Assembly: GCA_035653615.1 (NCBI GenBank)
Contig: DASRBN010000025.1
Span: forward strand, 62,001-126,000
Length of the DNA: 64,000 nt
Reading direction: 5' to 3'
Source: Ktedonobacteraceae bacterium
GTDB lineage: Bacteria > Chloroflexota > Ktedonobacteria > Ktedonobacterales > Ktedonobacteraceae
Under the pieces are notes generated by a model that saw only the letters and a program-made list of their open reading frames with translations, had not been told where the DNA came from and did no database searches. The position numbers and the translations under genes were made by a program. Shown one piece after another: positions 1 through 64,000 of the stretch (position 1 is its first letter; every line of letters starts with the position of its first letter).

Positions 1-506
1 CCTGCCAGTTCGATGGCGTCTTGCCGGGTACTATTTGAATTGGCGATAATCTTCGTCGCGCGTTGCAGGCTGCGTATGGTAAATGTACGATGGTACGCCC
101 GCTTTGAACGGGTTAGCACCTCTGGAAAGCGTAAAAATGCCAGGTCATGCAGGGTCACGACACCGGCGCAGCTCTGTGGCAAGAATTCAGGCAAAACGTT
201 AGCCGGCGAATGCAGGACATCGATGCGCTTCTGGCGAAGGATTGATGGAAGGGTAAATTGTTCCCATGCCACTCGTGCTACCGGCTTTGATTCGGGCCAT
301 GCTACAGGAATGTAGGTAATCTGGGGGTGAGCGGCCAGCTCTTTCAAACGCTCTACCACCGCCTGCCCGTTGACAAAAACAGTATATTCATGCTCGCCAG
401 GCTGCCGCGCCAACTCTATCAACAGCGAACGGATGTAGCGGCTGATACCACCGTTACGATAGTTCTCGCTGAAAGATAGCAATTGAGCGTTAATACCGAT
501 GCGCAT
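1..506 (-). CDS. Glycosyltransferase family 4, N-terminal part (cut by window edge)
   Basis: Translating the minus strand from the ATG at 506 gives 168 codons with no stop before the left edge. The protein begins MRIGINAQLL, followed by NGGISRYIRSLL, and contains HSPANVLPEFLP and VVTLHDLAFL. This is the N-terminal Rossmann domain typical of GT4/GT-B enzymes, which move a sugar from a nucleotide-sugar donor, often onto a polysaccharide or lipid acceptor at the inner face of the membrane. A good ribosome site (GAGGAGAC) precedes the ATG. The donor-binding half is outside the window, so substrate cannot be judged. Class is clear; specific function unknown. Confidence 0.85.
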   Translation of the reverse strand, partial: MRIGINAQLLSFSENYRNGGISRYIRSLLIELARQPGEHEYTVFVNGQAVVERLKELAAHPQITYIPVAWPESKPVARVAWEQFTLPSILRQKRIDVLHSPANVLPEFLPQSCAGVVTLHDLAFLRFPEVLTRSKRAYHRTFTIRSLQRATKIIANSNSTRQDAIELA

Positions 507-634
507 GTCTGACTTGTCTCCTCATGGCTGTATAACGTCCCTATAATTCGCTTGGTAACAGCGCTATGCCCTTCAGTTATGTGCTTATCTACCGGAATGA
601 AACCGTTTGCGCAACCCTCTTTTTACTGTACGTG

Positions 635-1552
635 TCATTGTAAACGTCGCCATAAAAGCTGGTTCTCCTGGAAGACCGGGGCGATTTCATTGGCGGTATA
701 CAGTGTACTCAAAGCTGATTGCAGCGTTGTGTTATATAACACGTACTGTGACAGAGTGCTGATTTCAGCCCCAAGAGCAGTAGCAACAGAACTCAAGATA
801 GCGGCCCCTGTACGGGCATCTCCATTGCTCAAGGCGAAGCGTATCTGATCGAGAATGGCTTCCAGGCGAGCGGCCATGTAGTCGATGGCGTGATTGGCTT
901 GCCCGGCAGATGTGGCGATGGCACCGTGTCCTGCAACTATTTGCTTAAACGATTCTACACGCGTTTTCAGCGTGGCCAGGGTCATAAGTCCTGCCTGTAC
1001 ATCTGTATAAAAGGGGATACGATGCTTATCGAGAATCTCAGGTATGAGAAAGGCATCGCCGGTGAACAGTGTTTCGCCGAAAGCTACGCCTACCTGTTCG
1101 GTGCTATGCCCCGGTAAAGAGATCACCTCTACGGGAATATCATCCACTACCTGTTCGTTGCCGGCAAGGATGACATCGGCAGGGCAAGGTTTGGCGAGCA
1201 GGAATTTATGTTGAAGTTCGCGCGGTGGCTGCGCGCCGCTGAAGAGATAGAGCGGCTCCAGGATTGGCCCGGCCATTACTGAGGCTTCCACACGAGTGGC
1301 ATAGACTTTGAGCCCGGTCTGCCGCACCAGGTAGTGCGCGCCTCCGAAGTGGTCAGCGTGCGCGTGTGTCACCAGTAGAGCGGTGGGCGTAAGATTGAGC
1401 CTCTTCAATTGATTCAAGATATCGCGGCCAGCATCCTTATCCATGCCGCTATCGATGACGAGGCAGCGTCCGTCGCGAACAATGACACCAATATTGGCTC
1501 CGCCTTGAATAACCCAGACGTTTTCGTGCAATTGTATGAGTTGTACTCCCAT
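635..1552 (-). CDS. Metallo-beta-lactamase-fold hydrolase
   Basis: 305 aa. The motif THAHADH (about residues 62-68) is the H-x-H-x-D-H zinc signature of the metallo-beta-lactamase superfamily. LPGHSTEQVG and LFTGDAFL supply the later His and Asp ligands, and AGHGA near residue 208 the last His. The C-terminal ~90 residues are helical and resemble the tail found in glyoxalase-II-like and related MBL hydrolases. Such enzymes hydrolyse thioesters, lactones or similar bonds in the cytoplasm; the substrate here cannot be told. The ribosome site before the ATG is weak. It follows the glycosyltransferase divergently from the VOC gene and shows no operon partner. Confidence 0.85.
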   Translation of the reverse strand: MGVQLIQLHENVWVIQGGANIGVIVRDGRCLVIDSGMDKDAGRDILNQLKRLNLTPTALLVTHAHADHFGGAHYLVRQTGLKVYATRVEASVMAGPILEPLYLFSGAQPPRELQHKFLLAKPCPADVILAGNEQVVDDIPVEVISLPGHSTEQVGVAFGETLFTGDAFLIPEILDKHRIPFYTDVQAGLMTLATLKTRVESFKQIVAGHGAIATSAGQANHAIDYMAARLEAILDQIRFALSNGDARTGAAILSSVATALGAEISTLSQYVLYNTTLQSALSTLYTANEIAPVFQENQLLWRRLQ

Positions 1553-1765
1553 TTTTTACCAACTTCTAGCTGTATGAGTGCAGGTCTGCATGGTTCTTTG
1601 CATATTTTCCCTACTTTATCACATCCTCGCTTCCATTCCAGATTGCAGGCGCACCTTAGTAAGAGTTCGCTATCACATCTGGTATACTTCTCAGGAGAAG
1701 TGGAAAATGTGCTGGCTCTCGTCTTTTAAAGAGCGTGGCATCGTTCAACCAGGAGGTGAAAAGAT

Positions 1766-2188
1766 ATGTTACATTGTACGCCATTTCTGTTATTTGACGG
1801 CAACTGTGCAGAGGCAATGACCTTTTACCACCAGTGTCTTGGTGGAGAGTTAACGCTGACCAGGCTTGGCGATACTCCGATGAAAGACCAGTTCCCGCCA
1901 GAAAAGCACAACCGGATGATCAATGCGCATCTCAAAAGTGGCGCTCTTGAATTTTCTGCTACCGACTGGATGGCTTCTCCTACATTTGAACCAAAACAAG
2001 GGAATACATACGCAATCTTTGTTATTGGTGGCGCATATGATGAGCTGAAAGCAGTATTTGACAAGCTGGCCGAAGGAGCAGAAAAGTCAAGGTTTCAAGA
2101 ATTGCATGATATGCCATTTGGAACGTATGGACAGTTTTATGATAAATATGGTGTTCAGTGGATTTTCAAGGGGGATAAAAGAGCGTAG
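1766..2188 (+). CDS. PhnB-like VOC family protein
   Basis: 140 aa, the usual length of PhnB/YjdN-type proteins of the vicinal oxygen chelate fold. It begins with LHCTPFLLFDGNCAEAMTFY, has HNRMINAHLK in the middle and ends with FGTYGQFYDKYGVQWIF, which is the family's closing strand pattern. PhnB-like proteins are often annotated as 3-demethylubiquinone methyltransferase-like or glyoxalase-like, but most have no proven reaction. A strong ribosome site, AGGAGGTG, stands 8 nt before the ATG. It is probably a single-gene unit ending before the AI-2E permease gene. Function is not assignable beyond the fold. Confidence 0.85.
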   Translation: MLHCTPFLLFDGNCAEAMTFYHQCLGGELTLTRLGDTPMKDQFPPEKHNRMINAHLKSGALEFSATDWMASPTFEPKQGNTYAIFVIGGAYDELKAVFDKLAEGAEKSRFQELHDMPFGTYGQFYDKYGVQWIFKGDKRA

Positions 2189-2268
2189 CGCTGTCACTAA
2201 GATTCAATATTGCCCGTGTACACCTTAAGGAGACATAAAACACATATATTGCGTAGGAAAATGCTGGC

Positions 2269-3444
2269 ATGTTATCTCGCCCTAATGAGCCCGGCATCTT
2301 AAAAGGCAATGAATCCCTCACTACCTGGGTCAAACGGCTCGTCATTTCGCTGACCATTCTGGCCTGGCTCGCGCTTGCTGCTATCTTCATCTGGGCGATT
2401 GGACAGATTTTTCGCGCTTTTGTGCTGGCACTGCTTGGGGCGACGATTGCTACCGTCGTGTATCCTCTCGTGCGCTGGCTCGAGCATAAAATAGCACGTC
2501 CATGGGCTGTGACGATTGTCTATATCATCGTCTTCTGTTTGCTGGGCGCCCTGCTTTATTACCTTATCAATACGATCATTATCCAGGTGATGGGATTTAT
2601 CCACTATATCCAGGCCATCATCAACTCTAATGGGGCCGGCCCTATTCAGCCCGTGTTAAAGACGCTTCAACGCCTGGGCATTTCTCAAAATCAGATCCGC
2701 TCATTTGAACAAAACCTGGTTACTCAATTGCAGGGCATCCTGGGCAATATCATCCCACTGCTGAGCAATGTCTTTGATATCATCCTCGACATTGTCCTCA
2801 TTGTTCTGCTCAGTATCTATTTCTTGCTTGTCGGGCCGCGCATTGTGCATTGGCTGCGCACAGGTACACCTGTACAGATACGCGGCGGCACGAATTTTCT
2901 GCTGGATACGTTAGAGCGGGTCATCGGTGGGAACTTTCGCGGAACGTTTATTCTCGGTGTAGTGCTTGGGGTCTACATAGGTATTGGCGCCTACTTCATC
3001 GGTGTTCCATTTCCCTTCCTGTTGGGGTCCATCGCCTTTGTGATGGAATTCATTCCGGTGCTTGGTTTCTATATCACAGCTATTACTGCCGTTCTTTTTG
3101 GCTTGACTCATGGGTGGATCACGGGTCTCATTACGTTAGGATTTGTCATCCTGGGCCAGGCGCTTGAGGGAGAGATACTGGCGCCACGCATTGTAGGCCA
3201 TACCATTGGTATTCATCCCATTCTCATCATTGTTGCGCTGATTGCCGGCGTGCAGCTCTTCGGCATCCTGGGCGCATTCTACTCTGGGCCTGTAACCGGG
3301 CTGATCCAGTCAATATTTTTGGCTGTCTGGCATGCCTGGAAAGAGAGGCACCCCGAGCAATTCCCAAAGGAACAGCTTGATCTCTCCAAACCAGGGCACG
3401 AGGTAAGTCCCAACGCGGGAGATACAGGGGGAAAACCTGGCTAA
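2269..3444 (+). CDS. AI-2E family transporter (PF01594-type permease)
   Basis: 391 aa membrane protein with about eight hydrophobic segments: two near residues 25-60, one near 80-105, one near 170-195, and a C-terminal block from about 220 to 360. Phrases such as FPFLLGSIAFVMEFIPVLGFYITAI and a glycine-rich ILGQALEGEILAPRIVG segment are typical of the AI-2E transporter family. Members export AI-2 or act as Na+/H+ antiporters; which applies cannot be read from sequence. The last 30 residues are a charged cytoplasmic tail. The ribosome site before the ATG is weak, so the start is not certain. Confidence 0.85.
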   Translation: MLSRPNEPGILKGNESLTTWVKRLVISLTILAWLALAAIFIWAIGQIFRAFVLALLGATIATVVYPLVRWLEHKIARPWAVTIVYIIVFCLLGALLYYLINTIIIQVMGFIHYIQAIINSNGAGPIQPVLKTLQRLGISQNQIRSFEQNLVTQLQGILGNIIPLLSNVFDIILDIVLIVLLSIYFLLVGPRIVHWLRTGTPVQIRGGTNFLLDTLERVIGGNFRGTFILGVVLGVYIGIGAYFIGVPFPFLLGSIAFVMEFIPVLGFYITAITAVLFGLTHGWITGLITLGFVILGQALEGEILAPRIVGHTIGIHPILIIVALIAGVQLFGILGAFYSGPVTGLIQSIFLAVWHAWKERHPEQFPKEQLDLSKPGHEVSPNAGDTGGKPG

Positions 3445-3577
3445 TCTGGAACAAAGACCCGGGTGCGTCCCTACGGCAACCGTATTCATCCCCGTCACTT
3501 GATTTCAGGTGGTAAAGTACTTAGTGGAAGTATCTCCGCTGAAGTTGTATGTTTGCTGCAAGCAAGGGGGTTCAGAT

Positions 3578-4828
3578 ATGCAGTCACCCAGGAGATCCAG
3601 GAGTAAAGCTCTCGTTATAGCTCTTGGTGTACTCGTCGCCAGTCTGCTGGTCGCTACCTTTGCATACCGGGTAGCTGCCACGCGCGTAACGCAGGCCTCT
3701 CCGGCCACAACGCCTACTTCGCCAGTCACAGTGCCATCACCGACCATCCCTCCCACTGCTACATCTGCTGTCATGCCCACGCTTACTCCTACTGCCGTGC
3801 CAACTCTCGCTCCCACCACGAACCCTGCTAAGATACTCGGTATTGATAGCGTCCCTCCACAAACGATGCCGGGCCTTTCATGGATACGCTTAGGCTATCC
3901 CACGTGCGGCCAGGGTGTTAGTGGAACCGCGCTCCAGCAAAAAATACAGGGCCTGCATGCGCAGGGCATCCATGTTCTGCTTGTAACCTGCCAGTCGCCC
4001 AATCCCTCTCATCTGTTAGATACAAAGCCGCTACAGGATGTGGCCCATAGTGGCGCGGATGCTGTGGAATGTGGCAACGAGCAGATGAAGTACAACCCGC
4101 CTCTGACCGCCTATGTCTCACCGGACGCTTTCGCCAGGTTCTATGATCTCTGCCAGCGGCTCGTACATGCTGTACAACCCAATATCCCGGTATTGATGGG
4201 CTCCCTTGATCCCCATGTTGGCGGCATAGATTACGCGCCACTTGTTGCCCAGGCCAACTATCTTAATCAAATGCAGTATGCCATGAATACGTCGGTACAT
4301 CCTGGGGGGAACTGGAGTTGGCGCTCGCATGCCATCGGCCTCATCGACAGCTGGCATAATGGCTATCCCAACCAGTACACCAATAGCCTGTACGGGTTAT
4401 TTGTCTTCTGGGCGCAGCAATTTGGTGTCGATCTCAATAGCGGCGCGCTGGGCAAGCATATCTGGGTGGTGGAGGGCACAGGCTGCTTCAACGGCTGCGG
4501 TATTGATCCCTACAGTCCCTATCAGGTAGCAGTCTCGCATATCCTGACCTTGATTACCGACGTGCAGACAACGATGCGCTATGGCGTGCCGTTCTTCTAC
4601 TTTAAGACGCAGGATTTTGTCACCGAAGGCGAATTGTGGCCAATGGGCGTTTTCAATTTGCGAGGTCAGGCCAAGCCATTGCGCCAGGACCTGCCAGTAG
4701 GAGCCCGCACGCTCGTCATGACCTGCGCGGGCCAGCAAGTCACGGTATTCTATCAACCAACCTTACTGTTAAAACTCTACAGCGGTTGTACCCTGCCGGC
4801 AAACTATATTGCTATCCTGACGAGTTGA
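3578..4828 (+). CDS. Membrane-anchored glycosidase-like (TIM-barrel) protein
   Basis: 416 aa from the ATG at 3578, chosen because AAGGGGG lies 8 nt before it. A longer reading from 3509 adds 23 residues with no ribosome site. Residues about 11-30 are one membrane segment or uncleaved signal, followed by a Thr/Pro/Ser linker to about residue 85 and then a globular extracellular domain. Two acidic residues sit in clan GH-A-like places: Glu168 in the motif CGNEQ and Glu299 in VVEGTGC, which would be acid/base and nucleophile of a retaining glycosidase. Cysteine pairs fit an exported protein. The family was not recognised with certainty; the glycosidase role is inferred. Confidence 0.6.
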   Translation: MQSPRRSRSKALVIALGVLVASLLVATFAYRVAATRVTQASPATTPTSPVTVPSPTIPPTATSAVMPTLTPTAVPTLAPTTNPAKILGIDSVPPQTMPGLSWIRLGYPTCGQGVSGTALQQKIQGLHAQGIHVLLVTCQSPNPSHLLDTKPLQDVAHSGADAVECGNEQMKYNPPLTAYVSPDAFARFYDLCQRLVHAVQPNIPVLMGSLDPHVGGIDYAPLVAQANYLNQMQYAMNTSVHPGGNWSWRSHAIGLIDSWHNGYPNQYTNSLYGLFVFWAQQFGVDLNSGALGKHIWVVEGTGCFNGCGIDPYSPYQVAVSHILTLITDVQTTMRYGVPFFYFKTQDFVTEGELWPMGVFNLRGQAKPLRQDLPVGARTLVMTCAGQQVTVFYQPTLLLKLYSGCTLPANYIAILTS

Positions 4829-4850
4829 ACCCTGGGGGAAATAGGGATGT

Positions 4851-4870
4851 AGGGACAGTGGCTTGTCCCT
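4851..4870. repeat. Short inverted repeat AGGGACA...TGTCCCT
   Basis: Seven-base arms separated by 6 nt in the gap between the glycosidase-like gene and the cupin gene. The same AGGGACA/TGTCCCT arms recur at 50384-50411, and a related GTAGGGAC/GTCCCTAC pair is at 27957-27988. It may act as a weak transcript-end hairpin or be a dispersed repeat. Confidence 0.5.
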
Positions 4871-5025
4871 GTCCTCGTCCACAGGTGCATGTATTAGGAA
4901 ATGCAGGGATAGGGCCAGGTGTCTGTAACTATGTTACAATCATAGCAAATTTTATTGGTTGCGCTACATTAGCGAAAATATCGAGCGCTGTCAAGAAGAG
5001 AATCGGATAGGATCGGAAGCTTTAC

Positions 5026-5406
5026 ATGGCTATCATCCATTATATTGGCAACAGGGAAAATGATGAATATCGCTGGCAGGGTGTGCCGGTGCGATCTTAT
5101 GGGCCGGAAAATAGCGGCGCCGACCGTGCCACGCGCCAGGTACTCATCGGCGCTGACGAAAACGCTCCCAATTTTCACATGCGTTACTTCGCCGTCCAGC
5201 CGGGTGGTCATACCTCGCTGGACCAGCATCCACACGACCATGGCGTCTATATCCTGCATGGGCGCGCCAGGCTTTTTGCAGGTGGCGAAGAATACGCACT
5301 TCATCCAGGGGATGTTGTCTACATTCCCGGCAACGAGGTACACCAGTTCTTCACAGTTGGCGAGGACCCATTTGGTTTCCTCTGCGTTGTGCCGGCAAAG
5401 CGATAA
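5026..5406 (+). CDS. Small cupin-domain protein
   Basis: 126 aa single-domain cupin. Cupin motif 1 is seen as LDQHPHDHGVYILHGRARLF (metal ligands His, His and a later His) and motif 2 as LHPGDVVYIPGNEVHQF. Single cupins of this size are usually metal-binding isomerases, dioxygenases or sensors. The stop is only 6 nt before the next ATG, so it is co-transcribed with the zinc-dependent dehydrogenase. The pair suggests joint action on a sugar or polyol, but the substrate is unknown. Confidence 0.85.
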   Translation: MAIIHYIGNRENDEYRWQGVPVRSYGPENSGADRATRQVLIGADENAPNFHMRYFAVQPGGHTSLDQHPHDHGVYILHGRARLFAGGEEYALHPGDVVYIPGNEVHQFFTVGEDPFGFLCVVPAKR

Positions 5407-5412
5407 GGGCCC

Positions 5413-6435
5413 ATGTTAGCCGTCGAATATCATAGCAATTCGGATATACGCCTTGTCGAACTACCCGTACCCGAAGTTGGCGCGGGCGAATTGCTCCTAC
5501 AACTGCGGGCCTGCGGCATTTGTGCCAGCGACGTGATGGAATGGTACATGAAACCACGCGCTCCCCTCTATCCAGGGCATGAGCCTGTCGGAGTTATAGC
5601 AGCGGTGGGCGAGGGGGTCGAGCAGTTCACTCCCGGCCAGCGTGTCTTCATCCATCACCACGTGCCCTGCATGGTCTGTCACTATTGCCAGCGTGGTTCC
5701 TATTCACAATGTGCAACCTTTCGCTCCACACGCCTTTATCCCGGTGGGCTGGCCGAATATATTCGCGTTCCTGCCCAGAACGTCCAGCTTGATGTACTTC
5801 CCTTACCAGTCAATCTTTCATTTGAGGCAGCAACGTTGATAGAACCATTGGCATGCTGTATTCGGGGTATCGACCGCGCGATGATTCGACCGGGAGACAG
5901 CGTCCTTGTACTGGGAGCGGGCAGCAATGGTATCCTGCTGGCACAACTCGCCCAGCAGCGTGGCGCGTCTCGCGTCATCATCGTCGATCCCATCCCTTAC
6001 CGTCGGCAGCATGCCCTGAATGTTGGCATCGATTACGCCTTTGATTCCGAACCCGGTATTCTGATGAATCAAGTGTACGAGGTGAACGATGGGCGCAAGC
6101 CGGATATTGTGATCGTGACACCTTCCAGTATCCGCGCCATGCAGCAAGGGATAGCATTAGCGGGCGCGGGCGGAACTGTACTGCTCTTCGCGCCGCCGCC
6201 GCCTACCGAGGTGCTTCCTATCACCCCCAACGCCCTCTTTTTTCAAGAGATCACGTTACGCACCAGCTATTCCTCCGGCCCTTACGAGACAAGATTAGCC
6301 CTGGAATTGCTAAAAACGGGGCGTATTCGAGCGGAAACGGTCATTACCCATCGTTTCCCGTTGAAAGATGCTGCCCAGGCGTTTCAACTGGTGGCAAGGC
6401 CGGGGGACGCGTTGAAAGTGGTGATTCTACCTTGA
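5413..6435 (+). CDS. Zinc-dependent medium-chain alcohol/polyol dehydrogenase
   Basis: 340 aa MDR-family oxidoreductase. The GroES-like part has the catalytic zinc Cys in CGICASD and His/Glu in PGHEPVG. The structural zinc cysteines appear in CMVCHYCQRGSYSQC, with the four-Cys spacing of the sorbitol/threonine dehydrogenase branch. The Rossmann fold begins at VLVLGAGSNGILLAQLA (about residues 164-180). Such enzymes oxidise a secondary alcohol or polyol with NAD(P)+. Translation is likely linked to the upstream cupin gene. Substrate cannot be assigned. Confidence 0.88.
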   Translation: MLAVEYHSNSDIRLVELPVPEVGAGELLLQLRACGICASDVMEWYMKPRAPLYPGHEPVGVIAAVGEGVEQFTPGQRVFIHHHVPCMVCHYCQRGSYSQCATFRSTRLYPGGLAEYIRVPAQNVQLDVLPLPVNLSFEAATLIEPLACCIRGIDRAMIRPGDSVLVLGAGSNGILLAQLAQQRGASRVIIVDPIPYRRQHALNVGIDYAFDSEPGILMNQVYEVNDGRKPDIVIVTPSSIRAMQQGIALAGAGGTVLLFAPPPPTEVLPITPNALFFQEITLRTSYSSGPYETRLALELLKTGRIRAETVITHRFPLKDAAQAFQLVARPGDALKVVILP

Positions 6436-6461
6436 AGACACGCTTTGCTTTTGCTAATTTC

Positions 6462-7193
6462 TTATTTCACCCAGATCGGCATCTCATCATGATCAATGCC
6501 AAAGTGGTGCGCCACTTCGTGCAATACCGTGCGCCGCACCTGTTCGCGAATACGGTCGGGGTTCCAGCGGCAATATCTCTCAATGGGGTGCTGGTAAATC
6601 GTGATGATCTCCGGCCCTCCGATGCGACCATAGGCAGTCAAGGGCACGCCTTCGTAGAGTCCCAGCAGCGTGTAGCCGTGTTTCACGCCCACGCGCCGCA
6701 ATAGCTCTTCGTCCGGTTCGCTTTCTACTCGTACCAGCACGTTCTTCATCTGCTCGTGAAACTCTTCAGGGATTGAGGCCAGCGCCTGTTCAACCAGTTG
6801 CTCAAATGGAACCTGGTCGTCCTCTTCACCCTCTTCCATCATCTCTCCAGCTTGTGCCTGCTCAACTACGGGCGCGTTATGTGCCTCAGTTTCATTATCC
6901 ATCCATGAACCTACCTTGGGGTCGTGCGTATTGCCACGCCGGAAGAAGAGAACTCCCAGGTAGCCGGAAAGTATCGCCAGGAAGAGCAGCAGTAAGCCGG
7001 GGCCAACGTCAAAATGGTTGTTGAGGTAGAAGCTCAGCAGGATCAGCGCGATCAGGAAGCACATTATGGCAAAGAAGTAGCGCGAGCGGTGGTCTTTTTC
7101 GTGAACTGGCAGCTCATCATCAGCGGGTATTTCGCCTACCTCGTCCAATTCTTCATCGTCGTGTTCTTCTTCACTGAGTTCCATTTCAGGCAT
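6462..7193 (-). CDS. Zincin-like metallopeptidase family protein with membrane anchor
   Basis: 243 aa. The N-terminal ~35 residues are strongly acidic, followed by two hydrophobic segments (about 38-58 and 64-84), another acidic linker and a C-terminal domain of about 120 residues. That domain carries HEVAHHFGIDHDE, an H-E-x-x-H zinc motif with a third His, as in the PF06262 'possible zinc metallopeptidase' family. Family members are usually stand-alone ~120-aa proteins, so the anchored form is notable. The active site would face the cytoplasm if both segments span the membrane as a hairpin. The P-loop kinase gene lies 2 nt upstream in the same direction. Confidence 0.8.
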   Translation of the reverse strand: MPEMELSEEEHDDEELDEVGEIPADDELPVHEKDHRSRYFFAIMCFLIALILLSFYLNNHFDVGPGLLLLFLAILSGYLGVLFFRRGNTHDPKVGSWMDNETEAHNAPVVEQAQAGEMMEEGEEDDQVPFEQLVEQALASIPEEFHEQMKNVLVRVESEPDEELLRRVGVKHGYTLLGLYEGVPLTAYGRIGGPEIITIYQHPIERYCRWNPDRIREQVRRTVLHEVAHHFGIDHDEMPIWVK

Positions 7194-7195
7194 AG

Positions 7196-7663
7196 CTATT
7201 GGACCTCGTTCTTTTCCCGTGCCCGCACTTCAAAACCGGAGTTCTCGGCTATATGTACATCATATAACGTATCGAACCCTTCCGCATAGGTAGGTGACGC
7301 CAGTTTGCTCGCCGTGACGTAAATTGCCACGTCCGGTACCCTGGCCTTCCCCTCGCGTGTCTTATTGCGCTCCAGGCTCGAACGCGTGTTGGATTCAAAA
7401 TAATAGCCGATTACTTCGGCCCCATACTCGTGTCCGAGACGAATGAGCGGCTCGCGGTCCACGGGTGTTGGATTGGTATTATCCACCACGACCGATTGTC
7501 CGGCTTTCAGAGCCTCTTCAACCAGCTGCATTTGCCTGCGACCAGGTTTCTTATTGTTGTGCAGCAAATCCTTGCTCACGTGTATGTGCGTTGTCTCAAA
7601 ATGCTGGTGATAAAACGTGCTCTTACCAGATGCTTGCAATCCTATGAAGATAATCAATTCCAT
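7196..7663 (-). CDS. AAA_33-type P-loop kinase (polynucleotide-kinase-like)
   Basis: 155 aa. Walker A is GLQASGKST at residues 8-16. VVVDNTNPT matches the second conserved block of the T4 PNK-like kinases, and the helix RSSLERNKTREGKARVPD holds the lid arginines. These small kinases phosphorylate nucleic-acid 5'-OH ends, gluconate-like small molecules or nothing yet known. It ends 2 nt before the metallopeptidase gene, so both form one operon. Which substrate it uses is not visible. Confidence 0.85.
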   Translation of the reverse strand: MELIIFIGLQASGKSTFYHQHFETTHIHVSKDLLHNNKKPGRRQMQLVEEALKAGQSVVVDNTNPTPVDREPLIRLGHEYGAEVIGYYFESNTRSSLERNKTREGKARVPDVAIYVTASKLASPTYAEGFDTLYDVHIAENSGFEVRAREKNEVQ

Positions 7664-7792
7664 GCCCTATTGTACCTTCTGGAAGCAAGCATCAGCTTGC
7701 CCTTCGCAAGCTTACATTTTACAATAAAAGAAAGACGCGCTAAGGCGTAACGGAACGAGCGGATTGAAGGCGTTAGTATAGGGAGAATATCG

Positions 7793-7798
7793 TATAAT
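7793..7798 (+). promoter_or_regulatory. Candidate -10 box before transketolase
   Basis: A perfect TATAAT lies about 100 nt before the transketolase ATG. There is no good -35 box at the normal distance (TTAGTA is 14 nt away, TTGAAG 23 nt), so the promoter call is tentative. The 7664-7901 gap otherwise holds only small GC-rich inverted repeats. Confidence 0.35.
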
Positions 7799-7901
7799 AA
7801 ATGGGCGTATGACTGAGCGTTCGAAGCTGATTTCAACGCTTGAACGCCCGAAGCGCGAGGGCGGCATTCAACGCCCTTAAAATTTTAAGAGGAGTGTGTA
7901 G

Positions 7902-9770
7902 ATGACAACGACTCAAACAGAATCAAAAGTGCAACAGTGGACAAACCTCGCCCAGCAATTGCGTGTAGATAGCATCCGTAGTACCACTACCGCAGGCTCA
8001 GGCCATCCCACTTCGTCCATGTCGGCAGCAGACCTGATGGCCGTTTTAATGATCAGCTATCTGCATTATGACTTCGAAGACCCGAAAAATCCGAACAACG
8101 ATCACCTGATTTTTTCAAAAGGGCATGCCTCACCCCTACTCTATTCTATGTTTAAGGCCGCGGGAGCCATTACCGACGAGGAACTGCTCACCCTGCGCAA
8201 ATTCGGTAGCCGTCTCGAGGGACATCCAACCCCTGCCATTCCCTGGGTTGATGTAGCCACCGGCTCTCTTGGGCAGGGTTTACCCATTGGCGTCGGTATC
8301 GCGCTCTGCGGCAAGTACCTGGATAAGCTGCCATATCATATCTGGGTGTTGTGCGGCGATAGCGAAATGGCCGAGGGTTCGATATGGGAAGCATTCGATC
8401 ATGCCTCGCACTACCAGTTGAACAACCTTATCGCCATCATCGACGTGAATCGCCTGGGCCAGCGCGGCGAAACCGAGCTTGGCTGGAATACCGCCGCGTA
8501 TGAAGCGCGCGCCAAAGCTTTTGGCTGGAATGCCATCGTCATCGACGGCCATAACTACGACGAAATTAACAATGCCTATGCCCAGGCCATCCAGGCAACT
8601 GATGCGCCCACGGCCATTATCGCGAAAACTGTCAAGGGTAAGGGCGTCTCTTTCCTCGAAAACAAGAATGGATGGCATGGCAAGGCCCTCAATAAGGATC
8701 AAGAGCAGGAAGCACTCAAGGAACTGAATTATTCCCGCAGCATGACCTTCCTCGTTCAGAAGCCGGAGAATCGCCAACCCGCTCCTGAAGCTGCCAAAAA
8801 GCAGGTAGAATTGCCTAAATACGATAGCAGCAAACCGGTCGCGACCCGCAAGGCTTATGGCGACGCGTTGCAGGCGCTTGGCGCAGCCTATCCCGACGTG
8901 GTTGGTCTGGATGGCGAAGTAAGCAACTCGACCCATGCCGATGAATTCGCTAAGGCTTTCCCCGACCGTTTCTTTGAGCAGTATATCGCGGAGCAGCAGA
9001 TGGTAGCTGCGGCAGTCGGTATGAGCGTGCGGCACAAGATTCCGTTCGCATCCACTTTTGCTGCTTTCTTCACCCGCGCTTACGACTTCATCCGTATGGC
9101 GGCCGTCTCGCGCGCCAATATTCGCCTGTGTGGTTCGCATGCCGGCGTCTCGATAGGACAGGATGGCCCTTCGCAGATGGCGCTCGAAGACCTGGCAATG
9201 ATGCGAGCCGTGTATGGCAGCACCGTCCTCTATCCTTGCGATCCCAATCAGACCGCGCAATTGGTCGCGCAGATGGCCGAGCATGATGGTATCGTCTACA
9301 TGCGTACGACCCGCGAGGCCACGCCGGTCATCTACAATGCGGATGATGAATTCACGATCGGTGGCAGCAAGGTTGTTCACTCTTCTGGTAAAGACGAGGC
9401 GACAGTCATTGCCGCCGGAATTACGCTGCACGAGGCCCTTAAAGCCTACGATCAGCTACAGCAAGAAGGCATCAATGTTCGCATCCTCGATGCCTACTCG
9501 GTCAAGCCTCTCGACGAGGAAACCATTATTGCAGCAGCTGAGGAAACCGGCGGCAGGCTCGTGGTTGTCGAAGATCACTGGCCCGAAGGTGGACTCGGCG
9601 ATGCCGTTCTGGACGTGTTTGCCCAGTATGATGGCCCATTGCCCAGGGTGGTGAAACTGGCCGTGCAATCCATGCCCGGTTCCGGCACTCCCGATGAATT
9701 GCTCGAAGAGGCCGGTATCAACGCCCACCATATCGTGCAGGCCGTCAAAGTCCTGGCACATAAAGAGTAG
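7902..9770 (+). CDS. tkt: Transketolase
   Basis: 622 aa thiamine-diphosphate enzyme of the pentose phosphate pathway that moves two-carbon units between sugar phosphates. GSGHPTSSMSAADLMAVL near residue 32 and GDSEMAEGSIWEAFDHA near 154-170 form the ThDP/Mg2+ site. EQYIAEQQMVAAAVGMS near 360 holds the catalytic glutamate region. The C-terminal domain is complete. It is shorter than the ~660-aa E. coli form and fits the ~620-aa animal-like group. AAGAGGAG is the ribosome site. The gene ends at a very long palindrome that probably stops transcription from both sides. Confidence 0.95.
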   Translation: MTTTQTESKVQQWTNLAQQLRVDSIRSTTTAGSGHPTSSMSAADLMAVLMISYLHYDFEDPKNPNNDHLIFSKGHASPLLYSMFKAAGAITDEELLTLRKFGSRLEGHPTPAIPWVDVATGSLGQGLPIGVGIALCGKYLDKLPYHIWVLCGDSEMAEGSIWEAFDHASHYQLNNLIAIIDVNRLGQRGETELGWNTAAYEARAKAFGWNAIVIDGHNYDEINNAYAQAIQATDAPTAIIAKTVKGKGVSFLENKNGWHGKALNKDQEQEALKELNYSRSMTFLVQKPENRQPAPEAAKKQVELPKYDSSKPVATRKAYGDALQALGAAYPDVVGLDGEVSNSTHADEFAKAFPDRFFEQYIAEQQMVAAAVGMSVRHKIPFASTFAAFFTRAYDFIRMAAVSRANIRLCGSHAGVSIGQDGPSQMALEDLAMMRAVYGSTVLYPCDPNQTAQLVAQMAEHDGIVYMRTTREATPVIYNADDEFTIGGSKVVHSSGKDEATVIAAGITLHEALKAYDQLQQEGINVRILDAYSVKPLDEETIIAAAEETGGRLVVVEDHWPEGGLGDAVLDVFAQYDGPLPRVVKLAVQSMPGSGTPDELLEEAGINAHHIVQAVKVLAHKE

Positions 9771-9774
9771 CAAC

Positions 9775-9843
9775 TCGCTAAAGAGCTGTAAAAAATTCAG
9801 ACCGCCGCGCGGCGGTCTGAATTTTTTTACAGCTCTTTAGCGA
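9775..9843. terminator. Long palindromic bidirectional terminator
   Basis: Arms of about 34 bases are perfectly complementary except for one extra T in the right A/T run. The centre is CCGCCGCGCGGCGG with no unpaired loop, and the inner stem is flanked by A-run on the left and T-run on the right, so it works as a rho-independent terminator in both directions. It starts 5 nt after the tkt stop and contains the TAA stop of the convergent EamA gene. Confidence 0.85.
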
Positions 9844-10802
9844 TCTTTACCCGGCACCTCTTGCAATTGTTCTTTTTCCGAAAAAACTGCTGGCGCTGGA
9901 GCCTCATTGTTTAATGAAACCACAACTCCACCGGCAATGGCTACCAGTCCTCCTATTACCTGGATGGGTGTCATAGAATCGTGCAGCAAGAGTATGGCAA
10001 AAGCTGTGGAGAAGAGCGGCACAGTTTGCGTAATCGTGGCCACCTCCCAGGCCCTGATCAACTTCAGTCCCTCTTGCTGGCTGAGATAGCCGAGGCAGAA
10101 ATTCGTGAGAATATATACCGGTAGTGCGATCCAAAAGGTAACGAGCGTGGGCTGCCAGAGGAATGAATGCGTGCCAGCGAGAAACTCGATGACCAGAACC
10201 GGTAAAATGGAAGCGGCTCCCACGAACAGGCGTATAGCCGTCAACGATAGAGTATCGATGCGCGAAGTCAGGCGTTTCGCGGGGATATAGGCGAAACCGA
10301 TAGCAATTGTGCCTCCCACGATCATCAGGTCGCCCACTAAGTCGCTTCCCGCATTTCCCCCTTGCGTTCCCTTTAGCACGACCAGTGTGCTGCCCAGGAG
10401 TAGCAGCAGGATACCAAGGCTTTGCCTCAAACGAATGCGCTCTCCCAACAGCAGCAGCGCGAAAATCAGAGCGGCCACGCCATTCAGTTGCAGCAAAAAT
10501 CCACCCTCCAGCGCGCTTGTACGCGCAAAGCCGCCAACGATCAAGAGCAGCGGGAGCGATGTGCCAGGACACGCGAGCAGAAAAACGTTGATCCAATCCG
10601 CTCGCCGCAGTCCCCTTATCTGATGAAGGATAGGGGTTCTGGTGATTGCCAGGCAGAGCGTGAGCAGTAGCCCTCCGACGGCGAGGTCGAGGAACGCTAC
10701 CAGCGCGGCATCGATTTCACTGCCTACAAGTTTTGCCAGCACTGCACCAAGGCCAAACATGAACGAGGCTATTATGGCATATCCAATACCTCGCAGGTGC
10801 AT
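9837..10802 (-). CDS. EamA/DMT-family exporter
   Basis: 321 aa with ten predicted hydrophobic segments in two halves of five, the pattern of drug/metabolite transporters of the EamA type. The first repeat begins near residue 6 (IASFMFGLGAVLAKLVG), the second near 150 (DLMIVGGTIAIGFAYIPAKRL). Members export amino acids or other small metabolites. The C-terminal 35 residues are polar. The stop codon lies inside the long palindrome shared with the transketolase gene. Substrate unknown. Confidence 0.88.
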   Translation of the reverse strand: MHLRGIGYAIIASFMFGLGAVLAKLVGSEIDAALVAFLDLAVGGLLLTLCLAITRTPILHQIRGLRRADWINVFLLACPGTSLPLLLIVGGFARTSALEGGFLLQLNGVAALIFALLLLGERIRLRQSLGILLLLLGSTLVVLKGTQGGNAGSDLVGDLMIVGGTIAIGFAYIPAKRLTSRIDTLSLTAIRLFVGAASILPVLVIEFLAGTHSFLWQPTLVTFWIALPVYILTNFCLGYLSQQEGLKLIRAWEVATITQTVPLFSTAFAILLLHDSMTPIQVIGGLVAIAGGVVVSLNNEAPAPAVFSEKEQLQEVPGKDR

Positions 10803-10957
10803 AATCAGTTCACTCCATATTTTTCAAAGTCGTAAGTCTACTGTATCTTATACGATCAGGGTTTCTCATAACAAGTTTTCTATCCCTTGAAACTCTACCT
10901 CTACCCTCCTCGTGTTTTTGAACAGAATGTTAACCATCATCTACGAGGAGAAGTTAT

Positions 10958-12496
10958 ATGCGCAGCAAGAAAGCAAGCCTGATCATTAATCCCAGGGCAG
11001 GAGAGAATCTCACAAAACTGGCAGACATACTGGCCATTCTATCCGCCGCCGGTATGAAAACGGACATCAAACTCAAAGAATATGGCGGGCAGACACTGGA
11101 ATTAGCCACGGAAGCCGCGGAAGATAACCGTGATCTCGTCATTGCCTATGGCGGCGATGGCACGGTCAATCAGGTGGTCAATGGGGTAATGAACGCGAAA
11201 GGGCAGCATAGCATTGTGGGTGTCATTCCAGGCGGTACAGCGAACGTCTGGGCGTCGGAAGTTGGCATACCGGGCGATGCTGTCAAGGCTGCGCTCGCAC
11301 TTGTCGAGAGCCAGGCACGTAAAGTTGATATCGGCCATGTTGATATTGAGGGCTTTACGCTTTCAGGTGAAGCCCAAAATAATGGTAGCAATGGAGATGC
11401 TAAAGCTTTGCGCAAGATCAAGGCGTCTTCCAGGGGGCGTCATCACTTTTTGCTGATGGCCGGTCTGGGGATCGATGCCGATATTATGCAGCATGTTTCC
11501 AAACCCTTGAAGTATGAGATTGGCCGGCTCGCTGTGGGGCTTTCCGCGGCCAAAGAACTACCTAAACAGCATCCATTTCCGGTCGAGATTCGCGCTGCCA
11601 ATGATAAGGGCAAAGATGATCTCGTCTGGCAAGGAGAAGCGCTTCAAGTCGTCATCGGCAATACGCGCAAATATGCCAGTATTCTTGAGATGACCCCCGG
11701 TGCCCATATCGATGATGGCATCCTGGATGTCTGCGTCATCACTGCCGGTGATCCCCTCACCACTATACAGCAGATAACCTCGCTCTTACTCAGGCGCAAA
11801 CCCGATAACCTGACCGCCGAGTACTTCCACGGCGCGCACCTCTCCGTCAGCGTCCCGGCCTCCATTCACCTGCAACTGGATGGCAGTGCCGTTCAACTGA
11901 AAGACTACCTGGGCAAATCGGATCGCAAAGTATTCAAGCAGTTCGACGATGCCGATCAAATCATGGTCAGTTACAGCTTCGATGCTATGCCGCGCGCTTT
12001 ACGAGTAGCCATTCCTGCCTCATATAACAATACTCTTTTTGAGCATCCACATGGAAATGCCGCTTCACAATCTGAAGATCAAACAGGTGGGCAGCAAACA
12101 GCTTCTCATTCAGAAGATCAATCGCCCGCGCAAGAGCAAGCAGAAGCTGGAAATTCTGGTCAAGAGCATGACCAGCCTGACGAATGGGAGCGGCAACAAA
12201 TGCAAGCTCGTGTTAACAAGCTCATAGAGGAAGGACGCAAGGTCACCGTCGTGGGGGTTGCGCATGAAGCGGATAAAAAAGAGACCTATATCATTGCCGG
12301 TGGCACGACGAAAAAGAGTACGGGTGAAACCAGGCCGGTAGCCGTGCGCGTAAATGGAAATACAACCGTTCTGCGAAAAACAGGTGAGGCGGCCTCCCCT
12401 TCTGCAATGCAAGAGTTACAAGAAGGCTCCGAAATCGTAGTTGAAGGAAAGAAGAGTAAGCGCGGTGTAATTGCCGCGAAACAAATTGTGGTGTAG
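10958..12496 (+). CDS. Diacylglycerol/lipid kinase with C-terminal OB-like domain
   Basis: 512 aa. Residues 1-350 are a DAGK-catalytic (YegS/DgkB-like) lipid kinase: KASLIINPRAG at the start, YGGDGTVNQVVNG as the GGDGT nucleotide motif near 68, IPGGTANVWASEVGIP as the second block and LDGSAVQLKD near the end of the domain. It would phosphorylate diacylglycerol or a related lipid at the membrane. A Gln/Glu/Ser-rich linker (about 365-410) joins an extra ~100-residue domain resembling DUF5666-type small beta-barrels, which is not part of normal lipid kinases. GAGGAGAAG is the ribosome site. The linker and domain suggest a fusion. Confidence 0.85.
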   Translation: MRSKKASLIINPRAGENLTKLADILAILSAAGMKTDIKLKEYGGQTLELATEAAEDNRDLVIAYGGDGTVNQVVNGVMNAKGQHSIVGVIPGGTANVWASEVGIPGDAVKAALALVESQARKVDIGHVDIEGFTLSGEAQNNGSNGDAKALRKIKASSRGRHHFLLMAGLGIDADIMQHVSKPLKYEIGRLAVGLSAAKELPKQHPFPVEIRAANDKGKDDLVWQGEALQVVIGNTRKYASILEMTPGAHIDDGILDVCVITAGDPLTTIQQITSLLLRRKPDNLTAEYFHGAHLSVSVPASIHLQLDGSAVQLKDYLGKSDRKVFKQFDDADQIMVSYSFDAMPRALRVAIPASYNNTLFEHPHGNAASQSEDQTGGQQTASHSEDQSPAQEQAEAGNSGQEHDQPDEWERQQMQARVNKLIEEGRKVTVVGVAHEADKKETYIIAGGTTKKSTGETRPVAVRVNGNTTVLRKTGEAASPSAMQELQEGSEIVVEGKKSKRGVIAAKQIVV

Positions 12497-12509
12497 ATCG
12501 GATACTTCT

Positions 12510-13307
12510 ATGAGCCTCGCTGATGACTCGTTGGAATGGCAATCGATACTCAATGCCTTGCGAAACATCCCCGTTGAAACGGTTCAGGAAACCGTTGGCG
12601 AAAGGGCGGCGATAGCATATACCGATGGGGCGTGTATAAAAAATCCAGGCGGACCCGCGGGTTGGAGTGTCATTCTTGTGGCCGCGGACGAGCTTATTGA
12701 TGGCGAACTGCCGTCAGATGCCCCGCGCATCGAGTGCTATGGACATATTCCCAGATCCGCGACCACTACCAATAATCGTGCCGAGATAACCGCTGTTCTG
12801 GCTGCACTCTGCCTTGCCCCGAGGGATCAGCCCCTGACTATCTATAGCGATAGTGAATATACCATCAAAGTCGCCAGGGGTGTTTTCCAGATGCAGGCCA
12901 ATTCCGACCTTTGGGAGCTGTACCGTATCCTGCTCAGAAAACGTCAATCTCCTCCGGTGTTTGAATGGGTGCGCGGGCATGCCGGTCATCGCCAGAACGA
13001 GCGCGCCGACGAACTGGCCGGCCTGGGCGCCTGGAACGGAGATAAGGTTGCCTATGAACAATGGCAGGCTTCGCAAGCGCCCGAAGCACGCAATATGATG
13101 CCTCCTGCCGAACTGGCCGCTCTACGCCAGCAAGTGCAGAAGCTGAAAACCTTGTTTGACAGCACCGCCATCGATAGTTCGCGCGTCTCTGCCAATGAGC
13201 GTGCATTTGTGAATGATATGGCGAAGCGCATGCAGAAGAATAAGTTTGTTCCTTCAGAAAAGCAGGTGAACTGGGTAAGGGTGCTTATCAAGAAGTATGG
13301 GTTGTAG
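12510..13307 (+). CDS. rnhA: Ribonuclease HI with C-terminal extension
   Basis: 265 aa from the ATG at 12510; an earlier ATG at 12471 would overlap the kinase gene by 26 nt and has no better ribosome site. The catalytic D-E-D-D residues are visible in AYTDGACIKNPGG, NNRAEITAVLAAL, IYSDSEYTIKV and NERADELAG; GHAGH holds the active-site histidine loop. It cuts the RNA of RNA/DNA hybrids. After the ~165-residue catalytic domain there is a helical extension ending in FVPSEKQVNWVRVLIKKYGL, a pattern resembling small DNA-metabolism modules in other proteins. The N-terminal ~30 residues are also additional. The gene is 13 nt after the lipid kinase stop. Confidence 0.9.
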   Translation: MSLADDSLEWQSILNALRNIPVETVQETVGERAAIAYTDGACIKNPGGPAGWSVILVAADELIDGELPSDAPRIECYGHIPRSATTTNNRAEITAVLAALCLAPRDQPLTIYSDSEYTIKVARGVFQMQANSDLWELYRILLRKRQSPPVFEWVRGHAGHRQNERADELAGLGAWNGDKVAYEQWQASQAPEARNMMPPAELAALRQQVQKLKTLFDSTAIDSSRVSANERAFVNDMAKRMQKNKFVPSEKQVNWVRVLIKKYGL

Positions 13308-13391
13308 CGGATAATCTTCCTTTTTCATGTGATACAATTGGACGGGGCAGGAATGCTGCCCTTATAAGGCCCAACCAGAAGGAAGAACAGC

Positions 13392-14099
13392 GTGTATCAA
13401 GACCTGCCCCAACGATTTACCCAACTGCTGCAATTGAAACAACCACCTATCGGCCTGGCATTTGTCGAGACTATCCCAGAGAGCATTCCGCATACAAATA
13501 AACGTGTGCCTTCCGCCTGCACCTTCTGGCGGCTGGCCGAACAAGATGTTTTCTATGCGACCGCTGAGGATCATCAGAATTGTCCGATTGGGATGATGAC
13601 AATGGGTTTTACGATGCCGGAAGCTTCTCAACAACGAGCGCAGGCATTGGTACAGACGATGGCCGATATACAATATTTTTCACCTGCTGAAGTCGCCGCT
13701 TTGCCTGTCGTGGACAAACCTCACCAGGGTATCGTCTATGGCCGGTTGGATCAACTCCCGGTAGAGGCTGACGTGATACTTTGCATTCTAGATACGCAGC
13801 AGGCCATGCTGGTAGCTGAAGCTATGGGTAACATGAACTGGCTGCATCAGGGCGGTCAATCGGCTTTTGGGCGACCTACGTGCGCCGTCATCCCGCGCGC
13901 CCTGAAGACAGGAACTACTTCAATGAGCTTTGGCTGTGTTGGAGCCCGTACCTACACCGGCCTGACTCCATCCGAGCTGGTCTTGACGCTCCCAGGCCCC
14001 GATTTTGCCGGACTCGTTGAGCGCCTGGAGATAACTGTGGCTGCCAATGCTGCTCTTGCGCCTTTCCATCAACAGCAGAAGGAAAGCTTCAGCGTGTGA
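13392..14099 (+). CDS. DUF169 family protein
   Basis: 235 aa beginning with GTG at 13392, preceded by AGAAGGAAG. The sequence fits DUF169: LKQPPIGLAFV near the start, a conserved Cys in VPSACTFWRLAE, then DHQNCPIGMMTMGF, and later FGRPTCAVIPRAL and MSFGCVGARTYTGL. The four regularly placed cysteines are typical and may bind metal or an Fe-S centre; no reaction is established for the family. It stands alone, with an inverted repeat 32 nt after the stop. Confidence 0.85.
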   Translation: MYQDLPQRFTQLLQLKQPPIGLAFVETIPESIPHTNKRVPSACTFWRLAEQDVFYATAEDHQNCPIGMMTMGFTMPEASQQRAQALVQTMADIQYFSPAEVAALPVVDKPHQGIVYGRLDQLPVEADVILCILDTQQAMLVAEAMGNMNWLHQGGQSAFGRPTCAVIPRALKTGTTSMSFGCVGARTYTGLTPSELVLTLPGPDFAGLVERLEITVAANAALAPFHQQQKESFSV

Positions 14100-14130
14100 G
14101 TTTGTAAGCAAACCTTCTCGCCTGAACACC

Positions 14131-14170
14131 CAAAGAGGTCCTGAGATAAGCCATTCTCAGGACCTCTTTG
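14131..14170. terminator. Stem-loop between convergent genes
   Basis: A perfect 15-bp stem (CAAAGAGGTCCTGAG and its complement) with a 10-nt loop between the DUF169 gene and the convergent cupredoxin-like gene. There is no long T-run after it, only CTCTTTG inside the stem, so termination is likely but not certain. Confidence 0.6.
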
Positions 14171-14236
14171 CATCAAAACCGAAAAACGTAAGTGGATCTC
14201 GTAGTTGAAATATCCTATGAAGTCCTGATCGGAGCG

Positions 14237-14632
14237 TCACTTCACGATGATCGTCAAATGCGCATTAGGATTCGAGAGCAAGCTCACCACGTATGTTCCG
14301 GGTGTAAATGCTATCGTTACGGTGATAGAGCTATTGGCCGGGATGGTGTAAATCGGAGCGCCCATGTACGTAATCGTCTGATCAATATTCGTGGTGTTAT
14401 CCAGCGTTCCCTGCTCTCCCTGCGTGACCGTGATCTTCTTGGGCTTGAACTTGTAAGTTCCGTGTTTTTGTATGATCTTGACCGTCACGCTCTTAGTCGG
14501 ATGAGCGCTTGCCTGCCCATGCGCGACCGAGAGGGCGCTCACACTAAAAGGCAGCACCAGCAGTACCGCTACTGCCAACAGACTGCTGAGAAAGCACATA
14601 CGTAGCGCGCGGATAACCCTGTCTTGTACCAT
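14237..14632 (-). CDS. Exported cupredoxin-like protein lacking copper ligands
   Basis: 131 aa. A cleavable signal peptide is seen (basic MVQDRVIRALR, hydrophobic core to about residue 33, then ALSVAHGQASA). The mature part of ~90 residues has the beta-sandwich pattern of cupredoxins: FKPKKITVTQGEQG, then an internal strand and TIAFTPGTYVVSLLSN. The Cys and paired His/Met of blue-copper sites are absent, and the only His residues are not in ligand places, so copper binding is unlikely. It may be a structural or binding domain at the cell surface. Function unknown. Confidence 0.65.
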   Translation of the reverse strand: MVQDRVIRALRMCFLSSLLAVAVLLVLPFSVSALSVAHGQASAHPTKSVTVKIIQKHGTYKFKPKKITVTQGEQGTLDNTTNIDQTITYMGAPIYTIPANSSITVTIAFTPGTYVVSLLSNPNAHLTIIVK

Positions 14633-14905
14633 GGTAAAACCTCCTGAAAGAAATATCCCCCGTTCAGAGATTCACAGCTTGAATCCCATCAATGGATATT
14701 ATAAGCCATCGAATAGTTGGTCTGCCAGTAGTTTGATTCCAACTATTTTTCGTGTGAGCGATACTGTTCTGAGCAGCAATGGCCGGCCTTCGCATAGACG
14801 TTACTGCTGAATGAAGATGTGATAGACTGGAAAGTAGTGACTTCGCTCTACAGAGTAGAAGATCATGAAATTGAAGCAGCTACAAATAGAAAGCGATACT
14901 CATTT

Positions 14906-16588
14906 ATGACCACCCCAGACCCCAAAAAAGTCCGTGTCGAATTCAACCGGCGTGTTCCTATGCGCGACGGCATCACCCTCTCAGCCGACATATATTTTCC
15001 GATTGACGCGAGCGCATCGAAAAAATATCCCATCATCCTGACGCGCACGCCATATATGAAATTGAACGAGCTTCAGCTGGCACTTGCGAGCTACTATGCG
15101 GAACATGGCTATATCTTCGTCGCAATGGATGTGCGCGGGCGTGGCGATTCTGACGGCCAGTTCGTACCATATATCAATGATGGGCAGGATGGTTACGATG
15201 CCATTGAATGGTGCGCCACGCAGCCCTGGTCGGATAGAAATATTGGCACAATGGGAAGCTCATATCCTGGCCGTATTCAATGGCTGGCGGCTCTCCATCA
15301 ACCACCACACCTGCGCGCCATGATCGTGCGCGTAACCCCAGCGGACCCTTTTGTCGAAACGCCGACCGGTCTGCCTTCTCCTATGCACCTCTGCTGGTTA
15401 CACTTCGTCAGTGGACATACAAACCAGTTAATGGAAGCCGTTGACTGGGCACAGGTTTATGAGCACCTGCCTATGATAACGATGGACGAGCGAATAGGGC
15501 GCTCTATTCCACACTGGCACGCGGATATCGAGCATCCACAGCTAGATGATTACTGGGAACCGCTTTGCTATCAGAAGAAGTTTGATCGCGTTAACGTCCC
15601 TGTACTGCATATTTCTGGCTGGTACGACGACGAGCAGATTGGTACTCCGCTCAACTACATTGGCATGACGGCACATGCGGCTACGCCCGAAGCGAGAGCT
15701 GGCCAGAAATTGCTCGTGGGTCCATGGGGACATGTGGTGAACAAAGACTCAAAACTGGGCGAGGTCGATTTTGGCCCACAGGCCCTGATCGATCTACGCG
15801 CGGAAGAACTGCGCTGGTTTGATCGCTGGCTGAAAGGCGTCACAGATGAAACGGCACGAGATGAAGCTCCTGTTCGCATCTTTGTCATGGGCGCGAACGA
15901 ATGGCGCGACGAACGTGAATGGCCGCTTGCTCGCACACAATGGACATCCTATTACCTGCACAGTCAGGGGCGCGCCAATAGTCGTTTCGGCGACGGCACA
16001 CTTTCAACGACTAAGCCATCAGCGCAAGAGCTGCCTGATAACTATCGTTATGACCCGGCGCGCCCAGTGCCATTTATTACAGAACCAACCTCTTCCCAGA
16101 TCGGTGGTCCCGATGATTATGCCGCCATCGAACGCCGCGACGATGTGCTGGTCTATGTGACCGGGCCGCTTTCAGAGGATATCGAAGTTACTGGCCCTAT
16201 CCGTGTCGATTTGTATGCCTCATCTTCAGCCCCCGATACCGACTTTACGGCCAAACTGGTAGATATCTGGCCCACCGGTTTCACCCAGCGTCTCTGCGAT
16301 GGCATGGTACGCGCTCGTTTCCGCGATGGGATGGATCGACCGTCATTGATCGAGCCAGGCAGAATCTATCATTATTCCATCGATTGCTGGAATACCGCGC
16401 AGGTGTTCAAAGCCGGTCATCGCATCGGGTTGGAGATCAGTTCGAGCGCGTTTCCGAAGTACGACCGCAATTTGAATACGGGCGCGCCCCTGGGAGTTAC
16501 GACGGAAATGGCAGTCGCTGAGCAGCGGATTTATCATGATGGGGAGCATCCTTCTGCGGTGGTGTTGCCGGTTATATCCAAAAGCTAA
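14906..16588 (+). CDS. CocE/NonD family alpha/beta hydrolase
   Basis: 560 aa from the ATG at 14906; a GTG at 14819 would add 29 residues that do not look like the family. Strand/loop VPMRDGITLSADIYFP opens the CocE/X-Pro dipeptidyl peptidase domain. The nucleophile serine is in GTMGSSYPGRIQWLAA, the Asp region in SGWYDDEQ, and the catalytic His in VGPWGHVV. The C-terminal ~200 residues form the jelly-roll domain (DVLVYVTGPLSEDIEVTGP). Such enzymes cleave esters or acyl-peptides; the substrate is unknown. No signal peptide, so cytoplasmic. It has no operon partner. Confidence 0.88.
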   Translation: MTTPDPKKVRVEFNRRVPMRDGITLSADIYFPIDASASKKYPIILTRTPYMKLNELQLALASYYAEHGYIFVAMDVRGRGDSDGQFVPYINDGQDGYDAIEWCATQPWSDRNIGTMGSSYPGRIQWLAALHQPPHLRAMIVRVTPADPFVETPTGLPSPMHLCWLHFVSGHTNQLMEAVDWAQVYEHLPMITMDERIGRSIPHWHADIEHPQLDDYWEPLCYQKKFDRVNVPVLHISGWYDDEQIGTPLNYIGMTAHAATPEARAGQKLLVGPWGHVVNKDSKLGEVDFGPQALIDLRAEELRWFDRWLKGVTDETARDEAPVRIFVMGANEWRDEREWPLARTQWTSYYLHSQGRANSRFGDGTLSTTKPSAQELPDNYRYDPARPVPFITEPTSSQIGGPDDYAAIERRDDVLVYVTGPLSEDIEVTGPIRVDLYASSSAPDTDFTAKLVDIWPTGFTQRLCDGMVRARFRDGMDRPSLIEPGRIYHYSIDCWNTAQVFKAGHRIGLEISSSAFPKYDRNLNTGAPLGVTTEMAVAEQRIYHDGEHPSAVVLPVISKS

Positions 16589-16682
16589 GGCGATGATTTA
16601 CCAGGCAAGCCTGATAGCAGGCGGGCAAGTGAATAGCAGCTTATTCACCTGGAACCTTTCAATCAGTTGTGAGGCAGGAACA

Positions 16683-18230
16683 TCAGCCGCTGAAGACATC
16701 ATTGACAGAACCGCTGGGAGAGAACTGCCAGACCTGTTTGCCATCGCTGACGCTGAGGCCAAAGACGCTATGGAACCCTCCAATACAGATGATGTTATTA
16801 AATTCGACCGGGTACGAACCGCCCGTGTAGGGAAGATCCTGGCGCTGCCAGAGAATATGGCCGTCGCCGGGATCTAACGAATAAAGATAGTTGTCGGAGC
16901 CGCCTGTGCCAGCTTTTCCCATAGTAATGTCGTAATAATTCACATAAATGCCGCTGTTGCCTGCGTAGATTGTGCCTTGCGAATGATAGCTAAACGACCG
17001 TTTCCAGAGCAGCGTGTCGTCGCTTGCCCGGTAAGCAGACACCATCTGATCTGCAAGTATATAGATGATATTCTTGTTGGCAGCGATATCATAAACTTCC
17101 CCAGGATTGTGTTCGAGCGATGCCAGGCTGTGAAGGAAGCGCCCTGATTTGGCATCCAGCACGTCTATTTTGAGAGAATAATTGGTGATGTAGAGTTTGC
17201 CGTTCGATACCACCATTGATTGAGGATAACCGTCCAGCTGGTAGTCTGGATAGCGCCAGAGGAAACGGCCATTCGCGGCATTCCACGCAGAAAGACCATC
17301 CTCAGCAAGCCCATATATGATTCCATTTGCCTGGAGCATAAGGCGTCCAGATGGGGCACAATTGTTTGAGGTCGCGCAAGAAATAGCTTTATGCCAGGCG
17401 ACGGCCCCTGTTTGCGCATTAAATGCATAAAGGTCGCCACTACCAACACTGGTATTAGTGATGCTATCGATAACGAGGTTCTGGTAGGTGAGCAGCGAAA
17501 CACTGGTGGATGCGGCAGGTTCGTGACTTACATTGGTATGCCATAATGCATGCCCATCGCCACCGTTGTAAGCATAGATATTGCCATCTTGCGCCGGAAA
17601 GTAGAGATTGCCCCGCGTGGAGAAGCCGTAACCTTCCAAGGTGCTATCAAGCCCTTGTTGCCAGATAACCTGAGCGTTGGCCGGATTTAGCCTGGTGAGG
17701 ATCATGTTCGATTGCTCGCCTGGCCCTCTTGAGATCACATACAGGTGAGCAGTGTTTGAGGACGATAGTGTATTGAGGCTGGACCGGTACGTACCGAGCA
17801 GAAGCAGGAGACTTCCCAGCAGAGCTACTGTGACCAGCACAGCGGCAGCACGATTGAGCTTGCTTACGGGGCTTCTATCTTGACGCTGAACCGGCCCTGA
17901 ACGAGTAGGTGCCGGAGTTTGTGCAGGTCGCAATGAGCCATTGCCCTGTATTGGTTCGCTCGAAAGTGTTTGTTCAGTCTCTGTTTGTGTGCCCATCAAT
18001 TCCTGCAAGCGAACCGGGAGAGCGGGCAGCGGCCTGGCACGGGGCAGACTGAGAATACGAGCGTTGATAGTCGCGTATTCGGCTTTGACAGGCCGGCATC
18101 GCGCGCATGTTTCCAGGTGTTTGTTCAGTTGCGTTCGCTCTTCAGGGCTGAGGTCGTCGGGATGGTATGCATTCAGTTTTTCAAGCCATTCCGGGCAGGG
18201 TTTATTGGAAGCAGTGCTGTGCTGTTTCAT
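16683..18230 (-). CDS. Anti-sigma-factor-like membrane protein with PQQ-type beta-propeller
   Basis: 515 aa. Residues about 15-50 form a zinc-finger anti-sigma module with H-x3-C-x2-C in NKHLETCARCRP. A Pro/Gln-rich linker follows, then a single membrane helix near 133-152, and then an extracellular ~350-residue beta-propeller with PQQ/YWTD-like blades (QVIWQQGLD, HALWHTNVS, AVAWHKAIS, RFLWRYPD, TLLWKRSF, HILWQRQDL, KQVWQFSPS). The Trp-ended blade pattern repeats at least seven times. Its ATG overlaps the stop of the sigma factor gene by 4 nt, so both are made together. The propeller probably senses an outside signal and controls release of the sigma factor (inference). Confidence 0.85.
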   Translation of the reverse strand: MKQHSTASNKPCPEWLEKLNAYHPDDLSPEERTQLNKHLETCARCRPVKAEYATINARILSLPRARPLPALPVRLQELMGTQTETEQTLSSEPIQGNGSLRPAQTPAPTRSGPVQRQDRSPVSKLNRAAAVLVTVALLGSLLLLLGTYRSSLNTLSSSNTAHLYVISRGPGEQSNMILTRLNPANAQVIWQQGLDSTLEGYGFSTRGNLYFPAQDGNIYAYNGGDGHALWHTNVSHEPAASTSVSLLTYQNLVIDSITNTSVGSGDLYAFNAQTGAVAWHKAISCATSNNCAPSGRLMLQANGIIYGLAEDGLSAWNAANGRFLWRYPDYQLDGYPQSMVVSNGKLYITNYSLKIDVLDAKSGRFLHSLASLEHNPGEVYDIAANKNIIYILADQMVSAYRASDDTLLWKRSFSYHSQGTIYAGNSGIYVNYYDITMGKAGTGGSDNYLYSLDPGDGHILWQRQDLPYTGGSYPVEFNNIICIGGFHSVFGLSVSDGKQVWQFSPSGSVNDVFSG

Positions 18231-18835
18231 TGCGAATGATCTCCTTGCGACTGACGATAGAGCCTACGGAACTGTTCGCGGGCGCGGCTGACATATGCGC
18301 TAACGCTTTTTTCACTGATATTGAGCGCCGAGGCGATCTCGCGCTGTGAGAAACCTGCGTAGAGCTGGAGCAGCAAACAACTACGCGCCTGTGGCCCCAA
18401 TTCTGCCAGGACTTTGCGGACACGATCAACTTCCTCGGCCTGCATTTCGGCTCCCTCGATCCAGGCTGAAGGTGCATCATCCTGGCCGCTTTGTTCATGC
18501 CAGGGTAGCCAGCGCACCAGCCGCTCGTGCCGTATATACGAATGGGCCAGATTCGTGGCAATGCGATAGAGCCAGGATTTGAAAAGAGAATCATCAACTA
18601 GACCCGGCAAACTTTTCCAGGCCCGAATAAAGGTTTCCTGGGCAAGATCATTTCCGACTTCTGCGTTGCCAATCAGGCTGCCCAGGTAGGCGCAAATAGG
18701 AGCGTTATATTGATGAAAAAGCCTTGTGAAGGCCGCCTCATCGCCCCGGCGTGCCAATTTCACATCCTCGACCGTATTCTCGAGAGGTTCGGGCTTACCG
18801 GCAGGGTCGATTGAGTTGTAGGAGAGGTCGTGCAT
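18227..18835 (-). CDS. ECF RNA polymerase sigma factor
   Basis: 202 aa sigma-70 family protein of the extracytoplasmic-function type. Region 2 is present (FTRLFHQYNAPICAYLGSLI, DLAQETFIRAWKSL), as is region 4 with its helix-turn-helix (GFSQREIASALNISEKSVSAYVSRAREQFRRLY). Regions 1 and 3 are absent, as expected. It directs RNA polymerase to a small regulon. A 4-nt ATGA overlap couples it to the downstream anti-sigma-like gene. GGAGGAAAG is the ribosome site. The divergent neighbour is the DUF4331 gene, a possible target. Confidence 0.92.
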   Translation of the reverse strand: MHDLSYNSIDPAGKPEPLENTVEDVKLARRGDEAAFTRLFHQYNAPICAYLGSLIGNAEVGNDLAQETFIRAWKSLPGLVDDSLFKSWLYRIATNLAHSYIRHERLVRWLPWHEQSGQDDAPSAWIEGAEMQAEEVDRVRKVLAELGPQARSCLLLQLYAGFSQREIASALNISEKSVSAYVSRAREQFRRLYRQSQGDHSQ

Positions 18836-19224
18836 TACGCTCTTCTTTCCTCCAGGGTTGTCATATGAAGGATATCACTCCTAAGACGCTTGAGGAAAGG
18901 AAAACCCTGTAGCAGTCATGCTACATTCTTGTATTCTTATCTGCAAAAGTGCCTTTCAAAATTTCTCATTGAAAAATAATCCAGAATTCCTGAAGCTCCG
19001 TACACCTTGTCAGGGTCACTCTACTCAGGCCAAAGTATATCGAAAACGGGATGGAGAGTTCCTCTTTAGCGGCAGTTGGCGTCAGTACATCCCGTTATTC
19101 AACATACCTTAGATAGAGTGGCGCAGAAATCAACCCAAACGGTAATCGATTTTCAGGTATGGTATGCCCTCATGCGCCATCTTTATGTGTATCTAGGGAG
19201 CATACAGGAACAAAGGAGTTGTGT
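18836..19224. other. Divergent intergenic region
   Basis: 389 bp between the sigma factor gene (minus) and the DUF4331 gene (plus). I find no convincing gene, tRNA or long repeat. It is relatively A/T-rich and must hold the promoters of both units; no consensus sigma-70 box pair stands out, which would fit promoters read by the ECF sigma factor itself. Confidence 0.5.
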
Positions 19225-20196
19225 ATGGCAGACCATTTAGACGCACCTGGTCTACAGTCCCCTAATATGAATGCGAAGGTGGATATCACCGATATCTACA
19301 TCTTTCAAAAGCCAGGGGACCCGAACAAGTCGATTCTGATTCTGAACGTCAATCCGTTAGCGCCCACGCTCGACGATGAGTTCGATGACGGGGCGATCTA
19401 CGATCTTCAAGTCGACACCGATGGCGACGCGGTGGCCGAAATTGCGTTCCGGTTTACCTTTTCTGAGATAAACAAACAGGAAACGAAGCAGTTCGCGACC
19501 GTCCGCCGGGCTACGGGAGCAGATGCCGCGAAATTGAATGGCAGCGGTCATGTCATTATCGAGCATGCACCTGTCTCCTTTGGCAAGCAGGCGCATATTA
19601 CGACAGCAGGGGAATACAAGTTCTTCGCCGGTTTCCGCAGCGATCCGTTTTTCTTCGACCTGTTGGGCTTTCTGAACAACTTCCAGTTCACTGGCAACGA
19701 CTTCTTCATCGATAAGAATGTCTATAGTATCGTTCTGGAAGTCCCCAACCATGCCCTTGGCTCGAATCCGCAGATTGGTATCTGGTTCAGGGTCTTGCTG
19801 CCTAATCCCGATGGCAAGACATACTACCAGGTTGATCGCATGGGCCATCCCGCCCTCAATACCGTGTTCAACCATGGCGATGACAAAAACACGTTCAACA
19901 AGATTCAGCCGACGCAGGACCGCGATCTCTTCGAGGAAAAGTTCGAGGATGTGCTGGAGTCATTCGGCTATGATGAGGCACACGCGGATGCTATCGCGAA
20001 GATTCTGCTGCCGGATATCCTCTCGTATAACTACCACAGTAATCAGGGCTATGCCAATTTCAACGGGCGGCAACTGACCGACGATGTCATTGACATCTCA
20101 TTGACGATTGTCACGAATGGCCAGATCACCACTGATATGGTGGGGCCGCACACTGATTACCTTTCAGAGTTCCCTTATGTAGGCATACCGCATTAG
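19225..20196 (+). CDS. DUF4331 family protein
   Basis: 323 aa from the ATG at 19225, chosen because AAAGGAG lies just before it and because the family starts with (M)ADHLDAP. Family landmarks include DITDIYIFQKPGDPNKS, DDGAIYDLQVDTDGD, FFAGFRSDPFFFDLLGF and a C-terminal LLPDILSYNY followed by NGRQLTDDVIDI. No signal peptide is seen. No biochemical role is established for DUF4331; the Asp-rich loops could bind calcium. It is followed 12 nt later by a Tat-exported small protein, so both form an operon, and by a propeller protein in the same direction. Confidence 0.88.
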   Translation: MADHLDAPGLQSPNMNAKVDITDIYIFQKPGDPNKSILILNVNPLAPTLDDEFDDGAIYDLQVDTDGDAVAEIAFRFTFSEINKQETKQFATVRRATGADAAKLNGSGHVIIEHAPVSFGKQAHITTAGEYKFFAGFRSDPFFFDLLGFLNNFQFTGNDFFIDKNVYSIVLEVPNHALGSNPQIGIWFRVLLPNPDGKTYYQVDRMGHPALNTVFNHGDDKNTFNKIQPTQDRDLFEEKFEDVLESFGYDEAHADAIAKILLPDILSYNYHSNQGYANFNGRQLTDDVIDISLTIVTNGQITTDMVGPHTDYLSEFPYVGIPH

Positions 20197-20208
20197 GAGG
20201 TGAAAGCA

Positions 20209-20697
20209 ATGAGTGGAATTAATCGACGCAGATTCTTACAGTTGGCCGGAGCCGGTTCGCTCGCAGCGGCAAGCGCTGGAGGGGCGGTCGTCCTGCCAAA
20301 TCTGCCGAAGGCACCTAAACTGACGACCAACACGCATGCAGGCACCTTCACCTTCCGGGCAGTAGCAGGTATGCCCTCGCGACCAATGCCCAGTTACGCG
20401 TCCTACGTGATCCAGGGTCATATCGATCTCAACACGAAGACAGGTATGGTGACGAAATCGGTCATGGCAGGCCATCCCGGAGATATGAGCAATATTGCGC
20501 TCCCCGGTTTATCGCGCATTGTTCGCATTACGGAGGTAGAGGTGCGTGATGGGATGTACTACCTTTACGGTGTGATCGATGATCGTTCTCAGTTGTTGCG
20601 TGGTGAGAGCGTGACCTTCGAGATGCATATTGATCCTGCTTCTAAGATTGCGCGTACAGGCTTCTTTGGGACCGAGATCCAGCTTGACCTCGACTAG
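20209..20697 (+). CDS. Small Tat-exported protein
   Basis: 162 aa from the ATG at 20209, with AGGAGGTG 6-13 nt before it. The N-terminus INRRRFLQLAGAGSLAAASA is a twin-arginine signal (R-R-x-F-L) followed by a hydrophobic stretch, so the protein is exported folded. The remainder is a single beta-rich domain with no motif I recognise. Position directly after DUF4331 suggests a joint role. Tat use hints at a bound cofactor or partner, but no binding residues are obvious. Confidence 0.75.
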   Translation: MSGINRRRFLQLAGAGSLAAASAGGAVVLPNLPKAPKLTTNTHAGTFTFRAVAGMPSRPMPSYASYVIQGHIDLNTKTGMVTKSVMAGHPGDMSNIALPGLSRIVRITEVEVRDGMYYLYGVIDDRSQLLRGESVTFEMHIDPASKIARTGFFGTEIQLDLD

Positions 20698-20952
20698 TAG
20701 TGCGGTAAGCCAGGTTGTTTTCTCTTCCTGTCATATACATATCCGTAATAGCTGACATCAGTATGTATGGCAAGTGAAGAGATGCAAAAGCATTGATTTC
20801 AGGGTTATTCTCCCTGGGGCTCTTGTGCTAATGCTCGAATAGAGGATACTGCGCCAACTGTAGCTAAAGAGGAACTGGTGTCTCTTCGCGTATGGCACAA
20901 TCTAGCGCCGGGAGAATGCCTTGCCTTACTTTCCTCAGAAAGGAGTTTCGTT

Positions 20953-22248
20953 ATGGCAACTATACAGAAGACGTTCGTTCTAGCCGCTAGGTCTATGTCC
21001 GGTCCCTTTGCAGGCCAGATAAACACGTCTTCCATCTCAAAAGGCAGCAATACTCGGCTGATAAGTGGTCAGTCGCTCATCAGCTGTACGCTGATTGCCC
21101 TGATCCTGTCCGGGCTGGCTCTGCTGCTCGGACCTGCTCCACGCACGTTTGCGGCGGCTGATTGGAATATTGCTGGCTATGTGTACGTCTTAAACAACGA
21201 CTTGAGCGGCTCCAATTCGATCACCGTCTTCGCGCGTGGTAGAGATGGTTCGCTGACACTGTTAGGTGTAACCTCTATTGGTGGAACTGGCAGTTTATCA
21301 GCATTCGCCGATGGCACACAGGGTTCGTTAATTCTTGCTCCCGATGGGACAAGACTCTTCGCAGTGGACGCGGGGAGTAACCAGATTTCTGTCGTCGATG
21401 TGCATGGGAAGCAACTCTCTCCTGTAGGCGTTTTTTCCTCCGGTGGAACCGGCCCGGTCAGCCTGAGCTATCGCGCCGGGTTGCTCTATGTCTTGAATGC
21501 TGCTAATGGAAGTTCGCAATCGGCCAATGTTGCAGGCTTCCATGTTGACCGCAAGGGTAATCTGCACCCGATTCCAGGGGCGACCCAGCCGCTCAGTACT
21601 TCCCAGCCCAATCCTGCTGAGGTACTGATTGATCCGACTGGCCACTTCCTGGTGGTCACAGAGAAGGTGACAAACTTGATCGATGTGTATCAGATTCACT
21701 CGGATGGCAGCCTGAGTGGTCCAACAACCTATCCCTCGACGGGTGTCTATCCCTTTGGCATGGCTTTTGATCCTGCCAGCAGGCATGAGCTGATCGTCGA
21801 TGATGGCATGGGTGGTCAGAACAACACAGGTGCAGTAACAGCCTATCGCCTCGTTCATGGAAGTATCCAGCTCATCAATGGCCCGGTACCTGATCATCAG
21901 GTTGCGCCATGCTGGATGGTTATCACCCAGAATGGACACTATGCCTACACCTCTGATGCGGACAGTCATACCATCTCGGGTTATCGCATCCATGAGAATG
22001 GTAAGATCAGTCTGTTGAACTCCGATGGTGTAACCGGTTCGACGCCATCAGACACCTTCCCGTTGGAAGAGGGATTGAGCCGCAATAGCCGCTACTTATA
22101 CGTGCTGGACTCCCGGCTCCTGAACTCACCTCCTGGACCTGCCACGCTGAGTGGCTTCCAGGTTCACCATGATGGCAGCCTGACAACCGTCATCGATCCT
22201 TCCCAGTATACTCTTCCATTTTCAGCGATTGGCCTCGCCTCCGATTAG
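20953..22248 (+). CDS. Exported lactonase-fold (YVTN-type) beta-propeller protein
   Basis: 431 aa from the ATG at 20953, preceded by GAAAGGAG; a GTG at 20878 has a weaker claim. A long N-region and hydrophobic segment (about residues 40-65, ending in TFAAADWN) form an export signal. The mature part is a seven-bladed propeller of the 6-phosphogluconolactonase/YVTN class (GYVYVLNNDLSGSNSITVFA, LAPDGTRLFAVDAGSNQISV, IDPTGHFLVVTEK, NGHYAYTSDADSHTISGYRI, NSRYLYVLDSRLL). In exported form these are more often surface or binding proteins than enzymes. It ends at a clear terminator. Confidence 0.82.
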   Translation: MATIQKTFVLAARSMSGPFAGQINTSSISKGSNTRLISGQSLISCTLIALILSGLALLLGPAPRTFAAADWNIAGYVYVLNNDLSGSNSITVFARGRDGSLTLLGVTSIGGTGSLSAFADGTQGSLILAPDGTRLFAVDAGSNQISVVDVHGKQLSPVGVFSSGGTGPVSLSYRAGLLYVLNAANGSSQSANVAGFHVDRKGNLHPIPGATQPLSTSQPNPAEVLIDPTGHFLVVTEKVTNLIDVYQIHSDGSLSGPTTYPSTGVYPFGMAFDPASRHELIVDDGMGGQNNTGAVTAYRLVHGSIQLINGPVPDHQVAPCWMVITQNGHYAYTSDADSHTISGYRIHENGKISLLNSDGVTGSTPSDTFPLEEGLSRNSRYLYVLDSRLLNSPPGPATLSGFQVHHDGSLTTVIDPSQYTLPFSAIGLASD

Positions 22249-22269
22249 GTAGATGATCGGTCTGAAATA

Positions 22270-22310
22270 CACAGGAGCGTTGCTATGCTGGCAACGCTCC
22301 TGTGCTTTTC
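22270..22310 (+). terminator. Rho-independent terminator
   Basis: A perfect 14-bp stem (CACAGGAGCGTTGC with its complement at 22291-22304), 7-nt loop, followed by CTTTTCT. It lies 22 nt after the stop of the propeller gene and separates it from the convergent AhpD-like cluster. Confidence 0.8.
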
Positions 22311-22393
22311 TACTCTTGTTGTTGACTTTCCTCTTGTGCCAGAATAGCATCGATACACTTCTCGAGGGCGTAAAGGCCATTGCTGGCGCGCAT
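22310..22393 (-). CDS. Possible 27-residue ORF coupled to the AhpD-like gene
   Basis: Its ATG (22393-22391) overlaps the TGA of the preceding frame by one base (TGATG), a normal translational coupling arrangement. The product has GLYALEKCIDAILAQEE, which resembles the C-terminal end of the first gene of the cluster (GLARLECGLAALKGEQE). It may therefore be a fragment left from a duplicated partner gene, or a true small peptide. Whether it is expressed is unclear. Confidence 0.35.
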   Translation of the reverse strand: MRASNGLYALEKCIDAILAQEESQQQE

Positions 22394-22932
22394 CAAAGAT
22401 ACCCTAGCTCCAGGAATCTCCCCGCTCGTGCCGCGAACGTTTCATCCGATAGCACCTTGAACCCCAGGGAATCCGCGATGCGATCAATCATATTGAAATA
22501 GGCACAAACGTAGATGGCATCCTCGATAGCTGCGTCGCTGACCCCTGCCTCACGTACTGGCACTATATCACCTGGCCCAACATCTTGAGGGGAAAGTGTT
22601 AACTTCTCTAAAAAGCCGAGCGTTGCTCGTAGCTTCTCATTAATGGGAGCCGTATGCCAGTCTTCCAGTACTGCCTGGACGAACTCGTTTCCGAGTGCCT
22701 TCGACGCGACCGCGCCGTGACTACCCGTTCAAAAGGGACATTGATTTTTGCGCGAGACGAAGGCTGCGAACAACTCCCGTTCTCCGACACTCCATTCTGA
22801 AGGGCCGCGCATCACATCCTCTAAGCAGCGAGAGAAAGGAAGACCAAAGAACTCTGGTCGATAGGATATTACACGGGTAACATCAGGTACGGGCTTATCT
22901 GCCATTACCTGGTCAAGTTTCTCAAGCCTCAT
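22393..22932 (-). CDS. AhpD/carboxymuconolactone-decarboxylase-like protein with in-frame TGA (candidate selenoprotein)
   Basis: Read through one TGA at 22731-22729, the frame from the ATG at 22932 (GAAAGGAGAAC before it) gives 179 residues, the normal length of peroxidase-related CMD proteins. The TGA is codon 68, at the position of the second Cys in the family motif C-x-x-C: residues 65-67 are CPF, then TGA, then TGSHGAV. Glu53, Cys65, codon 68 and His72 have the spacing of the AhpD active-site Glu-Cys-Cys-His. The 111 codons after the TGA stay in the same frame and look family-like (EAGVSDAAIEDAIYVCAYFN). A SECIS-like hairpin follows at once. As AhpD-like proteins reduce peroxides or thiols, Sec at the attacking position is chemically sensible. 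The alternative is a nonsense mutation or sequencing error. Automatic calling would break it into a 67-residue stub. Confidence 0.75.
22702..22731 (-). promoter_or_regulatory. Candidate bacterial SECIS element with its UGA
   Basis: The TGA is at 22731-22729. Starting 12 nt after it, bases 22717-22712 (CGGCGC on the minus strand) pair with 22707-22702 (GCGUCG) through six pairs including one G-U, closing a GGUC loop at 22711-22708. The loop begins 18 nt after the UGA. Bacterial SECIS hairpins, as in E. coli fdhF, carry a G-G-U in the loop at about this distance for SelB binding. The match in loop and spacing is seen; function is inferred. Confidence 0.6.
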
Positions 22933-23270
22933 TCCTGTTCTCCTTTCAAAGCTGCCAGTCCACACTCTAAACGTGCCAGCCCCGCGCCAAGCGCGGCGCT
23001 CAACGTGATTTCGAAAATAGCATCTTCAGAATAGCCGGACTGGCGCAGTACCGCGATATCCTCATCAGTCGTCTTGTAGGCATGTAATGCAACTTTTTTG
23101 AGATACATGGCTAAGCCAGCAGGAATATCTCCAGCCGAATTGCTGGGGCTACCACCCAGGTGGGCAACATATGCCGCGACAGCCTGTCGCATTTCGGTGG
23201 ATGTAGCGCCGGGACTTTGCAGCACCGCATCTTTCAATTGTTGCGCATATTCAGCGTGGGAGTTGTTCAT
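22929..23270 (-). CDS. AhpD-like partner protein without C-x-x-C
   Basis: 113 aa helical protein of the carboxymuconolactone decarboxylase fold type. DIAVLRQSGYSEDAIFEITLSAALGAGLARLE matches the final helices of AhpD-like proteins, but the C-x-x-C/His motif is missing and the protein contains only one Cys. It is the first gene of the cluster; its TGA overlaps the ATG of the candidate selenoprotein by 4 nt (ATGA). Probably a non-catalytic subunit that forms a complex with the downstream protein (inference). Confidence 0.75.
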   Translation of the reverse strand: MNNSHAEYAQQLKDAVLQSPGATSTEMRQAVAAYVAHLGGSPSNSAGDIPAGLAMYLKKVALHAYKTTDEDIAVLRQSGYSEDAIFEITLSAALGAGLARLECGLAALKGEQE

Positions 23271-23496
23271 AGGACATAGCGCGCTCCAATCTGTAAGTAA
23301 TATGGACCAGGGGAGTAAATAGAAGTTGTGGTTTCCTCTGGTCGAGTTTGTATGTAGTTGTATTCTATCATTCTGTTCCTGTTCCTGTCCAATGCATGAG
23401 TTCCCGTTATTGGGAACAATTTATCCCTCTTCATCGTCTGCTTTTACAGCAAACATATTATTGAAAGCATCAATTCATAGATGGAGGAATGTGTGC

Positions 23497-24225
23497 ATGA
23501 GAAACATTACTAATAAGGGTTCTCAAGTTACTTCCATATGCGTATTTTGCCTGTTATCTCCACTCGTTTTAGTCGCCTGTGCCGCCTTACCCTCATCGAA
23601 CTCGCAGAATGTACAGACCCGTGTACAGATCGATTGGGTGGATTTCATTAAATTTGGGGGAATAACCTATGAGGCTGCAAGCCCTGGTCGCCCATTAGTT
23701 GCTAAGGACCTGGGACCAGTCTTCGCTACCATCAGATTCAAGCTGGATGGTAACGTACAGGCCCCGAACTATCAAAGTAAGGATGGAGATGCTGCATTTC
23801 TCAATCCAGGGACAAAGGTATACACTGTAAAGGGTTACAAACCAACATTCCGGCTGGCCGCCTATGAGGATGGCGAACTACAACTTTACGAATCGGATAC
23901 CAATCCCCATGCTAAAGTGGGCGCTGACCTGCTCGACATCAGCGGAAAAGTACTGTATATAGGTATAAACAGTCCCCAGGATGGCAGAACCGAATTGGGG
24001 TCTGTTAAAGATTCAAAACAGGTAGAAGAGCTCGTTGCGATGGTTCTTAACGCGCCCGTAAACCAGAACTACCGGAGCCAGGGAAGCAGCCAGTATTTCA
24101 TTGATTTTCATCTCCAGGACGGCACTTCAGTCATACGAGCCTACTGGCCGGATTCCGGTGAGTTATCCAGGGGTATACTCTTGCCTCCAGCTTTTGGTGC
24201 CACAATCAAGCAGGCGTTGAATTAG
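23497..24225 (+). CDS. Lipoprotein of unknown function
   Basis: 242 aa from the ATG at 23497, with TGGAGGA 9 nt before it. Residues 1-30 form a signal peptide with a lipobox ending in VLVAC, so the mature protein is probably lipid-anchored at Cys. The rest is a two-part beta-rich domain (VDWVDFIKFGGITYEA; a repeat-like RFKLDGNV... region; FHLQDGTSVIRAYWP). I recognise no family. Many Bacillota and Chloroflexota have lipoproteins of this size with no known role. A longer frame back to 23326 lacks a ribosome site. Confidence 0.7.
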   Translation: MRNITNKGSQVTSICVFCLLSPLVLVACAALPSSNSQNVQTRVQIDWVDFIKFGGITYEAASPGRPLVAKDLGPVFATIRFKLDGNVQAPNYQSKDGDAAFLNPGTKVYTVKGYKPTFRLAAYEDGELQLYESDTNPHAKVGADLLDISGKVLYIGINSPQDGRTELGSVKDSKQVEELVAMVLNAPVNQNYRSQGSSQYFIDFHLQDGTSVIRAYWPDSGELSRGILLPPAFGATIKQALN

Positions 24226-24427
24226 TGCGCTATCAATATATGGCGTCATTGGCAAAAAAAGAGAGCGGCTGGCACATCTGCCCCTCTTCCAACCATAATC
24301 CCAGGACATGCAATAAGATAACGCCGTCTCAGCTTGACAATCCCCTTGCTTATAAGTGAAGATAGACGTATAACCGTGAGACAACCTGAAGCAAGCAAGG
24401 GCTTCAGTCACTTCAAGGACAAAACCG

Positions 24428-25438
24428 ATGACCACAACCAAAAGACGAACCGGGCCAGATATTTCTCCCCAGTTTGATGCCGTATCCCATCCTGTGCGCA
24501 ATCCAGGCATACCGCTGGATATGGACTGGGTGCGCCAGGCGCGCGTTAATCGCAGCGCGGTCGAGCGGCGAGCAGCAACCATACCTACACGGCGCACAGT
24601 CAAGAAAGAGTGGCAGGCGGCGTGGTTATTGAGAGCAATCACCTGCATTGATCTCACTACGCTGGCAGGCGACGATACGCCTGGCAATGTCCTGCGCCTC
24701 TGCGCCAAGGCCCGTCATCCTGTGCGCCAGGAAATATTGGATGCGCTGGGAGCAGGGGATCTCGACCTGAAAGTTGGGGCAGTCTGTGTCTATCATAACC
24801 TCGTTCCGGTATCGGTCGAGGCGCTGCGTGGCTCTGATATTCCCGTGGCCGCCGTCTCGACGGGCTTTCCCGCCGGCCAAATCGCGTTTGAGCAGAAGCT
24901 CGAGGAGATAAATACATCGGTTAAGGCCGGGGCCAGGGAGATCGATATCGTCATTTCGCGCGCCCACGTTTTGACCGGCAACTGGCAGGCGCTGTATGAC
25001 GAAGTGCGTGCCTTCCGCGCTGCTTGCGGTGAAGCCCATATGAAAACCATCCTTGCCACGCACGAACTCGCCACGTTGCGCAATGTCGATATGGCGAGCC
25101 TCGTCTGCATGATGGCTGGAGCCGATTTCATCAAAACCTCTACCGGTAAAGAGGCTGTTAATGCCACGCTTCCCGTTGGAGTGGTCATGGTGCGTGCCAT
25201 TCGCGATTATTTTGAGCGCACGGGCTATAAAGTTGGCTTCAAACCGGCAGGCGGTATTCGCAGCGCCAAATCTTCGCTCGACTGGCTGATCTTAATGAAA
25301 GAAGAATTGGGCAACGAATGGCTGAGCAACAGGTTGTTCCGCATTGGTGCCAGCGGTTTGCTTGCCGATATTGAGCGCCAGCTCTCGTACTTCGTCACCG
25401 GCCACTATGCCGCGGCCCATCACAATCCGATGGCTTGA
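24428..25438 (+). CDS. deoC: Deoxyribose-phosphate aldolase
   Basis: 336 aa. It splits 2-deoxyribose 5-phosphate into glyceraldehyde 3-phosphate and acetaldehyde in nucleoside breakdown. Active-site pieces are seen: CVYHNLVPV, AGAREIDIVISR, MKTILATHEL, the Schiff-base lysine in DFIKTSTGKE, and GFKPAGGIRS. The ~80-residue N-terminal extension makes it longer than the ~250-residue E. coli form and similar to the animal and actinobacterial long type. The stop is 13 nt before the ALDH gene, and the acetaldehyde product is a natural ALDH substrate. Confidence 0.93.
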   Translation: MTTTKRRTGPDISPQFDAVSHPVRNPGIPLDMDWVRQARVNRSAVERRAATIPTRRTVKKEWQAAWLLRAITCIDLTTLAGDDTPGNVLRLCAKARHPVRQEILDALGAGDLDLKVGAVCVYHNLVPVSVEALRGSDIPVAAVSTGFPAGQIAFEQKLEEINTSVKAGAREIDIVISRAHVLTGNWQALYDEVRAFRAACGEAHMKTILATHELATLRNVDMASLVCMMAGADFIKTSTGKEAVNATLPVGVVMVRAIRDYFERTGYKVGFKPAGGIRSAKSSLDWLILMKEELGNEWLSNRLFRIGASGLLADIERQLSYFVTGHYAAAHHNPMA

Positions 25439-25451
25439 GAGGAGCGACGGT

Positions 25452-27917
25452 ATGAACGTCATGGAGATCTTCAACACAATGGAATATGGCCCTGCTCCCG
25501 AAGCTGCCGCTCCCGGATTGACATGGATTTCGGCGCACGAACCGTTCGAGTTGTTTATAAACAATTCGTGGGTCAAACCGGCCAGCGGACAGTATATGGA
25601 AAGCATCAATCCTGCCACTGGTAAGCTGCTCGCGCAAATCGCCTCAGCCAATAGTGCCGATGTCGATGCGGCAGTAGCAGCCGCTCGCGCCGCCTTTGAA
25701 AGCTGGGGCAGAACTCCTGGCCATGTGCGCGCCCGGTATCTCTATGCTATCGCGCGTCACATTCAAAAGCACTCGCGCCTGCTGGCCGTGCTGGAATCGC
25801 TTGACAATGGCAAGCCTATTCGCGAGACGCGCGATATCGATATCCCGCTCGTCGCCCGCCATTTCTACTATCATGCTGGCTGGGCGCAGCTCATGGCCTC
25901 GGAGCTTCCCAATTACGAGCCGGTAGGTGTCGTCGGCCAGATCATCCCCTGGAATTTCCCCTTGCTCATGCTGGCCTGGAAAATAGCTCCCGCGCTCGCC
26001 ATGGGCAATACGGTTGTCCTGAAACCGGCGCGGTATACCTCGCTGACCGCCCTGAAATTTGCTGAAATCATCCAGGAGATAGGTTTGCCACCGGGAGTCA
26101 TCAACATCGTAACCGGTGAGGCATCGCGGGTTGGTGAGGCGCTGGTGCGCCATCCCGATGTGAATAAGATTGCCTTTACCGGTTCGACTGATGTGGGCCG
26201 CAGCATCCGCCGGGCTACGGCAGGCTCTGGCAAAAAACTCTCGCTTGAACTGGGTGGCAAATCGCCTTTCATCGTCTTCGATGACGCTGACCTGGATAGC
26301 GTTGTCGAAGGCGTCGTTGATGCCATCTGGTTCAACCAGGGCCAGGTATGCTGCGCCGGTTCGCGCCTGCTCGTGCAGGAAGATATCGCTGATCGCCTGG
26401 TCGAAAAACTGCGCCTGCGTATGGAACACCTGCGCATCGGCGATCCCCTGGACAAAGCAGTGGATATTGGGGCAATCGTCTCCCCAGGCCAGTTGAAAGA
26501 GATTCAGCGCCTGGTCAATCAGGGCGTTGAAGAGGGAGCGGTGATGTGGCAGCCATCGTGGGCCTGTCCGAGTGAGGGCTACTTCTTCCCGCCTACCCTC
26601 TTCACCAATGTCTCCCCGGCCACAACCATCGCGCAGGTCGAAATCTTCGGCCCTGTCCTGGTCTCCATGACCTTTCGCACGCCTAACGAAGCGGTCGAAC
26701 TGGCGAACAACACACGCTATGGACTGGCGGCCAGCGTCTGGAGCGAGAATATCAATCTTGCCCTCGACGTTGCTCCCAAACTCAAAGCCGGAAGTGTCTG
26801 GATCAACTGTACCAACCTCTTCGATGCCTCAAGTGGCTTTGGCGGCTACCGCGAAAGTGGTTTTGGTCGCGAAGGTGGCAAAGAGGGCCTCTACGAATAC
26901 GTGCGTCCGAAATGGGAATCATCTTCATCCATATCCAACCACGAATTTCCTATAGCTGTAGAATCGTCGTCTTCTAATGGTTCCAGGCAAATAGTGGATG
27001 AAGATAATGAGGAGCCGCGTAGGGAAGAGATTGAGGTCGATGCGGGCAATGGTTATCATCCGGTAATGCCATCGATTGATCGCACGCCGAAGATGTTCAT
27101 CGGCGGCAAGCAGGTGCGACCGGATTCTGGTTATAGCCGGGATGTTTTTAATCCAGAGGGGCAGATGGTGGGGCAGGTGGGCGAAGGCAATCGGAAAGAT
27201 ATCCGTAACGCGGTCGAGGCGGCACATGCCGCTGCCGGTTGGGCTGTTGGAACGACGCATAACCGCGCGCAGATACTCTACTACATCGCCGAGAACCTGG
27301 CGGTACGCGAAGAGGAATTCGCGCGGCGCATTGTGCAGCAAACGGGCCGTTCTTACTCGGATGCGCTTTCAGAAGTTGAAGCCAGCATCTCGCGCCTCTT
27401 CAGCTATGCCGCCTGGACGGATAAGTTTGAGGGCTTTGTGCATCGTCCACCGATACGTGGAGCGGTACTGGCTATGCCCGAACCCATTGGCGTCATCGGT
27501 ATTGCCTGCCCCGAAGCGTTCCCGTTGCTCGGCTTTGTATCATTAGTAGCGCCGGCAATCGCTATGGGCAATACGATTGTGGTTGTGCCGTCACAAACGT
27601 CGCCTTTAAGTGCCACCGATTTCTACCAGGTGCTGGAAACCTCTGATCTTCCCAATGGAGTCGTAAATATCGTGACGGGTGATCGCGATACGCTCAGCCA
27701 GGTGCTGGCCGATCATGACGATGTAGACTCTATGTGGTACTTCGGCCCATCCGAGGGCTGCAAACGAGTTGAACTGGCATCGGCGGGCAATATGAAGCGC
27801 ACCTGGGTCAATTATGGTCACCCTCGTAACTGGTTGGACCCTGTTCAGGGCGAGGGCGAAGAGTTCCTACACGAGGCCACCCAGGTGAAGAATATCTGGA
27901 TACCGTATGGGGAGTAG
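25452..27917 (+). CDS. Two-domain aldehyde dehydrogenase, ALDH16-like
   Basis: 821 aa from the ATG at 25452 (ribosome site GAGGAGCGACGG); the frame extends upstream inside deoC but no start is supported there. Domain 1 (about 20-490) is a complete ALDH with IIPWNFPLLMLAWKIAPAL, FTGSTDVGRSI, the base glutamate in LELGGKSPF and the nucleophile in QVCCAGSRL. An acidic linker (about 495-540) leads to domain 2 (about 550-821), a second ALDH fold (FNPEGQMVGQVGEG, GVIGIACPEAFPLLGF) that stops early and has no catalytic Cys or Glu. This arrangement is known from ALDH16, whose C-terminal domain is non-catalytic. With deoC upstream, acetaldehyde from deoxyribose phosphate is the likely substrate. Confidence 0.9.
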   Translation: MNVMEIFNTMEYGPAPEAAAPGLTWISAHEPFELFINNSWVKPASGQYMESINPATGKLLAQIASANSADVDAAVAAARAAFESWGRTPGHVRARYLYAIARHIQKHSRLLAVLESLDNGKPIRETRDIDIPLVARHFYYHAGWAQLMASELPNYEPVGVVGQIIPWNFPLLMLAWKIAPALAMGNTVVLKPARYTSLTALKFAEIIQEIGLPPGVINIVTGEASRVGEALVRHPDVNKIAFTGSTDVGRSIRRATAGSGKKLSLELGGKSPFIVFDDADLDSVVEGVVDAIWFNQGQVCCAGSRLLVQEDIADRLVEKLRLRMEHLRIGDPLDKAVDIGAIVSPGQLKEIQRLVNQGVEEGAVMWQPSWACPSEGYFFPPTLFTNVSPATTIAQVEIFGPVLVSMTFRTPNEAVELANNTRYGLAASVWSENINLALDVAPKLKAGSVWINCTNLFDASSGFGGYRESGFGREGGKEGLYEYVRPKWESSSSISNHEFPIAVESSSSNGSRQIVDEDNEEPRREEIEVDAGNGYHPVMPSIDRTPKMFIGGKQVRPDSGYSRDVFNPEGQMVGQVGEGNRKDIRNAVEAAHAAAGWAVGTTHNRAQILYYIAENLAVREEEFARRIVQQTGRSYSDALSEVEASISRLFSYAAWTDKFEGFVHRPPIRGAVLAMPEPIGVIGIACPEAFPLLGFVSLVAPAIAMGNTIVVVPSQTSPLSATDFYQVLETSDLPNGVVNIVTGDRDTLSQVLADHDDVDSMWYFGPSEGCKRVELASAGNMKRTWVNYGHPRNWLDPVQGEGEEFLHEATQVKNIWIPYGE

Positions 27918-27956
27918 TCCAGGCGCAAACCGGACAGCAAATCGCGGCGAAAAGGA

Positions 27957-27988
27957 ATCTGTAGGGACCAGTCGCTGTCCCTACAGAT
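27957..27988. repeat. Inverted repeat with GTAGGGAC/GTCCCTAC arms
   Basis: Perfect 12-base arms (ATCTGTAGGGAC and complement) with an 8-nt loop, between the ALDH gene and the convergent phosphorylase gene. No T-run follows. Related arms occur at 4851-4870 and 50384-50411, suggesting a dispersed REP-like repeat that may also stop transcripts. Confidence 0.6.
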
Positions 27989-28029
27989 CTTCTGAGCCAG
28001 GTTCTCAATGCCATCTGAATTGCTGTACT

Positions 28030-30582
28030 TTATGCCCAGCGCACCAGTCCCATCTCATGCTTGCCGCCGAGGGCCGGATGGTTTGGCAGCACGCGGATAC
28101 CGTAGGCAATGCTGCCACTTTCGGGCGGCTGCAGGCGCAGGTCAAAGCGGTAGGAGCCGTCCAGTTCCTGCTTGGTGTATTGCATTGGTAACGTATGCTG
28201 GATTGGAAGCTGCTCGTCGTTAGCATCGCCATAGACCAGCTCGACGCTTAAATCCTGGGGGCGCAGTCCATCACCGCGCACCCATGCGCGTACATCGATG
28301 CCCTCGCCGAGGCTCAACTGCCCATCGCGCTGCCCATCAGCATACACTTCCAGGCTCTGCCAGCTCTTCCTTATCTTGTCTTTCCATGCTGCCAGGACAC
28401 GCGCCCGTTCGTAATTGTCCTGTGCAATGGCTATGCCCCGCTGGATTTCTGGCACATAGAAACGGGTGGTATACTCTTTCACCATCCGTTTCATACTGAA
28501 CTGCGGAGCGCAAGTGCGAATAGCCTCTTTCATAAAGGCAATCCAGCGGTGCGGGATGCCGTCTGACCCGCAATCATAATAGGTTGGGACAATCTCTTCT
28601 TCAAGCAACCGGTAGAGTGAAAGGCTATCCGCCTCGGCCTGCACGTTTGTATCGTGATACTCCCGTTCCTCGCCGATGGCCCAACCGTTCTTGCCATTAT
28701 AGCCCTCGGCCCACCAGCCATCGAGAATACTGCAATTGGGCTGTCCGTTCAACGCAGCCTTTTGACCGCTTGTGCCACTTGCCTCGTGCGGGCGGATGGG
28801 ATTGTTCAGCCAGAGGTCTGTGCCTGAAACCAGGTAGCGCGCCATGTCGATATCATAGTTTTCCAGGAATATGATCTTGCCGCGCAATGCATCGCTGCGC
28901 GAGAAGCGATAGACCTGTTCGATCAGCGCTTTGCCAGGTTCATCGGCGGGATGTGCCTTGCCCGCGAAGATAATTTGTACCGGGCGTTGAGGGTTGTTCA
29001 CAATGCGATTCAGTCGATCAAAGTCACGGAAGATCAGTGTGGCGCGCTTATAGGTAGCGAAACGTCGTGCAAAGCCAATGATGAGCGCATCTTTGTTCAG
29101 CATGCGTTCAATCTCGGCAATCTGGACCGATCCCTCACCCAGTCGTAGGTGTTGATCTCTCAAATGGCGGCGAGCATACGCAATAAGGGCCTCTTTTCTC
29201 TCCAAATGAACATTCCAGAGTTTTTCGTCGGGAATCTCATCGATGCGGTTCCATAAATCGGGATCATCCACGTGATTCTCCCAATCCTCACCGAGGTAGC
29301 GTTTGAACAGGTCGTTCATCTGCGGAGAAATCCAGGAAGGGGTATGAATGCCGTTCGTGATGTAGTCAATCGGTACCTCGTCGGGATCGATTCCAGGCCA
29401 CAAAAACTGCCACATCTTACGCGAAACATCCCCATGCAGGCGGCTCACGCCATTATGGTCGCCCGTTAAGCGCAGCGCCAGCACCGTCATACTGAAGGTT
29501 GGGCCCCAGCCATGATCCTCGCGTGCAATCTCCATGAATTGCTCGCGATTGAGTCCAAGTTGTCCCCAGTAGGAGCCAAAGTACTTGTCAATAAGATCGT
29601 AACTGAAGGTGTCATTGCCGGCGGGTACCGGGGTATGTGTCGTGAAGAGCGAATTTGCCGCAACCGCTTCTCTTGCCTCATTAAATTTCAATCCGGCAGC
29701 AACCAGTTCGCGGCAGCGTTCCAGATTCAAAAAGGCCGCGTGTCCCTCATTAAGATGCCACGCGGCAGGTGAAATGCCTAAAGCGCGCAGGGCGCGCACG
29801 CCACCGATGCCCAGTACGATCTCCTGCGAGATACGCATCTCGCGATCTCCACCGTAGAGGCGGGCGGAAAGTTCGCGGTCATGCGGAGCGTTGGGGGGAA
29901 CATCCGTGTCCATGAGGTACAGCGGGATGCGCCCAACCTGTAACTTCCACACTTTGGCATGAATACGGCGTCCCGGCAGGTCGACGCTGATCATGACCTC
30001 GTTGCCATCAGGTCCAAGGGCGGGGGTAGCGGGCGCCTCTGAAAAATGCAGCTTGTCATAAAAGGCCTCCTGCACTCCCTCGCGGGTCACTGCCTGGCGG
30101 AAGTAGCCCTGAGGATAGAGAAAGCCTACGCCGACGAAAGGCAGACCGAGGTCGCTGGCCTCTTTGCAATGATCTCCTGAGAGGATGCCCAGGCCACCGG
30201 AATAGATAGGCAAGGATTCATGTAATCCGAACTCTGCCGAAAAATAGGCGATTGTTTGATCTGCATATTCGGGATAAGTCTGTGAGAACCACGTTTCCTC
30301 GGCCCGCGGATGCATATAGCGGTCGAAGTCCTCCAGGACGCTGTCGTAATGTTCCAGGTATACCTTGTCTTCAGCGGCCTGTTCCAGCAGCCGCGGGTCC
30401 AATTCGCTCAGGAAATGAACGGGATTATGCCCGACCTTTTCCCACAAATCAGGGTCTAGTTTTCTATAAAGGGCACGCGCCTCTGGATGCCAGCTCCACC
30501 ATAGATTGTAAGCCAGCTCATACAGTCGGCTAATGCGCGAAGGCATGATGGGAAAGACCGTCATGCGGCCAAATACTTTCAC
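28030..30582 (-). CDS. glgP: Alpha-glucan (glycogen) phosphorylase
   Basis: 850 aa GT35 enzyme that releases glucose 1-phosphate from alpha-1,4-glucans using pyridoxal phosphate. Seen: AYFSAEFGLHESLPIYSGGLG near residue 95, AWHLNEGHAAFL near 245, YITNGIHTPSW near 390, YNMK-equivalent PLP lysine in GTSGQKAALNG near 610, and LDGWWAEGYNG. The overall pattern fits the TIGR02094 (short alpha-glucan phosphorylase) branch, not the E. coli MalP/GlgP branch. A near-consensus promoter stands at 30619-30647. The gene is monocistronic. Confidence 0.93.
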   Translation of the reverse strand: MKVFGRMTVFPIMPSRISRLYELAYNLWWSWHPEARALYRKLDPDLWEKVGHNPVHFLSELDPRLLEQAAEDKVYLEHYDSVLEDFDRYMHPRAEETWFSQTYPEYADQTIAYFSAEFGLHESLPIYSGGLGILSGDHCKEASDLGLPFVGVGFLYPQGYFRQAVTREGVQEAFYDKLHFSEAPATPALGPDGNEVMISVDLPGRRIHAKVWKLQVGRIPLYLMDTDVPPNAPHDRELSARLYGGDREMRISQEIVLGIGGVRALRALGISPAAWHLNEGHAAFLNLERCRELVAAGLKFNEAREAVAANSLFTTHTPVPAGNDTFSYDLIDKYFGSYWGQLGLNREQFMEIAREDHGWGPTFSMTVLALRLTGDHNGVSRLHGDVSRKMWQFLWPGIDPDEVPIDYITNGIHTPSWISPQMNDLFKRYLGEDWENHVDDPDLWNRIDEIPDEKLWNVHLERKEALIAYARRHLRDQHLRLGEGSVQIAEIERMLNKDALIIGFARRFATYKRATLIFRDFDRLNRIVNNPQRPVQIIFAGKAHPADEPGKALIEQVYRFSRSDALRGKIIFLENYDIDMARYLVSGTDLWLNNPIRPHEASGTSGQKAALNGQPNCSILDGWWAEGYNGKNGWAIGEEREYHDTNVQAEADSLSLYRLLEEEIVPTYYDCGSDGIPHRWIAFMKEAIRTCAPQFSMKRMVKEYTTRFYVPEIQRGIAIAQDNYERARVLAAWKDKIRKSWQSLEVYADGQRDGQLSLGEGIDVRAWVRGDGLRPQDLSVELVYGDANDEQLPIQHTLPMQYTKQELDGSYRFDLRLQPPESGSIAYGIRVLPNHPALGGKHEMGLVRWA

Positions 30583-30618
30583 GGATAAAGGTTCCTTTCT
30601 GTGATGTCTACTAAAACA

Positions 30619-30647
30619 AGTATATAATTTGGGGAAAGTCAGGTCAA
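30619..30647 (-). promoter_or_regulatory. Sigma-70 promoter of glgP
   Basis: On the minus strand TTGACC and TATACT are separated by exactly 17 nt. The -10 box lies about 37 nt before the phosphorylase ATG, leaving a short leader. Confidence 0.75.
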
Positions 30648-30696
30648 TTCGATGGCGAACAAAATGGTATCCCCATTTCTTTGTCTTTCACAATGA

Positions 30697-30725
30697 TTGC
30701 TTTCAGGCAGCATTTCCTCTATACT
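30697..30725 (+). promoter_or_regulatory. Sigma-70 promoter of the 188-aa membrane protein gene
   Basis: TTGCTT and TATACT with a 17-nt spacer, about 50 nt before the GTG start. Confidence 0.6.
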
Positions 30726-30775
30726 GGCTCCAGGTGAGTCGGGCAGGTATCACGAATTGCTGAGGAGAAAACAAC

Positions 30776-31342
30776 GTGGCAGGCTATAGAAGAAACACCC
30801 GGGGCCGGCAGCTAACCAGGCTTGAGGAACTGACTACAAAAAAACGCCTGGTAAGTGGAATTGTAGGCGCCTTCTTGCTTGCGCTCGCGTTATTATGGCT
30901 GGCATGGATGATTTCAAACCGCTTTACAGGGGGAACAGGCATCTCGTTGCTCCCCATTCCTGGTCTGACTCAACCAACTCCTACCGTAGGTCAGATTGCA
31001 CCATTAACTGCCGCCGGAATTTCGTTAGGGACTCCTGCTTCGCCGCCCGCGCTCACTCAACAACAGGCGCTGTTGATGGCCGGAGAGCTTGAGCCGGACG
31101 CAGCCGCGAACGCGCAGAGAACGAGCGCCAGCTATGTCCTTTTGAGCTATGATGGGACAGGTACAGCAACACCGCAGCGGGCCATTACCAATCAACCCGC
31201 CTGGATGGTGCTGTACCAACAAATACCCCAACCATCTTCCGATCCCTCAGCCGACCCATCTCAGTCGCTCTCAAAACATTACGACCTCTACGTCTTCCTC
31301 GACGCGAATACCGGCCAGGAACTGCTGGCGATCCGTATTTGA
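30776..31342 (+). CDS. Single-span membrane protein of unknown function
   Basis: 188 aa starting with GTG (TGAGGAGAAA before it). A basic N-terminus of ~30 residues precedes one hydrophobic helix (about 33-53: VGAFLLALALLWLAWMIS), and the rest is a Pro/Thr/Gln-rich outside domain with a short conserved-looking patch (SYVLLSYDGTG, PAWMVLYQQIP, HYDLYVFLDANTGQELLAIRI). The last part resembles the strand of small PepSY-like domains. No family was recognised. Its TGA directly abuts the convergent stop codon of the response regulator gene (TGATCA). Confidence 0.65.
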   Translation: MAGYRRNTRGRQLTRLEELTTKKRLVSGIVGAFLLALALLWLAWMISNRFTGGTGISLLPIPGLTQPTPTVGQIAPLTAAGISLGTPASPPALTQQQALLMAGELEPDAAANAQRTSASYVLLSYDGTGTATPQRAITNQPAWMVLYQQIPQPSSDPSADPSQSLSKHYDLYVFLDANTGQELLAIRI

Positions 31343-32032
31343 TCAACTATCGTGCATCTTAATCCAACCGTGGCGCAGCGCGTGGACGACCGCCGCTGTA
31401 CGGTCGTTGACCGAGAGCTTTTTGAGGATCGAGGTAATATGATTTTTCACCGTTTGATCGCTAATCTTCAATGATTTGGCAATCTCTTTATTGCTGTTAC
31501 CGCGCGCAATATAGTCCAGGATTTCAACTTCGCGGCTCGACAGGGGAGAATAGAGGTCTTTTGTGGTCGGGTCTTCCTCTTCGACCGCCAGCTCGCGGAA
31601 CGACTTGAGTACGCGGCTGGCCAGCTGCGGCTTTGAAAGGACGTCATCATTAATCAAATATTCGCCCTGGCTGACACGCTTAACCGCGTCGGCGAGTTCT
31701 CCCGGCGTGATATTGCGCGCATAATAGGCAGCAGCGCCAACCTTGATGGATTGAAATAGCCGTTCCTCGTCTTCGGAGGGTGTAAGAATCATTACTGCTA
31801 CCTGTGGAGCAATATGACGCATTTGTCTGATGATCTCGAGCGGGTCCGTTGAAGTCAATCCGGCGTCGATCACGGCAACGTCGGGATTGCCCAGGCGGGC
31901 CATCTCAAGAACTTCGACGGCATCGGTAGATGTGCCAATGATTTCACAATTTCCCATGTTTTCGAGGGTATAACGAATACCTTCGCGAAACAGGGGCTGC
32001 TCATCAACGATGATTACTCGTATTGTGTCCAT
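31343..32032 (-). CDS. NarL/LuxR-type response regulator
   Basis: 229 aa. Receiver domain 1-125 keeps the acidic pair (Asp10, Glu11) and Asp56 (VIDAGL) for phosphorylation, and the switch Thr in MILTPSE, but the usual conserved Lys (..GYLLK..) is replaced by Arg (AYYARN). The C-terminal LuxR helix-turn-helix is LSSREVEILDYIARGNSNKEIAKSL with LSVNDRTAAVVHAL. No sensor kinase is adjacent. An 18-bp perfect palindrome lies about 145 nt before the start and may be an operator. Target genes are unknown. Confidence 0.9.
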   Translation of the reverse strand: MDTIRVIIVDEQPLFREGIRYTLENMGNCEIIGTSTDAVEVLEMARLGNPDVAVIDAGLTSTDPLEIIRQMRHIAPQVAVMILTPSEDEERLFQSIKVGAAAYYARNITPGELADAVKRVSQGEYLINDDVLSKPQLASRVLKSFRELAVEEEDPTTKDLYSPLSSREVEILDYIARGNSNKEIAKSLKISDQTVKNHITSILKKLSVNDRTAAVVHALRHGWIKMHDS

Positions 32033-32410
32033 TCAATTCCTCGTTCAGAGCAGCCGGAGCGGAGTTGGAGTCCTGCCACTGTACTGCCTCACTTCTATCA
32101 ATTGATTACGAAATAGAGAGAAAGTATGCACTCACTCCTCAAGAAGGCAGGGGGAGTGTCTCAGGTATACTCATAGCCTGTTCCATGGAACAGGTAAGTT
32201 ATAACCCGATCATTGGAACATTATACACGTTTAGCTCATGATGGACAATCGTGAGATAGCCCATATGGTTTATATGTCGGCATGTTTATGGATTGCACAA
32301 GAGCTTTTCCTGGCTGATGACAGCAAAGCCAGGAAAACTGAAGAGCAGGCGGAGCGACCGGCACACCTCAAATGACGTTGCGGCCGCTCCCGGCAATACG
32401 CTTAAGATGA
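32033..32410. other. Intergenic region with palindrome and stem-loop
   Basis: 378 bp between the regulator gene and mglA. It holds the 18-bp palindrome at 32177-32194 and an 11-bp stem-loop at 32305-32337 (TTTTCCTGGCT and complement) without T-run. I see no convincing gene; a 44-codon ATG frame at 32241 has no ribosome site and runs through the stem-loop. Confidence 0.5.
32177..32194. promoter_or_regulatory. 18-bp perfect palindrome, candidate operator
   Basis: CCTGTTCCATGGAACAGG is its own complement, with GTTC/GAAC half-sites. It stands upstream of the response regulator gene (minus strand). Palindromes of this size often bind a dimeric repressor. Half-sites are reminiscent of, but not equal to, Gram-positive LexA boxes (which are GAAC/GTTC in the opposite order). 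Confidence 0.55.
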
Positions 32411-32995
32411 CTAAATGCGCTCAAGGCGGCGCAGTGTAGAATTGATGCCCACTCGCAGGCACTCGATCACGCCCTTGCCGGTGACCGCAACGGACTCAAA
32501 ACTCGGCGCGTGATAGGTGTTGAGATACTGCTCCAGCACCGGAACAGGCAGGATATCCTGCAAGTCGCGTTTGTTCCATTGCATCACCAGGGGGAACTCC
32601 GTGATTTCCTTGTTCATGCGCCGGAGCTGCTCCTGAAGCTCGTTCCAGCACTCGATATTCTCTTGCAGCTTGCTGGCCTGGGAGTCGGCGACAAAAATCA
32701 CGCAATCGGCGCCTTTGAGAACAGAAATGCGTGTCTGCTGGTAGAGTATCTGACCTGGCACGGTGTAGAGTTGAAAGCGAATCTGGAAGCCGTGAACTTT
32801 GCCCAGTTCAAGGGGTAACAGATCAAAATACAAGGTTCGTTCGGTCTCTGTGTCAATCGAAACCATGTCACCTACATCTCTTGGATTAACCGCCTGGTGT
32901 ATATAGTGCAGATTCGTGGTTTTGCCACTCAAACCGATGCCATAATAGACTATCTTACAATTGATTTCTCGCTTCGCCATGTTGATCAGGGACAT
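32411..32995 (-). CDS. mglA: MglA-type small GTPase
   Basis: 194 aa Ras-like GTPase of the MglA group. Walker A is GIGLSGKTT near residue 19; TVPGQ (switch II, in place of D-x-x-G) and the base-specificity motif NKRD near 143 match MglA. In Myxococcus MglA sets cell polarity with the GAP MglB. No mglB (roadblock fold) is adjacent here. In Ktedonobacteria-like filamentous organisms the role could be in polarity or signalling (inference). Promoter not obvious. Confidence 0.88.
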   Translation of the reverse strand: MSLINMAKREINCKIVYYGIGLSGKTTNLHYIHQAVNPRDVGDMVSIDTETERTLYFDLLPLELGKVHGFQIRFQLYTVPGQILYQQTRISVLKGADCVIFVADSQASKLQENIECWNELQEQLRRMNKEITEFPLVMQWNKRDLQDILPVPVLEQYLNTYHAPSFESVAVTGKGVIECLRVGINSTLRRLERI

Positions 32996-33361
32996 AACTT
33001 ATTATTCTCCTACCCGCTCAAACGCGCCTCTTCCCAATAACGCCTGGGCTGAAATCTAAAGAAGAACAGTAGAGGTGATTCCTCTGAGGTCTCCTCTACT
33101 AGCACCAACTCTCCTACAATGGAACAGTATACTCTATTTCAAGGAAATGTCAACTTAGCTCTCAAGCGCCTTCACTACTTATCTCAGCAGCAAGCGAGCA
33201 CCCTTTCTCTTGCTACACGAATCAATTATAAACACCGGCACTTGCTTGTTTACAAATCTTGACTCCTATAGGACTTCTGGGCTATTGCACTGCTCTTGAC
33301 TGTCCGGTTGAGGCTGCCTATACTAGACTGAACGAGAAGTACGAGCATTTAGGAGTATGAT
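32996..33361. other. Divergent intergenic region
   Basis: 366 bp between mglA (minus) and the Gfo/Idh gene (plus). It holds a stem-loop at 33068-33100 (AGTAGAGG arms) and the strong promoter at 33296-33324. No gene is seen. Confidence 0.5.
33296..33324 (+). promoter_or_regulatory. Sigma-70 promoter of the Gfo/Idh gene
   Basis: TTGACT and TATACT separated by exactly 17 nt, about 37 nt before the ATG at 33362. Confidence 0.8.
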
Positions 33362-34321
33362 ATGCCCTGCAATTGGGGAGTGTTAGGCCCCGGTTTTGTT
33401 GCCACTCGCGCCGTCATTCCCGCCATCCAGAACGTAGCGAACGCCCGCGTACTTGCCGTAGCCAGCAGCAATAAAGAACGCGCCCGGCTTACTGCTGCCC
33501 GGTTTAGTATTAAGCAAGCGTATGATGACTACGACCAGTTGCTGGCAGACCCTGATATCCAGGCCGTCTATATCGCGCTTCCCAACCACCTGCACTATAA
33601 ATGGACGATTCGTGCTGCTCAAGCTGGCAAACATGTATTATGCGAGAAGCCACTGGCCATGAACGCTGCCGAATGCGATGAAATGATTGCCGCCTGCCGG
33701 CAAGCGCATGTCCTGTTAATGGAAGCCGTCATGTATCGTTTTCATCCGCGTATGCAATACCTGAAGCAATTGCTGGTTTCCGGTGCCTGTGGAAACATCC
33801 GCTTTTTGCATACCGCCTTCTCTTTTCCTTTCCATGCACCCGGCAATTATCGTAATTTCTCCCAGTTCGGGGGAGGAGCGTTACTGGATGTAGGAAGCTA
33901 TTGTGTCAATGCTGCTCGCTGGCTTACCGGTTCCGAGCCACAAGACACGCAGGGTATTTCATATAGCCAGAATGGTGTTGATACCAGTACGATGGCTATT
34001 TTGCGTTTTGAGCGGGATATTCTGGCCCATATCCAATGCAGTTTTACCGCAGCCGAACACCAGGTCATTGAAGTGGTGGGAAGTAAAGGAGCTGTCACAG
34101 CGCCGCTTGCTTTTACTGCCTGGAAAGATGACACGACGCTGCTGTTTATACAACGCGGTTCGACCCTGGAGCAAAAAGTTTTTGCGCCGGCAGACCCTTA
34201 CCAGGCGATGGTATCGCACTTTATCGATTGCATGCTTGGCCAGGCTTCCTTGCTTTATCCTGCTTCTGATGGGCGTGCAACGCTGCATGTGTTAGATCAG
34301 TTGAGAAAAAATGTGAGATGA
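33362..34321 (+). CDS. Gfo/Idh/MocA family oxidoreductase
   Basis: 319 aa. The N-terminal Rossmann domain begins CNWGVLGPGFVATRAVIPAI (G-x-G-x-x-A/T pattern), and the family signature EKPLAMNAAEC (catalytic Lys) is near residue 95, with VYIALPNHLHY before it. The C-terminal domain has GGGALLDVGSYCVNAARW, holding the conserved Asp and catalytic-site residues. These NAD(P)-dependent enzymes act on sugars or cyclitols, or as trans-dihydrodiol dehydrogenase-like proteins. TAGGAG precedes the ATG. Monocistronic; substrate unknown. Confidence 0.88.
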   Translation: MPCNWGVLGPGFVATRAVIPAIQNVANARVLAVASSNKERARLTAARFSIKQAYDDYDQLLADPDIQAVYIALPNHLHYKWTIRAAQAGKHVLCEKPLAMNAAECDEMIAACRQAHVLLMEAVMYRFHPRMQYLKQLLVSGACGNIRFLHTAFSFPFHAPGNYRNFSQFGGGALLDVGSYCVNAARWLTGSEPQDTQGISYSQNGVDTSTMAILRFERDILAHIQCSFTAAEHQVIEVVGSKGAVTAPLAFTAWKDDTTLLFIQRGSTLEQKVFAPADPYQAMVSHFIDCMLGQASLLYPASDGRATLHVLDQLRKNVR

Positions 34322-34337
34322 TTGTTCTTTTCAACTA

Positions 34338-34366
34338 TTGACGAAAGTCCTGGGAAAGGCTAGACT
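34338..34366 (+). promoter_or_regulatory. Sigma-70 promoter of glutamate dehydrogenase
   Basis: TTGACG and TAGACT with a 17-nt spacer. The leader to the ATG at 34583 would be about 210 nt, long enough for leader control, but I see no clear attenuator. Confidence 0.6.
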
Positions 34367-34582
34367 TACTGGTATCAATAGAAGAAGGGGGTGAGAGAAG
34401 AAAATAGCGACGGTCGTTGAATATCGATCAAGGAAGATGCAGTGAAGCAATCACTGCTTTGTTTTCTTTTATGCTACAGCTTGCAGTCACGCTATAGTTC
34501 GAATACACCTACTTACAAAAAAATGTACGAAACTTCTTCAATGCAGGAAGGAGTTGGTACGCATGAAAAGGAGATGCAGACA

Positions 34583-35848
34583 ATGCACGACGATGTGAAG
34601 TCTGCCGCATTGAATCCCTACGATATGGCGGTCCAGCAGTTCGAAGCTGCCGCTGATAAGCTTAACCTCTCTGAGGATATGCGCGAGATTCTGCGACAGC
34701 CTAAACGCGAGCTTACCGTTCATTTCCCCGTAAGGCTCGACGATGGTCGAATCAGGACGTTTACAGGTTATCGTGTTCAGCATAACGTGAATCGCGGTCC
34801 GGCTAAGGGCGGCATTCGCTACAGCCCCGAGGTGACGCTGGATGAGGTGAAGGCGCTGGCTATGTGGATGAGCTGGAAATGCGCCGTGGTCGGAATCCCC
34901 TATGGCGGCGCTAAAGGGGGCGTCATCTGCGATCCCAAGCATATGAGCCCCGGCGAATTAGAGCGTCTCACTCGCCGCTATGCTACTGAGATTTCCGTTA
35001 TTATCGGGCCGCACGGTGATATTCCAGCTCCCGATGTCAATACGAACTCGCAGGTGATGGCATGGATTATGGATACCTATTCCATGCACGAAGGTTTTTC
35101 AATTCCAGCAGTCGTTACCGGCAAACCGCTCTCGATTGGCGGAAGTGAGGGCCGCAACGACGCGACCGCGACCGGTGTCCTGTTCGTGACTCGCCAGGCG
35201 GCTAAGCGTATCGGCATGCCGCTGCAAGGCGCTCGTGTCAGCATACAGGGCTTCGGCAATGCTGGTTCTATCGCCGCGCGCCTCTTCCACCAGGAAGGGT
35301 GCAAGATTGTGGCGGTTAGTGATACGCGCGGCGGCATCTACGATGAGTCCGGGCTTGATCCTTCAGCCGTTCTCCGTCATAAGCAAGAAAAAGGAAGCGT
35401 CACCGATTTCCCTCGTGCTCAAAAGGTGAGCATCCAGGATGTATTGGAAGTACCCTGCGACATTCTGATTCCTGCTGCTACTGAGGGTGTCATTACGGCA
35501 ATCAATGCTGATCGCATCCAGGCGCGCATTGTAGCAGAAGCTGCGAATGGGCCAACAACACCCGAGGCAGATAAGATCCTCTTCGACAAGGATATCATTG
35601 TTGTGCCCGATATTCTCGCCAATGCCGGTGGTGTGACCGTCAGCTACTTCGAATGGGTGCAGGATCTGCAAAGTTTCTTCTGGGGAGTTGAAGAGATTAC
35701 GCAAAAGCTCGAAGTAATTATGAATCGCGCCTTTGCTGCTGTTACCGAGAAAGCAGAGCACTACTCCTGCGATATGCGATTGGCCGCCAATATGCTTGCT
35801 ATCTCCCGTGTAGCGGAAGCGACGCAGGTGCGTGGCATTTACCCGTAG
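34583..35848 (+). CDS. gdhA: Glutamate dehydrogenase
   Basis: 421 aa from the ATG at 34583, preceded by AAAAGGAG; earlier starts add residues unlike the family. It interconverts glutamate and 2-oxoglutarate plus ammonia. Substrate and catalytic parts: GGIRYSPEVTLDEVKALAMWMSWK, the Lys region GIPYGGAKGGV, and PAPDVNTNSQVMAWIMDTYS. The NAD(P) fold begins at VSIQGFGNAGSIAARLF. The catabolic, NAD-type length of ~420 residues fits. It carries its own promoter. The gene ends near a 91-bp perfect palindrome. Confidence 0.94.
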   Translation: MHDDVKSAALNPYDMAVQQFEAAADKLNLSEDMREILRQPKRELTVHFPVRLDDGRIRTFTGYRVQHNVNRGPAKGGIRYSPEVTLDEVKALAMWMSWKCAVVGIPYGGAKGGVICDPKHMSPGELERLTRRYATEISVIIGPHGDIPAPDVNTNSQVMAWIMDTYSMHEGFSIPAVVTGKPLSIGGSEGRNDATATGVLFVTRQAAKRIGMPLQGARVSIQGFGNAGSIAARLFHQEGCKIVAVSDTRGGIYDESGLDPSAVLRHKQEKGSVTDFPRAQKVSIQDVLEVPCDILIPAATEGVITAINADRIQARIVAEAANGPTTPEADKILFDKDIIVVPDILANAGGVTVSYFEWVQDLQSFFWGVEEITQKLEVIMNRAFAAVTEKAEHYSCDMRLAANMLAISRVAEATQVRGIYP

Positions 35849-35943
35849 GCGAGCTTCACCTTATGGGTGTAATCAGATAACTTTGATGATCCCGTGATAG
35901 CCGGTGATGGTTTTTAACAAATTATTGCGGCAATAAACGCGCG

Positions 35944-36034
35944 GGCCGATGAATCGGCGCTGGGCGCGATCAATCGGCCCCTACGGGCATCCCGTAGGGG
36001 CCGATTGATCGCGCCCAGCGCCGATTCATCGGCC
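35944..36034. repeat. 44-bp perfect inverted repeat (palindromic element)
   Basis: Two 44-base arms (35944-35987 and 35991-36034) are perfectly complementary around a 3-nt centre. It contains sub-repeats: GGCCGATGAATCGGC, GCGCGATCAATCGGCC and CCCTACGGG. It lies between the convergent gdhA and acidic-protein genes, ending 3 nt before the latter's stop. Parts of the same words recur at 60874-60950 and around 52942-52960. It may be a small non-autonomous element or act as a bidirectional terminator. Confidence 0.85.
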
Positions 36035-36037
36035 ACG

Positions 36038-36595
36038 TTAGAATCCGCGTCGTGGCTCGCGCCTGGGCTTTTTGCTCGGCTTGGGTGGTTTCACTTGCCG
36101 GCCCGGTTTGGGCTTTTTGCGGCCCCGGCCAATGGCCCAATCGTCTTCTTCTTCCTCCTCGTCCTCCTCGTCGAAGAAATCTTCCTCTTCGTCTTCTTCG
36201 GCTTCGGGGGTAACGAGGTCTAAATCGGGGAATTCGGTATCATCGGCCATTTCATCCACATCGATGTTTGGAATGCCCAGTTCATCCTCTTCAGCAACGA
36301 GGTCAGGTTCCTCCAGTTCGGGTTCCATTTCCTCTTCCTCTTCTTCATCGGGTGCGAAGGCAGGCTCAACGACAGATTGGGATCGTGTTTCCCTATGCCC
36401 ATCGCTGGTAGGGGCTGTGCTTGTACGCCCGGCTCTACGAAGGGCTATTGGTTCTGGAAGCTCCGCCTCCGCGCTTTCGGTGCCATCTTCGGATTTTGAC
36501 CCGCCGATCACCCTGCGCCCGGCAGCGACATCGAGCCAGAACTGAGAATAGTAATGTGGCCGTTCTGCGTCTTTCTCGCTATCTTTCCTTGTCAT
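36038..36595 (-). CDS. Highly acidic protein with basic tail, unknown function
   Basis: 185 aa. Residues 1-40 look like a small conserved N-terminus (HYYSQFWLDVAAGRRVIGG). The middle (about 80-155) is dominated by Glu/Asp runs, and the last 30 residues are Lys/Arg/Pro-rich (GRGRKKPKPGRQVKPPKPSK). This charge layout suggests a disordered protein that could bind RNA, ribosomes or a basic partner. No known family. Codon use agrees with neighbours, and the GAG/GAA runs explain the Ser-rich frame on the other strand, so that frame is not a gene. Confidence 0.7.
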   Translation of the reverse strand: MTRKDSEKDAERPHYYSQFWLDVAAGRRVIGGSKSEDGTESAEAELPEPIALRRAGRTSTAPTSDGHRETRSQSVVEPAFAPDEEEEEEMEPELEEPDLVAEEDELGIPNIDVDEMADDTEFPDLDLVTPEAEEDEEEDFFDEEDEEEEEDDWAIGRGRKKPKPGRQVKPPKPSKKPRREPRRGF

Positions 36596-36975
36596 TCTCC
36601 ACCTGTTATTTTTCTGTAAGGCGATCCTCGTAACCGCCCCGCATAATTTGTAGTTCTACCACTTCCGAAAAGGCAAGAACTTTCATCCCTACCGGTGGTA
36701 TCTCCACTGTCATCATATGAAGAAAGTAACTATCTGTCAAGATGTATTTTTATAGGTCTGAAGCTGCTTATAATGGGAACTGCTAGCCTGTCAAGACCCC
36801 AGGTGCATGAATTGATGTTTGAGAGTATTTGCATGGAACTGTTCGCGCCCATATAATATAGTATGATGCTTTAGACCCCCGATGCCTGATTCTAACGTCT
36901 TATGAGAGAAAATAGGATGGTAGTTATTGGCGACTGGCACCCCTCAGGATGCCCTACGAGTTTTGGAGGAAATAC
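36596..36975. other. Intergenic region upstream of dxs
   Basis: 380 bp between the acidic-protein gene (minus) and dxs (plus). It holds the strong promoter at 36829-36857 and the dxs leader. I see no gene or tRNA. Confidence 0.5.
36829..36857 (+). promoter_or_regulatory. Sigma-70 promoter of dxs
   Basis: TTGCAT and a perfect TATAAT separated by 17 nt, about 120 nt before the TTG start of dxs. Confidence 0.75.
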
Positions 36976-38922
36976 TTGGCGAGGATTCTCGATACTATTA
37001 ATGGCCCAGAGCAGTTACGCGCCCTGACAACCGCGCAAATGCAGCAACTGGCTGAAGAAATTCGACGTGAGATCATCGAAAAGGTCTCGGTAAAAGGTGG
37101 TCACCTGGCCCCAAACCTGGGCGTGGTTGAACTGACGATGGCGCTGCACTACGTTTTCGATACCCCAAACGACCTGCTGGTCTGGGATATTGGGCACCAG
37201 GCTTATGTGCATAAGCTTCTGACGGGACGAAGAGACCGTTTCCATACCATACGTCAATTCGGTGGTCTTTCCGGCTATCTGCGGCGTGATGAAAGCCCTT
37301 ATGATGTCTTCGGGGCAAGCCATGCCAGCACTTCAATTTCAGCCGCGCTCGGCTTAGCTGTCGCTCGTGACCTGCAAGGACAGAATTTCAAAGTCGTAGC
37401 CGTGATAGGTGATGGCGCGTTAACCGGCGGTATGGCTCTGGAAGCGATCAACAATGCGGGCAGTCTCAAAAAAAATCTCATCATTGTCTTGAATGACAAT
37501 GAGAAATCCATCTCTGATAATGTTGGAGCTTTGCATCATTACCTGGGGAAGATACGCCAGGTAGAAACTTCTCCCAGCTATCGCCAGTTACGTGAAATGG
37601 CAAAAGGATCAATCGAAAAACTTCCGGTGGTCGGGGACAAAGCGCGCGAGGCGGCGGGTCGTGCCGAAATGAGCTTCAAGAATTTTGTGATGCACAGCAA
37701 GGCAGGGCTTATCTTTGAAGAATTGGGCATCAAATTCTTTGGACCTTTCGATGGGCATAATATTCCGTTGATGCTCGACGTTTTTGAGAATATCAAGCAT
37801 ATCGAAGGCCCCGTCATCGTGCAGGTGGTCACGAAAAAGGGCAAGGGTTGGGAGTTCGCGGAAAAGGACTCGACCAAATGGCATGGCCCTGGCGCTTTCG
37901 ATTATGAAACCGGCGTTATCAAGAAAAACCCTTCCGACCCACCGACCTATACGGATGTCTTTGCGAATACATTGGTGGAACTGGCCGAGAAGGATAAGTC
38001 GATTGTCGGCATCACGGCGGCAATGGCGGAAGGTACCGGCCTGAAAAAGATGCACCAGCGCTTTCCAGAGCGCTACTTTGATGTCGGCATCGCGGAACAG
38101 CACGCCGTCACCTTCGCTGGCGGCCTTGCTGTGGGTGGTCTGCGTCCCGTCGTTGCCATCTATTCCACTTTCTTGCAGCGCGCTTATGACCAGGTGATAC
38201 ACGACATCTGTATGCAAGACCTGCACGTCGTCTTTGCCATGGATCGTGCCGGTGTAGTGGGCGAGGATGGCCCAACCCAGCACGGCGTATTCGATATTGC
38301 TTTCCTACGCCCCATTCCCAATATGAAGCTCATGGCGCCCAAGGATGAGAATGAACTGCGCCATATGCTTTATACTGCTGTGTATATGGATGGTCCCGTT
38401 GCTTTGCGCTATGCCAGGGGGAAGGCGGTTGGTGTGCCCCTGGATGCCGAATTGCGTAAACTGGAGGTCGGTAAGGCAGAACTGCTGAGTCCGGCTACTA
38501 TTGAAGATGCGGAGCGGCAAGATTGCACCATTCTGGCCTATGGCACAACTGTTGCGCAGGCGGAACTGGCGGCCAAAGAACTGGCGGAAGAAGGCATTCA
38601 TGTGACCGTAGTAAATGCGCGTTGGGCCAAGCCCCTTGACGAGGAAATGATCCTGCGGCTGGCCAGGGGAACACGGCGTATGGTGACCATCGAAGATCAT
38701 GTCGTCGCGGGTGGTTTCGGCAGCGCGGTACTCGAATTGCTAGAGGCCCGCGGTCTATTGCCTCACGTCGATATACGGCTGATTGGTTTCCCCGATAGGC
38801 TGGTTGAACATGGAGCGCCCTCTATCCTGAAGGAACTCTATGGGCTGACATCCTCGCATGTCAAGGATGTTGTGCGGGAGCTTGTGCATTCCGAGTCTAA
38901 GGGATACGAACTGGCTCGTTAA
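36976..38922 (+). CDS. dxs: 1-deoxy-D-xylulose-5-phosphate synthase
   Basis: 648 aa starting with TTG at 36976, chosen because TGGAGGA stands 7-13 nt before it and the protein then begins (M)ARILDTINGPEQL as in the family. First MEP-pathway enzyme; joins pyruvate and glyceraldehyde phosphate using ThDP. Seen: HLAPNLGVVELT, VWDIGHQAYVHKLLTGR, GHASTSISAALGLA, GDGALTGGMALEAINNAG and LNDNEKSISDNVG for the cofactor domain, then DVGIAEQHAVTFAGGLA with the catalytic Glu. An ATG at 36949 is a less likely start. The gene ends at a palindrome shared with the convergent ABC gene. Confidence 0.95.
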   Translation: MARILDTINGPEQLRALTTAQMQQLAEEIRREIIEKVSVKGGHLAPNLGVVELTMALHYVFDTPNDLLVWDIGHQAYVHKLLTGRRDRFHTIRQFGGLSGYLRRDESPYDVFGASHASTSISAALGLAVARDLQGQNFKVVAVIGDGALTGGMALEAINNAGSLKKNLIIVLNDNEKSISDNVGALHHYLGKIRQVETSPSYRQLREMAKGSIEKLPVVGDKAREAAGRAEMSFKNFVMHSKAGLIFEELGIKFFGPFDGHNIPLMLDVFENIKHIEGPVIVQVVTKKGKGWEFAEKDSTKWHGPGAFDYETGVIKKNPSDPPTYTDVFANTLVELAEKDKSIVGITAAMAEGTGLKKMHQRFPERYFDVGIAEQHAVTFAGGLAVGGLRPVVAIYSTFLQRAYDQVIHDICMQDLHVVFAMDRAGVVGEDGPTQHGVFDIAFLRPIPNMKLMAPKDENELRHMLYTAVYMDGPVALRYARGKAVGVPLDAELRKLEVGKAELLSPATIEDAERQDCTILAYGTTVAQAELAAKELAEEGIHVTVVNARWAKPLDEEMILRLARGTRRMVTIEDHVVAGGFGSAVLELLEARGLLPHVDIRLIGFPDRLVEHGAPSILKELYGLTSSHVKDVVRELVHSESKGYELAR

Positions 38923-38931
38923 TAGGTGTGC

Positions 38932-38974
38932 GATAATCCATCTGGCCAGCGTATCGTGCTCACCAGATGGATTA

Positions 38975-38976
<2 letters not shown>
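38932..38976. terminator. Stem-loop at convergent dxs/ABC gene ends
   Basis: Perfect 14-base arms (GATAATCCATCTGG and complement) with a 17-nt loop. The right arm contains two bases of the TGA stop of the minus-strand ABC ATPase gene. No T-run, so a protein-free terminator is not certain. Confidence 0.6.
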
Positions 38977-39658
<682 letters not shown>

Positions 39659-39871
39659 ACTATCCTGTGATTGATTCTGCCCTGTTGGTACGATTTTGCG
39701 GTTGATATTATATCATTTTCGTAGCTTTCATAGTGTTACAAGAAGGTATGAAACTTATTCATAACTACCTCCTTACTCTTCACCGTGTCCACATCTCTCA
39801 TGCTGGAAGAGTTACCGGCTTCGCAGAGAATACGTTTAAATTGAAGTGAAATGTAAGAGATTGTTTCCGCC

Positions 39872-42025
39872 ATGAAAGAGACACGAATGGTACTACGGCA
39901 ATTACGGAGGGTGAATCTAGTACCACTGCTCTCAGCAGCAGGCCAGCTTGCTGTGCTTGTTGCCGTTGCGATTGCACTTCTCTATCCCGCGCCATTTCAA
40001 CAAAATCAGTTGCCGGCAGTTTCAGGAGTCAGTGACGTATTGATGAGCCACTGGCCATTCGCGTTGCTGATCCAGCGCACCTTCGCGCAGGAACACACGC
40101 TGCCACTGTGGAATCCGTATATTGCCGGCGGCTTGCCCCTCGATGCTAATCCACTGGCGGCATTTTTCTATCCGCCAACGCTGCTGGTCCATTTTCTTTC
40201 GTTACGTGATTACTTCCTCGTACTCTTTTTAGCGCACCTGGTCTTTGCGGGCCTCGGGATGCTGCTGCTGGCGCGCCTCGCGCTTAAATTATCGCCTCTA
40301 GCAGCGCTGGCGGCGGCAGTAAGTTACATGGCGACACCGGCATTGATCAGCCATCTTGGCGCGGGTCATGTCACCATCATTCAAACGGTAGCCTGGTATC
40401 CCTGGGTCGCGCTGACCTGTTGGGCAACTGTGCGAGAGTCGCTCCGCCGCTGCGGGCTTTTTGGCATCTGTATCGCAATGATGTTGCTGGCCGGGCATCC
40501 ACAAATGGCATATTATGGGCTACTAATGACGATCGGTATGTCGGCATGGTTCCTGGCAAAACGTTGGTATGTGGAAGGGCGGCAAGCGGCACTGTCATCA
40601 CTGACAGGGCTGATCGTGGGTGGAGGTATCGCTGTGCTACTGGCGTCGGTCTACCTGCTACCCCTGTTCGAACTTACCGCTCATTCGACGCGCCAGCTCT
40701 CATTGAATGCCGCGGATAGCTATCCGTTGTCGCGCTTCCTGCAGGAACTGATCGATCAACGACCGCCTTCGTATCCAGCATGGGAAAAAATGCTCACCCC
40801 CGGTCTGGCCGCTCTTGTTCTGGCGCTGCTCGCCGTAGCGGTTTACTGGCGGCGCGTCTGGCCGCTGCTGCTTGCTATCATCATCGTGGCAACGCTTGCG
40901 ATGGGCCATGCCTTGCCGTTTTACCGTGTGGCTGCGAAGGTCTTGCCCGATTTTAATCACTTTCGTGATCTTACGCGCATATGGTTCGTCGCGCTCATGT
41001 TGTTCGCCCTGCTGGCGGGGTTTGGCGCGGACGCGCTTCTTAAGGGTGTACGCCGCGTCTTGCCGCGTGGGAGGGTTGTCGCCGGTTTTCTGCTTGTCCT
41101 GGTCATCGCGCTTTCACTCGTCAAAACAGATATGGGATATGCGCATGATGGTGATATTGTCGCGGCTACAACGCCTACTGCCCTGGCGCGTGTAGTGGTG
41201 CAGTTAGCCGGCTCCGGGCGTGTCTACGATATACAGCGGATCATTCCACAGCGGGACGCGATAGCGTTACAAATACCACTCGCGGATGGTCAGGACCCGC
41301 TCTTGCTTGAAGACTATGTGACCTATATGCAGCGTGCTGGCGGATATACTGCCAGTGGCTACCATCTCTACATCCCTGATTACGATAATTCACACGTTCA
41401 GCCGCACGCCAGGCTGCTTGGATTGATGCATATCAGCATCGTGGTTTCGCGCAGGCCGCTGACCGATCCCCTCTTCATACTGATTGAGAAAGTAAATGGC
41501 GTATTCATCTATCAAAACACCGCTGATGCCGGTCCCGGCTACTTCGTTTTGCCAGGGTCTGGTGGCAATCCACCATCGCTCGACCAGGTACAGCAGCTTC
41601 CTGCTGGTATTCGCGCTATCACGCTTGAGCCAGAGCAGCAGGTATTCACTTTTTCCACCGCTGTAGCCGGCTATTTCGTGATTGCTATGCCCGCATTTCC
41701 TGGTTGGAATGCCGTGCTGGATGGACATGCCGCGCAGGTACAGTTGATTGGAGGCGTGCTACCGGCCATCAAGGTTGGTCCTGGTACGCATATGTTAAGT
41801 TACACGTATGCCCCCTCATCTGTGCGCTACGGCGCTTTGCTTTCAGCGGCTGGCCTGGTGGCTATTCTTGCCTGGTTGTTTGTTGTGTACTTCTGGATGC
41901 CCCGCAAATCTCATCGTTTGCGGAAAAGCAAACTGCCAGAGCCGGAGGCTACTGTTAGTGCCGATTCCAATTCTTCTGTAGGCGAAGTTACTGTGGTAGG
42001 CGAAAACAAAAGTGGCAGCAGGTGA
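39872..42025 (+). CDS. YfhO-like multi-span membrane protein
   Basis: 717 aa. About 12 hydrophobic segments from residue 20 to 430 are followed by a ~220-residue outside domain and a last membrane helix near 655-680. The motifs SHWPFALLIQRTFAQEHTLPLWNPYIAGG and the DFNHFRDLTRIWFVALML segment match YfhO (PF09586) proteins, which assist glycosylation of lipoteichoic acid or related polymers in Bacillus and resemble C-class glycosyltransferases. The acidic residue in the first outside loop is the likely catalytic one. It is flanked by the ABC ATPase and the nuclease gene. Confidence 0.75.
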   Translation: MKETRMVLRQLRRVNLVPLLSAAGQLAVLVAVAIALLYPAPFQQNQLPAVSGVSDVLMSHWPFALLIQRTFAQEHTLPLWNPYIAGGLPLDANPLAAFFYPPTLLVHFLSLRDYFLVLFLAHLVFAGLGMLLLARLALKLSPLAALAAAVSYMATPALISHLGAGHVTIIQTVAWYPWVALTCWATVRESLRRCGLFGICIAMMLLAGHPQMAYYGLLMTIGMSAWFLAKRWYVEGRQAALSSLTGLIVGGGIAVLLASVYLLPLFELTAHSTRQLSLNAADSYPLSRFLQELIDQRPPSYPAWEKMLTPGLAALVLALLAVAVYWRRVWPLLLAIIIVATLAMGHALPFYRVAAKVLPDFNHFRDLTRIWFVALMLFALLAGFGADALLKGVRRVLPRGRVVAGFLLVLVIALSLVKTDMGYAHDGDIVAATTPTALARVVVQLAGSGRVYDIQRIIPQRDAIALQIPLADGQDPLLLEDYVTYMQRAGGYTASGYHLYIPDYDNSHVQPHARLLGLMHISIVVSRRPLTDPLFILIEKVNGVFIYQNTADAGPGYFVLPGSGGNPPSLDQVQQLPAGIRAITLEPEQQVFTFSTAVAGYFVIAMPAFPGWNAVLDGHAAQVQLIGGVLPAIKVGPGTHMLSYTYAPSSVRYGALLSAAGLVAILAWLFVVYFWMPRKSHRLRKSKLPEPEATVSADSNSSVGEVTVVGENKSGSR

Positions 42026-42347
42026 ATTTTACGCGGAATATGCTTGCCAGCATTGGCTTCAAAAATGTGGGGTGTTGGAGTGGGGACAATCAGAGGAAAT
42101 TTCCAGCCACGCTCATCAACAACGTGATCAGCAACTAAGATGATTTTGCGATAACGTATCTGCCGCCGCATCTCGACCCTCCGCCCCACTACATCGCACT
42201 TCTCTGTTCTGGTAAAGAGTATACCTCATTTTTTTCGTGTTGGGGAGTAGGAATTTTTCCCCGCTATACACGATATTATCGAGTTTTAAATCCGGCTATG
42301 CTATACTCTGGCAAATATCGTGGTATAGAAAGGGAGACGATAGCCAG
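42026..42347. other. Intergenic region before the nuclease gene
   Basis: 322 bp. It ends with an extended -10 promoter (42299-42307). A 60-codon minus-strand frame at 42010-42189 is open but has no family likeness or ribosome site. Nothing else is seen. Confidence 0.45.
42299..42307 (+). promoter_or_regulatory. Extended -10 promoter
   Basis: TGCTATACT (TG-n before TATACT) about 40 nt before the ATG at 42348; no matching -35 box, as is common for extended -10 promoters. Confidence 0.5.
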
Positions 42348-43196
42348 ATGAAAAGCAAACGACCTTATACGCATATTCTTAAAAATCTCTTGCACGAACA
42401 GGCTGAGGAAATTGTGCCTGTCCTGGAGCCCGGCCTTCAGGTGATACAGGTTTTGGATATCGAGATGCCCGAGCTTCGATCAATTCCACTCGAAGGCTCT
42501 CCAAGTGAGATGGATAAGGGACTTGTAGGCTTGCTTATGCCAGGAGCGGAGGTTGTGAAAGCCTACAAAACCGAATGGATTGAGCATTCAGGAAAATTTG
42601 AACGCGCTTATCGCGTCAAGGAAGAAGGGTCTGATGAGCCAACCGTCTTAATGATTGAGTTTCAGATGGAACGCGATGACAAGAAACTCCCACGCCGTCT
42701 CCTGGCGAATTTTGCTACGGTCATGCGCAAAGTAAAAGAAGATTTCCCGGAAGATGACCATGTTGTTCAGTATGAGAGTGGGAATCGGGGAACAGTAATT
42801 GCCTATGATGTCTATCCAGAAGTCCTCTGCCCGTTCCCCAGCGCGATCCCTGAACATATACGAGATGAAATTGGGGGGAGAGTGATGATGGAATTCAAGT
42901 TCAAGAGAATCCAGCTGTGGGAGATGGATGCGCGGGAGGTGCTGAATACACATGTTAGTGCGGCCTACTTCTTGCTCCCGGCGATGAAAAATGCCGATGC
43001 AGACCTTTTGGGCCTTGCCATTAATGAACTTGCTCAGCGATTCCAGGGGAACGATGCAGAGTTAGGGCGGCATTTGACGGGCCTGAACATGATGCTGCAA
43101 ATGTCCGAGACGATGACAGATGAGCAAAAGTCAGCGGTGCAGGAACATCTCAGGCCGTTCGCACACCTGGTCAAGGACGATCCTCTAGATGAGTGA
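42348..43196 (+). CDS. Rpn-like PD-(D/E)XK nuclease-family protein
   Basis: 282 aa from the ATG at 42348 (AAAGGGAG before it). The core HSGKFERAYRVKEEGSDEP followed by TVLMIEFQMERDDKKLPRRLL matches the PD-(D/E)XK shape seen in the Rpn/DUF4351 group, in which D...E-x-Q replaces E-x-K. The first acidic residue is Glu in place of the usual Asp. The C-terminal helices (LGLAINELAQRFQ, LTGLNMMLQMSETM) are typical of these proteins. Members promote recombination or are of unknown role, and are often multi-copy and mobile-looking. The gene separates an ABC ATPase from its likely permease. Confidence 0.65.
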   Translation: MKSKRPYTHILKNLLHEQAEEIVPVLEPGLQVIQVLDIEMPELRSIPLEGSPSEMDKGLVGLLMPGAEVVKAYKTEWIEHSGKFERAYRVKEEGSDEPTVLMIEFQMERDDKKLPRRLLANFATVMRKVKEDFPEDDHVVQYESGNRGTVIAYDVYPEVLCPFPSAIPEHIRDEIGGRVMMEFKFKRIQLWEMDAREVLNTHVSAAYFLLPAMKNADADLLGLAINELAQRFQGNDAELGRHLTGLNMMLQMSETMTDEQKSAVQEHLRPFAHLVKDDPLDE

Positions 43197-43208
43197 TGGT
43201 GCGCACAT

Positions 43209-46200
43209 TTAGGACCGCAGCGCCTCTGTAGGCGTGACTCGTCCTGCCTGCCATGCCGGGAGCAATGCCGCAAGCAGCGAGGCCAGCATGGCAATACCCA
43301 CAATCAGGCCCAATTCGTGCCATGGCACGGCAAATATCAGGCCGATGTTGAATTGCTCGAAGAAATTCACAGCAAAAATGTTGCGCGAAAGAATCAGGCC
43401 CAGAGTCACGCCCATCAGGCTCCCTACACAGCCCACGATGAACGATTCGCTGAGAAATGCTCCTTGCAATAGTCGCCGTTTGCAGCCGAGCGCTCGCAGC
43501 ATGCCAATTTGCTGGCGGCGTTCGATGACTGCGCGTGTGCCTGTAATAGCCAGGGCGGCGATACCCAGCAGCAGGGTCAACCCGACGACACCCAAAAGCA
43601 CATTACTGAGGAATATGCGCGGCCCGCGTATCGACAAGATGGCATCCTCAAGCACAGTGGACTCCATTCCATAGTCGAGAAATGCGGAGCCGAGAGCTAG
43701 AGCAAGCTGGCGCTTATCCTGCCCCGGCGCAACCTTGAAATAGTAGGTCTGCGATTCAGGCGTCGACAGGTCCGGTTGGAAATTGTGAAAGGCGGCACTG
43801 GAGATATAGAGTCCAAAGTGCGAGCTATCGCCATTGTCAACCACACCGATAATCGTCAGTTTCATCGCGGACGTATTATTGTTGTAATAACCCACCGTCC
43901 ACAAGTTGGTAGCAGGAAAGGTGGTATCGCCCTGGTAGATGCCGCTCATTGTGAAGGCATAATAAGGATCGATGCCGGGGGGAGTGAGCGGGGCACCTGC
44001 TGCTGCGGCCTGCGGAGCGTTAGGGTCATATACCGGCGAGTTGATCAGGCTGCCAGGACGGTATGGTAGGGCGTCATCGTCGATCAAAGCATAATTGGGG
44101 TGCGTTTGCAATGCCTGCCATACGGCGCTATCGCTGTTGAAACCCCTGGCACGCGCGGTCAGGTGCAGTCCATAGCCTTGTAGAAACCCTCCGCTCACCA
44201 CCTGCGCCGGGTAAATGTGCCATGCCGGGTCCTGTCCATTGGGCTGGATCACTCCCACTGTTGTCTCTGAACTGACACCGATGGCCGAAAAAACATGCGG
44301 GTTGATGCCGTGACTGAGCAGCGCTGTTTGTATATCGGGTATCGATTTGAAATAGGTGACGGCCTGAATATCATATCCACCCGTCTGGTAGTTGATATCG
44401 GCATAATTATTCTGCATGGCGCTGGTAATCACCGCCATTACCGTCATGGCAAAGATTACCAGGCTAAACATCACTACGCTCAGTCCCGTGCGGAATCGAT
44501 GATGTAAAGGGTAACTCGAAGCCAGGCGCGTCATCATCTGTAAGCCGGGCAGACGCGAGAAAAGCGCCAGTAAGGGTATCGCAAGCAGTTCGGCGTTGGC
44601 AATCAGCGCCCATGCTCCTCCCAGCACCATCATAATACCCGAGACAAAGAAAACCTCCAGACCTCCCTGGAAACGCGGCAAGCCCAATTGCGCCAGTACG
44701 TCGAAAGGCAGCGCCCAGTAGGCGAGTAGCGAAAGTCCCACGACGGCAGCAAATATCTTATTGACGTATCTATTCCATCTCCTCTTGCCCATTCGGAAGA
44801 GGATGTTTTCCGCAATCGTCTTGAGCAGTAGCCCCGCGCCAACGGCGAGCAGTGAAAGGCCAAGCGAGAAAGGAGTAATCAGCGCCTGCTGTAGCCCGAA
44901 CTCGAGGAGCCAGTAGCCGGCCAGCAGCGGCAGGATGCCTGTGCGAGATAGGGTCGCGATGAAACTTATCACTAATTCAGGCAATTGCTGTAGGAGCGCG
45001 CGCCTGATACTGCGCGGATGCAGAGTCCTTTGCTCGCGATAGTATTGCCGGATCGTCGAGGGCAGTACAGGCTGAACAAGCTGGGTGCCAAGAACCTTTC
45101 CTATCTGGAGCATCTGTGCCAGAATCTCGCGGAAGGAGAGCGTGGGGCGTTCTGTTTCCGGCAGGTTGCGCAATGCGTCGACAATTGTCATACGGCTGAC
45201 CACCCAGGCCGATACTCCTACAGAACAAAATGTGAAGATCACGCCCAGGCAATAAGCAATCACCAGGCTGCGCGGCTGAAAAGTGAGTTGGAGCGGGAAA
45301 TTAAACCGCGCCAGTATCGGGCTAAGGTAGAGTACCAGCAACGTGCCTGCACCTATGCCGATCAACAGGCCGATCAATGAAGCGCCCAGATCGTAAACCG
45401 TGCCCTCGAAAAGATACATGAGGACAAGATGGCGGCGCTGTACGCCGATAGCGCGCGCCATACCCATTTCAGCGCGTCGCTCAGCTGCCAGCAGCACGAA
45501 TATCAGGAAGATCAGGAGCAGGCTGATCGCCAGGGCAAAGAGGCTGAAGAGGGCAAAAATGCGCGAGAAGATGTTATCAGCCAGCTGCGCATTTTGTATG
45601 CCTATCTCTTTCACTTGAGAAACATGTAAATAGCCTGGTAGCGCTTGCTCCAATTCATCTTCTACCTGGCCGGATAGAGCGACGCCACCGGTGCCTCCAC
45701 CGCCACGATTCTCAACGAAGATTTCCGTGAGGTCATCATGGCGATGCTCGATAGCACGAAATGTCTGCACATTGGTGAGAATATATGGCAGTTCTCCGAC
45801 AAGGCCACCATCGCGGACGATAGCTCGCACATGCAGTTCGAAGCGCTGACCTGGCCAGCGTTCCGAATAAATGTAAAGGTTATCTCCGGCATGAGCATTG
45901 AGCAATATTGCGACAGTATTGTTGAGCAAGACCTCATTCGGCCCGAGTTCGGCAATGGTATGATGTCCTTTTCCGCTTTCATCCTCCAAGCCCCCAAAGC
46001 CCTGCTCGCTGCCAGGGATGATACCCATTCCTGTGACCTTTGAGCGCACCTGCCGCGAGGTGAGGTCGGCTACCAGCAGATCGTTTTCGAAAAGCGCAGC
46101 TCCTATTGCCGCGATGTCAGGATTGTTTCGCTCTCGCCTGACCAGCTGGTAATAGATAGAGTCGTCGAAGAAGCCGCCATTCCCTCCTTGTATCGTCTCG

Positions 46201-46475
46201 TCGACGTTGCCCAGATTATAGACGGCCACCGTCTGTACCGCGGCGGTGATGACATCGCCTGTTGCCAGCACGCTGGAGAGCAAGGTGGTGGAAAGCATCA
46301 GCGCGAAGACGATCAGCAACATTTGCGTGCGACGGCGAAAGATATTGCGCACGCCGATCTTGAAAAAGATGGCATTGCCGATTGCCAGCAGTACGACGCT
46401 GCCGGTGATGATCGCGGCAGTGACCACAAGGATGGTCGTCAATCTATCGAGTGGAATACCGAAGATCTGTGTCAT
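43209..46475 (-). CDS. Large ABC transporter permease with two FtsX domains
   Basis: 1088 aa. A membrane helix near residue 20-38 is followed by an outside region and a first FtsX block near 320-450, then a middle set of helices (about 500-700), a second outside region (about 720-950) and a final FtsX block (about 965-1088) with ALAITGTRAVIERRQQIGMLRALGCKRRLLQGAFL. Both FtsX blocks hold the short cytoplasmic helix (EMGMARAIGVQRR and QIGMLRALGCKRR) that contacts the ATPase. Such proteins work as mechanotransmitters for lipoproteins or peptides. Its ATG overlaps the stop of the SGNH gene by 4 nt, so the two are co-translated. Confidence 0.85.
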   Translation of the reverse strand: MTQIFGIPLDRLTTILVVTAAIITGSVVLLAIGNAIFFKIGVRNIFRRRTQMLLIVFALMLSTTLLSSVLATGDVITAAVQTVAVYNLGNVDETIQGGNGGFFDDSIYYQLVRRERNNPDIAAIGAALFENDLLVADLTSRQVRSKVTGMGIIPGSEQGFGGLEDESGKGHHTIAELGPNEVLLNNTVAILLNAHAGDNLYIYSERWPGQRFELHVRAIVRDGGLVGELPYILTNVQTFRAIEHRHDDLTEIFVENRGGGGTGGVALSGQVEDELEQALPGYLHVSQVKEIGIQNAQLADNIFSRIFALFSLFALAISLLLIFLIFVLLAAERRAEMGMARAIGVQRRHLVLMYLFEGTVYDLGASLIGLLIGIGAGTLLVLYLSPILARFNFPLQLTFQPRSLVIAYCLGVIFTFCSVGVSAWVVSRMTIVDALRNLPETERPTLSFREILAQMLQIGKVLGTQLVQPVLPSTIRQYYREQRTLHPRSIRRALLQQLPELVISFIATLSRTGILPLLAGYWLLEFGLQQALITPFSLGLSLLAVGAGLLLKTIAENILFRMGKRRWNRYVNKIFAAVVGLSLLAYWALPFDVLAQLGLPRFQGGLEVFFVSGIMMVLGGAWALIANAELLAIPLLALFSRLPGLQMMTRLASSYPLHHRFRTGLSVVMFSLVIFAMTVMAVITSAMQNNYADINYQTGGYDIQAVTYFKSIPDIQTALLSHGINPHVFSAIGVSSETTVGVIQPNGQDPAWHIYPAQVVSGGFLQGYGLHLTARARGFNSDSAVWQALQTHPNYALIDDDALPYRPGSLINSPVYDPNAPQAAAAGAPLTPPGIDPYYAFTMSGIYQGDTTFPATNLWTVGYYNNNTSAMKLTIIGVVDNGDSSHFGLYISSAAFHNFQPDLSTPESQTYYFKVAPGQDKRQLALALGSAFLDYGMESTVLEDAILSIRGPRIFLSNVLLGVVGLTLLLGIAALAITGTRAVIERRQQIGMLRALGCKRRLLQGAFLSESFIVGCVGSLMGVTLGLILSRNIFAVNFFEQFNIGLIFAVPWHELGLIVGIAMLASLLAALLPAWQAGRVTPTEALRS

Positions 46476-47296
46476 GGATGTTTTGGTAATTCTAGCGAAG
46501 CCTGTAAAGCGTTATAGAAGAGTTCCGCGATCCGAACATAACCAATCGTGCTAGGATGAAGACCATCATTGCTGATGTATTCGGGAAAATCCTTAAGGTC
46601 GTAGTTCACCAGATTCACCAGAATCACGCGTTGCTGCTGCGCGATGTTGGCGATGGCAGTATTATAAGCGTGAACCCTACTCTCCAGGTATGAAGGATTG
46701 TAGGCACTGAAATAAGGGAGCAGCGTGAGATCAGGTACGTTCGCCATAGCGATGGTTACACGTGGCGAACTGGCCTGCAGCCGGCGTATCATTGTCGCCA
46801 GGTCGTGTGAGTAGCTGCCGACATCGACTCCGTTTGCGAGATCATTGACTGCCAACCAGATCGTGACCAGGCGAGGATGCTCATCGAGCGCAACAGGAAG
46901 TTCTTCGCTCAATGCATCGTGTACAGTAATACCGGGTATGCCAAGATTAATCAGATGATAGGCGCTGCCAAGTTTCTGAGCCAGGTCGGCAGCCCAATTC
47001 TCGTTATAAGGATCGCCGGTTCCGATGCCGAATGTGTCGGAAGCTCCAATCGCAACGTAAGTGATAGGTGCCGCCGGTGGCCGCGCCAGTGTAGCCGTAT
47101 TGCCCTGGCTGTTGCTCGTTTGCCCACCGGTCATCTGTCCGCAGCTCGCTAAAAAGCACAGGAATAACAATAGCAGTAGGGGTGCGGGCTTGCCCCGCCC
47201 TCGTGCCTTGATGGATTGTTCGCAAGTGGACGCGAGGGCGGGGCAAGCCCGCACCCCTACTGTATGGAAAATACTCTCTTCATAGCGGAAGATCAT
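46472..47296 (-). CDS. SGNH/GDSL-family hydrolase lipoprotein
   Basis: 274 aa if begun at the ATG 47296; a frame open to 47380 makes the start doubtful. The signal part ends in FLASCGQ, a lipobox, so the protein is probably lipid-anchored. SGNH blocks are visible: YVAIGASDTFGIG (block I nucleophile), LVTIWLAVNDLANG (block III Asn) and ISNDGLHPSTIGY (block V Asp-x-x-His). These esterases remove acyl groups from lipids, polysaccharides or peptidoglycan. The first 45 codons contain a 29-bp inverted repeat, which may have replaced the original start. The 4-nt overlap with the FtsX permease gene indicates a shared function. Confidence 0.8.
   Translation of the reverse strand: MIFRYEESIFHTVGVRACPALASTCEQSIKARGRGKPAPLLLLLFLCFLASCGQMTGGQTSNSQGNTATLARPPAAPITYVAIGASDTFGIGTGDPYNENWAADLAQKLGSAYHLINLGIPGITVHDALSEELPVALDEHPRLVTIWLAVNDLANGVDVGSYSHDLATMIRRLQASSPRVTIAMANVPDLTLLPYFSAYNPSYLESRVHAYNTAIANIAQQQRVILVNLVNYDLKDFPEYISNDGLHPSTIGYVRIAELFYNALQASLELPKHP
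47175..47261. repeat. 29-bp perfect inverted repeat inside a coding region
   Basis: Arms 47175-47203 and 47233-47261 are exactly complementary, with a 29-nt spacer. The arms contain the words GTAGGGGTGCGGGCTTGCCC and GCCCTCG. They lie in the codons for the signal peptide region of the SGNH hydrolase. The GC-rich composition differs from the surrounding gene and suggests an inserted palindromic element. Confidence 0.85.
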
Positions 47297-47463
47297 AGTA
47301 GATGAATCTTCTTTACCTGGCTGATTGCTATTTCGACTGCACCTTATGGGATTATAACATAGTCTTACTACGTCCTGCATGCTTCACGTTTGCAAGTTTG
47401 CAAGATGAGAACTCCTGTATGGGTTGCAGGCACCTGAAATGTACTGCCGGGCGGCCATTTTTC

Positions 47464-47492
47464 TTGAATCTTCGCTCACGGTGTGCTATACT
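47464..47492 (+). promoter_or_regulatory. Sigma-70 promoter of the rpsB operon
   Basis: TTGAAT and TATACT separated by 17 nt, about 217 nt before the TTG start of rpsB. Confidence 0.8.
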
Positions 47493-47494
47493 TC

Positions 47495-47708
47495 CACGTT
47501 AGCGGGAGATGATGTACCCGCTCTTTGTAGAACACAAAAATTAAGTACGCACGCTCTTAGATCGGCGAAAACCCTGGTGCCCCTCGATCTATCTGAAGAT
47601 ACTGGTGGTAGGGGTTACGTGAAGCAGTAAGTAAGCAGTTTCACCATGGCCTGTGGGACCCTGTCGTTGATAGGAAAAGAGCGGAGGACCAAAAGGGAGG
47701 ATTCATTT
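47495..47708 (+). promoter_or_regulatory. Long rpsB leader
   Basis: About 210 nt between the promoter and the rpsB start. It can form a stem with AGCGGG/CCCGCT (about 47500-47522) and a larger one with AGATCG/CGATCT (about 47560-47592). Ribosomal protein S2 genes are commonly self-controlled through such leaders; here this is an inference from length and pairing. Confidence 0.4.
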
Positions 47709-48596
47709 TTGGCAAACGTAATCTCAATGAAGCAGCTGCTTGAGGCAGGCGTTCACTTTGGTCATCAGACCCGGCGCTGGAACCCCAAGATGCAGCCGTT
47801 CATCTTTATGGATCGCAACGGCATCCATATCATCGATCTCCAGCAGACGGTGACGCGCCTCAATGAGGCTTACAGGTTTGTAGAGCAGCTGGCCGCTAAT
47901 GGTGGCACTATCCTGTTCGTTGGCACGAAGAAACAGGCCCAGGAAGCCGTCGCTGAAGAGGCGAAACGCTGCGGCATGTTCTATGTCAACCAGCGCTGGT
48001 TGGGTGGCATGTTGACCAATTTCCAGACCATTCAAGCGCGTATCCGCTATCTCCGTGACCTGGAAGCGAGACGAGATCGCGGCGATTTCGAGCGCCTGCC
48101 CAAAAAAGAAGTACAGCATTTACAGGATGATATCGCTCGCCTCGAACGCACGCTTGGTGGTATTAAAGATATGCGCCGCCTGCCAGACGCGCTCTTCATC
48201 ATTGACACGCGCAAAGAGCGTACAGCAGTATTAGAGGCACGCCGCCTGGAGATTCCAATCATCGCCCTTGCTGATACGAACTGCGATCCCGATGAAATGG
48301 ACTATCCCATCCCTGCCAATGACGATGCCATACGTGCCGTTCGCCTGCTAGCCGCGAAAATCGCTGATGCCGTGATCGAGGGACGCCGCGAACTGGAAGC
48401 TCGCCAGAAAGATAATGAGCCTGCGGAGGCTGAAACTACTGAAGCCGGTGAGGTTACCGAACCTGAACTGGCCCTTCCGGCGCCTTCAGAGAATCGCGCT
48501 GCTGGATCGGCTGAACAGTCTGAAAATGCCGCCACTGCCGGCAATGAAGGCGTGGAGGTTCAGCAGGAGCCTGAACTCGTAGCAAAAGAAATATAG
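47709..48596 (+). CDS. rpsB: 30S ribosomal protein S2
   Basis: 295 aa starting with TTG at 47709, chosen because AAAGGGAGG lies 8 nt before it and the protein then begins (M)[19 protein letters not shown] as S2 should. [50 protein letters not shown] and [21 protein letters not shown] are S2 signatures. The C-terminus (about 245-295) is an added Glu/Ala-rich disordered tail. First gene of the translation/isoprenoid operon, with its own promoter and long leader. Confidence 0.96.
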
Positions 48597-48639
48597 GGAA
48601 ACGTTTTCGACTGTAAGAGGCATCCCTGTATATTCGGAA

Positions 48640-48675
48640 AGGCGGGAGGTAGGAACCCGATTCCATCTCCCGCCT
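48640..48675 (+). terminator. Stem-loop after rpsB (possible attenuator)
   Basis: A 9-bp stem (AGGCGGGAG and complement) 44 nt after the rpsB stop, without T-run. It may lower read-through into tsf. Confidence 0.45.
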
Positions 48676-48820
48676 CATACTGTATTGCGTAACAGGTTAT
48701 GGGTGGGAGTAACGTCCTGGGCCGCGTGCGCAACCCTTTCTCTCGCCACGAAATAATAAACAACACATATTACAACGTTTTTGTCAAGCACTCGGGACCC
48801 AAAAAGATGGACGAAAGCTA

Positions 48821-48849
48821 TTGTATAACCGGTAGGGTCTGAGTATCAT
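48821..48849 (+). promoter_or_regulatory. Candidate promoter of tsf
   Basis: TTGTAT and TATCAT with a 17-nt spacer, 27 nt before the tsf ATG. This would give tsf transcription apart from rpsB. Confidence 0.5.
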
Positions 48850-48875
48850 ACAACAATATCAAGGAGTAAACACAC

Positions 48876-49475
48876 ATGGAGTACACTGCTGCGGACGTCA
48901 AGAAGTTGCGCGAACAGACGGGCGCAACGTTTGCTGACTGTAGGAATGCGTTGGCGGATGCGAAAACCTGGGATGAAGCCACCAGGATCGTTGAGGCGAA
49001 GAGCGACAAAAAGGCTGAGAAAATGATAGCGGCGGGTCGAGAAACCAAACAGGGCGGTATCTTCTCGTATGTGCATCACAATCACAGCCTGGGCGTCTTG
49101 CTTGAGCTCAATTGCAGCACCGATTTTGTTGCTCGTAGCGAAAGTTTCCGCCAGCTTGCCAGTGACCTGGCATTACAGATCGCGGGAGCCGACCCCAAGT
49201 ACATCAACTTTGAAGACGTGCCAGTAGAGATTGTGGAAGAGGCCCGTTACAAAATTCTTGAGGATCCGTCGATAGCGCGTGTCCCGGAAGAAAAGCGTGA
49301 CGAGGTTATCAACAATAAGCTCAAGAAGGTATTGGGCGAGCAGGTATTGATGTTACAACCCTGGGTGAAGGATGAGGCTGTCACGGTGGGCGATCTCGTG
49401 CGTAAGGTGATTGCCGAGACCGGTGAGAACGTGGTGCTGCGGCGCTTTAGCCGCTTCGCATTAGGGGAACAGTAG
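48876..49475 (+). CDS. tsf: Elongation factor Ts (short form)
   Basis: 199 aa. The N-terminal UBA-like part is VKKLREQTGATFADCRNALADA, and FSYVHHNHSLGVLLELNCSTDFVAR is the core. EF-Ts of E. coli is 283 aa; this lacks one core repeat, as in Thermus and in Chloroflexota. The C-terminal EQVLMLQPWVKDEAVTVGDLV is the normal ending. It regenerates EF-Tu-GTP. CAAGGAG is the ribosome site. Confidence 0.95.
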   Translation: MEYTAADVKKLREQTGATFADCRNALADAKTWDEATRIVEAKSDKKAEKMIAAGRETKQGGIFSYVHHNHSLGVLLELNCSTDFVARSESFRQLASDLALQIAGADPKYINFEDVPVEIVEEARYKILEDPSIARVPEEKRDEVINNKLKKVLGEQVLMLQPWVKDEAVTVGDLVRKVIAETGENVVLRRFSRFALGEQ

Positions 49476-49480
49476 GGCAA

Positions 49481-50313
<833 letters not shown>

Positions 50314-50383
50314 TCTGTGAACGCTGCCTGCTTCTTTCCAAGTCAGGAGCAGGCCGGGCAACGAAGAGATGAAACAGGGCTGT

Positions 50384-50411
50384 AGGGACAGGATGCGAAC
50401 ATGTTGTCCCT
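50384..50411. repeat. Inverted repeat between pyrH and frr
   Basis: Arms AGGGACA and TGTCCCT with a 14-nt loop. Same arms as at 4851-4870; part of a dispersed family. Confidence 0.5.
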
Positions 50412-50433
50412 GCCGTTGAAAGGGAGCATTGCT

Positions 50434-50991
50434 ATGGTAGACGATATTTTCGGAGATGCAGAACGACGTATGCAAAAGGCTGTTGAAGCTTTACGACAGG
50501 ACCTGGCTGCCATCCGTACAGGGCGTGCCAGCTCTGCGCTCGTAGAACGTATCACGGTCGATTACTATGGAGCACCGACACCCATCAACCAGGTTGCCAC
50601 AATTTCTGTGCCGGAGGCGCGTTTGTTGGTAATTCAGCCCTGGGACCGCAAGCTGCTGGTCGATATTGAGAAGGCTATCCAGCGGTCCGACCTGGGAATT
50701 AATCCCAACAACGATGGCCAGGTTATTCGCCTCGCTATCCCCCCGCTCAACGAGGAGCGCCGCCGTGAGATGGTAAAGACTCTCCACAAGAAATTGGATG
50801 AGCATAAGGTTGCCATACGCAACGTTCGCCGTGATGCGCAGGACAAGTTGCGCGATCGTGAGAAGAAAAAAGAAATTTCCGAAGATGAGCTGAAACGTAG
50901 CACGGAACGTCTACAGAAGCTCACCGACCGCTATATCGATGAGATGGACAAGGTCGGAAAAGCTAAGGAACTGGAGATTCTGGAGGTCTAG
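50434..50991 (+). CDS. frr: Ribosome recycling factor
   Basis: 185 aa from the ATG at 50434 (AAAGGGAG before it), the standard length. AERRMQKAVEALRQDLAAIRTGRAS, YYGAPTPINQVATISVPE, LLVIQPWD and the C-terminal RRDAQDKLRDREKKKEISEDE are family signatures. It splits the post-termination ribosome with EF-G. The gap of 120 nt from pyrH holds a small inverted repeat. Confidence 0.96.
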   Translation: MVDDIFGDAERRMQKAVEALRQDLAAIRTGRASSALVERITVDYYGAPTPINQVATISVPEARLLVIQPWDRKLLVDIEKAIQRSDLGINPNNDGQVIRLAIPPLNEERRREMVKTLHKKLDEHKVAIRNVRRDAQDKLRDREKKKEISEDELKRSTERLQKLTDRYIDEMDKVGKAKELEILEV

Positions 50992-50993
50992 AT

Positions 50994-51785
50994 TTGACCA
51001 TGATTCAAAATCTTTTCTCCTCGTCGCAGGGGAAAGACAGTGTGCAGACGCAATCCAAAGCTGAGGAGCTAGCAGCTTCCGAGCAAAAGCCTTTCACCCT
51101 GCGTCACCTTGCCATCATTATGGATGGCAATGGGCGTTGGGCAGCGAAACGCCATTTACCGCGCCTCGCCGGGCATAAGGCCGGTGTAGCCGCGCTGCGC
51201 CGCGTCGTAGAATGCGCCGTCGACGAAAACATCGAAATGCTCAGCGTCTATGCCTTTTCAACCGAAAATTGGGGGCGCCCGCGAACAGAAGTAGATGGGT
51301 TGATGCGCCTGTTCTGGGAAACGATCCGCTCGGATGTAGAGAAGTTGCATCGCAATGGAGTGCGCCTGCGCCATCTTGGTCGTCTACAAGATCTCTCGCC
51401 CGATATCCAGCGCGCCGTGCGCGATATGGTCGAATTGACACGCAATAATACACGGCTTAGTCTCAACGTTTGCTTTAATTATGGCGGGCGCGCCGAACTG
51501 GTTGATGCTATTCGCCAGATTATCGCCGATGGCCGTGACCCGGATACTATCACCGAAGAATTGATCAGTTCCTATCTCTATACGCGCGATTTGCCAGACC
51601 CGGATATGGTCATTCGTACCGCCGGAGAAATGCGGGTCAGTAACTTCCTGCTCTGGCAATCCGCGTACAGTGAATATTATGCGACTCCTACCCTCTGGCC
51701 CGATTTTGGGCGCGAGGACTTGAGGGCAGCGCTCGAGAGTTACCGTCAACGGCAACGACGATTTGGCCGCCTCTCCACATCATAG
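50994..51785 (+). CDS. uppS: Undecaprenyl diphosphate synthase
   Basis: 263 aa. Begins with TTG at 50994 (GGAGGT 6 nt before it) or ATG at 51000; TTG fits the spacing better. HLAIIMDGNGRWAAKRHLPRL gives the catalytic Asp and FPP site, SVYAFSTENWGRPRTEVDGLM and NVCFNYGGRAELVDAIRQI follow, and the closing DPDMVIRTAGEMRVSNFLLWQSAY is the Arg-rich substrate site. It adds C5 units in cis to make the C55 carrier lipid for wall synthesis. The start is 2 nt after frr. Confidence 0.95.
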   Translation: MTMIQNLFSSSQGKDSVQTQSKAEELAASEQKPFTLRHLAIIMDGNGRWAAKRHLPRLAGHKAGVAALRRVVECAVDENIEMLSVYAFSTENWGRPRTEVDGLMRLFWETIRSDVEKLHRNGVRLRHLGRLQDLSPDIQRAVRDMVELTRNNTRLSLNVCFNYGGRAELVDAIRQIIADGRDPDTITEELISSYLYTRDLPDPDMVIRTAGEMRVSNFLLWQSAYSEYYATPTLWPDFGREDLRAALESYRQRQRRFGRLSTS

Positions 51786-51814
51786 CGTATAATAGGGGCA
51801 AGTTCCGGAATCAC

Positions 51815-51843
51815 TTGACACACGCCTGCGCGTCTAGCATAAT
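51815..51843 (+). promoter_or_regulatory. Sigma-70 promoter before cdsA
   Basis: Perfect TTGACA and CATAAT separated by 17 nt, about 75 nt before the GTG of cdsA. It would give the cdsA-dxr-rseP-ispG part its own transcription. Confidence 0.75.
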
Positions 51844-51917
51844 CAAATGGGAAGAAGAGCGATGTGTCGAGCTTTCCAGCCAAAAAGTGATGGGGAAATG
51901 CCCCTATAAGGAGTCGC

Positions 51918-52802
51918 GTGCGATCAGCAACGAAGCGAAATTTAGAGCCGGAAGCGCCGGAGCCTGCCCAACCCAAAAGGCAGAAAAGCGGCGTCGTCCA
52001 ACGCGTTATTACTTCTTTTATCGCCATACCAATTGTGCTGGTTTTCGTCTGGTTTGGGGGCTGGTGGGCTTTTGCTGCGGCTGGGCTGGTGGTTGTGCTG
52101 GGAATCAATGAGCTACATACGATGATGGTTCACGAGGGGTACCATCCGTTGATAGTAGTCAGTCTCGTCCTGAGTATGCTCTTTATGATCGCTGCCATGT
52201 TTCCTCATCTAAGCCTGCTATTCCTTGAAATTGGGCTGGTTTTAGCATTGCTGGTTTCCTTTCCCCTGCTGTTCTTTCGCAAAAAGCTCGATGGTGCGAT
52301 GGTCGATTGGTCGCTGACTATAGCAATCGCCGTCTATTTAGGCTGGCCCCTCAGTCTATTCCCCGTACTACGCGGGTACCAGGTCGGGTTCAGCCCTGGC
52401 CTGTGGTGGGTACTGGTCGTCTTGCTCGGTACCTGGAGCTTCGATAGCGGCGCGTTCTTTACCGGTCGCCTCATTGGACGCCATAAATTGGCGCCGAAGA
52501 TTAGCCCGGCGAAAACCTGGGAGGGCGCGATAGGCGGCCTCGTTTGTTCAATTGCTTTCTCCCTTGCCCTCACCGTCATTCCCCTGAAGGTACCATGGTA
52601 CCTGGCAATTGTGCTGGGCATTCTGATCGGTGTGGCCGCGACGCTGGGTGACCTGGCCGAATCGCTGATCAAACGGACGACGCATGTCAAGGATAGTGGG
52701 CATTTTATGCCCGGTCACGGTGGCATCCTTGACCGTGCGGATAGCATCCTCTTCGTTGTCGTTGTCGTGTTCGTCTTTACGCAAGTTATTACGTATTTAT
52801 AG
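51918..52802 (+). CDS. cdsA: Phosphatidate cytidylyltransferase (CDP-diacylglycerol synthase)
   Basis: 294 aa starting with GTG at 51918 (AAGGAG before it). About seven membrane helices from residue 30 on. The signature near the C-terminus, SLIKRTTHVKDSGHFMPGHGGILDR, fits the CdsA pattern exactly, and PAKTWEGAIGG is the other conserved part. It makes CDP-diacylglycerol from phosphatidate and CTP for all phospholipids. The N-terminal 25 residues are a polar lead. Confidence 0.94.
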   Translation: MRSATKRNLEPEAPEPAQPKRQKSGVVQRVITSFIAIPIVLVFVWFGGWWAFAAAGLVVVLGINELHTMMVHEGYHPLIVVSLVLSMLFMIAAMFPHLSLLFLEIGLVLALLVSFPLLFFRKKLDGAMVDWSLTIAIAVYLGWPLSLFPVLRGYQVGFSPGLWWVLVVLLGTWSFDSGAFFTGRLIGRHKLAPKISPAKTWEGAIGGLVCSIAFSLALTVIPLKVPWYLAIVLGILIGVAATLGDLAESLIKRTTHVKDSGHFMPGHGGILDRADSILFVVVVVFVFTQVITYL

Positions 52803-53036
52803 TAGTAGATGCTACGTCAGCCAGCACTCAAGACACCATTGACAGGTTCCCAGAAAGTTTCTTTTTTGCCTGGCCGCGTGGTAGAATATGACTGAGAATA
52901 GTATAGAAACAAGGCGAACGAAATTCCGCTTTCAATGAAGCCCCCTACGGGCCAGAGTGATCGTATTCAGGGCGAGCAATTCGTTCGCATATCATTATGA
53001 GGTGGGTCAACACATTTCCCGCATGGATACACATAT

Positions 53037-54227
53037 ATGACCGATTTTCCCAGGCGTATTGCCTTATTGGGCAGCACCGGATCGATTGGGCGGCAGACGT
53101 TGGACGTGGTGCGGTGTTACCCGGAGCATTTTCAAGTTGTAGCTTTGGCGGCACGTAGCAATGTTTCGCTCCTCGCGCAGCAGGTGCGGGAGTTTCAACC
53201 TTCCCTGGTCGCGTGTTTCGCCGGTACACCGGAGATAGAACAGGAAGCGCGCAAAGCCTTACCAGGAGTCATACTCGGCGAGCAGGGACTGCTCGCGGCA
53301 GCTACCCTGGAAGATGCAGCTATTCTTGTCGCCGCTACCTCAGGCCTCGTAGGACTCAGGCCCACTCTGGCGGCTATTAATGCTGGAAAAATTATTGCGC
53401 TGGCGAACAAAGAGACGCTCGTCATGGCGGGCCATCTTGTGATGGGGGAGGCGAAGCGAGCCGGGGTGCCTATCTTCCCGGTCGATAGCGAACACAGCGC
53501 AATCTGGCAATGCCTGCGAGGTGAGGATACGCGTCAGGTGAATCGCCTGGTGTTAACGGCTTCTGGTGGTCCATTCCGCCAGGCCAGCCTGGAACAATTG
53601 CGCGCGGTTACCGTCGAGCAGGCGCTTGCTCATCCGACCTGGCAGATGGGGCCGAAGATCACCGTCGATTGCGCCACACTTATGAATAAGGGCCTGGAAG
53701 TAATCGAAGCGCACTGGCTTTACGATATACCTTATGAGCGTATCGAAGTCGTCGTGCATCCCAAAAGCATCATCCACTCAATGGTCGAGTTTGTCGATGG
53801 TTCCTGGAAAATGCAGGCCAGCCTGCCGAGCATGCACCTGCCCATCCAGCACGCGCTCAGCTATCCTGTGCGCCTGAACACGGAAGGAACCGGGCTGGTG
53901 CGCGAACTGCGCTGGCCGGATGTAGCGCGCCTCGAATTTGAATCGTTAGATATAGAGCGTTTCCCCTGTTTCCGCCTGGCGATGGAGGCGGCGAAACGCG
54001 GCGGCACCTATCCCAGTGTGCTGGTAGGGGCCGACGAGGAAGCGGTAGCCCTCTTTCTTGCGGGAAAGATTGGATTTCTGCATATCGCGGAACTGGTAGA
54101 AGCTGTGCTGGCCCGTCACGAATCTATCGAAAACCCCGACGTGCCTGCGATTCTGGAGGCCAGTTCCTGGGCGCGCAAAACGGCGCACGAAATATATAAG
54201 AAAAGCTATACGTTTAAATCTACGTGA
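53037..54227 (+). CDS. dxr: 1-deoxy-D-xylulose-5-phosphate reductoisomerase
   Basis: 396 aa. Second MEP-pathway enzyme (NADPH). IALLGSTGSIGRQTLDVV is the NADPH motif; ALANKETLVMAG, FPVDSEHSAIWQCL (metal-binding Asp/Glu) and VVHPKSIIHSMVEFVDGS are the substrate/metal site. No strong ribosome site is seen before the ATG at 53037. Gap of 234 nt from cdsA. Together with dxs and ispG it shows that the organism uses the MEP pathway. Confidence 0.95.
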   Translation: MTDFPRRIALLGSTGSIGRQTLDVVRCYPEHFQVVALAARSNVSLLAQQVREFQPSLVACFAGTPEIEQEARKALPGVILGEQGLLAAATLEDAAILVAATSGLVGLRPTLAAINAGKIIALANKETLVMAGHLVMGEAKRAGVPIFPVDSEHSAIWQCLRGEDTRQVNRLVLTASGGPFRQASLEQLRAVTVEQALAHPTWQMGPKITVDCATLMNKGLEVIEAHWLYDIPYERIEVVVHPKSIIHSMVEFVDGSWKMQASLPSMHLPIQHALSYPVRLNTEGTGLVRELRWPDVARLEFESLDIERFPCFRLAMEAAKRGGTYPSVLVGADEEAVALFLAGKIGFLHIAELVEAVLARHESIENPDVPAILEASSWARKTAHEIYKKSYTFKST

Positions 54228-54255
54228 GAGATAAATTTATGAAGAGGAATCGAGA

Positions 54256-55479
54256 ATGAATAACTGGTTCTTACTGGCAGCCATTCCCGTGTTTGGCATA
54301 TGTGTGCTTGTGCATGAATTTGGTCATTTCATTACGGCGAAATGGGCCGGTATTCGGGTAGAGGAATTTGGCCTGGGCTTTCCGCCGCGCATTGTCGGTT
54401 TTCGCAAGCGTGACGCGGGCGGCTGGGAGGTCATCTGGTTCAGTGGCAGGCGTAACGAAGAAGATGACTATAGTTATGATAGCCAGAAGCAGACACCTTT
54501 CAGCGGTACAAGTGGAGGTGTCAGTATCCCAGGGGCGCAGGCTTCCCATCACACCATCTATTCGCTCAACTTCCTGCCCATCGGCGGCTTTGTGCGCATG
54601 CCGGGCGAGAATGGAGATATAAACGACGCCGAGGGGCGTTACGATCCACAGAGTTTTGCCGCTAAACCTGCCGGCAAGCGCATCATCGTGCTGGTCGCCG
54701 GTGTCACTATGAACGTTATTCTGGCAATGATCCTCTTCACCATCGCCTATACCCTTGGCGAGCCAACTTATCCTGCTATCATCGGCCAGGTCGTTCCTGG
54801 CTCTCCGGCAGCTGTGGCCGGGCTTCGTTCTGGCGATACAATCGTTTCAGCGAACAATCATCCCGTCCAGCTCTTCACGGATCTGCAGGCAGTTGTCGGA
54901 AATGCGATTGCCGCGGACAACGGTAAGCACGCTACTGTGCCGATTACCCTGCAACTGCGCCATGCCGGTAGTTCGCAAATTGTCACGACGACCGTCAATG
55001 CTCGTGAGCATCCACCACAGGGTCAGGGAGCAATGGGGGTTACGGAGAAGATTGTCTTCGTGAGTTCTCCATTCTGGGAGGCGCCGTTCAAGGGCGTCCA
55101 GCATACGTTTAGTGTGACCGGCGATTTTATCAATTCGATTGCGCAAATGATTTCTGGGGCCGTGAAGCCCCAGGTGGCCGGTCCCGTAGGTATCGTGGAG
55201 ATTACGGGACAGGTGGCCTCGAGCGTACCCGATCTCGGCTGGTGGCCAATCCTGAGCCTGACGGCTATCCTGAGCCTGAACCTGGCAATTGTCAATATTC
55301 TCCCGTTCCCCGCTCTGGATGGCGGCCGCGTCGTATTAGTATTAATAGAGTTGCTGCGTGGGGGTAAGCGTCTGAAACCTGAGCGAGAAGGCCTGATCAA
55401 TTTTGTCGGCATGGCAATTTTGCTGACTTTGATGGTTGTTATTACGGTGAGCGATGTTATCCATTGGGGGTCCTATTAA
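54256..55479 (+). CDS. rseP: RseP-like site-2 zinc metalloprotease
   Basis: 407 aa intramembrane protease. H-E-x-x-H is VHEFGHFITAKWAGI near residue 20, a PDZ domain lies near 170-260 (IGQVVPGSPAAVAGLRSGDTIVSANNHPV), and the third zinc ligand is in NILPFPALDGGRVVLVLIELLR near 340. An insertion of about 45 polar residues (about 50-95, GGWEVIWFSGRRNEEDDYS) between the HExxH helix and the LPIGGFVRMPGE segment is not in the E. coli protein. It cleaves anti-sigma or signal peptides in the membrane. GAAGAGGAATCGAGA is the ribosome region. Confidence 0.92.
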   Translation: MNNWFLLAAIPVFGICVLVHEFGHFITAKWAGIRVEEFGLGFPPRIVGFRKRDAGGWEVIWFSGRRNEEDDYSYDSQKQTPFSGTSGGVSIPGAQASHHTIYSLNFLPIGGFVRMPGENGDINDAEGRYDPQSFAAKPAGKRIIVLVAGVTMNVILAMILFTIAYTLGEPTYPAIIGQVVPGSPAAVAGLRSGDTIVSANNHPVQLFTDLQAVVGNAIAADNGKHATVPITLQLRHAGSSQIVTTTVNAREHPPQGQGAMGVTEKIVFVSSPFWEAPFKGVQHTFSVTGDFINSIAQMISGAVKPQVAGPVGIVEITGQVASSVPDLGWWPILSLTAILSLNLAIVNILPFPALDGGRVVLVLIELLRGGKRLKPEREGLINFVGMAILLTLMVVITVSDVIHWGSY

Positions 55480-55541
55480 TCCTTCAATAGGGACGGCGAT
55501 TCGCCCGCCTTTTCTAGTCATTCAATGGAGTAAAAGAATTT

Positions 55542-56777
55542 ATGCGACGGAAAACCCGCCAAATACATGTTGGAGATGTGGCCATCGGAGGTGATGCGCC
55601 TATTGCTGTGCAGTCCATGACGACCACCTATACGCGCGACGTAGAAAGCACGGTCGCGCAGATTCATCGCCTGGAAGATGTCGGATGTGAGATAGTGCGC
55701 GTGGCCGTGCCGGAAGAAGAGGATGCCCTCGCAATCAGCGAGATCAAAAAGCGCATCCACATTCCCCTGGTGGCTGATATACACTACAAGCACAGCCTGG
55801 CGCTCGAGGCCATCCGGCAGGGTGTCGACTGCGTGCGCATCAATCCCGGCAATCTGATTAATGGACGCAAATCGCTGGAGCAGATCGTGGCTGCCTGTAA
55901 AGAGCGGGGGATTGCCATGCGCATCGGCGTTAATTCCGGCTCGATTGATGCTCTCGATCAGCGCGGCCAGATGCAGCGCATTCAGGTCAGGCTGCGTGAT
56001 GATGGCGTACTGGAACGCACCGATCCTGCCGAGCAGCGCCGCAAAGAACGCGAGCAACTCGCGGAACGCATGGTCAATAAAGCCCTGGAATACATCGGCT
56101 GGTGTGAAGAGATGGACTTCCACGAAATCAAAGTCTCCCTGAAGTCATCCACGCCATTGACAGCAGTCGAAGCCTATCGCCGGTTTTCGCAGCGTTCGGA
56201 CTATCCATTGCATCTGGGCATCACCGAGGCCGGGACAGCCGTCACGGGGGCGGTCAAATCTGCCGTCGGCCTTGGCTTGCTGCTGGCCGAGGGCATTGGC
56301 GATACCATCCGTGTCAGCCTGAGTGCCGAGCCAGAGGAGGAGATTCCCGTCGCCTATGAAATCCTGCGTTCGCTCGAATTGCGCAACCGCGGCGTCACCT
56401 TCGTTTCATGCCCTTCCTGCGGGCGCGTCGAGATTGACGTGATCGGCGTTGCTAACGAAGTCGAAAAACGGCTCGCCAGGGTGCAGACTCCCATTCACGT
56501 AGCGGTGATGGGTTGCGTCGTCAACGGCCCCGGCGAATCGCGCGATGCCGACGTGGGTCTTGCCGGTGGCAAGGGACGTGGCGTGATCTTCCGCAAGGGC
56601 GAAGTGATCAAAACGGTGCCAGAAGATCAGTTCCTGGACGCGGTGCTGAAAGAGGTAGCCAGTCTCTTGCCCGAACGCGAGGCAAAACTGGTCTATCCCG
56701 AAGGGGGCATCAAAGAGACGGCCGGTGTGCATCGCACCCGCGATGAGGGTATCGGGACAACTATAGCGAAATCTTGA
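55542..56777 (+). CDS. ispG: 4-hydroxy-3-methylbut-2-enyl diphosphate synthase
   Basis: 411 aa [4Fe-4S] enzyme, sixth step of the MEP pathway. IGGDAPIAVQSMTTTYTRDVES is the N-terminal signature, IPLVADIHYKHSLAL and CVRINPGNL the TIM-barrel parts. Cluster cysteines are in FVSCPSCGRVEIDV and GCVVNGPGESRDADVG. An insertion around residues 145-185 (QMQRIQVRLRDDGVLERTD) is longer than in E. coli. Last gene of the operon; a strong terminator follows 13 nt after the stop. Confidence 0.95.
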   Translation: MRRKTRQIHVGDVAIGGDAPIAVQSMTTTYTRDVESTVAQIHRLEDVGCEIVRVAVPEEEDALAISEIKKRIHIPLVADIHYKHSLALEAIRQGVDCVRINPGNLINGRKSLEQIVAACKERGIAMRIGVNSGSIDALDQRGQMQRIQVRLRDDGVLERTDPAEQRRKEREQLAERMVNKALEYIGWCEEMDFHEIKVSLKSSTPLTAVEAYRRFSQRSDYPLHLGITEAGTAVTGAVKSAVGLGLLLAEGIGDTIRVSLSAEPEEEIPVAYEILRSLELRNRGVTFVSCPSCGRVEIDVIGVANEVEKRLARVQTPIHVAVMGCVVNGPGESRDADVGLAGGKGRGVIFRKGEVIKTVPEDQFLDAVLKEVASLLPEREAKLVYPEGGIKETAGVHRTRDEGIGTTIAKS

Positions 56778-56787
56778 TGAGAGGATG

Positions 56788-56820
56788 AAAAAGGCGGCTT
56801 CTCAACGAAGCCGCCTTTTT
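56788..56820. terminator. Bidirectional rho-independent terminator
   Basis: A perfect 10-bp stem (AAGGCGGCTT with AAGCCGCCTT) and 7-nt loop, with an A-run before and a T-run after, so it ends both ispG transcription and the minus-strand tRNA transcript. Confidence 0.85.
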
Positions 56821-56822
56821 AG

Positions 56823-56896
56823 TGGGCGATACAGAACTCGAATCTGTGACCTCCGCCATGTCAAGGCGGCGCTCTAACCAACTGAGCTAATCGCCC
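56823..56896 (-). tRNA. tRNA-Val (anticodon GAC)
   Basis: 74 nt cloverleaf on the minus strand. Acceptor GGGCGAT pairs with ATCGCCC, the D-arm region is TAGCTCAGTTGGTTAGAGC, the anticodon stem CCGCC/GGCGG holds the loop TTGACAT, and the T-arm has TTCGAGT. The discriminator is A and CCA is not encoded. A near-perfect promoter stands upstream. Confidence 0.93.
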
Positions 56897-56912
56897 TTAC
56901 CGGACAGGAACA

Positions 56913-56941
56913 ATAATAGCATTGCTGCTGATTGTTGTCAA
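56913..56941 (-). promoter_or_regulatory. Sigma-70 promoter of tRNA-Val
   Basis: On the minus strand: perfect TTGACA, 17-nt spacer, TATTAT; the -10 box is 17 nt before the tRNA 5' end. Confidence 0.8.
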
Positions 56942-56996
56942 GCAGATTTTGGCGAAAAAGTAGGGATAGATCGGTCTTCTTTCTCAGGCCTGGTAC

Positions 56997-57569
56997 CTAT
57001 TGATTACCCTGCTCAGGCCAGGGCGGTACATCAAAACCGCGGCTTCGCAAAAACTGCTCGAACCAGAGCAGCGAATCCGGTTTCTTGGATGATGTCTGAT
57101 TATCCGCGCGATAAAAGCGCACGTAGAGTGGTAAAGATGGTCCCAGCCGCTCAATCAGGCGCTTGACCCGTGCTTCGGCCTTATCCCAATGACCGCGAGC
57201 CGCCCCATCTCGCCAGCTATTAAATGCCTCGTCGTGCAGTTCAATGATATCCAGCAATGCCGGGTCATCTATGTAGCGTTCGGCGAACCGGCGAGCAATG
57301 GTAGCATGTCGATTGCCGCCGGTGGGCAACGACTGATTCACCTGGTACTTGAGGGTATCATGAATCAGGGTGATCAAGCGTAGCTTGCGACGTTCCTCCG
57401 GCGTGCTGGCGAAGCGGTCAATATTGGCCAGCACATCGGCGATATGATACATAATTTGTCCCTCGGAATGTCCCGGTCGGGTCCAGCCCCACACCACACC
57501 CTCCTGCCATTCGGGGTCAGCGGCTATCTTTCGTTCCAGGTCTGTCTCAAGTTGAAATGGGAGTTCCAT
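56997..57569 (-). CDS. HD-domain protein
   Basis: 190 aa from the ATG at 57569; the frame continues upstream to 57650 without a better start, and a GGAGG stands about 15 nt before the ATG. The HD-type metal site is spread as PGHSEGQIMYHIADV, LITLIHDTLKYQV (the His-Asp pair) and HATIARRFAERY, then ELHDEAF. HD proteins are metal-dependent phosphohydrolases of nucleotides or signalling molecules. The C-terminal WFEQFLRSRGFDVPPWP is unassigned. No operon partner. Confidence 0.75.
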   Translation of the reverse strand: MELPFQLETDLERKIAADPEWQEGVVWGWTRPGHSEGQIMYHIADVLANIDRFASTPEERRKLRLITLIHDTLKYQVNQSLPTGGNRHATIARRFAERYIDDPALLDIIELHDEAFNSWRDGAARGHWDKAEARVKRLIERLGPSLPLYVRFYRADNQTSSKKPDSLLWFEQFLRSRGFDVPPWPEQGNQ

Positions 57570-57650
57570 GCCTGTACCATCACATCCTCCTTCAATGTTT
57601 CTCTGCTTATTAATACGAGTAGTTGTAGTTGCAGGTAGCAGGACAGTCAT

Positions 57651-58151
57651 GTTGCGATCATATCCTGGAACGGGTGGTTCCTTTCCTGGTTATAGAACAT
57701 GAGGTCCCTGTCCCTAAAGAGGAAACCACTTAAGGCTCTTCTTGCTGTGATGAATCGTGCGTATGTAGGAGAGACACCATGTGACTCCTTTAGAAAAAGA
57801 CAAACTGATCTTGCTTACTCAGCGATATCCCCCAATTCTCCGTCAGCGAAAATATACCTATCTCGCGCTTGTGTGGCAAAAGCGGTAAGACAAGCAACTG
57901 ATGTGACATAAGTAAGTATAAATACTCAACCAATTGATGTCAAGAGAGATAGGTACATACCGAATTTGTGCAAAATGCATGACCAAAAGATCACCATGTT
58001 CGTTTTGCGTTAAAATCCATCCCGAAGTTGCCGATCTTTCTAGTAAGATTAGAATTTTGGTATCTCAATTCTGATGCCTTGAAATTTTTTTTAACCCGGT
58101 GTTATACTTTGACGGGGGATAGGGGTTTATTAATATATTTGCGCATTTCTC
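57651..58151. other. Intergenic region upstream of the CHAP protein
   Basis: About 500 bp, distinctly A/T-rich compared with the surroundings. It contains the strong promoter at 58079-58108. I find no convincing gene in the first 400 bp, and no riboswitch that I can match. Confidence 0.5.
58079..58108 (+). promoter_or_regulatory. Sigma-70 promoter before the CHAP gene
   Basis: TTGAAA and TATACT with an 18-nt spacer. A leader of about 200 nt separates it from the CHAP gene and contains a 31-codon basic ORF. Confidence 0.65.
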
Positions 58152-58247
58152 ATGAACAAAAAGGCCTCTTTAACTCGCAAAGCTTGCCGTATGCTGGCTC
58201 ACGGACTTAGATGGATGAAACGAAAATGGGAACAAATGCGTAAGTAG
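58152..58247 (+). CDS. Possible 31-residue basic peptide
   Basis: An ATG-to-TAG frame in the leader of the CHAP gene. The peptide begins MNKKASLTRKACRMLAHG and ends WMKRKWEQMRK, with Lys/Arg in about a third of positions and two Trp. It could be a leader peptide or a small membrane-active peptide. There is no ribosome site before the ATG, which argues against it. Confidence 0.3.
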   Translation: MNKKASLTRKACRMLAHGLRWMKRKWEQMRK

Positions 58248-58310
58248 CAACGTCTAGCATTATGGATTATTTTTCGTCGAAAAGCTAATCACGAAGGGGC
58301 TATTGATCCA

Positions 58311-60863
58311 ATGCATATTTCGAGGTCCCGGCCAATCGTGCGTTACAGGAAGCCGTCCTCCGAGTTGAATGATAGACGGCGCATGCTGCATATCCTGGCA
58401 ATCTTGTTCTTTTTTGCCCTGATCTGGCTAGCAATGGGGAATGCTAGCGCCGGTACGTTCAACCATACCAGTCCTGGCGTCGATTATAGTTGCAGCCAGG
58501 CATATTTTTCACCCGATGGTAATCCATTTCCTCTCTGCCCAGGTCCCTACCCTGGTGGGGGCAATTGTGTCTGGTGGGCATGGGAGCAGTGGCATTTACT
58601 TGGCTATAATCTTCCACTCAACTGGGGCAACGCCGCCGATTGGATCGTCGATGCGGAGCGTTTTGGTCTGCCGATTGGCACAACCCCGCGCGTTGGCTCG
58701 ATCGCGGTCTTCCCACGCGCCGATGGTGTATGGGCATTTGGCACCGCGGGGCATGTGGCCTTTGTCACCTGGGTAAGCCCCGATAGCTTAACGTTTAACG
58801 TGACCTATCAGAACTACGGCGACCCTACACCTATGTTCATCGGCAATGGCTATAACGTCTCCGTTATCAATCAGCCGAGTTATCAGGATGGCGAACTGCG
58901 CTTTATCTATTTTCCCAAAGTGATCGATCCCACGCTATTTGAACGCCTGCCGGGTGTGAATGGCAATGGAGTTGCCCAGGTATCTTCAGTGAATAACATG
59001 CTCATGAGCAGTGTTACTAGCAGCGGTTCGCTGGCAAGTAGCGAACTTGCGCTGGGTTTACCCCCCGGGTCATATGACCAGGAATTCAGCGCCGACTTTA
59101 CCGGCAATGGCCTTACCGATCTGCTGCTCTATAATCGCCAGCAAGGACGCCTGGATGTACTTACCTTGCAAGATAAACTGTTGCCGAACTATGCTCGCCT
59201 GGCGCATGACAGGGTGCCGAACGATACGCAGGAGGCCGCCATACCGCAGCGAGTTAGCCTGAGCGACAAGACAACACCCGTCAATGGCTGGGGGTCGAAC
59301 CTGGACATTCGTATAGGAGATTTTGATGGAGATGGCCATGCCGATATCCTGCTGTACGATCTTGTGACAGGCAAAATACAACTGATCAGCTTGACGCCCG
59401 AACTCACGATAAAGAAACATGTAATTCTTCCAGGTTGGGGTCCTGGCTGGGAACTATATGTTGGGCAATTCGATGGTAAGCGCAGTGGCGTCTTCATGTA
59501 CAATCGCTTCGCTGTTCCCCAGCCAAGTCCGCTTCCCAGCCCGACACCGAATCCCAGCCCGAGTGGAACGCCGGGTCCCAGCCCAAGCCCATCACCAAGT
59601 CCGAGTCCCAGTCCGTCCCCTACTCCGAGTCCCAGCCCGTCTCCGACGCCAAGTCCGAGTCCGAGTCCGACCCCGAGCCCATCGCCCAGCCCCAGTCCGA
59701 GTCCAACCCCAAGTCCGACTCCTACGCCGGTTCCGAGTGAGGTAGTTCCAAGTCCAACGCCAACTCGGACTCCGAGTCCGAGTCCAACCCCGAGTCCCAG
59801 TCCCAGCCCGACGCCAAGTCCAACCCCATCGCCAACACCACGGGCAACCCGGACTCCGACGCCTGGTGCGACTCCTACAAAAGTTCCGACAAGAGGGCCT
59901 GTGCCGTCTCAAACAGCGAGTCCTACAGAATCTCCGTCGCCTGATCCAACCGGGCCAGCGCAGGGCAGTAACATAATAATGGATGTGAACTATGGTTCCA
60001 CGCAGGACTATAGTGATTTGACCTATCTTAGCGGTCCTCCGGGGGCTACTTCGCAGTCGCAGCTGACTGCCGATGTGATGGTGGTCGATTTCAACAATAA
60101 CTTTGGTATCAGTCATGTCCAGAAGTATGGTCTCCTGTATAATTCCTGGGAGGTTTATGTAGGCCGCTTTGTAAATCCTCAGCAAGATGGCGTCTTTCTC
60201 TATGATCGTAACTCAGGAGACGCCCGCATCATGGATTTTACCGGCGATTTGGAAATAACCAACTATCACGAATTGCACAACCTGCAAGGAAACTGGGAAG
60301 TGCATACCGGTGATTTCAACGGTTCGGGCCGCGCCCAAGTACTGCTTTATGATCCGAGCAGTGGCGATGCACAATTCCTGGTCTTTACCCCCAAACTTAC
60401 CCTGGCGAATCAGAAGAGTCTCTCATCACTTGGCAGCAATCTCGTACTCTATGTTGGCCACTTTGGTATGCCGGCGTTGAGTGTGATGCTCTATGATCCA
60501 CAGGCGGCCCAGAGTACCTTCATTGCCTTTGATTCGTCGCTTGATGTTGCACGCCAGGTTACTGTCAACAGTTGGGATCAAAGCTGGCAAATTCTGATAG
60601 GCGCTTTTCTTGATCGTTCGCGTTGCCTTGCCGATCACACCTGTGCTACCGGTGACGACATCCTGTTGCTGAATCGCAGCCTGGGTGAGTTACAGCAGTA
60701 TATCTTCTCCTTTGGGAACCAGTACAATGTATTCGATAATCGTTCGCAATCCTTTTTGCGCGACGGGGTAGCCCCACAGGGAGTCCTTTCGCCGGTTGAT
60801 ACCACTACCTTTGGCCTGGTAATCACGCTTGATACTTCTATCCACGGTGAGGAGATATACTAA
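58311..60863 (+). CDS. Exported CHAP-domain amidase-like protein with proline/serine linker and FG-GAP-like repeats
   Basis: 850 aa. A long N-region with Arg and a hydrophobic segment (about 27-45) ending in NASAG form an export signal. The CHAP domain (about 70-200) has the nucleophile at Cys86 ([10 protein letters not shown]) and the His in [12 protein letters not shown]; such domains cleave peptidoglycan peptides or amides. Repeats with [33 protein letters not shown] and [18 protein letters not shown] follow on both sides (FG-GAP/VCBS-like, Asp-rich calcium-type loops). A ~140-residue Pro-Ser-Thr linker (about 403-550) joins them. AAGGGG is the ribosome site. Probably a wall-remodelling or surface protein. 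Confidence 0.85.
59519..59960 (+). repeat. Low-complexity Pro-Ser coding repeat
   Basis: About 440 bp of CC(N)AG(C/T)CC(N)-type repeats, coding for runs of Pro-Ser/Pro-Thr in the CHAP protein linker. The 6- and 12-base unit is irregular, so length changes by slippage are expected. Confidence 0.85.
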
Positions 60864-60873
60864 AAGGAGGAGG

Positions 60874-60950
60874 CCGATTCATCGGCCCCGCGTCCATTAC
60901 TGGATTATTTTGTTCAATCTCATGATCGCGCCCCGACAGGAGCATCCTTT
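60874..60950. repeat. Degenerate copy of the palindromic element
   Basis: It has GGCCGATTCATCGGCC, GATCGCGCC and a nearby GACAGG, words also present in the 35944-36034 palindrome, but the two arms are not intact. It begins 11 nt after the CHAP gene stop. Confidence 0.55.
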
Positions 60951-61045
60951 TAGTATATGAGGAGAGCGGGTAGGATGGGCAGAGTTCTCAAAATATGGTA
61001 TCATACTCCTTACAAAAAATCTGTTGAAGCGTGAAGAGGAATTGC

Positions 61046-62149
61046 ATGAGTCAAGAAAGTATCAATCGGCTTCGGACATGGTTATCTGAACAGGGACTGG
61101 ACGCGTTTCTCGTGACACAGCCCCAGAATCGGTCTTATTTAAGTGGATGGCTTAATGATGACGTAGAGGGCGCCGGCATGCTGCTGGTAGGACAGGAACA
61201 CCAGATATTACTGACGAACCCGCTCTATAAGGAAGTCGCCGAACGCGAGGCAACCGGCTGGGAAATTGTCATCCCGTCATCGCGCGAATATGCGCCTGCT
61301 ATAGCGAGGCTGGCTAAGGAATATGGCTGGTCGGGCATCGGTTTCGAGGCCATGGCAATTATTTATGGCGTGTACGAAACGATACGCGCCGCAGGTGAAG
61401 AGGTTTTCACCCTCCACCCATTCAATGATAGTATTGTGAGTACGTTGCGTCTCGTCAAGCAGCCTCATGAGTTGGAATTACTGAGGCAGGCTGGGGTTAT
61501 TACGGATCAGGCCTTTACGCATATCTGCCAGTGGATTCAACCCGGCGTGACGGAAAAAGAAGTGCAATTAGAGGTCGCGAACTCCATGATATCGCTAGGG
61601 GCGGATGGGCCGGCTTTTGAAACCATCGTCGCTTCCGGGCCAAATGGTTCGATGCCGCACGCGCACGCAAGCGAGCGCCGCATACAACGCGGCGAACTGA
61701 TCACTATCGATATGGGCGCTCGCTATAAGGGCTATTGTGCCGATATGACACGCACCATATGCCTGGGCGAACCGGCTGAGAAGCGGATGGTTGAGATATA
61801 CGATGCGGTTCTGAATGCTATGAAGACGTGCGAGGCAGGATTGCAAGCCGGTATTAAGAGCCAGGCAGCCGATGCCCTTGCGCGTTCCGCATTAGAAATG
61901 CAGGGATTGGGCGAATATTATGTACATAGTACAGGTCATGGCGTTGGTTTGCACGTGCATGAAGGACCCTCGCTTTCACAGAGAGCTCCCGAAGAAATGA
62001 TACTACCTGCCGGCTCCGTGGTCACTGTCGAGCCGGGAGTCTATATTCCTGGCTGGGGCGGGGTACGCGTCGAAGATTTTGGTCTGATTACCGAAGACGG
62101 ATTTGAGGCTTTCTCACACTCACCAACCCAACTTGTAATTGAGCGCTAA
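61046..62149 (+). CDS. pepP: Xaa-Pro aminopeptidase-like M24 peptidase
   Basis: 367 aa from the ATG at 61046 (GAAGAGGA before it). The creatinase N-domain is residues 1-130 (DAFLVTQPQNRSYLSGW). The M24 metal ligands are visible: TIDMGARYKGYCADMTRT (Asp, Asp), HSTGHGVGLHVHEGP (His), VVTVEPGVYIPGWGGVRVED (Glu, Glu). It removes N-terminal residues before Pro. Twelve nt before efp, an order seen in many Gram-positive and Chloroflexota genomes (pepP-efp-accB). Confidence 0.92.
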   Translation: MSQESINRLRTWLSEQGLDAFLVTQPQNRSYLSGWLNDDVEGAGMLLVGQEHQILLTNPLYKEVAEREATGWEIVIPSSREYAPAIARLAKEYGWSGIGFEAMAIIYGVYETIRAAGEEVFTLHPFNDSIVSTLRLVKQPHELELLRQAGVITDQAFTHICQWIQPGVTEKEVQLEVANSMISLGADGPAFETIVASGPNGSMPHAHASERRIQRGELITIDMGARYKGYCADMTRTICLGEPAEKRMVEIYDAVLNAMKTCEAGLQAGIKSQAADALARSALEMQGLGEYYVHSTGHGVGLHVHEGPSLSQRAPEEMILPAGSVVTVEPGVYIPGWGGVRVEDFGLITEDGFEAFSHSPTQLVIER

Positions 62150-62161
62150 GGAGTTAAGCAG

Positions 62162-62719
62162 ATGATATCGACAGGTGACCTGAAAAAGGGCATCACCATG
62201 GAATTTGAGGGCCAGCCGTGCAGCGTACTGGATTGGCAGCATGTGAAAATGGGACGCGGCGGCGCCATTGTGCGTTTGAAGCTGCGCAATTTGCGCACCG
62301 GCGCTACTTTTGATCGCACCTGTGATGCCGGCGATAAATTCAAACGTGTCTACCTGGATCGCAGCACCGTCACTTATCAATATCAAGACGGTGATCAGTA
62401 CCATTTTATGGATACCAGTACCTATGACGATATCGTGTTGTCCGGCGATCAACTTGGTGATACCAAAAATTACCTCATCGACAACCTTGAACTCGATTTG
62501 ATCCTGCTGGACGGAGAGCCAATATCGGTCGAACCACCTGAAAAAGTAGTGCTGCGCGTCGACTATACCGAGCCTGGTTTTAAAGGTGATACCGCTACAG
62601 GTGGCACCAAACCGGCAACAACTGAGACAGGCCTGGTGGTGCAGGTTCCCCTTTTTATCTCGACCGGTGATATGATTCGTGTGAACACGACAACGGGCAC
62701 CTACGTCGAACGCGCGTAG
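62162..62719 (+). CDS. efp: Elongation factor P, Arg at loop tip
   Basis: 185 aa, full length of EF-P, with AAGGAG before the ATG. It helps the ribosome through polyproline runs. Domain I has STGDLKKGITMEFEG, and the loop that reaches the P-site tRNA reads KMGRGGAIVRLKLRNL, so the modified Lys of E. coli (PGKGQA) is Arg32 here. The C-terminal domain ends normally (VPLFISTGDMIRVNTTTGTYVERA). Arg at the tip is the rhamnosylated type in Pseudomonas; no earP gene is near, so it may be unmodified. Confidence 0.95.
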   Translation: MISTGDLKKGITMEFEGQPCSVLDWQHVKMGRGGAIVRLKLRNLRTGATFDRTCDAGDKFKRVYLDRSTVTYQYQDGDQYHFMDTSTYDDIVLSGDQLGDTKNYLIDNLELDLILLDGEPISVEPPEKVVLRVDYTEPGFKGDTATGGTKPATTETGLVVQVPLFISTGDMIRVNTTTGTYVERA

Positions 62720-62754
62720 GATGCTATACAAAACTGTTCGCAATGGAGAAGATC

Positions 62755-63303
62755 ATGGACAGAGACAGCTATACTCCCCCTATCGAGGATGCGGAGTCAG
62801 GGGAACACTATGCCGCACAGGAAGAGCAGCCAGCAGAAGTCATCAGTATCGAGCAATTGCGCCGCCTTGTGCGCTTACTTGACCAGAGCAGCGTTTCCGA
62901 ACTCGAATTGAGGCGTGTCGAAGAGGGAACACGTCTGGTGCTGCGCAAAGCAAAAGCTGATCAGAATGCCGTTCCTCAAAATGGTGCGCTACTCAGTCCG
63001 CAAAGTGTTGTCTCTACAGTACATGAAGAAGCTGAGCCAGCGCCTTCGGAGATCGAACATAAGGTCCTTGCACACCTGGTAGGCACGTTCCATGTATGGG
63101 CCAGACCCAGGGGCGGGACATTAGTAGCCGTAGGTGATCGCGTCAAAGAAGGCCAGTTATTAGGCATCATCGAATCGCTAAATGTCTTTAACGAAGTTGA
63201 AGCGCCGGCAGCGGGCCGCGTCGTCGAGATTTTTGTGCATGAGGGTCAGCCGGTAGAATATGGACAGGTGCTCATGACTATCGCCAGTCCAGTCGAAGAG
63301 TAG
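62755..63303 (+). CDS. AccB-like biotinyl-domain protein lacking the biotin lysine
   Basis: 182 aa from the ATG at 62755 (GGAG 6 nt before it); an ATG at 62743 has no ribosome site. The N-terminal helix [21 protein letters not shown] matches AccB, followed by a linker and the C-terminal biotinyl/lipoyl fold (PRGGTLVAVGDRVKEGQLL... GQPVEYGQVLMTIA). The motif that should read E-A-M-K-x-M-N-E is ESLNVFNE: the Lys is Asn, codon AAT at 63181. It therefore cannot carry biotin at the usual place. No accC follows; the next gene is xseA. It could act as a non-biotinylated subunit of acetyl-CoA carboxylase. Confidence 0.85.
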   Translation: MDRDSYTPPIEDAESGEHYAAQEEQPAEVISIEQLRRLVRLLDQSSVSELELRRVEEGTRLVLRKAKADQNAVPQNGALLSPQSVVSTVHEEAEPAPSEIEHKVLAHLVGTFHVWARPRGGTLVAVGDRVKEGQLLGIIESLNVFNEVEAPAAGRVVEIFVHEGQPVEYGQVLMTIASPVEE

Positions 63304-63309
63304 GCTCCG

Positions 63310-64000
63310 ATGTTATTTTTAGATGCGCCATCAGTTTTGAGCGTTTCGCAGCTCTCTCGCTATCTGAAAGAACTGTTGGAAGTGAACGACACGTTGCAGG
63401 ATATATGGGTGCAGGGGGAAGTTTCCGGTTGCAAGGTATATCCCTCGGGTCACTGTTACTTCACGCTCAAGGATGCTGAAGCTCAGTTGCATTGTGTCTT
63501 CTTTAAGTATGCGCGCCTGCGTTCCTCAGCTCCCGAACTGCGCGATGGAATGGCCATCGCCGCCAACGGTCGCATTTCATTATATGAACGCGATGGCAAA
63601 CTCCAACTATACGTGGACAGCATCGAACCATTAGGGGATGGCGTCCTCTTTTTGCGTTTCGAACAGTTGAAGGCCCGCCTGGCCGCCGAAGGTCTTTTCG
63701 ATATCGAACGCAAACGCCCATTGCCGGAATTTCCTTCGGCCATAGGCATTGTCACTTCCCCGCAGGCGGCTGCGCTGCGAGATATGCTGCGGGTGCTGCG
63801 CACGCGTTGCCCGCTGGCCCAGGTCATCCTCTCGCCCACGCTGGTACAGGGAGCCGAGGCCCCCGCGGCGATAGCGAATGCACTTGATTTGCTCAATGAG
63901 TATGGCGATGTCGATGTGATTATCGTTGCGCGTGGCGGCGGCTCGATAGAAGAACTCTGGGCCTTCAACGAGGAAGTGGTGGCGCGCGCTATAGCGCGTT
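63310..64000 (+). CDS. xseA: Exodeoxyribonuclease VII large subunit (cut by window edge)
   Basis: 230 codons from the ATG at 63310, no stop before the right edge. The N-terminal OB fold is LSVSQLSRYLKELLEVNDTLQDIWVQGEVSGCKVYPSGHCYFTLKD, and the catalytic part begins FDIERKRPLPEFPSAIGIVTSPQAAALRDMLRVLRTR. The GDVDVIIVARGGGSIEELW motif is typical of XseA. It degrades single-stranded DNA with the small subunit XseB. The start lies 6 nt after the AccB-like gene, so they are in one operon. Confidence 0.94.
   Translation, partial: MLFLDAPSVLSVSQLSRYLKELLEVNDTLQDIWVQGEVSGCKVYPSGHCYFTLKDAEAQLHCVFFKYARLRSSAPELRDGMAIAANGRISLYERDGKLQLYVDSIEPLGDGVLFLRFEQLKARLAAEGLFDIERKRPLPEFPSAIGIVTSPQAAALRDMLRVLRTRCPLAQVILSPTLVQGAEAPAAIANALDLLNEYGDVDVIIVARGGGSIEELWAFNEEVVARAIAR

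Follow-up and report, generated by a model that had tools for sequence, protein, structure and literature searches.

A candidate AhpD-like selenoprotein gene and its upstream partner in a Ktedonobacteraceae genome

On the minus strand of a 64,000-nucleotide stretch of a Ktedonobacteraceae genome (assembly GCA_035653615.1, 6.59 Mb in 44 contigs; the stretch, hereafter the window, lies on contig 25), a frame of AhpD-like sequence is broken by a single TGA, raising the question of whether this codon ends the gene, records an error or decay, or is read as an amino acid. The frame runs from ATG at 22932 to a TGA stop at 22395-22393, and its sole internal stop is the TGA at 22731-22729, codon 68, with 67 codons ahead of it and 111 behind; the two remaining frames of the minus strand over the same interval contain 10 and 11 stops. 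Read through, the gene (22393-22932) encodes 179 residues, with the TGA at the second position of a CxxC-type motif (CPF-UGA-TGSH) and with Glu53, Cys65, codon 68 and His72 spaced 12-3-4. The active site of M. tuberculosis AhpD, composed of Glu118, Cys130, Cys133 and His137 (PMC3141380), has the same spacing. A preliminary description of the locus had given these coordinates, this motif and this spacing, all of which proved right when the frame was read again. In our alignment (A1), positions 65, 68 and 72 are invariant and Glu53 is kept in at least 90%. The other features of the window described below also lie on the minus strand.

Under Table 11 the translation ends at 67 residues, and standard gene calling would cut the protein short at the internal TGA; the annotation is corrected here. 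Such a truncated product is what would be expected if UGA 68 were a true stop, or a sequencing or nonsense error in a decaying gene. We compared the source genome with 60 relatives (61 genomes in total), and the alignments revealed TGA at codon 68 in 14 further homologues, 47-64% identical, in 10 other genomes, bringing the total to 15 genes in 11 genomes. Because these relatives were sequenced independently, the TGA they share at this codon is very unlikely to be a sequencing error. Nei-Gojobori pN/pS ratios for five pairs are 0.16-0.35 upstream of the TGA and 0.12-0.37 downstream, and this similarity on either side indicates that protein-level selection of one kind acts on both the 67 codons before the TGA and the 111 after it. 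One of the 15 copies does carry a second stop: L054 (G016:C2:2270264-2270800), one of two Sec (selenocysteine) paralogues in genome G016, has TAA as codon 24, the rest of its frame being conserved, and may itself be decayed or contain a sequence error. This copy is the one point of the comparison that favors decay; against the retention of TGA in 15 genes, strong purifying selection downstream and the complete selenocysteine machinery described below, we consider a true stop or a decaying gene extremely improbable.

The in-frame UGA of the source gene stands where homologues carry cysteine, as is typical of bacterial selenoproteins. Codon 68 is TGT in three close Ktedonobacterial homologues without the stop, and TGC in homologues from Mesorhizobium, a Rhizobiales metagenome-assembled genome (MAG), Arthrobacter, Nitrobacter and Paractinoplanes. 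Two Cys homologues (L074 and L075, from Mesorhizobium loti DSM 2626 and Rhizobiales 65-79) have serine at position 65 and keep the cysteine at 68, and because they have lost the first cysteine yet retain the second, they suggest that position 68, the site occupied by Sec, is the essential nucleophile. In a phylogenetic tree, seven Cys homologues form one clade (100/100), Paractinoplanes branches separately on a long branch, and the Cys clade nests, weakly supported (82/80), among the Sec genes. A search for related loci with the single protein as query returned nothing, as it back-translates cysteine and is blind to TGA genes; with an alignment as query it returned Cys homologues only. A class-level search added no genomes to those of the relatives search.

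The source genome encodes the machinery that a selenoprotein requires, namely selA (577 bits), selB (333 bits), selD (381 bits) and a tRNA-Sec with the anticodon UCA. Its selD (L018, G000:C33:206603-207526) contains one in-frame TGA, in the motif SCAG-U-ASKMG, so that SelD is probably a selenoprotein itself. Among the 11 genomes with the TGA form, selA is present in all and tRNA-Sec in 10, the exception being the draft genome G030, in which a search for tRNA-Sec found none; the five of 61 genomes without selA and tRNA-Sec have no match to the protein either. These findings also bear on the possibility that UGA 68 is read as cysteine or tryptophan by a suppressor or mischarged tRNA. Cys-inserting tRNAs that read UGA exist in some bacteria, and the existence of Cys homologues would fit such decoding. 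However, UCA is found only in tRNA-Sec among the 48 tRNA genes found (47 standard plus tRNA-Sec), the single tRNA-Trp has the anticodon CCA, and TGA is the ordinary terminator of neighboring genes in the window. The presence of selA and of a selD with its own internal TGA likewise argues against cysteine or tryptophan, which we regard as a very unlikely reading. With UCA confined to tRNA-Sec among the tRNA genes found and the machinery complete, these genes include no candidate tRNA for either residue and selenocysteine is the only well-supported reading.

The preliminary description had proposed a selenocysteine enzyme on the strength of the motif, and had named as checks a search for TGA- and Cys-bearing homologues, a genome search for the sel genes and tRNA-Sec, and the state of the frame in relatives. 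Both kinds of homologue and all four components of the machinery were found, and the relatives' frames are conserved, so that its proposal gains support from comparative sequence evidence; the hairpin, the partner gene and the membership of a known family, discussed below, had escaped it. We infer that the gene very probably encodes an AhpD-fold enzyme with selenocysteine at codon 68, a residue that would be inserted by tRNA-Sec(UCA) and SelB under the guidance of a hairpin 17 nt downstream of the UGA.

RNAalifold recovers this hairpin as the consensus structure of the 15 Sec genes. Its core, a putative bacterial SECIS at 22703-22716, consists of a 5-bp stem (GGCGC/GCGUC) closed by the tetraloop GGUC (22711-22708), which lies 17 nt past the UGA. 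An extended lower stem (22692-22727) is predicted when the source sequence is folded by itself and is not conserved in the relatives. The stem has five pairs in 14 of the Sec genes and four in one, and the loop reads RGUY in all 15, GGUC in the source gene and AGUU in most relatives. At this position 98.7% of alignment cells are paired, compared with at most 63% when the hairpin is slid along the alignment. As quoted in PMC13188914, the bacterial SECIS model comprises a G[G/U] loop, pairing flanks, a spacing of 16-37 nt and an MFE of at most -7.5. The source hairpin fits this description (GGUC, 17 nt, MFE -17.7) and its core is kept in all 15 genes; the hairpin of the second copy in G024 is weak, at -5.7 kcal/mol, above the energy limit of the model.

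The stem falls within conserved HGAVAS codons, and conservation was therefore tested on synonymous codons. In the Sec genes, but not in the Cys genes, synonymous conservation over five-codon windows peaks at codons 72-76. Only two combinations of Ala-Val codons occur, GCA-GTT (11 genes) and GCG-GTC (four), and the loop ends are strictly coupled, A..U in 11 and G..C in four (Fisher p 7e-4, a value that overstates independence as the sequences are related). Random synonymous codons would yield the motif in ~19% of cases per sequence, compared with 15 of 15 observed, again with independence overstated among related sequences. Stem covariation is thin, with one double-sided pair change and an RNAalifold covariation term of -0.18; the fold of the source sequence taken singly is unremarkable (z -1.23), and a search of Rfam returned no family for this region. 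It is synonymous conservation and loop coupling that argue for a putative SECIS element, the covariation being too thin to do so by itself. The loop can be traced by synonymous-site conservation.

The enzyme belongs to TIGR01926 (peroxidase-related enzyme; 98.5 bits, cut-off 81.8) and barely reaches the gathering cut-off of the CMD family PF02627 (23.4 bits vs 23). It has no match up to E 1 to TIGR00777 (AhpD proper; cut-off 191.95), and with 38.8 bits falls well short of the 175 required for NF041238 (AhpD-related CFYUT (seleno)protein). An AlphaFold model (pLDDT 83.5) matches the AhpD-fold structures 6k40 (D. radiodurans AhpD), 3c1l, 2oyo, 2pfx and 2prr, a peroxidase-related group that contains the nearest solved structures by both sequence and fold; in alignments, 6k40 and 2oyo have cysteine where the source enzyme has Sec. 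M. tuberculosis AhpD, the TIGR00777 type, shares the fold class and the E-12-C-3-C/U-4-H spacing, but differs in having cysteine in place of Sec and is ~12-13% identical in the structural match.

Given the Glu-Cys-Sec-His relay of AhpD type, we predict that the enzyme is a thiol/selenol oxidoreductase in which the U68 selenolate would be activated via Glu53 and His72 and partnered with Cys65. The selenolate would most likely attack a peroxide or another oxidized substrate, and a Cys65-Sec68 selenenylsulfide could serve in regeneration, by analogy with the Cys pair of AhpD. Peroxidase chemistry is, on this analogy, somewhat favored. A selenoprotein with other chemistry, such as disulfide reduction, a peroxiredoxin adaptor role or a debrominase-type reaction, with the product of the adjacent gene as a substrate-binding or scaffold subunit, would leave the selenocysteine at codon 68 unchanged and alter only the reaction. 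The function of TIGR01926 is not experimentally established in the sources used, the neighboring protein appears to be non-catalytic, and the debrominase Bmp8 is among the fold matches of the enzyme, all of which agree with non-peroxidase chemistry; the retention of the full AhpD relay (Glu, CxxU, His) speaks against it, and we treat it as a possibility of lesser weight than a peroxidase.

The gene immediately upstream (22929-23270) encodes a protein of 113 residues, and its stop codon TGA shares bases with the Sec gene's ATG in the sequence ATGA. Its family matches are weak and limited to the C-terminal part of TIGR01926. The predicted structure (pLDDT 86.7) nevertheless has an AhpD-like fold, with 6k40, 3c1l and 2prr as best matches (query TM-scores of ~0.70-0.76, at Foldseek E-values >0.001), and the protein contains no CxxC motif, suggesting a degenerate, catalytically empty relative of the enzyme. 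Downstream of the Sec gene, a pattern match identifies a 35-bp palindrome between convergent genes (22270-22304), which is likely a bidirectional terminator closing a two-gene operon of which the Sec gene is the second member.

Strong matches to the partner occur in 13 of the 61 genomes, exactly those with the enzyme, and are absent from the rest; the partner is nearly always immediately upstream of the enzyme gene. The arrangement extends to other phyla: in Mesorhizobium, Nitrobacter, Arthrobacter and the Rhizobiales MAG, the Cys enzyme is preceded by a similar open reading frame that runs up to its start or overlaps it. The Ktedonobacterial Cys forms (genomes G004, G005 and G023; L058, L068 and L069) are single chains of ~307 residues, with the partner joined to the C-terminus of the enzyme. 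The order of the fusion is reversed relative to the operon, with the partner following the enzyme. The Cys fusion of Ktedonobacter racemifer and Ktedonosporobacter rubrisoli (307 residues; L058, L068) has the same two modules and ~43-48% identity in the enzyme domain, but combines CxxC with a C-terminal partner, whereas the source locus combines CxxU with a partner encoded upstream.

A physical complex is likely in view of the adjacency, co-occurrence and fusion taken together, and a two-subunit complex or mixed oligomer of the enzyme with its catalytically empty partner is, from this genomic evidence, plausible to probable. The more specific proposal, an obligate two-component selenoenzyme with an active selenol subunit and a dedicated dead AhpD-fold subunit, translationally coupled here and fused in Cys-using relatives, we consider evenly balanced. 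If it is true, such a two-component selenoenzyme would represent a heteromeric architecture that, as far as we found, is undescribed in the AhpD/CMD superfamily. A strictly co-occurring dead partner, encoded separately alongside the Sec enzymes and fused to some of the Cys enzymes, also offers a handle on the role of this poorly characterized peroxidase-related family.

AhpD-like proteins with CxxU have been reported from genomes (PMC1794560), from the Sargasso Sea (PMC1088965) and from the Global Ocean Sampling set (PMC2398784); a 2026 review lists TIGR01926 CxxU among the selenoprotein families (PMC13188914). The source enzyme shares with these proteins (TIGR01926/COG2128, AhpD-like 1 and 2) the TIGR01926 HMM family, Sec as the second residue of CxxC and a SECIS-like hairpin after the UGA. 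The Sec gene is thus a well-supported addition to an already catalogued selenoprotein family. It differs in belonging to a distinct Ktedonobacterial clade and in having a dedicated small partner, which goes unmentioned in the available portions of PMC1088965, PMC2398784 and PMC13188914; we found no earlier description of the partner subunit or of its fusion. A literature search returned no paper pairing the word Ktedonobacteria with selenoprotein, and the AhpC protein of K. racemifer has been used in an alignment (PMC5330540).

These genes point to clear selenium use in the Ktedonobacteria, some of which have two or more AhpD-like Sec genes in one genome. Most of the related genomes also contain more distant AhpD-like families (L035-L051, e.g., L036, L041 and L051; TIGR01926-like or YciW-related NF053654-like, at ~24-36% identity) with TGA at the same motif position, and the hairpins downstream of these TGA codons differ from the RGUY type.
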